From contig SOER01000029.1 of assembly GCA_021646405.1 (NCBI GenBank), positions 1 through 40,854 on the forward strand: DNA of 40,854 nt. The letters run 5' to 3'. Shown here piece by piece: positions 1-40,854 of the stretch. Under the pieces are notes generated by a model. The model had not been told where the DNA came from, ran no database searches, and was given only the letters and a program-made list of their open reading frames with translations. The translations under genes and the position numbers were made by a program. Origin of the DNA: Candidatus Loosdrechtia aerotolerans. Lineage in GTDB: Bacteria > Planctomycetota > Brocadiia > Brocadiales > Brocadiaceae. The stretch's first letter is position 1. Each line of letters begins with the position of its first letter.

Positions 1-624
1 GTTGATATTTTTCATGTAATCAGGGAACGGATCAGAACAAATAAAGGCCGCATAAGAAAGATGGGCGCTGATTACCTTGCGTATTGCCTGCTCGATGCAA
101 TAGTTGACAACTACTTCATCATCATGGAAACACTGGGAGAAAAGATAGAATCATTGGAGGATGAATTAGTCAGTAATCCGACCCCCAGGGTTTTACATGC
201 CATCTATAATCTGAAAAGGAACATGATATTATTACGCAGGTCAGTATGGCCATTGCGGGAGTTAATCGGTGGTTTGGAGAGGGGAGAATCTTCACTGATT
301 CAGGAATCTACCAGAATTTACCTGAAGGATATTTATGACCACACAATTCACATAATTGATACCCTGGAAACCTTTCGGGAAATGGTTGCTGGAATGCTTG
401 AAATCTATCTTTCGAGCATCAGTAACAGATTGAATGCCGTCATAAAGGTGCTTACCATGATTGCCACAATCTTTATGCCACTCACCTTCATCGCTGGCAT
501 CTATGGAATGAATTTTAAACACATGCCGGGGCTTGAATGGCGCTGGGGGTATCCGCTGATTTTACTCGTCATGTCCACTATAGGCATTACCATGGTGTAT
601 TACTTCAAGAAGAAAAAATGGTAA
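1..624 (+). CDS. corA: CorA-family Mg2+/Co2+ transporter, C-terminal part (5' end outside window)
   Basis: The reading frame is open from base 1, so the gene starts upstream; about 207 residues are visible. They contain the long helical stalk of CorA proteins followed by two hydrophobic segments near the C-terminus. The signature Gly-Met-Asn (YGMNF) sits at the end of the first membrane helix and is followed by a short acidic/aromatic loop and the second helix, ending in a lysine-rich tail (FKKKKW). CorA forms a homopentameric inner-membrane channel for Mg2+ with the GMN loop as selectivity filter. An ATG at 61 is internal to the stalk and is not the start. A GGTTCAA palindrome begins 22 bp after the stop codon. 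Confidence 0.93.
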   Translation, partial: VDIFHVIRERIRTNKGRIRKMGADYLAYCLLDAIVDNYFIIMETLGEKIESLEDELVSNPTPRVLHAIYNLKRNMILLRRSVWPLRELIGGLERGESSLIQESTRIYLKDIYDHTIHIIDTLETFREMVAGMLEIYLSSISNRLNAVIKVLTMIATIFMPLTFIAGIYGMNFKHMPGLEWRWGYPLILLVMSTIGITMVYYFKKKKW

Positions 625-645
625 CAAATATTTGCATCTTTCGCT

Positions 646-669
646 GGTTCAATCGTGGACGATTGAACC
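646..669. repeat. GGTTCAA-type short palindrome, copy 1
   Basis: An 11-bp perfect stem (GGTTCAATCGT and its complement) with a 2-nt loop lies just after the corA stop codon. It belongs to the same family as the palindromes at 731, 1011, 14586, 23581 and 39748. There is no T-tract, so it looks like a REP-type element more than a classical intrinsic terminator. Confidence 0.75.
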
Positions 670-730
670 GCAACGTTTGGCATTTTTCAAGATTTGGTGC
701 TCGTCCAAAACGTTATGGTACGGTGCAAAA

Positions 731-763
731 CTGCTGGTTCAAACTGCAAGTTTGAACCAGCAG
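731..763. repeat. GGTTCAA-type short palindrome, copy 2
   Basis: Fifteen-bp perfect stem (CTGCTGGTTCAAACT) with loop GCA. It lies 16 bp beyond the stop codon of the minus-strand zinc-ribbon gene and may serve as its 3' hairpin. Confidence 0.8.
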
Positions 764-779
764 TCGGTATTTCCCATCT

Positions 780-968
780 TTATACCTCAACCGTCCAATC
801 AGGATCGTATCTGGCATGGCAGCGCGGACAGATGAGGATGATCTTGCAGGTTTCTTCTGTTGTCCGCACAAATGACGTGTGGAAACCGTCATCATACCCG
901 CAATTGGGACAAATATGGAGTTCATGTTCTATCTTTATGGCTACAGGTTTTGGTGTCGTATTATTCAA
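780..968 (-). CDS. small zinc-ribbon protein
   Basis: A 62-residue protein with two Cys pairs, CPNC near residue 20 and CPRC near residue 48, spaced as in a rubredoxin-like zinc ribbon that would bind one Zn2+. The rest is hydrophilic, with no signal peptide. The start is a TTG, chosen because a strong Shine-Dalgarno (GGAGG) lies 7 bases upstream; there is no in-frame ATG. It lies between corA and the M16 peptidase and is bracketed by two palindromes. No specific function can be assigned; such mini zinc ribbons are often nucleic-acid or protein-interaction modules. Confidence 0.7.
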   Translation of the reverse strand: MNNTTPKPVAIKIEHELHICPNCGYDDGFHTSFVRTTEETCKIILICPRCHARYDPDWTVEV

Positions 969-1010
969 AACACTCCTCCTTCTTTATTGAAACCGCCGTG
1001 TGGGCATTGC

Positions 1011-1041
1011 TGCTGGTTCAATCTACAAGATTGAACCAGCA
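1011..1041. repeat. GGTTCAA-type short palindrome, copy 3
   Basis: Fourteen-bp perfect stem (TGCTGGTTCAATCT) with loop ACA. It starts 7 bp after the stop codon of the minus-strand M16 peptidase gene, again at a gene's 3' end. Confidence 0.8.
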
Positions 1042-1048
1042 CAATCAC

Positions 1049-3757
1049 TTATTCCACAATCACGATTAAATAGTTGTCATTCTGGAAGACTTGTCTGGCC
1101 AGGCGTTCCACATCCTGTACAGTAACCTTTTTTAGCTTCTCTGCATCCTGATCGTCTGCCTCTGGTCCTTTGCCGTCAAACACCTCCATGCTTATGTAAT
1201 ATGCCTGGCTTACCCGGTCCAGCCTGCGCATGCCACGTCTTCCCAAAATGGCATTTATGGTTTTTTGGACTTCCTGTTCTTCGATCTTTGCTTCACGCAT
1301 GGAGTGAATCTCATTGCAAATACCGTTGATGGCCCGTTCTATGTTTTCCGGCCGTGTACCCATCGATATACGATACCACTGAACACCATCGAATTTATGA
1401 AAGGAAACGCCAATACTGTAAGCGAGACCTTGCTTTTCACGCAGATTAAAAGCGAGCCTGTCACTAAAGATGGTTTCCATTACATAGAGCGCCGGTTGAT
1501 CTTCCTCGCTCACATCACAGACATTTGCCACAGAGATAGACGACTGCTGTTTCCCCATCTTTTCACGTATCGTAGTACCAAGGGCCTGAAACTGCGGCGT
1601 AAATGCTGGGGGATGCCATCCTGCCTCACCCCAAACACCCCCAAAACATTGTCTGATCAATGATAGTGCCTTTTCGATCGGTATATTACCAGAGATAACC
1701 AGCATCAGGTTCGCAGGGTTGTAAAACTTACGGTGGAAGTCCTGTATATCTTTTAATTGAATCCGTTCTAGTTGTTTAACATCCCCAAACAGCCGTCCAA
1801 AACCGGGGTTTTCTTTAAACAGGTTATCATAAAAGATTCGCTCTGCTACCTTTGGTGTACTCATCTTAGCATTAGCCGATAGCGTTATAACCTCTTTCTT
1901 CGCTTCAGCAAGGGTTTTTTCAGTAAGGTTTGGCTGCAATATCATTTCCGAAAGCAGATTCAATCCCTTCTCAAAAAAGGCATCTATTATCTTTAACCGG
2001 ATGTAAGCAAAACGGGGGGTATGGTAATAGTCATCGAAAGGAACGGATGGGTCATCGCAAAGTTTTATTTCAGCACCAATGGACTCAAATGCCTGATACA
2101 GCGTATTGTCCGGGTGTTCTGTAGTTCCGCCATCGAGGAGCATGCGCTGTAAGATTTCCGTCATACCCCACTTCTCTTTACCTTCGCTCAGGCTACGATC
2201 TTTTGCCAGAAGATGTATACCAGCGACCCGGCTGTCCCGGTTTTCTTTCACAACAACTGTCAGGCCATTTTTCAACGTTTCCATTTTATATTGATTGACC
2301 GATTGAGTCGAAACATCTTCGGTTGTTTTCTCAACCGGAGGGGTCATCAATGTAACCACAGGCACCTGGGTACTCACGTATTTTTCAGCTGTCTTTTGAA
2401 TAGCCTGCGGTGTTACCTTCATTAAACCATCCATGTAATTGCGAAGAAGGGCATAGCCGCCAGCGGCCAGATAACCTGATTTCATCATACCGTAGTAGTG
2501 TAAACTTTCCTGCAAATAAAGTTCGTGCGTTGCCCTCGCAATCAGCGTTGATTTCACTTCATTTTCTGGAACGGTTTTTTTTGCCATGCCTTGCACCGCC
2601 TGCATAATCAATTCTACCACACGCCCTGCATCAGCATTCATGGGAAGTTCGGCAGATATCTGTAACGTTGAAAAATCACGGTTGAAATCTATGCTGGTAT
2701 CAATTGTTTCAACCATATTTTTATATTGCTCTTGTTTAAATAATGCTTTCAGAACGGCATTCTCCCTGCCACCGAGAAATTCAGAGAGCAATACCAGCGC
2801 TTGAAAATCATCAGAAACTGGCGGTGGCAAGAGATAACCCATATTCAGATACTGACGATCCTTTGGAAATTTGCCCATACCATTTGCCTTGCTAATGCGT
2901 AATTTTTGTGGTGGATTAAGGGTTATGGTTTTGTGCTCTGGTATAGGACCCGCTGGATATAGGCCATATTTTTCTTTAACCAATTTCACCATCTCCGGGG
3001 TTGAAAAATCACCAATTACCATTAAGGTCATGTTATTGGGTACATACCACGTCCGGTAATATTCCCATACGCTTTCCCGTTTGAGATGTGTAATGGTGGA
3101 AACTGTCCCAAGTACCGGGCGTTCGTATGGTGTGCCTGCAAAAAGAGTCCTCTGAAAATGGTTGTTGACCTGATATTCAGGCCGGTCTGCGCTTTTGCCT
3201 ATTTCTTCTATAACGATGCCGCGTTCCTTTTCGAACTTTTCTTCGGGCAGGGTGGAATTGAAGAGCATATCCGCCTGGATATCCATCCCCTGAGCGATAT
3301 ACTCCTTCGGCATAAGGACCATGTAGTTGGTGTAATCCTGACCGGTATGGGCGTTGTTATAGCCACCGTAAAAATCCATTTCGTCGTAAATCTGTTTCTG
3401 CGTGCGTGTCTTTGTGCCGTTAAATAACAAATGTTCCAAAAAATGGGCAGATCCATTGCTGGCCTCATCTTCATTCCGACTGCCGGTCTTAACAATAGTT
3501 ACTGCTGCGATCATGGGACTGGCATGGTTTTCCACGAGGATCACTTCCATGCCATTATCCAGGTAAAATACCGAGGCTTGTTGTGTTTCTTTGAATAAAG
3601 ATGCTATTTGGTTGTTTTGATCTTCTCCATAACCCAGATGGCATGCCATCAAGATGGATACTACCATGATCGCAATGAGATTCCTTATGCCTTTTTGCGC
3701 ATTCCACTGAAAATACCGGATTTTCAACTGATACCAGAGTCTAGGAATAAATGACAT
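1049..3757 (-). CDS. M16-family zinc metallopeptidase, two-half (pitrilysin/insulinase type)
   Basis: A 902-residue protein. A hydrophobic stretch at residues about 27-44 looks like a signal peptide or anchor, so it is probably periplasmic. The N-terminal half carries the inverted zinc motif HFLEH at residues 105-109, with the third ligand candidate in the IVIEE segment about 75 residues later, as expected for HXXEH-X74-76-E. The C-terminal half, from about residue 490, is a second M16 domain without the zinc motif but with the typical RxxxGLAYS segment. Such fused proteins degrade peptides within a clamshell chamber. The start is supported by GAGGAG 6 bases upstream. It is monocistronic, with a palindrome directly after the stop codon. 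Confidence 0.9.
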   Translation of the reverse strand: MSFIPRLWYQLKIRYFQWNAQKGIRNLIAIMVVSILMACHLGYGEDQNNQIASLFKETQQASVFYLDNGMEVILVENHASPMIAAVTIVKTGSRNEDEASNGSAHFLEHLLFNGTKTRTQKQIYDEMDFYGGYNNAHTGQDYTNYMVLMPKEYIAQGMDIQADMLFNSTLPEEKFEKERGIVIEEIGKSADRPEYQVNNHFQRTLFAGTPYERPVLGTVSTITHLKRESVWEYYRTWYVPNNMTLMVIGDFSTPEMVKLVKEKYGLYPAGPIPEHKTITLNPPQKLRISKANGMGKFPKDRQYLNMGYLLPPPVSDDFQALVLLSEFLGGRENAVLKALFKQEQYKNMVETIDTSIDFNRDFSTLQISAELPMNADAGRVVELIMQAVQGMAKKTVPENEVKSTLIARATHELYLQESLHYYGMMKSGYLAAGGYALLRNYMDGLMKVTPQAIQKTAEKYVSTQVPVVTLMTPPVEKTTEDVSTQSVNQYKMETLKNGLTVVVKENRDSRVAGIHLLAKDRSLSEGKEKWGMTEILQRMLLDGGTTEHPDNTLYQAFESIGAEIKLCDDPSVPFDDYYHTPRFAYIRLKIIDAFFEKGLNLLSEMILQPNLTEKTLAEAKKEVITLSANAKMSTPKVAERIFYDNLFKENPGFGRLFGDVKQLERIQLKDIQDFHRKFYNPANLMLVISGNIPIEKALSLIRQCFGGVWGEAGWHPPAFTPQFQALGTTIREKMGKQQSSISVANVCDVSEEDQPALYVMETIFSDRLAFNLREKQGLAYSIGVSFHKFDGVQWYRISMGTRPENIERAINGICNEIHSMREAKIEEQEVQKTINAILGRRGMRRLDRVSQAYYISMEVFDGKGPEADDQDAEKLKKVTVQDVERLARQVFQNDNYLIVIVE

Positions 3758-4124
3758 TGCACTCTCCTCATTTTTGTTGTGAATGTTTCTTTAAAATACA
3801 CCATTTTTCCAATCAACTATTTATCAAATAAAATATACTTATTGTACCAGCAACCTGACGAACTTCAAAAACTATCTATCGTATTATTTATCATATAAAA
3901 CTTTCTTTCATAGCAAGTATTTTACCTCCCCCTGCCTAAACAAACTTATGGATATCCAGGTATAAGACCACCGGAATTTTCACTCATACCATTCCACCCC
4001 CTTAATCCTCCGCCAGCAAGGGACATTGGCTCGCAACTCTCTGGCAATATTCATACCATTGTGAGTTACAAGCAGCCACAGACAAACATGGTTCGTTCAT
4101 GCACTCAAATCGCTTAACTTAGCA

Positions 4125-4216
4125 CCTAACCCGAATGAATCGGAAAAGACCGTAGTGGCAAGGCGCGCCTTGCCACTACAAAAAATATTTTTGCTGAAAA
4201 TGTCAAAATATTTTTT
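4125..4216. repeat. composite intergenic repeat, copy A, enclosing a 28-bp perfect palindrome
   Basis: The left arm (4125-4150, starting CCTAACCCGAATG) and right arm (4185-4216, containing TTTTTGCTGAAAATGTC) match 38705-38730 and 38799-38830 at about 24/26 and 30/32 bases. Between the arms sits a perfect palindrome at 4152-4179 (half-site GTAGTGGCAAGGCG), which recurs at 18238 and 26074. The other copy holds a different palindrome in this position. It lies in the long gap 3758-4632, which otherwise holds only the integrase remnant at 4315-4425 and the palindromes at 4427 and 4566. Confidence 0.75.
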
Positions 4217-4314
4217 GCAAGGTATTACGGGGTACGGGGGGAGAAACAAGGAATTTCGTAACAGTTTAGTTTCTTGAAAAAATTCCAATAAAGCGATGTT
4301 TTGCCGCGCTGTAT

Positions 4315-4425
4315 CGCACCATTCAGGAAATTCTTGGGTACAAAGACGTTAGTACAACGATGATCTACACCCATGTCTTGAATAAAGGAGGTCACGGTGT
4401 CCGAAGTCCCGTCAATGGGCTGTAG
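4315..4425 (+). pseudogene. C-terminal remnant of an integron-type tyrosine recombinase
   Basis: Translating from 4315 gives 36 residues beginning [20 protein letters not shown] and continuing through a VLNKGG segment to GVRSPVNGL and a stop codon. This matches the last part of integron integrases (IntI type): the helix before the active-site region, the TTxIYTH motif with the catalytic His/Tyr zone, and the usual GGxGVxSP tail. The catalytic tyrosine (in IYTH) is kept. Upstream of 4315 the frame no longer resembles the family, so the N-terminal nine tenths are gone. Recognised by eye from family knowledge. Confidence 0.75.
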
Positions 4426-4426
4426 T

Positions 4427-4453
4427 CCGGTTTATACAAATTGTATAAACCGG
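4427..4453. repeat. perfect palindrome directly after the integrase remnant
   Basis: Thirteen-bp arms (CCGGTTTATACAA) around a single base, beginning one base after the remnant's stop codon. A related shorter palindrome with the same TTATACA/TGTATAA core lies at 4566-4582. The pair may be leftovers of the recombination site or terminator of the lost integrase gene; this reading is inference. Confidence 0.6.
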
Positions 4454-4565
4454 AATGGACAATTTAGCAAAAAGGCGGAAAATGCTTAATTCGAAATAAG
4501 TTACAATACGTGATAAGAAGACACGGCAACTTCTTAAATATATTGAAACAGTCGTGTTTGCCGTT

Positions 4566-4582
4566 TTATACAGACTGTATAA
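4566..4582. repeat. second TTATACAG palindrome
   Basis: Perfect 8-bp arms (TTATACAG) around one base. It shares its core with the palindrome at 4427-4453 and lies 50 bp before the small zinc-binding protein gene. Confidence 0.5.
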
Positions 4583-4632
4583 TCATTGTTAGCAGCATCG
4601 AAGATAGACCAACTATTCATAAATGGAAAATC

Positions 4633-4995
4633 ATGGGACACTATTGTAGGATATGTGGAAGACGCCGATCAAATGAAAAATTTTCAGGGAAGGGTCATAA
4701 AACTCACGTGTGCAAAGAATGTGCTCGCATGCCAAAGGAAGAGCGTGAAGCCATCGAACAGGAAGACGAAATATTCGGATTCTTAACGCAGTCTCACATA
4801 TCGGCAAAAAATATTTCGAGACTCGAAGCTCTCGCAAAATCTAACAATGATACAATTGTGGCGCTTGCAACCATAGTACTTGAAGTCGGCAAAGTTACAC
4901 CATACAAAAGACAACGTCTGAAAATATTAGCGCAAAAAAGAAGAGACCTATTACGAAAGCTTGATGAAACAGGCTTGATTTTCGCTCACTATTGA
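4633..4995 (+). CDS. small Cys-rich (zinc-binding-like) hypothetical protein
   Basis: A 120-residue protein starting MGHYCRICGRRRSNEKFSGKG. It has two Cys pairs, CRIC near residue 5 and CKEC near residue 30, with several His, so it probably binds zinc. An acidic/helical C-terminal part has alternating charges. The frame is open upstream to 4510, but the conserved part begins at this Met and the upstream residues look random, so I chose 4633; no clear Shine-Dalgarno is visible. Proteins with this N-terminal pattern recur as small hypotheticals in diverse bacteria (from memory). It follows a decayed integrase, so a captured cassette is possible but unproven. Confidence 0.7.
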   Translation: MGHYCRICGRRRSNEKFSGKGHKTHVCKECARMPKEEREAIEQEDEIFGFLTQSHISAKNISRLEALAKSNNDTIVALATIVLEVGKVTPYKRQRLKILAQKRRDLLRKLDETGLIFAHY

Positions 4996-5151
4996 GAAAC
5001 GAGAAAACAAATAAGGAATACTTTCATTTCAAGTGCCTCTTTTTTTGACTTACCATGGGCCATGCACCCAGGAAGTTCTGGTACTTCAACAACCTAAATA
5101 TTGTCCGTTTTATCCCAATAAATAATCATTTCATAATTGTGATTCACTCAT
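4989..5151 (-). pseudogene. broken HicB-family antitoxin gene
   Basis: Reverse-strand translation from a GTG at 5147 reads NYEMIIYWDKTDNI, a stop codon, then VVEVPELPGCMAHGKSKKEA and a divergent tail. This is the start of the HicB antitoxin fold, including the hallmark VPELPGCxAxG segment. It is broken by an in-frame TAG where a sense codon is expected and is truncated after about 45 residues. An ATG at 5151 with GGAGA upstream is in a different frame, suggesting an additional one-base shift at the very start. No hicA toxin is visible upstream. The 3' end overlaps the convergent gene ending at 4995. Confidence 0.7.
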
Positions 5152-5176
5152 CGCTTCTCCATATATTAAATTTATA

Positions 5177-5226
5177 AGTTGAGTGCGCTTCGTACCATCG
5201 ACAAGCTCAGGACGGGCTTCACCCAA
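5177..5226. repeat. imperfect palindromic intergenic element
   Basis: Imperfect inverted repeat with outer arms GTTGAGTGCGCTTC and GGGCTTCACCCAAC. It lies in the gap 5152-5326, which holds no gene I can support. Confidence 0.45.
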
Positions 5227-5326
5227 CCTACAAAACTTATTGTTCAGTGTCTTCGATAAATATATCTCTACTCATCTTTCCCGAAATAAATCATTTTTGA
5301 CACATTTCATTGTTCATTTTTTGAGT

Positions 5327-5698
5327 CTAGCCCCGTATAAGTTTCTCCACTGCATCAGCCACAGCGCCGATGGTGAAGGGTCGCTGGAGTATTGCTGCCC
5401 ATTGAAAATCTCTAATCAACTTTTGATTCAACTCCGTTACGCCACCAAGAAGGATAATGGGGACACCGATGCGTACCATGGCTTCTAATTCATGTCGTAC
5501 TAAGATCAGATCGCAAAGCTCAAGTACGATCAAGTGAGGTTTTTTAATAAGCGGATAACGGAATGCTGCCAGCGCATGGGCGGGGTTTATATAGCCAACT
5601 GCCTCAAAGCCACGTTCGATCAGTTCGGCGCGTAAATTCGCACGCGGCCAGTGTTGGCTATCAATGATCCATATTACCGGTTTTGCTGGTTCAATCAA
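5327..5698 (-). CDS. degenerate receiver-domain protein (pseudo-receiver)
   Basis: A 123-residue protein with the alternating beta/alpha pattern of a response-regulator receiver: an N-terminal strand with an acidic residue (WIID, about residue 13), a central strand PHLIVLEL, the strand VPIILLGG, and a C-terminal RPF motif. The phospho-acceptor Asp expected at the end of the central strand is absent (Glu instead), and the usual Lys before Pro is Arg (LQRPF). It probably acts, if at all, as a phosphorylation-independent interaction module. The start is uncertain: the first possible codon is TTG at 5698 without a Shine-Dalgarno, inside a fragment of the GGTTCAA repeat (5685-5697). The natural N-terminus may have been altered by that repeat. 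Confidence 0.65.
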   Translation of the reverse strand: MIEPAKPVIWIIDSQHWPRANLRAELIERGFEAVGYINPAHALAAFRYPLIKKPHLIVLELCDLILVRHELEAMVRIGVPIILLGGVTELNQKLIRDFQWAAILQRPFTIGAVADAVEKLIRG

Positions 5699-5934
5699 GA
5701 ATATCTTAACAGGTCATTATAGTATTACATGGGAAAAAAACCTCTTTCCTTTATTCCCCATTTTCACGGGGACAAGTTTTCATGAGGCCAAGTTTCTGTG
5801 AGTTTTTACCTCTTCCCATCCCCTCCTTGCAAGGACAATGTCATTGAGTTAAAATACCATTTCTCCCTTTCAGGCCGAGCAATAAAATCCCTTAACACAA
5901 ATTTTGAGAAGATCGTTAAAGAATTGTTTTCTTT

Positions 5935-7119
5935 CTATTTTATGGGAACAATTTCAGCCCTTCTGTTCAGGGAGCGGCCCTCTTCGGTATCATTGGGAGC
6001 AATAGGCTTTTTATATCCAAAACCCACGGTAGAGACGCGCGATTCATGAATGCCTTTTCCGACCAAATAATTCTTTACCGCCTGGGCTCTTTTTTGTGAA
6101 AGGTCTATATTGTATTCCATTGAGCCGATATTGTCCGTATGTCCCTCTATTCTTATATGCATATCCGGATTTTTTTGCAAAACATCGACAATGTTGCTGA
6201 GATTCGAGTCAAATTCCTCTTTAATATCCCATTTCTTATAATCAAAAGTAACTCCTTTTACCACCCAGCACCCTCTGGAATCAACAATAGCCCCTTTCGG
6301 CGTATCCGGGCATTCATCGTCCTTATCGTAAACACCATCACCATCACTATCACTAACTTGTTTTGGTATAGCTGTCAAAAACACCTTTCTGACAAAATCT
6401 GCCATGTTGTCACTGGACGCAATTTCATCAGCAGTTACCGAAAAACCACATTGTACCTCTCGTGCAAGCTCTCTTAGTGCTTTTTCTCCCTCGGCAGTGT
6501 TCCCCACAAAAATAGTATAAAGGCATACCCTGTCTCCATACATCTCTTTTAAATCTTGTGCCTTCTCCAGAGGACTTCCGATTAACTGTTCACCGTCACT
6601 GACAAGTATTACTGCATTTTGACCTCCAGACGTCAGTAATAAATTCGTTGCATCTTTAATAGCATTACCAGCCGGGCTGCTACCCTCGGGAATCGTTATT
6701 CCGTTCAATTCGTTTTCAAAAAGATCCCGTGAGTGCTTCGTAAGTTCATAAACAATAAACGTCCTGTCCAACGGCTTAAAAAATCCATGTCCAAAGGTTA
6801 CAAGGGCACTGTTGATATCGATTTCAGGCAGGGTATTATTCATTCTCGTCAAAATATCTTTAGCAACGGTAAATTTGGGATGCCCATTATTAACGGCGCC
6901 GGCAAATGCATCTTCCATAGATGCTGATGCATCTAAAATAATTACAAAACTTTTAATTTTTGGTACATATTCCACATCTTGAAATTCTGCATCTAAATTT
7001 TGAGGAACGAAAGTTTCAAGGGGCCCGATAGGTTTCTTAAAAGACTTCAGCTGTGCACAACCTGTAAAAATGGTCATTGATGCCGTAAGAAACGATGCTA
7101 AAAGATATATTTTCCGCAT
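5935..7119 (-). CDS. outer-membrane lipoprotein with VWA and OmpA domains
   Basis: A 394-residue protein. The signal peptide ends in a lipobox (IFTGC, Cys20). Residues about 56-240 form a von Willebrand A domain with the MIDAS motif DASAS, a later Thr/Ser region (PEGSSPAGNAIKDA) and the strand VILVSDGEQ. Then comes a calcium-binding type-3 repeat (DSDGDGVYDKDDECPDTP). The C-terminal OmpA domain has the peptidoglycan-binding signature (GHTDNIG, then SQKRAQAVKNYL and NRRAEI). It should tether outer membrane to cell wall while the VWA part binds a partner in a metal-dependent way. AGAGGA lies 6 bases before the ATG. It appears monocistronic. Confidence 0.9.
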   Translation of the reverse strand: MRKIYLLASFLTASMTIFTGCAQLKSFKKPIGPLETFVPQNLDAEFQDVEYVPKIKSFVIILDASASMEDAFAGAVNNGHPKFTVAKDILTRMNNTLPEIDINSALVTFGHGFFKPLDRTFIVYELTKHSRDLFENELNGITIPEGSSPAGNAIKDATNLLLTSGGQNAVILVSDGEQLIGSPLEKAQDLKEMYGDRVCLYTIFVGNTAEGEKALRELAREVQCGFSVTADEIASSDNMADFVRKVFLTAIPKQVSDSDGDGVYDKDDECPDTPKGAIVDSRGCWVVKGVTFDYKKWDIKEEFDSNLSNIVDVLQKNPDMHIRIEGHTDNIGSMEYNIDLSQKRAQAVKNYLVGKGIHESRVSTVGFGYKKPIAPNDTEEGRSLNRRAEIVPIK

Positions 7120-7188
7120 AACGATTCCTCTATAAAAAATATTAGATGAGATAACAGGAAATCGCTTTCCCCATTGGGTGGATAGCCT

Positions 7189-7225
7189 AACAAAAATGAA
7201 GAAGATTGCAAGTTATTTTCATTCT
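7189..7225. repeat. imperfect direct repeat, left copy (flanks Fic module)
   Basis: This segment, with core GAAGATTGCAAG at 7201-7212, recurs at 8299-8334. The first 24 positions agree at 21 bases, followed by a shared TTTTCATTCT. The two copies bracket the Fic toxin/antitoxin pair. The remaining gap 7226-7378 shows no other feature. Confidence 0.6.
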
Positions 7226-7378
7226 TTTCAGTTACATTGATCGAAAAGATGAGTGAAAATAATTAAGAATGGTATGAAATTATAGAATTAAGGAGTGCCT
7301 TGATAGACGAGACTGACAGTATCCGGATCTATCTCTCTCAGCACCACAGAGGATAGGTTTTCGGATAAACGACTTTGG

Positions 7379-7981
7379 CTAGATCGCTTCTCCGAGCCGT
7401 CGGATCCATAATTTTTGAAGCGGATCGAGATTTCCCGCATCGCCGGCTCGCAGGGCTTCAAGATATTCATGACGCCGCTCAGGGTCCGTTGGTGCGGCTT
7501 CGACAGGAGGCAGGGCAAGCTTATAAAGAAGTGCGGCCAGCACCAGGCGACCAATGCGACCGTTGAAATCTTTGAAAGGGTGAATCCACTGAAATCGCCA
7601 GTCCACCCAAGCAAGAAACGCTGCTATCTCCGGCAGATTATCATCTTCCAAATGCCGCAACCGCTCGGCTAAATCGTCACAGAAAGACCGCACGAGAATC
7701 GGCACTTTATAATAAGCCGGTGGCTCCAGTGTTCCGACTTTCACATCCGTTGTGCGAAACCGGCCAGCCCATTCGGGGAAGAGGTGCCCGGCAAGTTCCC
7801 GGTGCCTCTGGCAGAGCCACTCGGGCGTGATGATGATCTCATGGGCTGGAGTTTGCAAAATCTGAGCAAGCATCCTGGCAAGCGAGACGGCAAGCCTTTC
7901 TGAGACTTCCGTATAGGTAAGCACGCCCTCAGCCGTGTCAAACGCACGGGTTGATCCTAACTGTCCTGATTCTTTGCCCAT
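7379..7981 (-). CDS. Fic-domain protein (AMPylase toxin)
   Basis: A 200-residue single-domain Fic protein. The catalytic loop HPFKDFNGRIGR lies at residues 134-145 and fits HPFx[D/E][G/A/F]NGRxxR, with catalytic His134 and phosphate-binding Arg. Fic enzymes transfer AMP (or other nucleotide parts) from ATP to hydroxyls of target proteins such as gyrase or topoisomerase IV. No inhibitory S/TxxxE motif lies inside this protein; it is in the small upstream protein, making this a class I arrangement. The start overlaps the antitoxin gene by 25 bp, so translation is probably coupled. The DNA of this pair is visibly more GC-rich than its neighbours, suggesting transfer. Confidence 0.88.
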   Translation of the reverse strand: MGKESGQLGSTRAFDTAEGVLTYTEVSERLAVSLARMLAQILQTPAHEIIITPEWLCQRHRELAGHLFPEWAGRFRTTDVKVGTLEPPAYYKVPILVRSFCDDLAERLRHLEDDNLPEIAAFLAWVDWRFQWIHPFKDFNGRIGRLVLAALLYKLALPPVEAAPTDPERRHEYLEALRAGDAGNLDPLQKLWIRRLGEAI

Positions 7982-8220
7982 TGGTCTAATTGATCTAACA
8001 GGATTTTAAGACGGGTCACCGTAATCGGTTCGCCTTCGAATGTCATTGATTGGGCCACTCGTTCCAGCATGACTTCCCGATGGGCAGCGACAACCGTGTC
8101 TGGTGTTTTGTGCTGAGCCCGCCATTGGCGAAACCTGGTTGCTAACGCATCAAGATCGATGGGCTCGCTACTATTTGCTGTCATAGCGTGTGTTCTTGCA
8201 TGGATCCGAGTTTCGGGCAA
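7957..8220 (-). CDS. Fic antitoxin, VbhA-like
   Basis: An 87-residue helical protein directly upstream of and overlapping the Fic gene. It carries the inhibitory motif [S/T]xxxE[G/N] as SMTFEG (Ser58, Glu62, Gly63), which in VbhA-type antitoxins inserts a Glu into the Fic active site and blocks ATP positioning. The start is a choice: TTG at 8220 has AGAGGA 6 bases upstream, while an ATG at 8184 (giving 75 residues) has no good ribosome site. I give the longer form but the ATG is possible. The helix after the motif ends in hydrophilic residues. The pair forms a compact toxin-antitoxin operon. Confidence 0.8.
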   Translation of the reverse strand: MPETRIHARTHAMTANSSEPIDLDALATRFRQWRAQHKTPDTVVAAHREVMLERVAQSMTFEGEPITVTRLKILLDQLDQWAKNQDS

Positions 8221-8298
8221 TCACTTTCCTCTACAGGAGAGACCAACGACATGGCGTTGATGATGGGAAATTACCTTTTTCACTCTGAGGCAATGTTA

Positions 8299-8334
8299 AA
8301 TAAAAACGGAGAAGATTGCAAGCTTTTTCATTCT
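8299..8334. repeat. imperfect direct repeat, right copy (flanks Fic module)
   Basis: Partner of 7189-7225, about 1.1 kb away. It lies in the gap 8221-8548, which otherwise holds only the vapBC promoter/operator and short non-coding frames. Confidence 0.6.
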
Positions 8335-8486
8335 CGGTTGAATAGACCTGCTGATTTTGCAGATTCTTTGTCTCTTGATACTATTCATTCTCGTTTAAGT
8401 TATACATGCAAAGATACGGCATTGCCTTGTCTCTATTGCCTGAAAAACCCGCTTCAATAAAATGAAAATTCCTGTGTAATCGAGTT

Positions 8487-8517
8487 ATTTGACATGCTTA
8501 GTCAAATCTGCTATCAT
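8487..8517 (+). promoter_or_regulatory. vapBC promoter with embedded operator palindrome
   Basis: A -35 TTGACA (8489-8494), 17-bp spacer and -10 TATCAT (8512-8517) precede the RHH antitoxin gene. A perfect 7-bp inverted repeat, ATTTGAC (8487-8493) and GTCAAAT (8501-8507), overlaps the -35 and spacer, the expected place for autorepression by a ribbon-helix-helix antitoxin. Confidence 0.65.
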
Positions 8518-8548
8518 TGAGCCAAAACTGTAATCACTGGAGGCTAAT

Positions 8549-8797
8549 ATGGTACGTACTCAAATTCAATTGACAGAAGAACAGGTAAAGGCATTAAAAA
8601 AAATTGCATTATCCCGGCATCTATCTATTGCAGAGCTCATAAGGCAAGCAGTCGATACCATGATCCGGTCCAACACAATGGTTGACATCGAAGAAAGACG
8701 GAAAAGGGCTATTGACATAGTGGGCAGATTCAGTTCCGGCAAACGTGACATTTCAAGGAAACACAATACATACCTTGTAGAGGCATTCGGCAAATGA
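8549..8797 (+). CDS. ribbon-helix-helix antitoxin (VapB-like)
   Basis: An 82-residue protein. The N-terminus MVRTQIQLTEEQVKALKKIA with the following HLSIAELIRQAVD is a textbook CopG/Arc ribbon-helix-helix DNA-binding domain: a strand that pairs in the dimer, then two helices. The C-terminal 35 residues should wrap the toxin. GGAGG lies 6 bases upstream of the ATG, and the stop codon overlaps the toxin start by 4 bp. It probably represses its own promoter via the palindrome at 8487-8507. Confidence 0.85.
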   Translation: MVRTQIQLTEEQVKALKKIALSRHLSIAELIRQAVDTMIRSNTMVDIEERRKRAIDIVGRFSSGKRDISRKHNTYLVEAFGK

Positions 8798-9192
8798 GAA
8801 TTTTTGTTGATACACCGGCATTTTTTGCCCTGCTCGACAGAGACGATGCCAACCATAAAAAAGCAAAAGATGTATGGAATAAAGTACTCTGCCCTGAAAA
8901 TGTCCTTATCACCACAAATTATATTTTGGTGGAAAGCTTTGCCCTTGTACAGCATCGTCTCGGCATGGATGCAGTAATGGGATTTCAGGAAGACATCTTG
9001 CCGATTATCAATATTGAGTGGATTGCATCGGGAGTACACAGATCGGGAGTAAGCGCCCTTCTGGCGGCTTCGAGACGTAAACTGAGCCTTGTTGATTGTA
9101 TAAGTTTCGAAATTATGCGCAATTCAGCAATTAAAACCATTTTTACTTTTGATTCCCATTTTGAAGAACAGGGTTTTCATTGCATTCCTTAA
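8794..9192 (+). CDS. PIN-domain ribonuclease toxin (VapC-like)
   Basis: A 132-residue PIN-domain protein with the expected acidic residues: Asp6 (IFVDTPAFFALLD), Glu47 (YILVESFAL), Asp101 (SLVDCISFEIM) and Asp120 (FTFDSHFEEQGF). These coordinate Mg2+ for RNA cleavage, in VapC proteins typically of tRNA or 23S rRNA. The ATG overlaps the antitoxin stop codon by 4 bp. All four catalytic positions are intact, so it should be active. Confidence 0.88.
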   Translation: MRIFVDTPAFFALLDRDDANHKKAKDVWNKVLCPENVLITTNYILVESFALVQHRLGMDAVMGFQEDILPIINIEWIASGVHRSGVSALLAASRRKLSLVDCISFEIMRNSAIKTIFTFDSHFEEQGFHCIP

Positions 9193-9240
9193 ACGGTTTA
9201 GGTGATCAGGTCTTTCCATGTAATAAGGGGCAAACACTAT

Positions 9241-9495
9241 TTATTTGTGTTTTGTTTCTTCGGCCTTACCCCTGGCAAGAGATGCCTCTTTTCGTGGGGT
9301 TGCAATAAAATGCACATGATTACCAATCAGGCAGTAAGCAAACAATGATAGATTATATGTCTTGCTGTACTCATCAATCCGGGAAAGATACCGTAATCGA
9401 TCTGCGTCATCTTGAAAAATATTTTGACGAGCATCACCTCTTTGGGTAATATGGCAAATATCGTTTGGAACAACTACCCCTGAAGTACCTGGCAT
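9241..9495 (-). pseudogene. truncated REP-associated tyrosine transposase (RAYT, Y1/HUH type)
   Basis: The 85-residue frame starts MPGTSGVVVPNDICHITQRG and continues with a YCLIGNHVHFIATP segment, the N-terminal signature of RAYT/TnpA_REP proteins including the HUH metal-binding histidines (HVH). Full-length members have about 200 or more residues, with the catalytic Tyr after this point. Here the frame departs from the family after RKEASLARG and stops, so the catalytic half is lost. RAYTs are single-strand transposases associated with REP palindromes; short palindromes are abundant in this window. The TTG at 9501 is an alternative start, but ATG at 9495 fits the family better. Confidence 0.75.
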
Positions 9496-9544
9496 GTTCA
9501 AACATCTGTCCCTATGTGTCTTAACCTTAAATTTCCCGGCAAAA

Positions 9545-10900
9545 ATGATTCATAGAACTTATAAAGAACAATTAGAAACCTGGGATAAGACCTATCTCTG
9601 GCATCCTTTCACCCAGATGCAGGATTACACCAAAGAAACACCTCTGATTATTGAAGAAGGAAATGGTATTTTTCTTAAGGACGTTGATGGCAAAGAATAC
9701 ATCGATGGGATCTCCTCCATGTGGTGTAATCTGCATGGCCACCGCAAGAAGGAGATCGACAATGCCATAAAACGGCAACTCGATAAGATTGCGCATAGCA
9801 CACTCCTTGGCCCATCCAATATACCGGCCATCGAACTAGCAAGAAAACTTGCAGAAATCGCGCCAAAAGGGCTAACAAAGGTTTTTTATTCGGATAACGG
9901 TTCCACCGCGAATGAGGTTGCACTCAAGATGGCCTTCCAATACTGGCAACATAAAGGATTGAAAGATAAGACACAATTTGTAGCCTTGCAATACGGTTAC
10001 CATGGAGACACTGTAGGAACTATGAGTGTTGGCGGAATAGAAATATTTCATCGCGCCTTCCGCCCCCTGTACTTCAAGACACACTTCGCACCATCACCTT
10101 ATTGCTACCGCTGTCCACTGGGAAAACAGGATAAGGATTGTGCTTTGGCTTGTCTTGAGGAATTGGAAAATATTTTAAAGGATCATTCAGACCACATTGC
10201 CGCTCTGATTATGGAACCACTGGTGCAAGGAGCCGGGGGGATAATCGTCCATCCGGCAGGCTATCTATCAGGAGCGCGGACTTTGTGCAAGAAATATAAC
10301 GTGCTTTTTATTTTAGACGAGGTACTTACCGGCTTTGGACGGACAGGCAAAATGTTTGCCTGTTTCCATGAAAATATTGTCCCTGATATCATGGCGGTGT
10401 CCAAAGGCATCAATGGGGGCTATATGCCATTGGCCGCCACACTTGCCACCGAGGAAATTTACCATGCTTTTTTAGGAGAATATTCACAGCTTAAGACATT
10501 TTTTCACGGGCATACCTACACGGGAAATCCTTTAGGTTGTGCAGCCGGGCTGGCCAGTCTGGAATTATTTGAAAAGGAACATCTACTGGAAAATCTGAAA
10601 TCAAAGATTAATCATTTACGAGCCAAACTTAAGCGCTTCGAATTGTTGGAACATGTTGGAGACGTCAGACAATGCGGGCTTATCGCAGCTCTTGAACTGG
10701 TGAAGGATAAATCCACGAAAGAACCATATCCCTGGGAAGAGCGGGTAGGAATCAGGGTATGTCTCGAGGCCAGACAACGCGGCTTGCTCATACGACCGCT
10801 TGGACACATTCTTGTTCTTATGCCCCCACTAACTATCGAAATTAACGAATTGGACAGATTACTCAATATCGTTTATGAATCTATACAAAATGCAGTATGA
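9545..10900 (+). CDS. bioA: adenosylmethionine-8-amino-7-oxononanoate aminotransferase
   Basis: A 451-residue PLP-dependent class III aminotransferase. N-terminal HPFTQMQDY, the SMWCNLHGH segment and the PLP-lysine region (VSKGINGGYMPLAAT), with DEVLTGFGRTGKMFA before it, are typical of BioA, which converts KAPA to DAPA in biotin synthesis using SAM as amino donor. The open frame extends upstream to 9494, but the family's N-terminus begins at MIHRTYKEQLE, so ATG 9545 is chosen; no good Shine-Dalgarno is seen. It overlaps murD by 11 bp. No other bio gene is in the window. Confidence 0.93.
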   Translation: MIHRTYKEQLETWDKTYLWHPFTQMQDYTKETPLIIEEGNGIFLKDVDGKEYIDGISSMWCNLHGHRKKEIDNAIKRQLDKIAHSTLLGPSNIPAIELARKLAEIAPKGLTKVFYSDNGSTANEVALKMAFQYWQHKGLKDKTQFVALQYGYHGDTVGTMSVGGIEIFHRAFRPLYFKTHFAPSPYCYRCPLGKQDKDCALACLEELENILKDHSDHIAALIMEPLVQGAGGIIVHPAGYLSGARTLCKKYNVLFILDEVLTGFGRTGKMFACFHENIVPDIMAVSKGINGGYMPLAATLATEEIYHAFLGEYSQLKTFFHGHTYTGNPLGCAAGLASLELFEKEHLLENLKSKINHLRAKLKRFELLEHVGDVRQCGLIAALELVKDKSTKEPYPWEERVGIRVCLEARQRGLLIRPLGHILVLMPPLTIEINELDRLLNIVYESIQNAV

Positions 10901-12272
10901 ATTTAAAAAGAAAAAAATCACTGTTATGGGGTTAGGCTTGTTTGGAGGCGGGGCAGGCGTTGCCCAATTTCTTGCAAAACGCGGTGCTCACGTTACCATA
11001 ACCGACCTGAGAAACGCCACAGAACTTGCTCCATCCATAAAACAACTTGAAGGACTTCCTATTACATACAAACTCGGTGGACACTGCGACGAAGATTTTA
11101 TCAATGCGGACATGATTATCGTTAATCCTGCTGTACCAAAGGAATCAAGATTTATACGAATCGCAAGAGATAACCACGTTCCATTAGATACAGAAATAAA
11201 CATTTTTTTTCAATTATGTCCGGCCCCTATTATTGGCATCACCGGTAGCAACGGGAAATCAACTACCACAACACTTACCGGTAAAATATTGCAACAGACA
11301 CAACGTACAACGTGGGTCGGCGGAAATATCGGGAAATCACTCCTCTTACATCTTGAAGAAATAAAGCCTTCCGACATCGCGGTCCTTGAGCTTTCCAGTT
11401 TTCAGCTGGAAGAACTCCATAATGCAAAAAAAAGTCCCGGCATCAGCATCGTAACCAATATATCACCCAATCATTTAGACCGCTACTCAAGCATGGATGA
11501 CTACATTCAAACAAAAAAAGGCATCATCTTACACCAAAAACCAGATGATTATGCAATCCTCAATTATGATGATCCGGAACTGAGAACGTGGCAAAAAGAA
11601 TGTAAAAGTACTGTTTTGTGGTACAGCGCAAAAGACACGTTAACCGAAGGTGCCTTTGTAAAAAATGATACCATCGTCCTCTCTGTGAAGGGTAAGATGA
11701 CGACAATACCGTGCATATCCAGGATCAGGATACCCGGTGTCCATAATCTTCAAAACATTCTTGCTGCCTCAGTGGCAGCCTATCTGGCCGGCACCGGCGA
11801 ACAATACATTGAAAAGGCCATAACCACCTTTTCTGGATTAGAACACCGTCTGGAATTTGTTCGTAAGATAAACGGTATACGGTATTACAACGATTCTAAG
11901 GCCACTACACCAGAATCGGCCATGGCTGCCATTACGGCATTCCAGACACCAGTAATACTTATTGCCGGTGGATATGACAAGGGTAGTAGTTTCGAGAAAT
12001 TTGCTGAGGCATGTGCAAGGCACACCAGGGCAGTTGTCCTCATGGGGAAAACAGCGAAAAAAATAAAAGAACTCATACTACAGAAACAGGCGCAAAAAGA
12101 AACCCCATCAATATTCACGTCAAACACCTTCCAGGAGGCATTTCAGCAGGCAAATATCCTGGCAAAGGCGGGAGATGTTGTATTACTTTCTCCTGCCTGC
12201 GCCAGTTACGACATGTTCCTTAACTACGAAGAGCGTGGAAGGCAATTTAAAGACATGGTACAAGCATTATGA
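10890..12272 (+). CDS. murD: UDP-N-acetylmuramoylalanine--D-glutamate ligase
   Basis: About 460 residues with MurD architecture. An N-terminal Rossmann-like UDP-binding domain (VMGLGLFGGGAGVAQFL) is followed by the ATP P-loop ITGSNGKSTTT, then NISPNHLDRY, the HRLE(F) segment with the NDSKATTPESA motif, and a C-terminal ligase domain (LLSPACASYDMF). It adds D-Glu to UDP-MurNAc-L-Ala in the cytoplasm, so this organism makes or at least encodes peptidoglycan steps. The ATG at 10875 would add five residues; 10890 fits the family better. Overlap with bioA implies co-transcription. Confidence 0.93.
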   Translation: MQYEFKKKKITVMGLGLFGGGAGVAQFLAKRGAHVTITDLRNATELAPSIKQLEGLPITYKLGGHCDEDFINADMIIVNPAVPKESRFIRIARDNHVPLDTEINIFFQLCPAPIIGITGSNGKSTTTTLTGKILQQTQRTTWVGGNIGKSLLLHLEEIKPSDIAVLELSSFQLEELHNAKKSPGISIVTNISPNHLDRYSSMDDYIQTKKGIILHQKPDDYAILNYDDPELRTWQKECKSTVLWYSAKDTLTEGAFVKNDTIVLSVKGKMTTIPCISRIRIPGVHNLQNILAASVAAYLAGTGEQYIEKAITTFSGLEHRLEFVRKINGIRYYNDSKATTPESAMAAITAFQTPVILIAGGYDKGSSFEKFAEACARHTRAVVLMGKTAKKIKELILQKQAQKETPSIFTSNTFQEAFQQANILAKAGDVVLLSPACASYDMFLNYEERGRQFKDMVQAL

Positions 12273-12438
12273 ACACATCGGTCCTGCAGAACAAAAAAAA
12301 CTTTTAGCCCGATTTAACTTGGCCAGATACCACACACGGTGTTTTCCACTGAAAAATTTTGTCTGTTATGGAAAGAGAAGGGTATGTTGTTTTTGTATAA
12401 TCCCTTGGACATGTCCGATGACATTTGATATATATCCT

Positions 12439-12466
12439 TTGAACATTGTATATTTGTCGTTATAAT
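12439..12466 (+). promoter_or_regulatory. possible sigma70-type promoter upstream of the ATP-grasp gene
   Basis: TTGAAC (12439-12444), 16-bp spacer, TATAAT (12461-12466), 60 bp before the gene start. The -10 is a consensus match. Prediction by eye only. Confidence 0.45.
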
Positions 12467-12526
12467 AAAATAAGTCTTGCGGTTTTTAAAGTAAAATCAG
12501 GATGTTTTCGAGTTAAGGAAATCTGT

Positions 12527-13252
12527 ATGAACAAATTTATGACACACGGTGGAAAAACTGCCCGTCATATTATACAAAAAGCCTTAGTCCAGAGTCGATA
12601 TGAATTACTTGAACCTGAGGCTAAGGAATTCATTGAAACGTTTGGTATAAGCGCTACCAGGCATATCGTTACATCTTCACGTGCAGATGCAATTCAGGCC
12701 GCGACTTCTATCGGATATCCGGTTGTCCTCAAGATTGTTTCTCCTGATATTAGCCATAAAACCGATGTCGGTGGTGTTAAGCTTGGTATAAAGGATGATG
12801 AAGGTGTCAGGAGTGCGTACGACGAAATTATAAGAAGTGTAAAAAAGAGGCAGCCGGACGCACGGATTGATGGGATTCTTGTTCAGGAAATGGCAACACC
12901 TTCCACGGAAGTTATTATAGGCGGGCTTCGGGACCCTCAATTTGGCCCGGCCGTGATGTTCGGGTTGGGGGGTATCTTTGTTGAGATTTTTAAAGACGTA
13001 TCTTTTCGTATCGCCCCGGTGGAGGAATATGAGGCATTGAATATGATTCACGATATAAAGGGGGCAAAGGTATTCAAGGGTTTTAGGGGTAGGGAAGCAG
13101 CGGATATTTCCGCATTGACACAAACCATTGTACGGGTATCAGACATCATGGTTTCCATAGAAGAAATTAAGGAGATAGACCTGAACCCAGTCCTTGTTTA
13201 TCCGAAAGGCTTGAAGGCTGTTGATGCGAGGATTATTTTATGTCAATTGTAG
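12527..13252 (+). CDS. ATP-grasp subunit of ADP-forming acyl-CoA (acetyl-CoA) synthetase
   Basis: A 241-residue protein of the ATP-grasp fold found in the beta subunit of NDP-forming acetyl-CoA synthetases: YPVVLKIVSPDISHKTDVGGV, GGLRDPQFGPAVMFGLGG with a short VEIFKDVSFR stretch following, and the terminal EIDLNPVLVY motif. The enzyme makes ATP from acyl-CoA, ADP and phosphate (or the reverse). The CoA-binding/phospho-His alpha subunit is not nearby, so it must be elsewhere or this protein works otherwise. ATG 12527 is chosen for its AAGGA 7 bases upstream; the frame is open to 12446. It is 13 bp before hflX. Confidence 0.85.
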   Translation: MNKFMTHGGKTARHIIQKALVQSRYELLEPEAKEFIETFGISATRHIVTSSRADAIQAATSIGYPVVLKIVSPDISHKTDVGGVKLGIKDDEGVRSAYDEIIRSVKKRQPDARIDGILVQEMATPSTEVIIGGLRDPQFGPAVMFGLGGIFVEIFKDVSFRIAPVEEYEALNMIHDIKGAKVFKGFRGREAADISALTQTIVRVSDIMVSIEEIKEIDLNPVLVYPKGLKAVDARIILCQL

Positions 13253-13265
13253 AATAGAGGTATAA

Positions 13266-14564
13266 GTGAAATTAAAAGACACTGCATTTACGGTAAGGGC
13301 GGAACGCGCCATTCTTTTCCGGGTTATGCTGTCTGGAGATCATAGTGATAATGAAGCACCCCTGGAAGAACTTCGGCGATTGGCAAAAACTGCAGGTGCA
13401 AACGTTGTCCACACAGTAGTTCAAAAAAGACCGAACATCGATCCCGTATATTATGTTGGGAAGGGAAAAGCAGCCGAATTATCCGGGATTTCAAAGGATT
13501 TAAGTGCCGATGTGCTTATTTGTGACGACGACCTTACTCCGGCGCAGGTCAGAAATCTTGAAAGAGTTATCGAGAAAAAAGTAATTGACAGGAGTGAATT
13601 AATCCTGGACATATTTGCTACCCGTGCAAAAACATTTCAGGCAAAACTTCAGGTAGAATTAGCTCAATTAGAGTATACTCGACCCAGATTAAAGAGGCTG
13701 TGGACACACCTCTCCAGGATTGAGGGTGGTATTGGAACAAGGGGACCCGGTGAAAAACAATTGGAAGTTGATAAGCGCATTGTGTTAAAAAAAATCCATG
13801 ACCTGAGAAAAAAATTACATGAGATCGAAAAGAGGCAGGAACGGCTAGTCGCCTCGCGGAAGGAATTTTTCACGGTATCCATCGTGGGATACACCAATGC
13901 CGGGAAATCGACATTAATGAATGCCCTGACGGAGATTGATACCTTTGTAGAGGATAAACTCTTTGCAACACTTGACACAAAGACAAGTATCTGTAAATTG
14001 GAAAACGGAAGAAAGGTTTTAGTAAGTGATACGGTGGGTTTTATCCAGAAGCTACCTCACCACCTGGTTTCGTCCTTTAAAGCAACACTTGAGGAGGCCA
14101 GGCACGCCGACCTTCTGCTCCATGTTGCAGATATGAGTTCCCCTCTGGTTCACAAACAAATCGGCGCGGTGAATGCCGTGTTAAAGGAATTAGGATGCGA
14201 CAATAAACCGACGATCATGGTATTTAACAAAATAGATGCCATAAAAGACGAGTCTGCTGTTCCTTTGCTCCAGAGTTATTACAGGGATTGCGTTATGATC
14301 TCTGCGAGGACACACCAGGGGATAGAAGAACTGAAACGAAAGATCAGGGAAATACTGGAAAAAAATTTTATGGAAGTGGAGCTTACCTGCAGCCCAGCCA
14401 ATGGGAAGTTAATTGCATATCTTCATGAACATGCACATACTTTAAGTAGCCGTTTTGAAGAACAGCGGGTAACATTCCGATTGCTTATAGAAGACAAGCT
14501 TATTCAGAAATTACGGGTGCTGGATGATGACATACAGATAAAAGAAGCTGTTGTGGCGAATTAA
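13266..14564 (+). CDS. hflX: ribosome-associated GTPase HflX
   Basis: A 432-residue HflX. The N-terminal domain has DPVYYVGKGKAAEL and the glycine-rich IEGGIGTRGPGEKQLEVDKR, followed by a coiled linker and the G domain (G1 GYTNAGKS, G3 DTVGF, G4 NKID). HflX binds 50S/70S ribosomes and splits stalled ones under stress. The start is GTG at 13266 with GAGG 7 bases upstream. Spacing to the ATP-grasp gene is short, so they probably share a transcript. A palindrome follows 21 bp after the stop codon. Confidence 0.95.
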   Translation: MKLKDTAFTVRAERAILFRVMLSGDHSDNEAPLEELRRLAKTAGANVVHTVVQKRPNIDPVYYVGKGKAAELSGISKDLSADVLICDDDLTPAQVRNLERVIEKKVIDRSELILDIFATRAKTFQAKLQVELAQLEYTRPRLKRLWTHLSRIEGGIGTRGPGEKQLEVDKRIVLKKIHDLRKKLHEIEKRQERLVASRKEFFTVSIVGYTNAGKSTLMNALTEIDTFVEDKLFATLDTKTSICKLENGRKVLVSDTVGFIQKLPHHLVSSFKATLEEARHADLLLHVADMSSPLVHKQIGAVNAVLKELGCDNKPTIMVFNKIDAIKDESAVPLLQSYYRDCVMISARTHQGIEELKRKIREILEKNFMEVELTCSPANGKLIAYLHEHAHTLSSRFEEQRVTFRLLIEDKLIQKLRVLDDDIQIKEAVVAN

Positions 14565-14585
14565 GTCTTTATGACCACTTCATGC

Positions 14586-14610
14586 TGGTTCAGGCTTGTA
14601 GCCTGAATCA
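14586..14610. repeat. GGTTCAA-type palindrome, copy 4 (degenerate)
   Basis: Arms TGGTTCAGGCT and AGCCTGAATCA with loop TGT and one mismatch, shortly after the hflX stop codon. The rest of the 14565-14824 gap shows nothing else. Confidence 0.6.
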
Positions 14611-14824
14611 AAACATTTTAGAGGTATCCAAAAAGGTCCCGTGCAACTTAATTTTAGCCCTAATCAAAACGTTGAAAAAGCTGTCAAGGGCTGATGAATT
14701 GGCATGGGTTTATGCCATAGCGCGGTTCAAAACCATGGTCTGGTTCAAAATAAACGGATAGCACTCATCCAGGGAAAATCACCCTCCCGGTTTCTTCCTT
14801 TGATGGGGGATTAACTTAATGACA

Positions 14825-15694
14825 TTAATTATGTGGTATCCCCGGGTTGTTCCTTACCGGTTTAAGTCTGGAGATAGCAAAAAGACTTATTGATATAATA
14901 AACATAGCGATACTGATAATCTGCGCGATGGTAAAAAGCCCAAAGAATAATGGATTATCATCCCGGAGTGCTTCCATGCAAAATCGTATGATGGGATAAA
15001 GTATACCAAAGAGGAGCAGCACCTCTCCATCCCTTTTCCGATATTTAAAGAAAGCACTGAGAATAAAGAAAAGGGCAACATCGGAAAGAAATGAATACAA
15101 TTGGGTGGGATGTATGGGCAGAGTATGTACATCAGAAAGGTGAACTAATCCGAGTTCGTATTGATGAAGGAAGGCAGGGCTGCCATCTATCATGCCTGTT
15201 TTATCCTGCGTTCTTGGGAATTGAATTGCCCAGGGGATATGGAGGGCAACCTTTCCAAAGCAGCATCCGTTCAGGAAACATCCGATACGGCCAAAGCCGA
15301 GCCCCAGTGCAGCAGAGGGCATAAGGATATCAATGATCTTTAAAAAAGACAGTTGATGCTTCTTAACATACACAAACAAAGTAACAATGCCGGCGAAGAG
15401 TCCCCCATAGTATACTAAACCGCCTTCGTAAATCTTAAAGATGCTCAGGAGATTGTTTTTATAATCCTCATAGAATTGAATAATAAAAAACAACCTTGCT
15501 CCAAAAATTCCCGCACAGACGAGATAAATGCCGAGATCTGTAATTTTATTGGGGTCAATACCTTCCTTCCTTGCCCGCCATCGTGCTATGGTAATGGCCA
15601 CCAAAAAGGCGACCATCAACATGAATCCGTATGAATAAATGGGTATGTTTCTCTGGAAGAAGGGGAGTGGGATTTCGAATAAGATTCTTCTCAT
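14825..15694 (-). CDS. lgt: prolipoprotein diacylglyceryl transferase
   Basis: A 289-residue polytopic membrane protein with about seven hydrophobic segments. It carries the Lgt signature (LGFGRIGCFLNGCCFG, near residues 130-147) and the downstream HPTQLYSF segment. Lgt attaches diacylglycerol from phosphatidylglycerol to the lipobox Cys of prolipoproteins. Likely clients in this window are the VWA/OmpA lipoprotein and the cytochrome lipoprotein. Only 2 bp separate it from panD, so the pair is an operon. Confidence 0.95.
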   Translation of the reverse strand: MRRILFEIPLPFFQRNIPIYSYGFMLMVAFLVAITIARWRARKEGIDPNKITDLGIYLVCAGIFGARLFFIIQFYEDYKNNLLSIFKIYEGGLVYYGGLFAGIVTLFVYVKKHQLSFLKIIDILMPSAALGLGFGRIGCFLNGCCFGKVALHIPWAIQFPRTQDKTGMIDGSPAFLHQYELGLVHLSDVHTLPIHPTQLYSFLSDVALFFILSAFFKYRKRDGEVLLLFGILYPIIRFCMEALRDDNPLFFGLFTIAQIISIAMFIISISLFAISRLKPVRNNPGIPHN

Positions 15695-15696
15695 AA

Positions 15697-16053
15697 CTAG
15701 AGAGTTTTCATGGGCTTGTTGTTTCCGTCAACGAGAATAATCTTCGGTTTCCAGTTTCTTGCCTCTTTATCTTCAACAAGGCAATAAGAAATAATGATGA
15801 CCCGGTCTCCTGGTTGTGCCCATCGTGCAGCAGCCCCGTTTAAACAGATGATACCGGAGTTGCGTTCGCCCTCAATTATGTAAGTTTCTACCCGTGTTCC
15901 ATTGTTAATATTGAGGACCTGTACCCGTTCATAATGCAGGATGTCTACAGCATCGAGAAGGGCTTTATCGATAGTAATGCTACCGTTGTAATTAAGATTG
16001 GTTTCCGTTACTGTTGCGGCATGGATCTTGGCCTTGCACATCTCCCGTAACAT
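15697..16053 (-). CDS. panD: aspartate 1-decarboxylase proenzyme
   Basis: A 118-residue PanD. The self-processing site Gly24-Ser25 is in NYNGSITID; cleavage there makes the pyruvoyl cofactor. Lys9 (KAKIH) and the [19 protein letters not shown] segment are also conserved. It decarboxylates aspartate to beta-alanine for pantothenate and CoA. GGGAG lies upstream of the ATG. It is first in a two-gene operon with lgt. Confidence 0.96.
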
Positions 16054-16137
16054 TGTTTCTCCCTATAGGTTGATTACATACAAATTTCACAATGTACAAA
16101 TTTTATCTTAAACTAAGGCAAAATCAATAGTAAATCC

Positions 16138-16497
16138 TTATTGTCCCTGCGGCGGGTAATAGCTTCTGACGCATACCTTAACCAGATCAACAATCTCTTC
16201 GTCTGTCAGCTTGCCCTTATAGCCAGGCATCTTCCCTTTACCATTGGCCACAGAAATAATTAATCTCGAATCGGATACGTTATCTTGCCATTTGCTATTG
16301 GTAAAATTAGGAATTTTGTAGATGAATCGACCGATAAAACAACCTTTTCCACTGACCTTGTGACATTTCCGGCATTCCCTGTCATATACTGCCCAGATGC
16401 CCCCTTTTTCGGATAAGGCCGTTTGTTTAGGATTACATCCGTAGAATAACAAGGCACTAAAAATAAAGATACCCATAAAGGAAGTAATTTTTTTCAT
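16138..16497 (-). CDS. monohaem c-type cytochrome, probable lipoprotein
   Basis: A 119-residue protein starting MKKITSFMGIFIF. The signal peptide ends at LFYGC, a plausible lipobox, so it may be lipid-anchored facing the periplasm. It has one haem site CRKCH (about residues 44-48) and a downstream Met in KGKMPGYKGKLTDEEI that would be the sixth ligand. This is the class I cytochrome c pattern with GxL/MPxY near the C-terminus. AGGAGA precedes the ATG at 16497; an upstream in-frame ATG at 16566 is less likely. It probably carries electrons in a respiratory chain; its partner is unknown. Confidence 0.85.
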   Translation of the reverse strand: MKKITSFMGIFIFSALLFYGCNPKQTALSEKGGIWAVYDRECRKCHKVSGKGCFIGRFIYKIPNFTNSKWQDNVSDSRLIISVANGKGKMPGYKGKLTDEEIVDLVKVCVRSYYPPQGQ

Positions 16498-16602
16498 CTT
16501 TCTCTCCTGTGATAATTCTTTGTGTTTGTTTTTAATTAACTTTGTGAGTTTACCATAAAACAGCATATATTCAAGTCTCTTATCCTTAATATTGTGATAA
16601 AT

Positions 16603-16656
16603 TTAACACAAAATTAATAATTCCTTTACACTGCCTTAATATAAAAAATGTATTAT
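16603..16656 (+). promoter_or_regulatory. Pho box 1 and promoter
   Basis: Four hexamers at 11-bp period: TTAACA 16603, TTAATA 16614, TTTACA 16625, TTAATA 16636. A -10 hexamer TATTAT is at 16651-16656, starting 10 bases after the last repeat ends. The pattern resembles PhoP operators (TTAACA-type repeats with 5-bp spacers). It lies upstream of the zinc-ribbon gene at 16805. Three further promoters in this window share the exact geometry. Confidence 0.75.
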
Positions 16657-16718
16657 TTTGCAGGGCTTGTATAAGGAGCTTCCTGGGAGAGTACTGGTAA
16701 TGATACCCGCAGGCCCTC

Positions 16719-16751
16719 GCGGGAGAGAGAAACCCTCTATCTCTCTCCTGC
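16719..16751 (+). promoter_or_regulatory. 5'-leader hairpin
   Basis: GCGGGAGAGAGA pairs with TCTCTCTCCTGC (11 of 12 positions) across a 9-nt loop, between Pho promoter 1 and its gene. A weaker hairpin of similar sequence lies at 27515-27542 in the leader of the cNMP-binding gene. Confidence 0.5.
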
Positions 16752-16789
16752 AAATTGTGTGGGAAAGTAAATAATGCAAGATTATAACG
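16752..16789 (+). promoter_or_regulatory. conserved leader segment, copy 1
   Basis: About 38 bp, starting AAATTGTGTG and ending GCAAGATTATAACG, match 27721-27756 at roughly 80%. In both cases it sits directly before the ribosome-binding site of a Pho-box gene. Function unknown. Confidence 0.5.
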
Positions 16790-16804
16790 AAAGGAGTTAA
16801 TTAT

Positions 16805-17119
16805 ATGATGATGAACGCATATTTTGTATGTCCAAACTGTGGTAACGATAAGGAATTTAGGATTTTTACGAGCAGCTTTCAGGTCGTCAGACAGTCGCCT
16901 GAGTTAGGGAAACGTATAGACGAAAGCGATGTCTTACCCAATTTACAGCAGAAAGATAATTATATTGAATGCCAGTTGTGTCTTCGGAGGTTTGAATATG
17001 AGAATGCCGCAACTATCGGCAAAAAGTACATTCAAACCAGCTTACGCCTTTGCAAAATGAAGTGCGAACCACCAAAACAGGGTGACCAAATTCCAGGCGA
17101 AAAACAACCAACCGTGTGA
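16805..17119 (+). CDS. zinc-ribbon protein of the Pho cluster
   Basis: A 104-residue soluble protein with Cys pairs CPNC (about residues 9-12) and CQLC (about 57-60), likely binding one zinc, then a basic segment with a further Cys. Family not recognised. AAGGAG precedes the ATG well. Transcription should come from Pho box 1, about 150 bp upstream. The CheW-like gene follows after 67 bp containing a small hairpin (8-bp arms GTGTGATT around the stop codon), so co-transcription is likely. Unrelated to the zinc ribbon at 780. Confidence 0.75.
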   Translation: MMMNAYFVCPNCGNDKEFRIFTSSFQVVRQSPELGKRIDESDVLPNLQQKDNYIECQLCLRRFEYENAATIGKKYIQTSLRLCKMKCEPPKQGDQIPGEKQPTV

Positions 17120-17186
17120 TTGTGTAATCACACAGATGAAAATATCTATTTCCGGTATTTTTGTAAATAGACAAAGGGGGTGTCGT

Positions 17187-17723
17187 ATGCAGGCAATATC
17201 AACGAAAGAGAGAAAGACAGGTGTCTCAGAAGTAACGTCTTGTGAAGGAATTTATTTAACATTTGCCCTGAGTAACAGGGAGTATGGCATAGAGTTGTTA
17301 AAAGTAAGAAAACTTGTGGGTATTACAACACCTGTGCCAAAGGTGCATAGATATGTAAAGATCGATTTATGTTCATCTCATTTGTCTCCTTTTTTTCCTG
17401 GTGGAATCATGCCTCATTATGTAAAGGGAATAGTCACTCTTCATGGAAGGGTGATTCCTATAATAGATTTACGATTAAAATTGGGGTTTCAAGAGGCAGT
17501 GTATACACATGAGACGTGTATTATCATCGTAGATAGCAAAGATAAACCTGCGGGAATTATCGTTGATAAGATTTTAGAGCCGCTAGATGTAAAAAGTGAA
17601 GAAATAGACGATGTATTACCAATTGGGAATGAAATAAATACGGAATATTTCCTCGGGACGGCGATAATAAACAAAAAAGGGAAGATACTTCTCGATATTG
17701 ACAAGGTCTTAAATGCGGAATAA
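17187..17723 (+). CDS. CheW-like coupling protein
   Basis: A 178-residue protein with a CheW domain: LTFALSNREYGIELLKVRKL, YVKGIVTLHGRVIPIIDLRLKLGF and IIIVDSKDKPAGIIVDKILE follow the family pattern for coupling receptors to CheA. A segment of about 20 residues (around residues 58-80, with Cys and PFFPGG) is inserted between the TPVP and YVKG motifs, unlike typical CheW. ATG 17187 has AAAGGGGG upstream; the open frame begins earlier at 17082 but lacks family similarity. No receptor, CheA or flagellar gene is near, so a role outside chemotaxis, perhaps in phosphate-starvation signalling, is possible (inference from the upstream Pho box). Confidence 0.85.
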   Translation: MQAISTKERKTGVSEVTSCEGIYLTFALSNREYGIELLKVRKLVGITTPVPKVHRYVKIDLCSSHLSPFFPGGIMPHYVKGIVTLHGRVIPIIDLRLKLGFQEAVYTHETCIIIVDSKDKPAGIIVDKILEPLDVKSEEIDDVLPIGNEINTEYFLGTAIINKKGKILLDIDKVLNAE

Positions 17724-17855
17724 GTCTGCAACTCTCTGGAATTTCTGATATCACCTTGAGTTCTGAAGAAAGGCCTCTGAAAAATTTTTAGGACAATGTT
17801 GATAAACAAGTATTTACAAACGCCTAGTCACCGTCTATTCTGTGAGGTGCCTTTT

Positions 17856-18074
17856 ATGAAATTAGAGCTTTTGAACAGCTTCCTTAAAGACAGATGGATG
17901 GAATTTAATCCGTCTTTGTTTTATGAAAGACTGGCTCGGTGGATACTCAGTGTATTAATCCTTGCCATCCTTTCAAGTATGATGGGTGGCGCTGTAATTA
18001 CCATCCTTCATTTAAATATTCCCCCAGTATTAAGCATCTGTAAGAAGTTTAACACAAAATTAACAGTTCCTTAA
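17856..18074 (+). CDS. small single-span membrane protein, possibly a truncated gene
   Basis: The 72-residue frame begins MKLELLNSFLKDRWMEFNPS, followed by one strong hydrophobic segment (WILSVLILAILSSMMGGAVI). GAGGTG lies 6 bases before the ATG. The hydrophilic start plus first helix recalls the N-terminus of PsiE-like membrane proteins, which would be longer, but the resemblance is weak. The frame ends inside Pho box 2, so the 3' part looks random and the gene may be a remnant. Not firmly identified. Confidence 0.4.
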   Translation: MKLELLNSFLKDRWMEFNPSLFYERLARWILSVLILAILSSMMGGAVITILHLNIPPVLSICKKFNTKLTVP

Positions 18075-18102
18075 TACTTCCTTCATATACAAAATTTATC
18101 AT
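18049..18102 (+). promoter_or_regulatory. Pho box 2 and promoter
   Basis: Hexamers TTAACA 18049, TTAACA 18060, TTAATA 18071, TTCATA 18082, exactly 11 bp apart. The -10 TATCAT is at 18097-18102, starting 10 bases after the last repeat. The next gene, the 22-mer repeat protein, starts nearly 400 bp downstream, so the leader would be long and contain the palindromes at 18238 and 18381. It probably drives the cluster 18496-26042. Confidence 0.75.
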
Positions 18103-18128
18103 ATTTTCATACCGTGCAGGTTTATCTT

Positions 18129-18154
18129 GATGTCAAGGAATTTCAAAGCTGCGG
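18129..18154. repeat. AAGGAATTTCAAA motif preceding palindromes
   Basis: GATGTCAAGGAATTTCAAAG here and similar strings at 18210-18230, 23476-23500 and 29891-29911 each stand just before a palindromic element. Probably the shared border of a repeat family. Confidence 0.45.
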
Positions 18155-18236
18155 TTGTAGAGGAAGAACCTCTTCGCTCTACATTGAGAAAGTCGCCGTA
18201 GGCCTAATTTAATGTTAAGGAATTTCAAACCGGCTA

Positions 18237-18266
18237 TGTAGTGGCAAGGCGCGCCTTGCCACTACA
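18237..18266. repeat. GTAGTGGCAAGG perfect palindrome, copy 2
   Basis: Thirty-bp perfect palindrome (half-site TGTAGTGGCAAGGCG), identical to the core at 4151-4180 and nearly identical to 26074-26103. It lies in the presumed long leader (18103-18495), which contains no gene. Confidence 0.8.
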
Positions 18267-18380
18267 CTATTAAAGTTGCCAAAGGCTAATTTGTTTCTAA
18301 ACTGCCATGCATGCTTCTATGGCAGAGACAAAAGATGACGGAGAAATGCCACTATCCCTTACTCCCTCGGAGGGAAAGTT

Positions 18381-18417
18381 CCCTCGCCCCCTTGCGGGAG
18401 AGGGTAAGGGTGAGGGG
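18381..18417. repeat. C-rich/G-rich imperfect palindrome
   Basis: CCCTCGCCCCCTTGCGGG followed by AGAGGGTAAGGGTGAGGGG. Related C/G-rich inverted repeats occur at 23612, 29918 and around the insertion sequence at 35471-37700. Confidence 0.5.
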
Positions 18418-18495
18418 AATTTTTGGATGAACATGAAAACATGAAAAGTGATTATAAGTCTCTAAAAACAAACCATATTTTAAGGAGGATGTAAA

Positions 18496-19143
18496 ATGAC
18501 GGATAATGAAACTACAAACAATACCACATGTGGTAAAGAAGGGTTAGGCAAGATAGGTACACAGGTCAAAGACGGCATAATCGGCTGCTTAAAGGGCATA
18601 AATGAAATCGAGGCTGAAATTGTAACCCTTGTAAGAAGCACTGTTTCCAATACCTTTAAGACAACGGGCGATGTGACCCGGGAGAGTGTGAATGTCACAA
18701 AGGATGTGCTGAAGGGCGCAATGGAAGCCACGTCGGAGGTGGGGGCAGGTCTTATGGTGAGCACGAAAAGCGTCGCAAAGGGCGTTGTTATGGGGGTAAA
18801 TGATGTCGGCGGCGATGTCCTGACGGCTACGGAACTGACGGTAAAGGGAGCAGTTAAAGGTGCCTATGAGACTGGGGCAGATGTGGCGGTGGTGGCACGA
18901 AGGGCCGTGGATGGCGTTATCGAAGCAACCAAAGAGATAGGTGGAAATGCCGAAGAGACGGCAAAGGTGGCGGTGACGGATGCGATTGAAGCTGCAAGTG
19001 CTATTGGAAATACCGCTGTGAATTCCGCCAAGGGTATACTTATCGGTGTAGTTGAAGGGGTAAAGGAAGTTGCAGGTTCTACCCTTCCTAAGAAAAGAGG
19101 ACGCTCTGAACCTTCTGAGACTTCTGAGTCTCGAGAAGAATAG
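18496..19143 (+). CDS. protein of eight tandem 22-residue repeats
   Basis: A 215-residue protein whose residues 25-200 divide without gap into eight units of exactly 22 residues, roughly [KR]xxVxGAxEATxEIGxxxxxTA, all predicted helical. Each unit equals two 11-mers, the period of amphipathic helices in apolipoproteins, synucleins and group-3 LEA proteins, so it may lie on a membrane or coat a surface, or be a stress protein. There is no signal peptide. The tail is polar (SEPSETSESREE). TAAGGAGG precedes the ATG. It is followed by the P-type ATPase gene after 47 bp and lies downstream of Pho box 2. Family not recognised. Confidence 0.85.
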   Translation: MTDNETTNNTTCGKEGLGKIGTQVKDGIIGCLKGINEIEAEIVTLVRSTVSNTFKTTGDVTRESVNVTKDVLKGAMEATSEVGAGLMVSTKSVAKGVVMGVNDVGGDVLTATELTVKGAVKGAYETGADVAVVARRAVDGVIEATKEIGGNAEETAKVAVTDAIEAASAIGNTAVNSAKGILIGVVEGVKEVAGSTLPKKRGRSEPSETSESREE

Positions 19144-19190
19144 CAATCCTTTTTTCGAATATCTTTCCGGATAATAAGAAAAGACAAAAT

Positions 19191-22100
19191 ATGCAAAAAA
19201 CTCTGGTACAACCTATCCACACATCAGTCAATGGAAGGGCAAGGTTTAAAGTAGGCGGTCTCTATCGTTCTGAGCTTTTGGGAAAACACCTCGAATCAAG
19301 ACTTTCGAACCATGATAGAATAAATGGGTTTTCCATAAATGTATTAACCGGGAACATCCTTATATTTTACAACTCCACCAGTACTCATTACGCAGTTGCA
19401 AGTTTCATTGAAGGTTTTGTATTAGAGTATAAAAAGACAAACGGTAACCGACTGTTCGAGACGAAAGACCGGAAAAAACAAAAGGGGAGACGGCTGTCTT
19501 CAGATGAAAGACGTTCGGGCGCGAAAAGTCTCGGTGTACAGAGGGGGAAAAAGCTCGGAAAGCTCACTGTTGGTACCGCAGGCCAAAGGATAGAATCATG
19601 GCATCTCAAGGGCGTCGATTATGCTTTAAATCTTTTTGCAACCGATAAAGATAGGGGGTTGTCTCGCAGCGTTACCGTTGAACGTTTAAGAAAATACGGT
19701 TACAATGTCATGCCGGAATCACCGCCGCGGTCTGCCTTCAGCATTTTATTTGGGCAGTTCAAATCCCTTCCCGTGATGATCCTGCTGGTTGCTGCCGGTC
19801 TTTCGATATTTACGGGTGGTGTGGTGGATGCATTGGTTATCATGAGTGTCGTTGCAATTAATGCAACAATCGGTTACATCACAGAAAATCAGGCAGAGAG
19901 AATTATTAATTCTCTGAAGAGGTTGATCAAGCCATCTTCCCTTGTTATCAGGGCCGGGGTTACAAAAGAAATTCGTGCGGAAGAGGTTGTCTTAGGGGAT
20001 ATTATGGTCCTCAGGGCCGGGGTATATATAACAGCGGATTGCAGGGTCATTGATGCAAGCCTTCTGAGTATAGATGAGTCTGCCCTAACAGGAGAGAGCC
20101 GGCCGGTTACGAAGACATCGGAGACCATTCCGATGAACCCGGAAGGAAGGGATATTCCTATTGCAGACAGAGTGAATATGGTTTATGCAGGTACCCTGGT
20201 CACCGGCGGGCAGGGGTTTGCAATCGTGGTAGCAACCGGGCGATTTACCGAGATTGGCAGGATACAGATGCTCGTCGGAGAGGCAAAACCCCCTGAAACC
20301 CCCATGGAGAGGCAGTTGAATAAGATTGGCAAACAACTGGTTGCTGTCGGGGGTGGTGTATGTGGAATAGTTTTTCTTATGGGGCTTTTGAGGGGTTACG
20401 GCTTGCTTGAAATGTTGAAAACATCCATATCTCTCGCAGTTGCCGCGATTCCTGAGGGGTTACCGACCGTAGCCACGACAACCCTGACCATTGGTATTAT
20501 GAGTATGCGAAAGCGTAACGTCATTATCCGGCACCTTGATGCCGTTGAGGCGCTCGGTTCAATTCAGACTATCTGCCTTGACAAGACCGGAACGATCACC
20601 ATGAACAGGATGACCGTTGTGGAGATATACGCCGGTATGAAACGACTGCAGGTATGCGACGGTAAGTATCTAAAAGAAGGTGAACCCATTAATCCACATG
20701 CATGTAAGGAACTACTGAAACTCATCCATGTAACAACGCTGTGTAATGAGACCGAGGTAAGCATTCAAAGAGACGGCTATGCGTTGAAGGGGTCTCCAAC
20801 AGAAAGTGCTTTTATTACGATGGCAATAAGCTCCGGGATTGAGGTAGTAGCACTGAGGGAAAGATACCCTCTTTTACGGATAAAGCACCGTGCGGAAAGA
20901 CATAATTTCATGATTACTGTCCACCAGTCCGTTCAGCATAGGAAATTTATCGCTTTAAAAGGAAATCCCTCTGAAGTTCAGGCAATGTGCAGCTGGCAAA
21001 TAAGGGATGGTGAAAAGATTCCCATCACAGATGAGGACAGGGTGATTCTTGAGAAAGAAAATGAGCGCATGGCTGGTGATGCCTTGAGGGTGCTGGGCGT
21101 TGCATATCAGCATACAGAAAATGATCAGGAAGAGCCCGATCTGCAAAACGGTTTTACCTGGCTTGGACTTATCGGCATGGCAGACCCGGTAAGGAGGGGA
21201 GTCAAGGAATTGATCAATGAGTTTCACGGTGCCGGTATTGATACGGTTATGATAACCGGTGACCAGACACCCACAGCATATGCAATAGGAAGAGAGCTAA
21301 ATCTGAGTGGAAACGGTGAGCTGAAAATCCTTGAATCAGCCCATCTTGCAAATATTGATCCGGAGGTATTGAAGGTGCTCTGCGGGAAAGTACATGTGTT
21401 TGCAAGGGTCAGTCCTGCTCATAAATTACAAATCGTTCAGGCCCTCCAGCGGGCTGGCAAGGTAGTTGCCATGACAGGAGACGGAATCAATGATGGACCT
21501 GCATTGAAGGCGGCTGATATTGGGATTGCGATGGGACACTCGGGAACCGATGTTGCCCGGGAAGTGGCGGATATCGTACTTGAAGATGACAATCTTGAAA
21601 CTATGGTTACTGCTGTAAGCCATGGAAGGACAATCTATAGTAATATCAGGAAATCGCTCCATTTTCTGCTATCCACAAACATGAGCGAGATAATCGTCAC
21701 ATTTGGTGCCATTGCCGGGGGCATCGGACAGCCTCTCAATGCTATGCAACTTCTCTGGATAAACCTTATGTCAGACGTATTCCCCGCCATTGCCCTTTCT
21801 CTGGAGCTACCGGAACCAGATGTGCTGAATAAACCGCCCAGGAATCCGAATGAGCACATTATCAAAGGAACCGATTTTAAGAGGATCACCTTAGAATCAT
21901 CAACGCTCTCGACGGGTGCGCTCGGCGCTTATATGTATGGTATGATGCGATACGGAATCGGACCAAGGGCAAGCACCATGGCCTTTATGAGCCTTACCAC
22001 TGCCCAGTTGCTTCATGCAGTGAGCTGCCGTTCAGAAACGCATAGTATTTTTGACAGATATAGAAACCGTCCGTCGTTACCGCCAAATAAATATCTGAAC

Positions 22101-22283
22101 ATCGCCCTTGGGGGCTCTCTGATTCTGCAGGTGTTAACCCTTGCCGTTCCTGGGTTAAGAAATATCCTGAGACTTTCACCCATTGGTATCCTTGACGGCA
22201 TCGTGGTTGGAGGCAGTGCGATCTTACCACTCTTCATAAATGAGGGTACGAAAAGAGGCGAGGAAAGGGGAACGTTACCATGA
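19191..22283 (+). CDS. P-type cation-transporting ATPase with N-terminal HMA-like domain
   Basis: A 1030-residue ATPase. Residues about 10-80 look like an HMA_2-type ferredoxin-like domain (GRARFKVGGL) without CxxC. A charged linker (85-135) follows, then the cation-ATPase N-terminus. The actuator has TGES (300-303), membrane helix 4 has PEGLP (421-425) as in Ca2+/Mn2+-type P2 pumps, the phosphorylation site is Asp464 in DKTGT, and the hinge is MTGDGINDGPALKAADIG. Several C-terminal helices end the protein. It probably exports Ca2+ or another divalent cation. The metK-like ATG overlaps its stop codon (4 bp), so the two are translationally coupled. The Shine-Dalgarno is weak. Confidence 0.9.
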   Translation: MQKTLVQPIHTSVNGRARFKVGGLYRSELLGKHLESRLSNHDRINGFSINVLTGNILIFYNSTSTHYAVASFIEGFVLEYKKTNGNRLFETKDRKKQKGRRLSSDERRSGAKSLGVQRGKKLGKLTVGTAGQRIESWHLKGVDYALNLFATDKDRGLSRSVTVERLRKYGYNVMPESPPRSAFSILFGQFKSLPVMILLVAAGLSIFTGGVVDALVIMSVVAINATIGYITENQAERIINSLKRLIKPSSLVIRAGVTKEIRAEEVVLGDIMVLRAGVYITADCRVIDASLLSIDESALTGESRPVTKTSETIPMNPEGRDIPIADRVNMVYAGTLVTGGQGFAIVVATGRFTEIGRIQMLVGEAKPPETPMERQLNKIGKQLVAVGGGVCGIVFLMGLLRGYGLLEMLKTSISLAVAAIPEGLPTVATTTLTIGIMSMRKRNVIIRHLDAVEALGSIQTICLDKTGTITMNRMTVVEIYAGMKRLQVCDGKYLKEGEPINPHACKELLKLIHVTTLCNETEVSIQRDGYALKGSPTESAFITMAISSGIEVVALRERYPLLRIKHRAERHNFMITVHQSVQHRKFIALKGNPSEVQAMCSWQIRDGEKIPITDEDRVILEKENERMAGDALRVLGVAYQHTENDQEEPDLQNGFTWLGLIGMADPVRRGVKELINEFHGAGIDTVMITGDQTPTAYAIGRELNLSGNGELKILESAHLANIDPEVLKVLCGKVHVFARVSPAHKLQIVQALQRAGKVVAMTGDGINDGPALKAADIGIAMGHSGTDVAREVADIVLEDDNLETMVTAVSHGRTIYSNIRKSLHFLLSTNMSEIIVTFGAIAGGIGQPLNAMQLLWINLMSDVFPAIALSLELPEPDVLNKPPRNPNEHIIKGTDFKRITLESSTLSTGALGAYMYGMMRYGIGPRASTMAFMSLTTAQLLHAVSCRSETHSIFDRYRNRPSLPPNKYLNIALGGSLILQVLTLAVPGLRNILRLSPIGILDGIVVGGSAILPLFINEGTKRGEERGTLP

Positions 22284-23473
22284 AAGAGGATTTCATCTTT
22301 ACATCGGAATCAGTAACAGAAGGACATCCGGATAAACTTTGTGATTTGATAAGTGATGCAATAGTAGACCACTTTCTGCAACAGAATCCTTTATCGATGA
22401 TAATTGCAGAATGTGCAGTATCTACTTCTATTGTATTCATTGCGGCGAGGTTTGTCTCTAATGTGATTGCGGATTTCCCTCACATAGCTCGTCAGGTCAT
22501 AAATCAGGTTGGGTATGAACAACATTCCTTCAATGGAAAGACCTGCGGCATTGTGACGAGCCTGAAAGAGATGCCGGATGGTGAGCAGCGTTGCTTTGAC
22601 GAAAGAACGTTGTCAGACGAGGAAATTGAGAGAATACCGGTGAAGAATCAGGTTACCGCTTTCGGTTTTGCCTGCAATCAGACGCCGGCATTCATGCCGC
22701 TGCCCATATGGCTTGCCCATAGACTTGCAAGAAAACTCACCTCTGCAAGGCTCCAAAAAATACTCCCGTATCTTGAACCAGACGGCAAGACACAGGTAGG
22801 GATTGAATACAGGAACCGGAGACCTTTCAGAATTCATAGCATAACAGTCATCGCAAGCCAGAAGAGGTCTGAAGAACCGGCGTTACGGAAACTGGAAAGT
22901 GATATCAGAGAGGCCGTTATTGAGTCCGTCTTTCGCGATGAACCCATTAAGCCTGACGACAGAACGAGGATATTTGTCAATCCCGACGGCCCCTTTCTTA
23001 TGGGTGGTCCATCCGTCCATTCCGGACTTACAGGGCGAAAAACCGCCATAGACACGTATGGGGAATATGCACGGCATAGTGGGGCAGCCCTCAGCGGCAA
23101 GGATCCGACGAGGATTGATAGGGTAGGCGCGTATGCCGCCCGGTATGCGGCAAAAAATGTGGTTGCCGCCGGTCTTGCCGATGAATGTGAAGTTCAACTC
23201 AGTTACTCCATCGGTTTGTCAAGACCGGTAAGCATTCAGGTGGAAACGTTTGGCACGGGGAAAATATCCGATGACGAAATTGCCAGACTCATTGAGAGAC
23301 ATTTCGATTTTCGCCTTGCAAGTATTATCAAGCAGTTTAATCTCAGATATCTGCCATCACTGGTAAGGGGCGGGTTTTACAAGAAGCTTGCGGCCTATGG
23401 CCATGTGGGCAGGATGGATATCGGGCTGCCGTGGGAATTAATCGATAAGGCCAATCTCCTGAAGTGCATATAA
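22280..23473 (+). CDS. divergent S-adenosylmethionine synthetase homologue (MetK-like)
   Basis: A 397-residue MetK-fold protein. It keeps ESVTEGHPDKLCD (His16, Asp18), FVNPDGPF, GLTGRKTAIDTYG, the SGKDPTRIDR/AYAARY segment and the C-terminal AAYGHVGR. It deviates at classical active-site positions: the GAGDQG loop is PVKNQV (Asn123 for Asp), the GEITT loop is AARFV, and the Asp before GLTGRK is His247. By eye, methionine/metal-binding acidic residues are therefore changed. It may bind ATP/SAM without normal catalysis, or use a different substrate. It overlaps the ATPase gene by 4 bp, which is odd for housekeeping metK; a canonical copy is expected elsewhere. Confidence 0.85.
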   Translation: MKEDFIFTSESVTEGHPDKLCDLISDAIVDHFLQQNPLSMIIAECAVSTSIVFIAARFVSNVIADFPHIARQVINQVGYEQHSFNGKTCGIVTSLKEMPDGEQRCFDERTLSDEEIERIPVKNQVTAFGFACNQTPAFMPLPIWLAHRLARKLTSARLQKILPYLEPDGKTQVGIEYRNRRPFRIHSITVIASQKRSEEPALRKLESDIREAVIESVFRDEPIKPDDRTRIFVNPDGPFLMGGPSVHSGLTGRKTAIDTYGEYARHSGAALSGKDPTRIDRVGAYAARYAAKNVVAAGLADECEVQLSYSIGLSRPVSIQVETFGTGKISDDEIARLIERHFDFRLASIIKQFNLRYLPSLVRGGFYKKLAAYGHVGRMDIGLPWELIDKANLLKCI

Positions 23474-23580
23474 TTTAATGTTTAGGAATTTTCAAGGCTG
23501 GTTCTTGCAGATTGAACCATATGTTTGAACGATATGCTAAAGTTTGAACTGCCGTGAGACGGAATTCTACTTAATATTAC

Positions 23581-23605
23581 GGTTCAATCGAGGACGATTG
23601 AATCG
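23581..23605. repeat. GGTTCAA-type palindrome, copy 5
   Basis: GGTTCAATCG and CGATTGAATC arms around 4 bases. A degenerate half element (GGTTCTTGCAGATTGAACC) lies at 23501-23519, directly after an AAGGAATTT-like border and the metK-like stop codon. Confidence 0.6.
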
Positions 23606-23611
23606 ACGGAA

Positions 23612-23688
23612 AAAAACCCACCCCTAACCCCTCCCGAGAGGGGAATTGTGGAGTCTCTTCCTGAGAGGGGATTATAGGGGTGGGTTTT
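23612..23688. repeat. long C-rich/G-rich inverted repeat
   Basis: The outer arms AAAACCCACCCCTAACCCC and GGGGATTATAGGGGTGGG pair imperfectly around an inner CTC/GAG-rich part. It could stop transcription between the metK-like and MgtE-like genes, or be a mobile palindrome. A related element at the pst locus was hit by an insertion sequence. Confidence 0.6.
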
Positions 23689-23746
23689 CAATGAATGAAT
23701 TTATAGTACAGGAATTTTGATTTTATTTAAGCGGTTTTTTTGGGTG

Positions 23747-23773
23747 GCACGGACAAACTTTGTTTGTCCGTGC
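23747..23773. terminator. perfect 12-bp stem hairpin before the MgtE-like gene
   Basis: GCACGGACAAAC and its exact complement around TTT, ending 13 bases before the start codon at 23787. There is no T-tract after it. It may be a terminator-like or leader hairpin that occludes initiation. Confidence 0.45.
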
Positions 23774-23786
23774 TTATCTTAACTTT

Positions 23787-24758
23787 ATGGATACAACCCC
23801 ATTACATGATACCGCAGGAAGTCATCTGGTAACACAGGTTCCTGTAGCCAGTGCTACGGATACGGTAAATTCCGTCCTTTCCGTCCTTCCCGGCAGGTTC
23901 TATGACACAACGGATGCTATCTATATTGTGGATGATTCAGAAAGGCTGCAGGGATTGGTTCGTCTTTCCCAGTTACTGGCAACTGATGGTGCAGTGACGA
24001 TGAGTGAACTTATCGTACGAGACCTGCCTATGGTTAGCCCCGATGACGATCAGGAACAAGTAGCGATACTGGCAATGAAATACGATATTACTTCTATTCC
24101 CGTGGTTGATGTGCAAAAAAGGCTTTTAGGGGTTGTACCGCCTCAGGCCTTATTTGAAATTCTAAGACGGGAACATATGGAAGACCTTAATCGACTTGTC
24201 GGTATCTGGAAGGAGAATAACAGGGCACTCAGTGCGATTGAGGCAACACCAACACGCCGCGTCCGGGATCGGCTTCCCTGGCTTCTGATCGGTCTGTTAG
24301 GCAGCATGGTGGCAGGCTCCGTTGTGGCAGGGTTTGAACATATTCTTGAAACCCATATATCGGTGGCCTTTTTCATACCGATAATTGTCTATCTGGCGGA
24401 TGCCATAGGGACGCAGACAGAAGCAGTTGCAGTGAGGGGTTTGTCGCTGAGCCATGCCCCGATAAAGAGCCTTCTTAATGGAGAACTAAGAACGGAACTC
24501 CTCATAGGATTGTTACTTGGTATACTTCTCTTCCCTTATGTGTTTCTGACTTCCGGAGATACCCATTTAGCGCTTGCCGTTTCGTTGGCAGTGGTTATAG
24601 CGGGCGGATTCGCAACAACTATCGGATTTCTCTTGCCCTGGTTTTTGTCCTATATGGGTAAGGACCCGGCATTCGGAAGCGGTCCTGTTGCAACGATTAT
24701 TCAGGATGTACTGAGTCTTCTGGTTTATTTTCTTGTTGTTAATGTGTTGATCATGTAG
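23787..24758 (+). CDS. MgtE-like divalent cation transporter with CBS domains
   Basis: A 323-residue protein. The N-terminal part (about 1-145) has two CBS-type motifs (AIYIVDDSERLQGLVRLSQL and SIPVVDVQKRLLGVV), which in MgtE sense Mg2+. The C-terminal part has five hydrophobic segments with the MgtE hallmark IVYLADAIGTQTEAVAVRGL and the final GKDPAFGSGPVATIIQD. The MgtE N-terminal superhelical domain is missing, so it is shorter than the usual roughly 450 residues. ATG 23787 matches the domain start; a TTG at 23760 lies inside the hairpin. No strong Shine-Dalgarno is visible. Confidence 0.88.
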   Translation: MDTTPLHDTAGSHLVTQVPVASATDTVNSVLSVLPGRFYDTTDAIYIVDDSERLQGLVRLSQLLATDGAVTMSELIVRDLPMVSPDDDQEQVAILAMKYDITSIPVVDVQKRLLGVVPPQALFEILRREHMEDLNRLVGIWKENNRALSAIEATPTRRVRDRLPWLLIGLLGSMVAGSVVAGFEHILETHISVAFFIPIIVYLADAIGTQTEAVAVRGLSLSHAPIKSLLNGELRTELLIGLLLGILLFPYVFLTSGDTHLALAVSLAVVIAGGFATTIGFLLPWFLSYMGKDPAFGSGPVATIIQDVLSLLVYFLVVNVLIM

Positions 24759-24802
24759 CGATTTTATAGATATGAAAAAATTTCCTGTATCGAACTAACG
24801 TT

Positions 24803-25054
24803 ATGAATTCTACTCTCTTATATGAAAACGAGGTGGAAGAAAAACTTCATCGAAATGCCATTCTGGCTCTTGTAAGGGAAACAGGGATGCCTGCAGAGGC
24901 TGTAATTCCGTTGTATGAATCGGTATTTGAAAGGTTAAAACACTATGCAAAAATCAAAGAATTTTTACCTATTCTTGTAAGCAGGGAAGTAAAAGATATA
25001 CTATTACATAGAGTAAATTTAAGTCTGATGGAGTATCGAGATGATTACCTATAA
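24803..25054 (+). CDS. small DUF3562-like protein
   Basis: An 83-residue, mostly helical cytoplasmic protein: an N-terminal helix, a segment PAEAVIPLYESVFERLKHYAKI and a tail KEFLPILVSREVKDILL. The pattern of a short helix-turn then LYE...A.IKdFLpilvsR.V.d.L resembles DUF3562 proteins as I remember them. Function unknown. It overlaps the HMA-like gene by 14 bp and so is very likely co-translated with it. Confidence 0.6.
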   Translation: MNSTLLYENEVEEKLHRNAILALVRETGMPAEAVIPLYESVFERLKHYAKIKEFLPILVSREVKDILLHRVNLSLMEYRDDYL

Positions 25055-25355
25055 TATCGTTCACCACATTGATGGTCGCATACGGCTAAAGGTGCCTTTC
25101 ATAAAAAAACTCATGGGTGTCAGAAACTTGCCTGAACATATCAAAAACCTCTCATTTATTTCCATACCGTCGGGAATAAAGGATATCCGTGCTAATCCAT
25201 TTGCAGGAAGCCTTGTAATTATTTATGAACCGAAAGAAGTGGATGTCATAGAATTCATTAAAACTACCTTTGATTCTCTTTCATCCAATGACGAGATACA
25301 GAAAATTGTAAGGGAATTAAACCAAAATTATTCACGTATGCCGTATTTTTTTTAA
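25041..25355 (+). CDS. stand-alone HMA_2-like domain protein
   Basis: A 104-residue protein starting MITYNIVHHIDGRIRLKVP, with a ferredoxin-like pattern (VHHIDGRIRLKV strand, helix, GIKDIRANPFAGSLVIIYE strands, helix). The same GRxRxKV start appears in the N-terminal domain of the P-type ATPase upstream (HTSVNGRARFKVGGL, then INVLTGNILIFY). There is no CxxC, so it does not look like a classical copper chaperone. A partner or regulatory role toward the ATPase is plausible (inference). Genes 24803 and 25041 overlap. Confidence 0.7.
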   Translation: MITYNIVHHIDGRIRLKVPFIKKLMGVRNLPEHIKNLSFISIPSGIKDIRANPFAGSLVIIYEPKEVDVIEFIKTTFDSLSSNDEIQKIVRELNQNYSRMPYFF

Positions 25356-25427
25356 TGCTGCTAACTCCTGTTCAAAAAGATATCCAGAAACCTTTATAAC
25401 TAACAGTTGATTTTCATTTAATAAAAT

Positions 25428-26042
25428 ATGAATCACCTTTTCCAATTTATTGAACTTCCTCTCATTGCTGCATTAATAGGCTGGTTTACCAACTGGGTGG
25501 CCATTAAAATGCTGTTTCATCCGAGGAAAAAAATCAAGATTGGTATTCTTGAGATTCAAGGGGTATTTCCTAAACGGCAAAAGATTTTTGCTGAAAAATT
25601 AGGAATGGTTGTAGCTAAAGAACTGTTTTCCTCAGGTGATATAAAAGAAAAAATCAACCAGTCAAACATTGACAAGGAAGTAAAAGCGTTAATAGATAAA
25701 CATATTCATACTTTTTTAAATACAAAATTAAAAGAAGCCTATCCACAAATCGTAATGTTTATCTATAATTACATTATTCGTCAATTCAAAGACGTTACCA
25801 TGAAAGAAATTGAAACGCTTTTTCCCCTTATCTTAAATACGTATAAACAAGGCATAGAGAAATCGCTGAATGTAGTGGATATAGAAGGCACCATTGCCGG
25901 CAAAGTCGCCAATTTCTCCTCTGATAAGCTGGAAGAAATACTAAACTCCATCATGAAAAAAGAGTTCAGGTTTGTAGAAATCTTAGGTGGCGTATTGGGA
26001 TTCATCATAGGATTGGTACAGGTGATATTGGTGAAATTGTAG
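25428..26042 (+). CDS. DUF445-family membrane protein
   Basis: A 204-residue protein with hydrophobic segments at both ends (residues about 8-30 and 185-204) and a long charged helical middle. The N-terminal GWFTNWVAIKMLFHP, followed by an IQGVFPKRQ motif, is the DUF445/YheB signature. The protein would be anchored in a membrane by both ends with a helical stalk between. Function unknown. It is the last gene in the cluster, followed by a GTAGTGGCAAGG palindrome 31 bp after the stop codon. Confidence 0.85.
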   Translation: MNHLFQFIELPLIAALIGWFTNWVAIKMLFHPRKKIKIGILEIQGVFPKRQKIFAEKLGMVVAKELFSSGDIKEKINQSNIDKEVKALIDKHIHTFLNTKLKEAYPQIVMFIYNYIIRQFKDVTMKEIETLFPLILNTYKQGIEKSLNVVDIEGTIAGKVANFSSDKLEEILNSIMKKEFRFVEILGGVLGFIIGLVQVILVKL

Positions 26043-26073
26043 AGCAAAAATCAATTTCGATATACATATTTCA

Positions 26074-26103
26074 TGTAGTGGCAAGGTGCGCCTTGCCACT
26101 ACA
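26074..26103. repeat. GTAGTGGCAAGG palindrome, copy 3
   Basis: Same 30-bp element as at 4151 and 18237 with one central change (GGTGCGCC for GGCGCGCC), shortly after the DUF445 gene. The gap 26104-26352 shows no supportable gene. Confidence 0.75.
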
Positions 26104-26352
26104 ATAATATCGCACAGACAAAAAATTTTTGGATAGTCCCCTCAATAGCCCACTCATATGAAGGTATACAAGCTTACTTTTTTCTCCGTCACTGGAGTTG
26201 CATCTTACGCCAATCGCCGATGAGCTGCCTTCAGACCGGTCTGGCACTGCCTTTTGGTGCTGTTCAAATACACATCGCATCTCAAGAGAAAATAATGCCT
26301 CTGTGCGAAACGCAATAAACAGAAAATTTTATACATTCGCGCATTATTTAGC

Positions 26353-26406
26353 TTAATGAATAATTCATATCTCCTTAATAATTCCTTAACAGAAGAAACT
26401 TATAAT
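26353..26406 (+). promoter_or_regulatory. Pho box 3 and promoter
   Basis: Hexamers TTAATG 26353, TTCATA 26364, TTAATA 26375, TTAACA 26386, strictly 11 bp apart, then a consensus -10 TATAAT at 26401-26406 starting 10 bases after the last repeat. It is 40 bp upstream of the EAL gene start. Confidence 0.8.
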
Positions 26407-26445
26407 TTTTAATCAAAGTGTCACAAACCTGTAATGGAGGTGTGT

Positions 26446-27309
26446 ATGGCTGCAAAATTGAGACGGAACAGAAAGGATGATGGAAATGGTTCTTCATCAG
26501 AGCGTGATTTTCGTGAAATTAACGGGCGAAAAATCCCTGGATTGAATAATAATTCCATTCCAGTCTATTTTCAGCCGATCTTTTCTGCAAAGGATGGCAC
26601 TATCTATGGCTATGAAGCATTAACACGGATAGAGGGGGAAAATTCATCCGTCGCTGCAAGTAAACTATTTCAGAAGGCAAAACAAATAAATGCAGTATCT
26701 TCTCTCGATTACCTGTACCTGGCTAATGTTGTCAGAAGGGCAGCAGATCTTGGATTGACACGGAAGGATATCTTTCTCTTTATCAATGTATCTCCTGATA
26801 CCTTAACAAGCCCTGTTTACAGGGTTGATGAAATTGGCGGGCTTATAGAAAGATGGGGAATGGTAAAGGGAAAGATTGTTTTTGAGGTAACGGTGGAGAG
26901 CGTCATTCGGAACTATGATTTTCTAAAACAGGCAATTACCTATTATAAAAATAGTGGATACCTGATAGCCATCGACAACTTTAGAGCCAGCTATAAAGGT
27001 TTAAAGATGCTCTCATTCATTGAGCCTGACATAATAAAAATTGATAGACAATTTTTAAATACAATGCGGATAAATTTCAGCTTCATTTACCGTGTTATCA
27101 GTGTATGCCAGAGAATTGGTATAAAAGTTATAGCCACAGGTATAGAGAAAGAAGAAGAGATGGAGGATGTTTTGACTATGGATATAGAATTACTCCAGGG
27201 GGACCATCTCGGCAAGCCTTTTTCTCTTACCAGCGGTGAATTATCAACAATTCCGGAGCGGCAAAGAAAAAACAAGGAATCTGCGAGGAAAGGCGTTCGT
27301 TGTAAGTAA
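26446..27309 (+). CDS. degenerate EAL-domain protein
   Basis: A 287-residue protein; EAL fold from about residue 40. It keeps YEALTR (57-61), INVSPDTL (Asn114), FEVTVES and IIKIDRQFL (Lys198). The metal-binding DDFG loop reads DNFR (177-180), and AEGVE near residue 230 reads ATGIE, so two acidic residues needed for c-di-GMP hydrolysis are lost. It probably acts as a c-di-GMP or protein receptor, not an enzyme. The ATG at 26446 is chosen because GGAGG at 26436 is correctly spaced for it; the ATG at 26434 would contain that site. Transcribed from Pho box 3. Confidence 0.85.
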   Translation: MAAKLRRNRKDDGNGSSSERDFREINGRKIPGLNNNSIPVYFQPIFSAKDGTIYGYEALTRIEGENSSVAASKLFQKAKQINAVSSLDYLYLANVVRRAADLGLTRKDIFLFINVSPDTLTSPVYRVDEIGGLIERWGMVKGKIVFEVTVESVIRNYDFLKQAITYYKNSGYLIAIDNFRASYKGLKMLSFIEPDIIKIDRQFLNTMRINFSFIYRVISVCQRIGIKVIATGIEKEEEMEDVLTMDIELLQGDHLGKPFSLTSGELSTIPERQRKNKESARKGVRCK

Positions 27310-27394
27310 TACTGTATCAAAGGTGGAATCTATAGATAAAGATTTTTAATACACAGCAAAATAAGCAAGAGAGTGTTAATAAGTAATTTTAATC

Positions 27395-27448
27395 TTAACG
27401 CAATATTAACAATTTCTTAATAATTTCTTAACATTACATTTTTACAAT
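27395..27448 (+). promoter_or_regulatory. Pho box 4 and promoter
   Basis: Hexamers TTAACG 27395, TTAACA 27406, TTAATA 27417, TTAACA 27428 at 11-bp period, and -10 TACAAT at 27443-27448, starting 10 bases after the last repeat. About 335 bp upstream of the cNMP-binding gene, implying a long leader with hairpins at 27515-27542 and about 27640-27676. Confidence 0.8.
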
Positions 27449-27720
27449 GCTTCGTAAATTTGCATAATATAACCTTTCTGTGTAAATCTCCGGTAAGGAC
27501 AGCCTGATCCCCGTGCGGAAGAGAGTTTCCTCCCTCTCCCGCATTCTAAATGCAATAACGGGTGAAATGATAAATTATACTCAACTGACAAGGGTTTGTT
27601 CCTTTTGCCAACCAGCAGGTCTCAAATTCATTCCGCTTGTGTCAGGTGATGCTGAAAACAAGTTCAGTATGACACGTATATGGTAAAAAAGATGCACTTT
27701 CTTATTCCCGTATAAATTGT

Positions 27721-27756
27721 AAATTGCGTGAAAAATAACTAACGCAAGATAAAACG
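27721..27756 (+). promoter_or_regulatory. conserved leader segment, copy 2
   Basis: AAATTGCGTG... to AACG matches 16752-16789 and again stands just before the ribosome-binding site of a Pho-box gene. Confidence 0.5.
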
Positions 27757-27784
27757 TGAAAACATAATATAAGGGAGGTGAAGA

Positions 27785-28342
27785 ATGGAACTGATCATTA
27801 CCAGAACCAGGAAAGTAAGAGACGGTGAGATTATCGTTCAGGAGGATACGTGGCCATATTATGCCTATGTTTTGAAAGAGGGCAAGGCCAGGGTGTTTAA
27901 AAACGTTGATGGCAAACAGGTATTAATTGGTTTATTAGCTGAAGGAGATATCTTTGGAGAAATTGACTTCCTTGGAAAGACAAAAAGGACCGTTTCGGTA
28001 ATAGCCGATGGTGATGTAACAGTGGAAATGATTACAAGGGATACCTTTATGGATTTTGTTGCTAAATTACCCCGGAACGTACGAATCAAGCTGTGTGCAA
28101 TGGCGAGCGATCTCACAAGCATGACCGAGATTTACAGTCGTTTGGTTGTTTTATTACAAAACATGAATGTTGAAAAGAAAATGATCACGGCAGAAACCTT
28201 TGAAACAGAAGTTAAAAAGATACCAGAGTTTATGCGCCATGTAATTACCGAGATGGATAGACGTCACAGTGTAGCGGTTGAAGGCCTCAACAGACTGTCG
28301 TCCCAACTCGAAAAGAAGCAGTCACGGCTGTTGAGTAATTAA
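27785..28342 (+). CDS. cyclic-nucleotide-binding-domain protein without DNA-binding domain
   Basis: A 185-residue protein. Residues about 5-115 form a Crp-type beta-barrel (GEIIVQEDTWPYYAYVLKEG, the GDIFGEIDFLG loop corresponding to the phosphate-binding cassette, then a helix). The canonical Arg/Ser-Ala of cAMP-binding cassettes is replaced by TKRTVSVIA, so the ligand is unclear. The C-terminal 70 residues are helical with heptad character and show no helix-turn-helix. It is thus a signalling or scaffold protein, not a Crp-family regulator. AGGGAGG precedes the ATG. Transcribed from Pho box 4. Confidence 0.82.
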   Translation: MELIITRTRKVRDGEIIVQEDTWPYYAYVLKEGKARVFKNVDGKQVLIGLLAEGDIFGEIDFLGKTKRTVSVIADGDVTVEMITRDTFMDFVAKLPRNVRIKLCAMASDLTSMTEIYSRLVVLLQNMNVEKKMITAETFETEVKKIPEFMRHVITEMDRRHSVAVEGLNRLSSQLEKKQSRLLSN

Positions 28343-28397
28343 ATAGTATAGGAAGTTTCATTTTATCATGCAGTTTTTAGGTCGGTAGAAGCATAAA

Positions 28398-28435
28398 AAT
28401 CCCCGTAGGAGCACCGTGTCCCTACAAAGGGGATT
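28398..28435. terminator. nested hairpin between the cNMP gene and the porin gene
   Basis: Outer arms AATCCCC/GGGGATT and inner arms GTAGG/CCTAC, 56 bp after the cNMP gene stop codon. It could terminate that transcript; no T-tract follows. Confidence 0.45.
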
Positions 28436-28511
28436 GACTTGAAATATTGTGGTAAGGGTCGTTTTGTACGTTTATATGAAAGGTTACTTTGTAGAAAAGG
28501 AGGGATTTTGA

Positions 28512-29894
28512 ATGCGTAGTAAATGGCGTAAGTTGGTATTATCGTCGGCATTGGTAATCGGTAATGTATTTACCGGTAGTATATTGCACAGTGCCTTTGC
28601 CCAGGAGACAGAACAAACCGAGGAGATATCAGGAAGCGCGCGGGATTATTTACAATGGCAGTTGAAACGGATGGAGGAATCAATGCAAAGGCAGCAGGAA
28701 CAGATACAGGCCTTAAAAAGCCGTATAGAAGCAGTTAGCGCCGAGCCTCCACCAATTACAAAGGAAGAGATTAAGCATGAAATTGAGGACTATCTTGCCA
28801 CAGATGAGGCACGGAAAAAGATGGGGCTAGGCCTACCCAGTCTTCCGGCCGTCTACACCCCTGATGATGAAAAATATGCACTGAGCATTAAGTCGCCTGA
28901 TGGTAACTTTTCCTTAAATACGGGTGGCCGCTTGCAGTTCCGATACACATTCAAGGATAGAGATGCAGATTTTGGGAAAAACGACACCAATAACATTGAT
29001 GTTCGCCGGGCAAGGGTTTACTTTGGTGGAAATATTTACAGTAAACTGGTGCATTATTACGTTGAGCTAGACGGAGATAGCTTTGATGTTGGCATTAGGG
29101 ATTTTTATGTATACTGGACTCCTCTTGAAGAATTAAATGCCAAGATCGGGTACTTTAAAGTACCCTTTAACAGACAAAGAGTTTCATCTTCTTCAAAGCT
29201 CTTATTCCAGGATCGATCGATTGCCAGTGAGGCCTTTGATCAGGACCGGGACTATGGATTCGATATCTATGGACAACCCTTTGAGGGACACATGGAATAC
29301 CATGCAGCGATATTTAATGGGGCTGGTGAAAATCCCGAAGATAGGGGTACGGATGATAACCTTGATAATGAACTCATGTATGTGCTTAGTGTTAGATATA
29401 ATCCATTTGGAAAGTATGATTATTATGATGAAACCGATGTGAAGTATTCCGATACCTTAAAAGCAACAATCGGTGCTTCTGTAACTTTTAATGCAAAAGA
29501 TAGAGATGAAAAGCTTGAGAATACTGATGCAATAGCCGGAGTCATTGATCTTGGTGTGAAGTACAGGGGCTTATCATGGAACAACGAGTATTACGTAATG
29601 ACACAGGACCCTGAATCCGATGGCGATTCAGTAGATTCCGATGGTTTCTTTACCCAACTCGGCTATTTCGTGATACCGAAAAGACTGGAATTGGACGTTC
29701 GTTATTCCCAGCTTGATCCCAATAACGATGTATCGGACGACTTTGAGAGGGAATATGCGGCCGGTGCAAACTATTACTTCCGTGCCCATCGTTCCAAGAT
29801 ACAGGCAGATTTTGGTCACCATGTAACCAAAAAGGGTGATGCGGGAGATGAAGATGAGAATCGGTTCAGGGTGCAATATCAGATTATATTTTAA
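28512..29894 (+). CDS. phosphate-selective porin (OprP/OprO family)
   Basis: A 460-residue outer-membrane protein. Signal peptide to about residue 30 (HSAFAQ), then a coiled-coil segment (about 45-75) that should form a trimer stalk. From residue about 118 a beta-barrel of amphipathic strands carries OprP/O motifs (RLQFRYTF, VRRARVYFGG, GYFKVPFNRQ, LLFQDRSIASEAF), ending in Phe (QYQIIF), the BamA recognition signal. It should admit phosphate through the outer membrane. A paralogue is at 39940. AAGGAGG precedes the ATG. It stands upstream of pstS with a small gene between. Confidence 0.9.
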   Translation: MRSKWRKLVLSSALVIGNVFTGSILHSAFAQETEQTEEISGSARDYLQWQLKRMEESMQRQQEQIQALKSRIEAVSAEPPPITKEEIKHEIEDYLATDEARKKMGLGLPSLPAVYTPDDEKYALSIKSPDGNFSLNTGGRLQFRYTFKDRDADFGKNDTNNIDVRRARVYFGGNIYSKLVHYYVELDGDSFDVGIRDFYVYWTPLEELNAKIGYFKVPFNRQRVSSSSKLLFQDRSIASEAFDQDRDYGFDIYGQPFEGHMEYHAAIFNGAGENPEDRGTDDNLDNELMYVLSVRYNPFGKYDYYDETDVKYSDTLKATIGASVTFNAKDRDEKLENTDAIAGVIDLGVKYRGLSWNNEYYVMTQDPESDGDSVDSDGFFTQLGYFVIPKRLELDVRYSQLDPNNDVSDDFEREYAAGANYYFRAHRSKIQADFGHHVTKKGDAGDEDENRFRVQYQIIF

Positions 29895-29917
29895 TATTTA
29901 GAATTTCAAACTTTTCG

Positions 29918-29987
29918 CCTCCCCCTTAATCCCCCTCATTGAGGGGGACAACAACTGTCCCCCGCTGGTGGGGGTAAGGGGGTGGAA
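29918..29987. repeat. G/C-rich double hairpin after the porin gene
   Basis: Outer arms CCCCCTTA/TAAGGGGG enclose two small hairpins (CCCCTCATTGAGGGG and CCCCCGCTGGTGGGGG). It lies 24 bp after the porin stop codon and probably reduces read-through to the downstream pst genes. It belongs to the class seen at 18381 and 23612. Confidence 0.55.
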
Positions 29988-30052
29988 TTTTGTTGTAAAA
30001 AAGGCGTACGTGTAAGTAGCCGAAGGCCTAATTTAAGGAGGTAAGAAAGAGT

Positions 30053-30382
30053 ATGAGAAAATTGAGCAGAAGGTTTTCGAATGTGTTTTTTGCCATGGTT
30101 GTGGCTCACATGCCATCTTATGTTGTTTCGCAAATGGCAATGTCCCATGCTGCTGACCCATCGCAGGCCGAGTCATCAAAGGAAAGCGCATATCAGGAGA
30201 CCGAAAGGGACGGAAGGCTGTATGTCTTTACTTCATCCACGTGGTTAACAGATTTTGAAAAATCGGGAGAACTTGGCAAGGCAGCAGTTATCAAAATAGG
30301 TTACGGACCAAATGGTGAAACGGTCGTCTTTGATTCTGACGAAGCTGTGAAAGAATATAACTACCGACGTTATGAAAAATGA
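30053..30382 (+). CDS. small secreted protein between porin and pstS
   Basis: A 109-residue protein with an N-terminal signal peptide (residues about 1-34, ending SHAADP) and a roughly 70-residue mature part: a Ser/Glu-rich start, then GRLYVFTSSTWLTDFEKSGELGKAAVIKIGYGPNGETVVFDSDEA and a Tyr/Arg-rich end. It looks like a compact periplasmic domain. Family not recognised. TTAAGGAGG is upstream. It sits 65 bp before pstS on the same strand, so an accessory role in phosphate uptake is possible (inference). Confidence 0.7.
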   Translation: MRKLSRRFSNVFFAMVVAHMPSYVVSQMAMSHAADPSQAESSKESAYQETERDGRLYVFTSSTWLTDFEKSGELGKAAVIKIGYGPNGETVVFDSDEAVKEYNYRRYEK

Positions 30383-30447
30383 ATCGACTTCTGCAATAAA
30401 TTTGATTAAGATATTGTCCACGAACATCTATTTAAGGAGGGGGATGT

Positions 30448-31422
30448 ATGGTAAAAAAATTATGGCTTTTGATGTCAATTTTTAATCTGGGTCTGGCCTG
30501 TACTGCCATAGCTGGTGAAACTATCCATGTGGACCCGAAGATTAAGTCATATGTCAAAGTGGGTGGGGTTTCTGGAAATCTCAACAGCATAGGCTCTGAC
30601 ACCATGAATAACCTCATGACCTATTGGGCAGAGGGTTTTAACAGGGTATACCCAAACGTGAAGGTTCAGATAGAGGGGAAGGGATCTACAACCGCACCAC
30701 CGGCCTTAATCTCAGGAACGGCACAGATGGGACCCATGAGCCGGGCAATGAAACCGACAGAAATTGATGCCTTTGAAAAGAAATACGGCTATAAACCCAC
30801 AGCAATAAAAACTGCACTGGATGCCCTTGCAGTATATGTAAATAAAGACAATCCTTTAAAGGGTTTAACCCTTTCACAAGTTGATGCTATTTTTTCAAGA
30901 ACCCGAAAAGGTAAATATAAAGAAGATATTAAAACATGGGGGCAACTCGGATTAACGGGAGAATGGGCAACCAGACCGATAAGCCTCTATGGCCGTAATT
31001 CTGCATCAGGTACCTATGGTTATTTCAAGGAGCGGGCCCTTTTCAAGGGAGACTTCAGAGATACCGTAAAAGAGCAACCTGGTTCTGCCTCAGTTGTGCA
31101 GGGTGTAACTGAAGACCGATATGCCATGGGTTACAGTGGTATTGGTTATAAGACTTCAGGTGTGCATACTTTGCCTCTTTCATTTAAAGAAGGGGAACCG
31201 CATAAAGAGGCTGAGATGGAAAATGTAATGAACGGTTCCTATCCGCTGGCACGGTTTCTTTACGTATACATTAATAAGAAGCCGGGTCAGCCGCTCGACC
31301 CTCTGGTTAGGGAGTTTGTGAAATTTATTCTGAGCAGAGAAGGTCAGGAAGTAGTCGTAAAAGACGGATTTGTACCTGTACCGACATCGGTTGCTGAAGA
31401 GGAACTGAAGAAAATAAATTAG
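30448..31422 (+). CDS. pstS: phosphate ABC transporter, substrate-binding protein
   Basis: A 324-residue periplasmic binding protein with signal peptide (to AIAGE). Phosphate-binding motifs are visible: GSDTMNNLMTYW, GKGSTTAPPALISG with the MGPMSRAMK segment after it, RNSASGTYGYFKE, and the PGSASVVQGV loop. These correspond to the Ser/Thr/Asp/Arg ligands of PstS. AAGGAGGG precedes the ATG. pstC begins 3 bp after its stop codon. Confidence 0.94.
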   Translation: MVKKLWLLMSIFNLGLACTAIAGETIHVDPKIKSYVKVGGVSGNLNSIGSDTMNNLMTYWAEGFNRVYPNVKVQIEGKGSTTAPPALISGTAQMGPMSRAMKPTEIDAFEKKYGYKPTAIKTALDALAVYVNKDNPLKGLTLSQVDAIFSRTRKGKYKEDIKTWGQLGLTGEWATRPISLYGRNSASGTYGYFKERALFKGDFRDTVKEQPGSASVVQGVTEDRYAMGYSGIGYKTSGVHTLPLSFKEGEPHKEAEMENVMNGSYPLARFLYVYINKKPGQPLDPLVREFVKFILSREGQEVVVKDGFVPVPTSVAEEELKKIN

Positions 31423-31425
31423 TAC

Positions 31426-33783
31426 ATGAAAAGTTTGAAGAGAAGAAAGTTTACAGATATGGCTGCCCACTGGGTAATTACACTCGGTGGAGCGGCTACC
31501 GTTTTTGTTGTGCTTGCCCTGTTTTTCTTTATCTTTTTAGAAGTTTATCCGCTTTTACAGGGTGCTAAGGTAACAAAGGAAAATACCTATACTTTACAGG
31601 ATAAGGCAATTTCCATAGGAGTGGATGATCACCAGGAGGTTGCCTTTGCCGTTTATAATAACGGCAATATAGAGTTTATCTCACTATCAAATGGAGAGGT
31701 CTTTAAAAAATATCAAATAGCAGGTCTTAACGGTTCTTCCGTAACACATCAGGATGCAACGAATTTCCCCCATAAAACCAATGCACAGGGTAATTACATC
31801 ACATCCGTTAGTCAAGATCGCGATCGTCTTGCTTTGGGAACAAATGACGGGAGGATCTTAACGGTATCTATCAACTTTTCTGAATCGTTTGACAATGAGA
31901 AAAGGATTATTCTCCCTGAGATATCAGAGGCAGAAACTGTGATAGTTAACACTGAAGGAATAGGGCTCAATTCTATTACATCCAGGGGGGATGAAAGCGC
32001 AACAGTTACGGCAGTCCATACAGAAGATGGAAAATTAGTGCTCATATCCTCAGAAGTCGAAAGGACGCTCTTTGGTGAGGGGGAAAGAAAGGAGATTAAG
32101 AAGGATATTACCGATCTCGTTGTACAGTATAGCTTAAACCAAATTACCCCCCCTTCGCAAGAGGGGGGAGGAAAACTTGAGACTGGTACAATGCTTGTAT
32201 CACATAACCCGATACATGTAACTGAACAGGAAAACAAAATTGAAATAACCTCTCTGGCGCTTGACCTTTTTATGGAAAACCTTTACGTGGGGACATCTTC
32301 AGGTGAGTTGTTCCACATAAACGTGAGGGACAGAAGTAACCCCTATCTTGTAGAAAAGGTAAGAGTCTCTGACAAAGCAATTACCGCATTAGGTTTTTTA
32401 TTGGGAGACGTTTCGCTCGTCACCGGTGATGCCGGCGGTGGAGTGAATGTATGGATGCAGGTAAGAGACGAGATGTCATCTTCAGGATGGGCTTTAAAAA
32501 AGGTGCATACCCTTACATCTCACAATGCCAAAGTTATCGCAGTTGCTTCATCAATGAGGGATAAGGGTTTTGTGACAATAGCAACTGACGGAACAATCCA
32601 CCTCAACCATGCAACTTCCGAACAGACACTTTTAAACTTTGAGACAAAATCTATCCTTACAACTCTTGTCTTTTCACCAAAGGCTAACGGTATTCTGGTG
32701 ACCGATTCAAATAACCGTCTTTTTCAATGGATTATTTCAAACCCACACCCGGAAACGACCTTAAAAACCCTGTTTGGACCGGTATGGTATGAGGGATACG
32801 AAAAACCGGAGTTTATCTGGCAGTCTACGGGAGGTACAGACGATTTTGAACCGAAGCTGAGCCTTGTACCATTGATCTTTGGCACTATTAAAGGTACGGT
32901 ATATGCATTGATCATCGCAGTACCTATTGGCATCCTTGCGGCGCTGTATACTTCCCAGTTTCTTCATAATTCCTTAAAAATAATAAAGCCGGTTATTGAA
33001 ATCATGGCGGCGCTTCCCAGCGTCATCCTTGGTTTTCTTGCCGGACTGTGGCTTGCGCCATTATTGGAGAGAATATTTCCTGCGATCATTATCATGCCAT
33101 TTTTTATTACCCTTTCCATTGTCATAGCCCTTGTTATCTGGAAAATCCTGCCAGTCTTTGGAAAGGGTTGGTACAGGTATGGGACGGAGGCGCTCGTTTT
33201 GATACCTTTTCTCATTGGAGCGGTATATGTATCTCTCCAGCTTGGCGGTGTCTTTGAGTCCGTCTTTTTGGGAGGAGATTACAGAGAATGGTTTTCCAAT
33301 ATCCTTGGATTACGGTATGACCAGAGGAACGCAGTTATCGTGGGTATTGCTATGGGGTTTGCCGTGATACCCCTTATTTTTACCATATCAGAAGATGCCA
33401 TGAGCAATGTTCCCAATAGCCTCCGATCAGCTTCGCTGGCGCTTGGTGCAACTCCATGGCAGACGGCTGTCAGGATAGTTTTACCGACAGCAAGCCCGGG
33501 AATTTTTTCGGCCGTCATGATTGGTTTTGGAAGGGCAGTGGGCGAGACGATGATCGTCCTTATGGCCACCGGCAATACTCCCATCATGGACTGGAATTTG
33601 TTTAATGGTTTCAGGGCGCTTTCTGCAAACATAGCGGTTGAGATACCGGAAGCACCGTTTGGAGGAACGCTTTACCGGGTGCTGTTTCTTGCTGCATTGC
33701 TCCTTTTTATAACAACCTTTGTCGTCAATACCCTTGCAGAAATGGTAAGACAAAGGATGAGGTTAAGGTACAGCAAGTTATGA
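31426..33783 (+). CDS. pstC: phosphate ABC transporter permease PstC, with large extracytoplasmic propeller-like domain
   Basis: A 785-residue permease. One membrane helix (about 14-42) is followed by a roughly 420-residue domain with repeating beta segments (for example LALGTNDGRILTVS, ITALGFLLGDVSLVTGDAGGGVNVW, VTIATDGTIHL) that resembles a WD40-type propeller and probably lies in the periplasm. Residues about 490-785 hold the usual PstC helices with the EAA loop region (SLRSASLALGATPWQTAVRIVLPTASPGI). Classical PstC has about 300 residues; long forms are known in other bacteria. It is 3 bp after pstS and overlaps pstA by 4 bp. Confidence 0.92.
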   Translation: MKSLKRRKFTDMAAHWVITLGGAATVFVVLALFFFIFLEVYPLLQGAKVTKENTYTLQDKAISIGVDDHQEVAFAVYNNGNIEFISLSNGEVFKKYQIAGLNGSSVTHQDATNFPHKTNAQGNYITSVSQDRDRLALGTNDGRILTVSINFSESFDNEKRIILPEISEAETVIVNTEGIGLNSITSRGDESATVTAVHTEDGKLVLISSEVERTLFGEGERKEIKKDITDLVVQYSLNQITPPSQEGGGKLETGTMLVSHNPIHVTEQENKIEITSLALDLFMENLYVGTSSGELFHINVRDRSNPYLVEKVRVSDKAITALGFLLGDVSLVTGDAGGGVNVWMQVRDEMSSSGWALKKVHTLTSHNAKVIAVASSMRDKGFVTIATDGTIHLNHATSEQTLLNFETKSILTTLVFSPKANGILVTDSNNRLFQWIISNPHPETTLKTLFGPVWYEGYEKPEFIWQSTGGTDDFEPKLSLVPLIFGTIKGTVYALIIAVPIGILAALYTSQFLHNSLKIIKPVIEIMAALPSVILGFLAGLWLAPLLERIFPAIIIMPFFITLSIVIALVIWKILPVFGKGWYRYGTEALVLIPFLIGAVYVSLQLGGVFESVFLGGDYREWFSNILGLRYDQRNAVIVGIAMGFAVIPLIFTISEDAMSNVPNSLRSASLALGATPWQTAVRIVLPTASPGIFSAVMIGFGRAVGETMIVLMATGNTPIMDWNLFNGFRALSANIAVEIPEAPFGGTLYRVLFLAALLLFITTFVVNTLAEMVRQRMRLRYSKL

Positions 33784-35378
33784 AAAAAATTTTCAGAACC
33801 GGAAATCCTTATATATGGTTGACGGCTGGAACGCTGACGGTCTGTCTCTTGATGATATGTGGGTTAATTGTGCTCATTATGGTAAATGGGTTCGGCATAT
33901 TCTGGCCTCGCAGGATAGTTCAGTTTACCCTCCAGGATGGTACGGTAGCTTTGGGAGAGATTGCAAAACGGGAGTCTATCCCCCATCAAAAAAATGCTTA
34001 TCGTACAAAGCTGAAAGTTGGCAACAGGGATGTCTATGGGATGGACTTCAGGTGGATAGACAATGCAGATATTGTATCTCAGGATTATCCCGTGCATGTT
34101 TTAGCCTTTGAAAGGCGTGAGTGGGGCAATATGTATGGCTTTTTAAAGGGTTTAAGACAGGATGACGGTGTTAAACCCCTGAGCCTGAAAGGCATGGTGC
34201 CTTTGCTCAAAGAGAGCCAGAATCTTTACAAAAAGATACGGTATATAGAGAAAAAAGAAATTGGTGATATAAGCTACCGGATGGAAAAATCCCGTCTTGA
34301 GTTGAAACGTCTGATGCTGTTACGGCCATCCGAAAAAGTTCAAAAAAAGGTCTCGGTTGTAAGGACCAGTATGGACAATCTGGAAAAAACCTATCGGGAA
34401 AAAGAAGATGCGCTTGCAGGACTTTATTCGAAGGCAAGGGAAAAAGAGGTTGTTGTGCTCCTTGCGGACGGCAAGGAAAAGATTTTGCCTGTTTTTCAGA
34501 TTATCCGTATCTATGCCCCGAATGAGATGGGAATTCTTGCCAAAATGGGTTTTTATACAACAAAATTTTGGGAGTTTATCTGGGAAGAACCGAGGGAGGC
34601 GAATACAGAAGGTGGTGTGTTTCCCGCTATTTTTGGGACGGTTATGATGGTCCTGATCATGAGTATTGCAGTCGTTCCACTCGGTGTATTGACGGCGGTA
34701 TATCTCAAAGAATATGCCAGCGATAATTTTATTGCCAGGCTTGTCAGGATATCAGTGAGTAACCTGGCGGGCGTGCCATCTATCGTCTTTGGTGTTTTTG
34801 GCCTCGGTTTTTTTATCTATTTTATCGGGGGAGGTGTAGACAGATTGTTTTTCTCGGAAGCCCTGCCGACTCCTACTTTTGGAACAGGTGGAATTCTGTG
34901 GGCATCGCTTACCCTGGCGCTCATGACGGTACCGGTGGTTGTGGTGGCAACGGAGGAGGGTCTATCTGCTGTACCCATGTCCATACGAGAGGGCTCGTAT
35001 GCGCTTGGCGCTACCAAGATTGAAACCCTATGGAAAGTGGTGATTCCTCAGGCAACCCCTGGTATACTTACGGGTACTATTCTGGCTATGGCAAGGGCTG
35101 CCGGAGAGGTTGCACCCCTGATGATTACCGGTGTTGTGAAGCTGGCGCCCTCCCTGCCAATTGACAGTCACTTTCCCTATATCCATTTGGAGAGGAAATT
35201 TATGCACCTGGGGTTTCATATTTACGATGTCGGATTCCAATCGCCCAATGTGGAAGCGGCCATCCCCATGGTCTACACCACAACACTCGTTTTGCTCTTT
35301 ACGGTGCTTGTGTTAAACCTTACGGCCATTGTGGTGAGAAATAAGCTGAAGAGATGGTACAGCACAGGGGCGATGTAG
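33780..35378 (+). CDS. pstA: phosphate ABC transporter permease PstA, long form
   Basis: A 532-residue permease. One N-terminal helix (about 13-38) and a roughly 220-residue extracytoplasmic insertion with a coiled-coil part (about 140-215) precede the membrane core. The core contains the EAA-type loop (SIREGSYALGATKIETLWKVVIPQATPGILTG) that contacts PstB and ends with a helix and KRWYSTGAM. Normal PstA has about 280 residues. The start overlaps the pstC stop codon (ATGA). In a usual pst operon pstB follows at once; here an insertion sequence lies between. Confidence 0.93.
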   Translation: MKKIFRTGNPYIWLTAGTLTVCLLMICGLIVLIMVNGFGIFWPRRIVQFTLQDGTVALGEIAKRESIPHQKNAYRTKLKVGNRDVYGMDFRWIDNADIVSQDYPVHVLAFERREWGNMYGFLKGLRQDDGVKPLSLKGMVPLLKESQNLYKKIRYIEKKEIGDISYRMEKSRLELKRLMLLRPSEKVQKKVSVVRTSMDNLEKTYREKEDALAGLYSKAREKEVVVLLADGKEKILPVFQIIRIYAPNEMGILAKMGFYTTKFWEFIWEEPREANTEGGVFPAIFGTVMMVLIMSIAVVPLGVLTAVYLKEYASDNFIARLVRISVSNLAGVPSIVFGVFGLGFFIYFIGGGVDRLFFSEALPTPTFGTGGILWASLTLALMTVPVVVVATEEGLSAVPMSIREGSYALGATKIETLWKVVIPQATPGILTGTILAMARAAGEVAPLMITGVVKLAPSLPIDSHFPYIHLERKFMHLGFHIYDVGFQSPNVEAAIPMVYTTTLVLLFTVLVLNLTAIVVRNKLKRWYSTGAM

Positions 35379-35558
35379 AAGAATGACAATTTACCACAGT
35401 AATCTTGACTCGCAGAAATTTTAATTGCGGTTTCTCCTCTAGAAAGGGATAAAAAGGTGTGTAAAAACGCCTTTAACACACCCCTACCCTCTCAAGCAGG
35501 GATTTTCTGGGCGGTATTAATTTGACTGTCGTTGCAAACAGAGTGGTATAAATAAATA

Positions 35559-37007
35559 TTATTTGAAACGGAAATCAAGTTTAAAATTGTACAGCCATGG
35601 AATACGAGGGTCAATGTTTTCACTCATGAACTTTTGAGGAAGATATTCATAATGTTTTTTTAAGAGATGTACATTCGGTGCGTTATAGTAAGTAATAACA
35701 ATGGTATCATCCGTTACTCGTATATCTCCGTCCAAGCCGTTGAAGAGAGATTTTGCAAGATGGCTGGAATCCCATTGGACAATTGGTTCTCCGAGTCGTT
35801 GCCTGAGTTGGTGAATAGAGGCCTGTGCGATCAATGCCAATGTCATATGTCCGTATCGGATATTGATGTTGGTTGTGCCAGCCCGAGACCAACCCAGGGC
35901 CTGATTTGCATTGAAAAATTCTTCAACGTGCCAGCGACTTGGGTAATGAAGGGTCAGATCGTCTACTTCTTGACGGTCTGCAGTTGAGAGAAATGCTTTA
36001 TATTGATACTGATCGGGTTTTTCTCCGCAGCGTTGAGTAATTTGGTACAAGGGCATCTGAAGACTACCGTTTCCTGGGTTATAGGGGCTCTTATGTGTAG
36101 CAAAGCCAGCCCATCCGGGAACAAACTGTTCGTGGGGGATATTTTTGAGTTTCTTTTTCAGTGCTGGTTGATTGGGTAATTGGACTAATAAATCAAAATG
36201 ACTCCGATTATGGATATTGTTGATTACATCTACGGTGAAATGTTCACCGTCCGCTACTACAAGAGATTTGTTTTGCTGGGGACTGAGGATGGCGGAGGCT
36301 AAATCGAGAAGTTCCGGGGTTGCCTGGGAGACTGTCTTTGAGGCTGTACCCGTGGTAAAGCAGAGCGGTTGTTTGTTGAAGGTATCGAGGCAGAAAAAGG
36401 TTTGCGCCATTTTGATTGGTTTTGGTGCTTTATCAGTTTGGTGGCGACGCATTTGGCGTTTACTGTAAGAAGGTATCCGGTGAGGATCAATAGCAAGTAC
36501 CTGCGCATTGTAGTGGCCACTGGCTCGTCGAATCTTTCCCAGGGCAATTTGTAAGGCTTGCGCTTCTGCCACGGTATGAGCATTGAGGAGTTCGTGTATA
36601 GCCTTGTCGGTTGCCACAAATGGTAATCCATTGGCCAGTTCGAAGCCTTTTTGACTTAAAGAGCGTGCCTGTCGTACACCAGTAACGCACAAGGCGGCCT
36701 CGTGTACCAGTTGAAGAGCCAGGCGCGGTTCGACCTGCGGTGTGGATTTCCTGGTCCATCCACAGAGCAGGTCCCATGTGCCTATGCGGAGATGCTCTGG
36801 TATAAGGAGCCAGATACCAACCATGGTACCGGAAACTTTATTGGCCAAAAGTTGCCTGATGCCCCGTTCAATACTGGTGGTATCGCACGGCTCAAGCCGG
36901 CATCGTGTTTTCGTGCGATGGGTATCAACCTTCTGGTCTGTCCGATCAGGTCGATAGGTGTATAGTTTTTTTTTGTAAACCGAATTGTTCAATGATACGT
37001 TCAACAC
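35559..37007 (-). CDS. DDE transposase, main frame of the IS
   Basis: An open frame of 482 residues. Catalytic candidates are Asp174 (VLAIDPHR), Asp253 (LVVADGEHF) and Glu362 in YPSRWHVEEFF; Tyr355-x2-Arg358-x3-Glu362 fits the YREK-like signature of IS4-type enzymes. The first residues (to about 12) are probably not native. The natural product should be a fusion with the HTH frame across the A9 run (36966-36974), because the sequence after the run continues that protein in the +1 frame. Exact IS family not determined. Confidence 0.8.
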   Translation of the reverse strand: MLNVSLNNSVYKKKLYTYRPDRTDQKVDTHRTKTRCRLEPCDTTSIERGIRQLLANKVSGTMVGIWLLIPEHLRIGTWDLLCGWTRKSTPQVEPRLALQLVHEAALCVTGVRQARSLSQKGFELANGLPFVATDKAIHELLNAHTVAEAQALQIALGKIRRASGHYNAQVLAIDPHRIPSYSKRQMRRHQTDKAPKPIKMAQTFFCLDTFNKQPLCFTTGTASKTVSQATPELLDLASAILSPQQNKSLVVADGEHFTVDVINNIHNRSHFDLLVQLPNQPALKKKLKNIPHEQFVPGWAGFATHKSPYNPGNGSLQMPLYQITQRCGEKPDQYQYKAFLSTADRQEVDDLTLHYPSRWHVEEFFNANQALGWSRAGTTNINIRYGHMTLALIAQASIHQLRQRLGEPIVQWDSSHLAKSLFNGLDGDIRVTDDTIVITYYNAPNVHLLKKHYEYLPQKFMSENIDPRIPWLYNFKLDFRFK

Positions 37008-37374
37008 TTCGTGTGCTGATGGGGAAATGGCATTGGTTTATCTTTTGTGCAATGATTTCTACGGAAGCATCTGAATCGAGGAAACGATGGCGAATTACTT
37101 GTCGTACGACTTCATCGGTTCTTCTGTAATTTGATTGCGGCCCTCTTTTTTTACTTTGAAGTGCTAGGGCGCCTTGCTGAGAATAGAGGGTAAGGAGTTG
37201 GAAATAGCGCTGTTTGGAGTATCCGTATTTTTCGGAGGCACGCGTTGGTCCAAGACCTTCGCATTCACCTTCATAGAGCATGGCCAGTTTGGAGGTAATT
37301 TCGTCTTCCTTTGGTACCGTGATTGACCCGGCAGGTCCGACAAGTATGATATTTTGTTTTTCGATTTGCAACAT
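36946..37374 (-). CDS. HTH frame of the IS (N-terminal part of the transposase)
   Basis: 142 residues with a helix-turn-helix region (GPTRASEKYGYSKQRYFQLL) and a second one near the C-terminus (ISTRSVERIIEQFGL), typical of transposon end-binding domains. AGGAGG lies 6-7 bases before the ATG at 37374. It overlaps the DDE frame by 62 bp and runs into a run of nine A (36966-36974). With eight A the two frames would join, suggesting slippage or a recent frameshift. Confidence 0.7.
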   Translation of the reverse strand: MLQIEKQNIILVGPAGSITVPKEDEITSKLAMLYEGECEGLGPTRASEKYGYSKQRYFQLLTLYSQQGALALQSKKRGPQSNYRRTDEVVRQVIRHRFLDSDASVEIIAQKINQCHFPISTRSVERIIEQFGLQKKTIHLST

Positions 37375-37664
37375 ATATAGCTCCTCCTGTATTTTAGGAT
37401 AGAGGGATACCCTGATACATTGGAAGGGGATTATACCGCATAGGGCAAAGATAGTCAAATTAAATATGGCGGTACAAGGGGAATACAAATGTATTACAGC
37501 AAGGATAATGTAAGCAATTATAGAGATTGGTCGGCGAATAAATTTAAATATACCGCCATATTTAATTAGACCCTGGCAGTGAGAACAAGCGATGCGTTAC
37601 TTTATTACAAAGGGTAGATAATTGGCTGGGGGTTCTGATGTCAAATTAATACCGCCCAGAAAAT

Positions 37665-37815
37665 GCCTGCCAAGGAGGGGATTTAGGGGTGGGTAAAAAA
37701 GTCGTTGGGTTTTGCAGTTTAAAACCCAACCCAATTAAATTGTGCGGAGCAAAGCGACGAAGCAATCTCAAACGAGGATTGCTTTGCTATCGCTCGCATG
37801 ACAATCGCATGCCAA
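37665..37815. repeat. palindrome cluster between IS and pstB
   Basis: Includes the right half of the C/G-rich palindrome (GGAGGGGATTTAGGGGTGGG), a hairpin GTTGGGTTTT/AAAACCCAAC, and an imperfect hairpin with AAGCAATC/GATTGCTT arms. The left half of the first element is at 35471-35500 on the other side of the IS. Confidence 0.55.
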
Positions 37816-37834
37816 CTTATTAGAAACGTTTACC

Positions 37835-38620
37835 ATGATTATGGAAAAAGAGAGCATAACAGTCCCAGAACCGATCGTTAATATCATAGACCTGGTCCTT
37901 TATTATGGCAAAACGAAGGCGTTGAAAGGGATAAACCTGGATGTTTCAAAAAAAAAGATAACCTCTTTTATCGGTCCGTCCGGGTGCGGGAAGTCCACAT
38001 TAATCCGGTGTTTGAACCGTCTGAACGATCTTATAGAAAGCGTAACAATTGAAGGGAGTATCAAAATAGACGGCAGGGATATCTATGATCCTGCAATTGA
38101 TGTTACTGATCTCAGAAGAAGAGTTGGCATGGTCTTTCAAAAGCCTAATCCTTTTCCAAAAACCATTTATGAAAATGTAATATTTGGTCCCAGGATTGTG
38201 GGGATTAAGAAAAGGGGTGTACTGGACGAAATTTGCGAAAAGGCGCTGAAAAAGGCAGCCCTCTGGGAAGAAGTAAAAGAGAGGCTCCATACGAATGCCC
38301 TCGACCTTTCCGGCGGCCAGCAACAGCGAATTTGTATTGCCAGGGCGATAGCCATGGAACCCGAGATTATCCTCCTTGACGAACCATGCTCTGCCCTCGA
38401 CCCCATTGCCACAGCTAAGATAGAGGATATGCTCGTGGAACTCAAAAAGGATTATACCGTTATCATTGTCACTCATAATATGCAGCAGGCAGCCAGGATA
38501 TCGGACTTCACAGGCTTCTTTATGCTTGGAGAACTTGTTGAGTTTAACGTTACCACCGGGATATTCACGAACCCACGGGAAAAACAGACGGAAGACTATA
38601 TTACGGGGAGGTTTGGGTAA
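37835..38620 (+). CDS. pstB: phosphate ABC transporter ATP-binding protein
   Basis: A 261-residue ABC ATPase. Walker [10 protein letters not shown] (about 47-55), Q-loop [16 protein letters not shown] (a PstB hallmark), signature LSGGQQQR, Walker [14 protein letters not shown] and the H-loop ([13 protein letters not shown]). It energises PstCA. No strong ribosome site is seen before the ATG. It is cut off from pstA by the IS and palindromes, so it may depend on read-through or a promoter in the 37665-37834 gap; none is obvious. Confidence 0.96.
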
Positions 38621-38704
38621 ATTTGCTGTAAGAAGTTTCCTGCTGGACGCGGATGAACGCAGATAGATACGTATGTTTATAGTAGAGGTTTAAGATTTTA
38701 AACC

Positions 38705-38830
38705 CCTAACCCGAATGGATCGGAAGAGACAAAATCCGAAGCACGAAATTTGTGAGCTAACCCTGTCAGGGTTTAAAACCCTGACAGGGTTAATATTCAT
38801 ATTTTTGCTAAAAATGTCAAAATTTTTTTT
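38705..38830. repeat. composite intergenic repeat, copy B, enclosing a 35-bp palindrome
   Basis: Arms as in copy A (4125-4216). The enclosed palindrome at 38758-38792 is different: 17-bp perfect arms (TAACCCTGTCAGGGTTT) around one base, plus about 27 bp of extra sequence before it. It lies between pstB and phoU. Confidence 0.75.
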
Positions 38831-38894
38831 ATAAGATATATTATGTATCTGTGAAAATCTGTGTCCTGTTTTAAAATAAAAATGAGGAGAAACC

Positions 38895-39560
38895 ATGACA
38901 CGTGAGGCCTATCACAAGGCATTAAAAAATCTTGAGGACGAAGTGCTGCAGATGGGGGAGATGGTGGCAAACGCCATAAGAAACTCTGTGGAGTCGTTAC
39001 AAAAAAGGGATATAAATGCATCCAGGGAGATCATAAAGAACGATCTTCTCATAAATAAAAAACGGTTTGATATTGAAGAAAAGTGTATTTTGCTTATTGC
39101 CACACAACAACCCATGGCGGTTGATTTGAGGGAGTTGACTTCTATCTTAAGCATAGTAACGGATCTCGAACGCATGGGTGACCATGCAGAGGGGATTGCA
39201 AAGATAAACATTTTAATGGGTAGCGAGCCGTTGGTAAAGCCTCTGATAGATATTCCCAGGATGGCCGATATAGGGCTATCCATGCTTGACAAATGCCTTA
39301 AGGCATTTATTGATAGAGATACGGAGACGGCAAGACGTATCTGCAATGAGGATGATCAGGTGGATGCCCTTCATGACCAGATTTACAGGGAGCTCCTGGT
39401 ACTCATGATGGAGAATCATCGGATAATCCGCATGGCTACCTATCTTACCTGGGTGTCCCACAATCTGGAACGCATTGCTGACAGGGTTACTAATATTGCA
39501 GAAAGGATTGTCTTTATGGTCACAGGGAAGATGGAAGAGATAAACGTGTCGAAGTATTAG
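38895..39560 (+). CDS. phoU: phosphate signalling/transport regulator PhoU
   Basis: A 221-residue all-helical protein with two PhoU three-helix repeats. Metal-binding motifs are visible, including DLERMGDHAEGIAK in the first half and NLERIADRVTNIAER in the second ([E/D]xxxD type). PhoU links the Pst transporter to the histidine kinase PhoR and keeps the Pho regulon off when phosphate is plentiful. GAGGAG precedes the ATG. It follows pstB across a 274-bp gap with the composite repeat. phoR and phoB are not in the window. Confidence 0.95.
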   Translation: MTREAYHKALKNLEDEVLQMGEMVANAIRNSVESLQKRDINASREIIKNDLLINKKRFDIEEKCILLIATQQPMAVDLRELTSILSIVTDLERMGDHAEGIAKINILMGSEPLVKPLIDIPRMADIGLSMLDKCLKAFIDRDTETARRICNEDDQVDALHDQIYRELLVLMMENHRIIRMATYLTWVSHNLERIADRVTNIAERIVFMVTGKMEEINVSKY

Positions 39561-39747
39561 TCTTGTTGTGATTGTTTCTGATTGTGAATAAAATCGGCTC
39601 GATTTTCAGTACCTCCATACTGATGTTGCCCAAAAAGTTTCAAAAAACGATTTTGGTATACAACATGTAGCGCGAAGTTCACTTCGCTTTACTTATAGTG
39701 TACAGGTAAAGTATGGGCAGAAATTTTTGGAGATTCCCAAAACGTTT

Positions 39748-39772
39748 CGGTTCAACCTACAAGATTGAACCG
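39748..39772. repeat. GGTTCAA-type palindrome, copy 6
   Basis: CGGTTCAACCT and AGATTGAACCG arms around ACA, with one mismatch. It sits in the gap 39561-39939 between the convergent phoU and porin genes; nothing else is seen there. Confidence 0.65.
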
Positions 39773-39939
39773 GCAAAAGAGTATTTCATTTTCAAGTTTC
39801 ATTCTATAAAAGTAATGCTTCGGCACAGAGGTAGAGTTTTGCATGCTGCCCGGCAGAACAGTATGCTTGCCAGAGGGTTCCACTGCCTAATGATCCGCTC
39901 CATAACTGTTAAGTCTTGCACGCTTATTGGCAGTAAAAA

Positions 39940-40854
39940 TTAAAATATCATTTGATATTGTAGTTTGAATCTGTTTTCGTTTTCATCCGTCTCTGTGGTA
40001 TCAGTTACGAAGTGACTCATGTCGGCCTGTATCTTTGAGCGATGGCCCCTGAAGTAATAATTGATACCATCCGCATACTCCTTCTGGACATCATCCGGCA
40101 TATCATTGTCAGGGTCAAGCAAAGAGTAACGGGCTGCAAGTTCTAGTTTTTGGGGAAGTACAAAATACCCTGCCTGGGTATAGAAACCGTCAGAAGTTAT
40201 TGAGTCGCCATTATCCTCAGGGTCATTTTTCCTTATGTAATATTCACTATCCCAGGTAAACCCTCTGTATCTCATACCCAGGTCAACGTTACCCATGATG
40301 GAATCGGTATCCGCCAGCTTTCTATCTCTCTCCTTTGCATTACTGACCACAGATGCACCCATTACGGCCTTAAATTGCTCTTCATATTTCAGGTCAGTCT
40401 CATCCCAACCCGTTGCCAAATTATAAGAATTATACCATCCAAAAGGATAATACCGTGCGGTAAGCACATACAGGAGTTCATTGTCGATATTTTCATCCTT
40501 TCCGAGTACCTTTGAGGGATTCTGACCAACACCGCGGAAAACGGCTGCGTGATATTCCATATGGCCATCAAATGGTCGTCCAAAGATATCCAGGCCATAA
40601 TCACGGTCCTGCTTAAAGGCATCGCTGGCAATGGACCTGTCCTGGAACAGGAGTTTAAAACCCGATGAATTCCATTGACGGTTGGCCGGTACCTTAAAAT
40701 ACCCGGTCTTTATATTTAATTCCTCCAGGGGTGACCACCAGACATAATAATCCCTCAGATTTACCTCAAAGCTGTCGCCATCGATTTCCACGTAATAATT
40801 CACATCCTTGCTATAGATATTACCACCAAAGCAGAGTCTTGCCCTGCGCACATC
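39940..40854 (-). CDS. phosphate-selective porin (OprP/OprO family), second copy, 5' part outside window
   Basis: The frame is open to the window edge; about 304 C-terminal residues are visible. It is clearly a paralogue of the porin at 28512: NIYSKDVNYYVEIDGDSFEV, GYFKVPANRQ, LLFQDRSIASDAFKQDRDYG and the final LQYQMIF align almost residue by residue. The N-terminus with signal peptide and coiled coil lies beyond base 40854. The two copies flank the pst operon in opposite orientation. Differences cluster in putative loops (for example GVGQNPSKVLGKDEN). Confidence 0.9.
   Translation of the reverse strand, partial: DVRRARLCFGGNIYSKDVNYYVEIDGDSFEVNLRDYYVWWSPLEELNIKTGYFKVPANRQWNSSGFKLLFQDRSIASDAFKQDRDYGLDIFGRPFDGHMEYHAAVFRGVGQNPSKVLGKDENIDNELLYVLTARYYPFGWYNSYNLATGWDETDLKYEEQFKAVMGASVVSNAKERDRKLADTDSIMGNVDLGMRYRGFTWDSEYYIRKNDPEDNGDSITSDGFYTQAGYFVLPQKLELAARYSLLDPDNDMPDDVQKEYADGINYYFRGHRSKIQADMSHFVTDTTETDENENRFKLQYQMIF

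Follow-up and report, generated by a model that had tools for sequence, protein, structure and literature searches.

A 22-residue-repeat protein gene downstream of a putative Pho-box array in Candidatus Loosdrechtia aerotolerans encodes a candidate coat of lipid surfaces

The locus raises the question of what a small protein made of regular helical repeats does in an anammox planctomycete, where its gene lies beside a cation pump. The initial annotation had suggested a lipid-surface or a stress-coat role under phosphate starvation. The window analysed here is the whole stretch of 40,854 nucleotides. The repeat gene (18496..19143, + strand) is an open frame of 215 aa with an aaggagg ribosome site upstream, and a scan of one genome per species identified 76 homologous loci, mostly 44-87% identical.

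Eight consecutive 22-residue units without insertions had been claimed for residues 25-200 (18568..19095, + strand), with the consensus [KR]xxVxGAxEATxEIG. The consensus is roughly correct and the coordinates are exact, residue 25 corresponding to base 18568 and residue 200 ending at 19095. The periodicity and the unit statistics agree with this division. The identity autocorrelation of the protein gave a z of 6.9 at lag 22 and 5.2 at lag 44, with the adjacent lags at background. Cutting residues 25-200 into 22-mers gave a pairwise BLOSUM score of z ~17; the other cut lengths, including 18-21 and 23-25, were at background, except for 33 and 44, which are multiples of 11. Each of the eight units scored better than its own shuffles (0 to 5 of 2000 equally good), the weakest being unit 2 (residues 47-68). 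Residues 25-196 were free of indels in 72 of the 74 homologs, and specific residues were strongly conserved and invariant across phyla. The eight-unit, 22-residue repeat is confirmed as real. As the DNA at the repeat-gene site has no detectable tandem repeat, the repeat is old.

The hydrophobic moment of the protein was maximal at 98.0-98.5 degrees, where 98.18 is expected for a helix of three turns per 11 residues, and reached 0.347 against a maximum of 0.222 in 500 shuffles. The family average peaked at the same angle. The 11-residue period of the apolipoprotein and synuclein type, proposed from the repeat length, is thus quantitatively borne out. The non-polar face is continuous and formed of valine, alanine, glycine and threonine; residues 25-200 are rich in V, A, G and T, with two aromatics in 176 residues. 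No transmembrane segment was found in the repeat protein, and a transmembrane role is unlikely at a maximum 19-residue hydropathy of 1.23.

The sequence and profile searches, a check that the initial annotation had proposed, returned no confident match to a characterised family of other function. No Pfam or NCBIfam model passed for the window protein. A sequence search of the PDB returned only two matches, one to a designed helical bundle (E 1.8e-4) and the other weak, and both were put down to composition. Among 74 members of the family, sub-threshold Pfam similarity was seen to Senescence (20 members), Phasin_2 (13 members) and Synuclein (one member, E 0.011, short of family membership), and no member matched the perilipin family. 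For Senescence (PF06911), the window protein scored 15 bits against a cut-off of 24.6; one member had an E of 2.2e-6. The best observed score to the phasin models PF05597 and PF09361 was 19.1 bits, against 24.9. These similarities lie below the cut-off where bits were seen, and are best taken as hints rather than as membership.

AlphaFold, run on the window protein with 74 homologs, predicts a folded helical stack (pLDDT 79.8, pTM 0.69) with long helices at both termini and a middle of one helix and a glycine turn per 22 residues, although such models do not separate the bundle at rest from a form opened by lipid. For the senescence domain of spartin, AlphaFold is reportedly unreliable (PMC10705495). 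A Burkholderiales member was modelled with matching helix boundaries (pTM 0.71). The top Foldseek matches to the models were designed helical repeat proteins, with no match below 1e-3.

Homologs were present in Nitrospirota, Desulfobacterota and other 'Deltaproteobacteria', Methylomirabilota, Brocadiaceae, and Beta- and Gammaproteobacteria, and no plasmid relatives were found. Only five of 62 genomes of the window's order carry the gene, and its closest relatives beyond its own family of organisms are in other phyla, which together suggest that it has spread horizontally. Some copies show features of their own. In Nitrospirota homologs (L011-L019 and others), the C-terminus often closes with a basic motif, e.g., TTKxRxRRGE, after a variable linker, and this motif may bind a partner. 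Desulforhabdus has a second, longer paralog (296 aa, L057:4978-5865) directly before the main copy. Noviherbaspirillum (G064) has three paralogs (L117, L118 and L120) of equal score and identity to the query, and L117 lies near a transposase gene and a universal-stress gene; these copies may therefore be mobile.

The repeat gene occurs in two genomic contexts. In the first, which comprises 70 loci (several of them on contigs cut short), it is accompanied by a P2A-type ATPase with an HMA_2 tail (62 loci), DUF5132 (59), an HMA_2 membrane protein (62) and a SAM synthetase (49), mostly in one fixed order around the repeat gene. In the window, the pump gene (19191..22283, + strand) encodes a P2A-type cation-transporting P-type ATPase according to Pfam and NCBIfam, with an N-terminal HMA_2 domain lacking CxxC, Cation_ATPase_N and _C domains, and the motifs PEGLP at 421 and DKTGT at 464. 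It scored best to PMR1-type calcium ATPases and far lower to P1B models. Its stop is overlapped by the start of the SAM synthetase gene (22280..23473, + strand; Pfam). Pfam and the neighbourhood survey also identified two recurring cluster neighbours, encoding a DUF3562 protein (24803..25054, + strand) and an HMA_2 protein (25041..25355, + strand). A search of the window's genome, which is 99.4% complete, found no DUF5132, although the other four genomes of the order that carry the repeat gene have it. The SAM synthetase is an extra, cluster-specific copy, as cluster genomes hold another one elsewhere (40-47% identical) and three relatives without the cluster have only the non-cluster one; in this comparison, the G009 contig stops short of where the gene would be expected. 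Across phyla, the cation pump is accompanied by a second SAM synthetase dedicated to the cluster. Use of SAM for betaine lipids was rejected, with BtaA (PF11899) absent from 21 of 21 genomes tested. Of the pump-context loci, 16 also hold pstS or pstCA.

Control by phosphate was suggested by arrays of TTAAYA half-sites at an 11-bp period. These are read as Pho boxes because PHO boxes have been reported to consist of directly repeated 11-nucleotide units (PMC6283541). The array of four TTAAYA-type half-sites at 18049..18087 (+ strand) lies ~410-450 bp upstream of the repeat gene; the array at 27395..27433 (+ strand), upstream of the window's cNMP-porin O/P-pst block, served as a positive control. 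Two more are present, one at 16603-16641 between a divergent cytochrome c gene (16138-16566, − strand) and an ORF (16805-17119, + strand), and one at 26353-26391, 43 bp ahead of a gene for an EAL-domain (c-di-GMP phosphodiesterase-like) protein (26434-27309), where phosphate may control c-di-GMP. No three-half-site array with up to two mismatches was found in 60 dinucleotide shuffles of the window. Genome-wide, arrays with at most one mismatch number six, namely these four and two outside the window, one immediately ahead of phoU and the other ~180 bp ahead of a second phosphate-porin/pstS/pstC operon (phoU and the operon genes having been identified from a reading of the translations).

A matrix trained solely on the phoU/pst arrays (those at phoU, C58 and 27395) gave the 18049..18087 array before the repeat gene a score of 33.7, the highest score among shuffles being 13.8. 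With this matrix, plus-strand arrays equalled in no more than 1 of 100 shuffles were found in 29 of 67 pump-context loci, where one or two were expected; as the loci are related, the 29 are not independent events. Many of the Pho boxes of the homologs lie 99-145 bp before the repeat gene, often at ~110 bp, and seven lipid-context loci (described below) had no such arrays. The suggested link to phosphate starvation is thus backed, at the level of sequence, by the arrays that precede this gene and many of its homologs, and the gene is a probable member of the Pho regulon. The window is not clearly enriched in the E. coli-type CTGTCAT Pho box, with 7 matches, a count that 5 of 100 shuffles reached, and a scan for sigma-70 sites and terminators did no better than chance. 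ORF 17796-18074, which overlaps the array upstream of the repeat gene and matched no family, is unlikely to be a real gene. An array resembling the one before the EAL-domain gene comes after a DUF445 gene in Brocadia (L010, near 12393). Within the window, a DDE transposase gene (35559-37007) separates pstA (33780-35378) from pstB (37835-38620).

The second context is that of Oxalobacteraceae and other Burkholderiales. Here, the repeat gene adjoins a WS/DGAT (wax-ester/triacylglycerol synthase) gene at 12 loci, in 12 of 15 Burkholderiales genomes; the remaining three include two with short contigs. An acyl-CoA reductase, a PF05597 phasin and an AMP-ligase are often neighbours, in variable orientation, and in two genomes paralogs lie ~5 kb from phaC. 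There is no pump alongside these homologs, and the pump-type cluster is missing. In a quick tree, six lipid-context members formed a separate clade (SH-aLRT 100), and their function may therefore not carry over to the window protein. The lipid-surface role proposed in the initial annotation is accordingly supported in part: the WS/DGAT, phasin and acyl-CoA reductase neighbours speak for it, and the separation of those homologs from the window's own lineage speaks against it. No WS/DGAT was found in the 21 pump-context genomes tested, and PhaC was found in only two of them. For the window's own cell, triacylglycerol or wax droplets were rejected as the coated surface because it has no WS/DGAT, and PHA granules because it has no PhaC.

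We consider the chances somewhat better than even that the gene encodes an amphipathic repeat protein that is controlled by phosphate starvation and coats a lipid surface. We prefer this reading since it accounts for both contexts, the pump and the lipid genes. A PhoB-type regulator would switch the repeat gene on under phosphate shortage. The protein at rest would be the helix stack predicted by AlphaFold, which would open or dock to bring its valine/alanine/glycine/threonine face onto lipid, in the manner described for perilipin-type coats. The coated surface in Burkholderiales would be that of neutral-lipid or polyester bodies; in anammox bacteria and Nitrospirota, it may be a membrane or droplet altered in phosphate starvation, near the co-encoded pump. 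Lipid binding, the lipid target and induction by phosphate lack are what we infer; the evidence in favour comprises the 11-residue period, the indel-free repeats, the V/A/G/T composition, the lipid-gene neighbours, the paralogs near phaC, the Pho boxes, the lack of a transmembrane segment, and the sub-threshold Senescence, Phasin_2 and Synuclein similarities. Counting against a coat are the absence of WS/DGAT from 21 of 21 and of PhaC from 19 of 21 pump-context genomes, together with a predicted folded stack and residue conservation beyond what a simple coat needs.

Given that predicted stack, the main rival to the coat is a folded alpha-solenoid, in which each unit is a helix and a glycine turn, and which would bind the HMA_2-tailed P2A pump or the HMA_2 proteins as a scaffold or regulatory partner without coating lipid. 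We regard this as unlikely, yet deserving of serious weight. The helix boundaries shared by AlphaFold models from two clades, the designed helical repeat proteins as nearest folds and the residues invariant across phyla are all consistent with a solenoid, and, within the window's order, exactly those five genomes that have the repeat gene also have the full-length pump, N-terminal extension included. The scaffold accounts for this conservation and co-occurrence but not for the Burkholderiales loci, where the homologs have lipid-storage neighbours and no adjacent pump. Moreover, a solenoid does not need the strong, unbroken 11-residue moment, and Foldseek gave no match better than its 1e-3 level.

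It is less probable still that the cluster builds a Pho-controlled cation or polyphosphate store, similar to an acidocalcisome or a ferrosome, whose membrane the repeat protein shapes or coats; such a store is compatible with either a coat or a scaffold. It would fit the repeated association, in different phyla, of the repeat gene with the pump, the hydrophobic DUF5132 protein and the HMA_2 proteins, and likewise the Pho boxes and the pst genes in 16 loci. Against it, the compartment is a candidate known here from genes, the pump is not of the ferrosome type and the cluster is missing beside the Burkholderiales copies. Ferrosome (fez) clusters are likewise found in several phyla and combine a P-type ATPase with small membrane proteins; they differ in having a P1B-6 pump (FezB), where the cluster studied here has a P2A pump and putative Pho-box control. 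FezC of the ferrosome clusters is a DUF4405-like cytochrome (PMC11334425). There is a similarly slim chance of a bacterial organelle system that has not been described before: a widespread store, bounded by lipid or membrane and under Pho control, to which DUF5132, the HMA_2 proteins, the P2A pump and the extra SAM synthetase would all belong, with the repeat protein as its perilipin-like coat. A soluble stress protectant of the LEA kind, unfolded in water, is very improbable: there is a starvation signal (the Pho box) at the gene and the 11-residue period is known from LEA proteins too, but this valine-rich protein, dominated by V, A and G with a clear and continuous non-polar face, is not strongly hydrophilic, is predicted to be folded and has no LEA family match, and the stress coat of the initial annotation is not favoured.

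As a candidate lipid coat, the repeat protein resembles several known systems. Like perilipin 4, perilipins 1-3, the apolipoproteins and synuclein, it has the 11-residue helical period, indel-free repeats, few aromatics and a non-polar face rich in V, G and T. The Plin4 repeat consists of 33-mers without indels, is rich in T, G and V and has almost no aromatics (PMC5889406). The protein differs from perilipin 4-type coats in its 22-residue unit, bacterial origin, strongly conserved positions and predicted folded stack, and in having no family-level sequence match. It shows the three turns per 11 residues and the insertion-free tandem repeats of an amphipathic 11-mer-repeat coat, its lipid binding being putative. 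Phasins (PF05597 and PF09361) are bacterial granule-surface proteins; PF05597 genes lie near the Burkholderiales homologs and 13 members are weakly Phasin_2-like, whereas the repeat family scores below the curated cut-off and the pump-context genomes mostly lack a PHA synthase. PF06911 of spartin and ERD7 is a helical lipid-droplet-binding domain with weak similarity to 20 of 74 members, although these are below the cut-off where bits were seen and the literature surveyed describes no 22-residue repeat in this domain. The senescence domain targets lipid droplets in plants (PMC8079945).

Coats of the perilipin-like, 11-residue-period kind are best known from eukaryotes. If the preferred reading of a lipid-surface coat is true, a bacterial counterpart across Nitrospirota, Desulfobacterota, anammox Planctomycetota and Burkholderiales would provide a simple model of helix-lipid recognition. 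The Burkholderiales members, one of them from the named strain Noviherbaspirillum autotrophicum TSA66, make the coat idea testable. Through the Pho box and the adjacent cation pump, lipid surfaces and cations would then be linked with phosphate starvation in bacteria that are important in the environment and for the most part uncultured.
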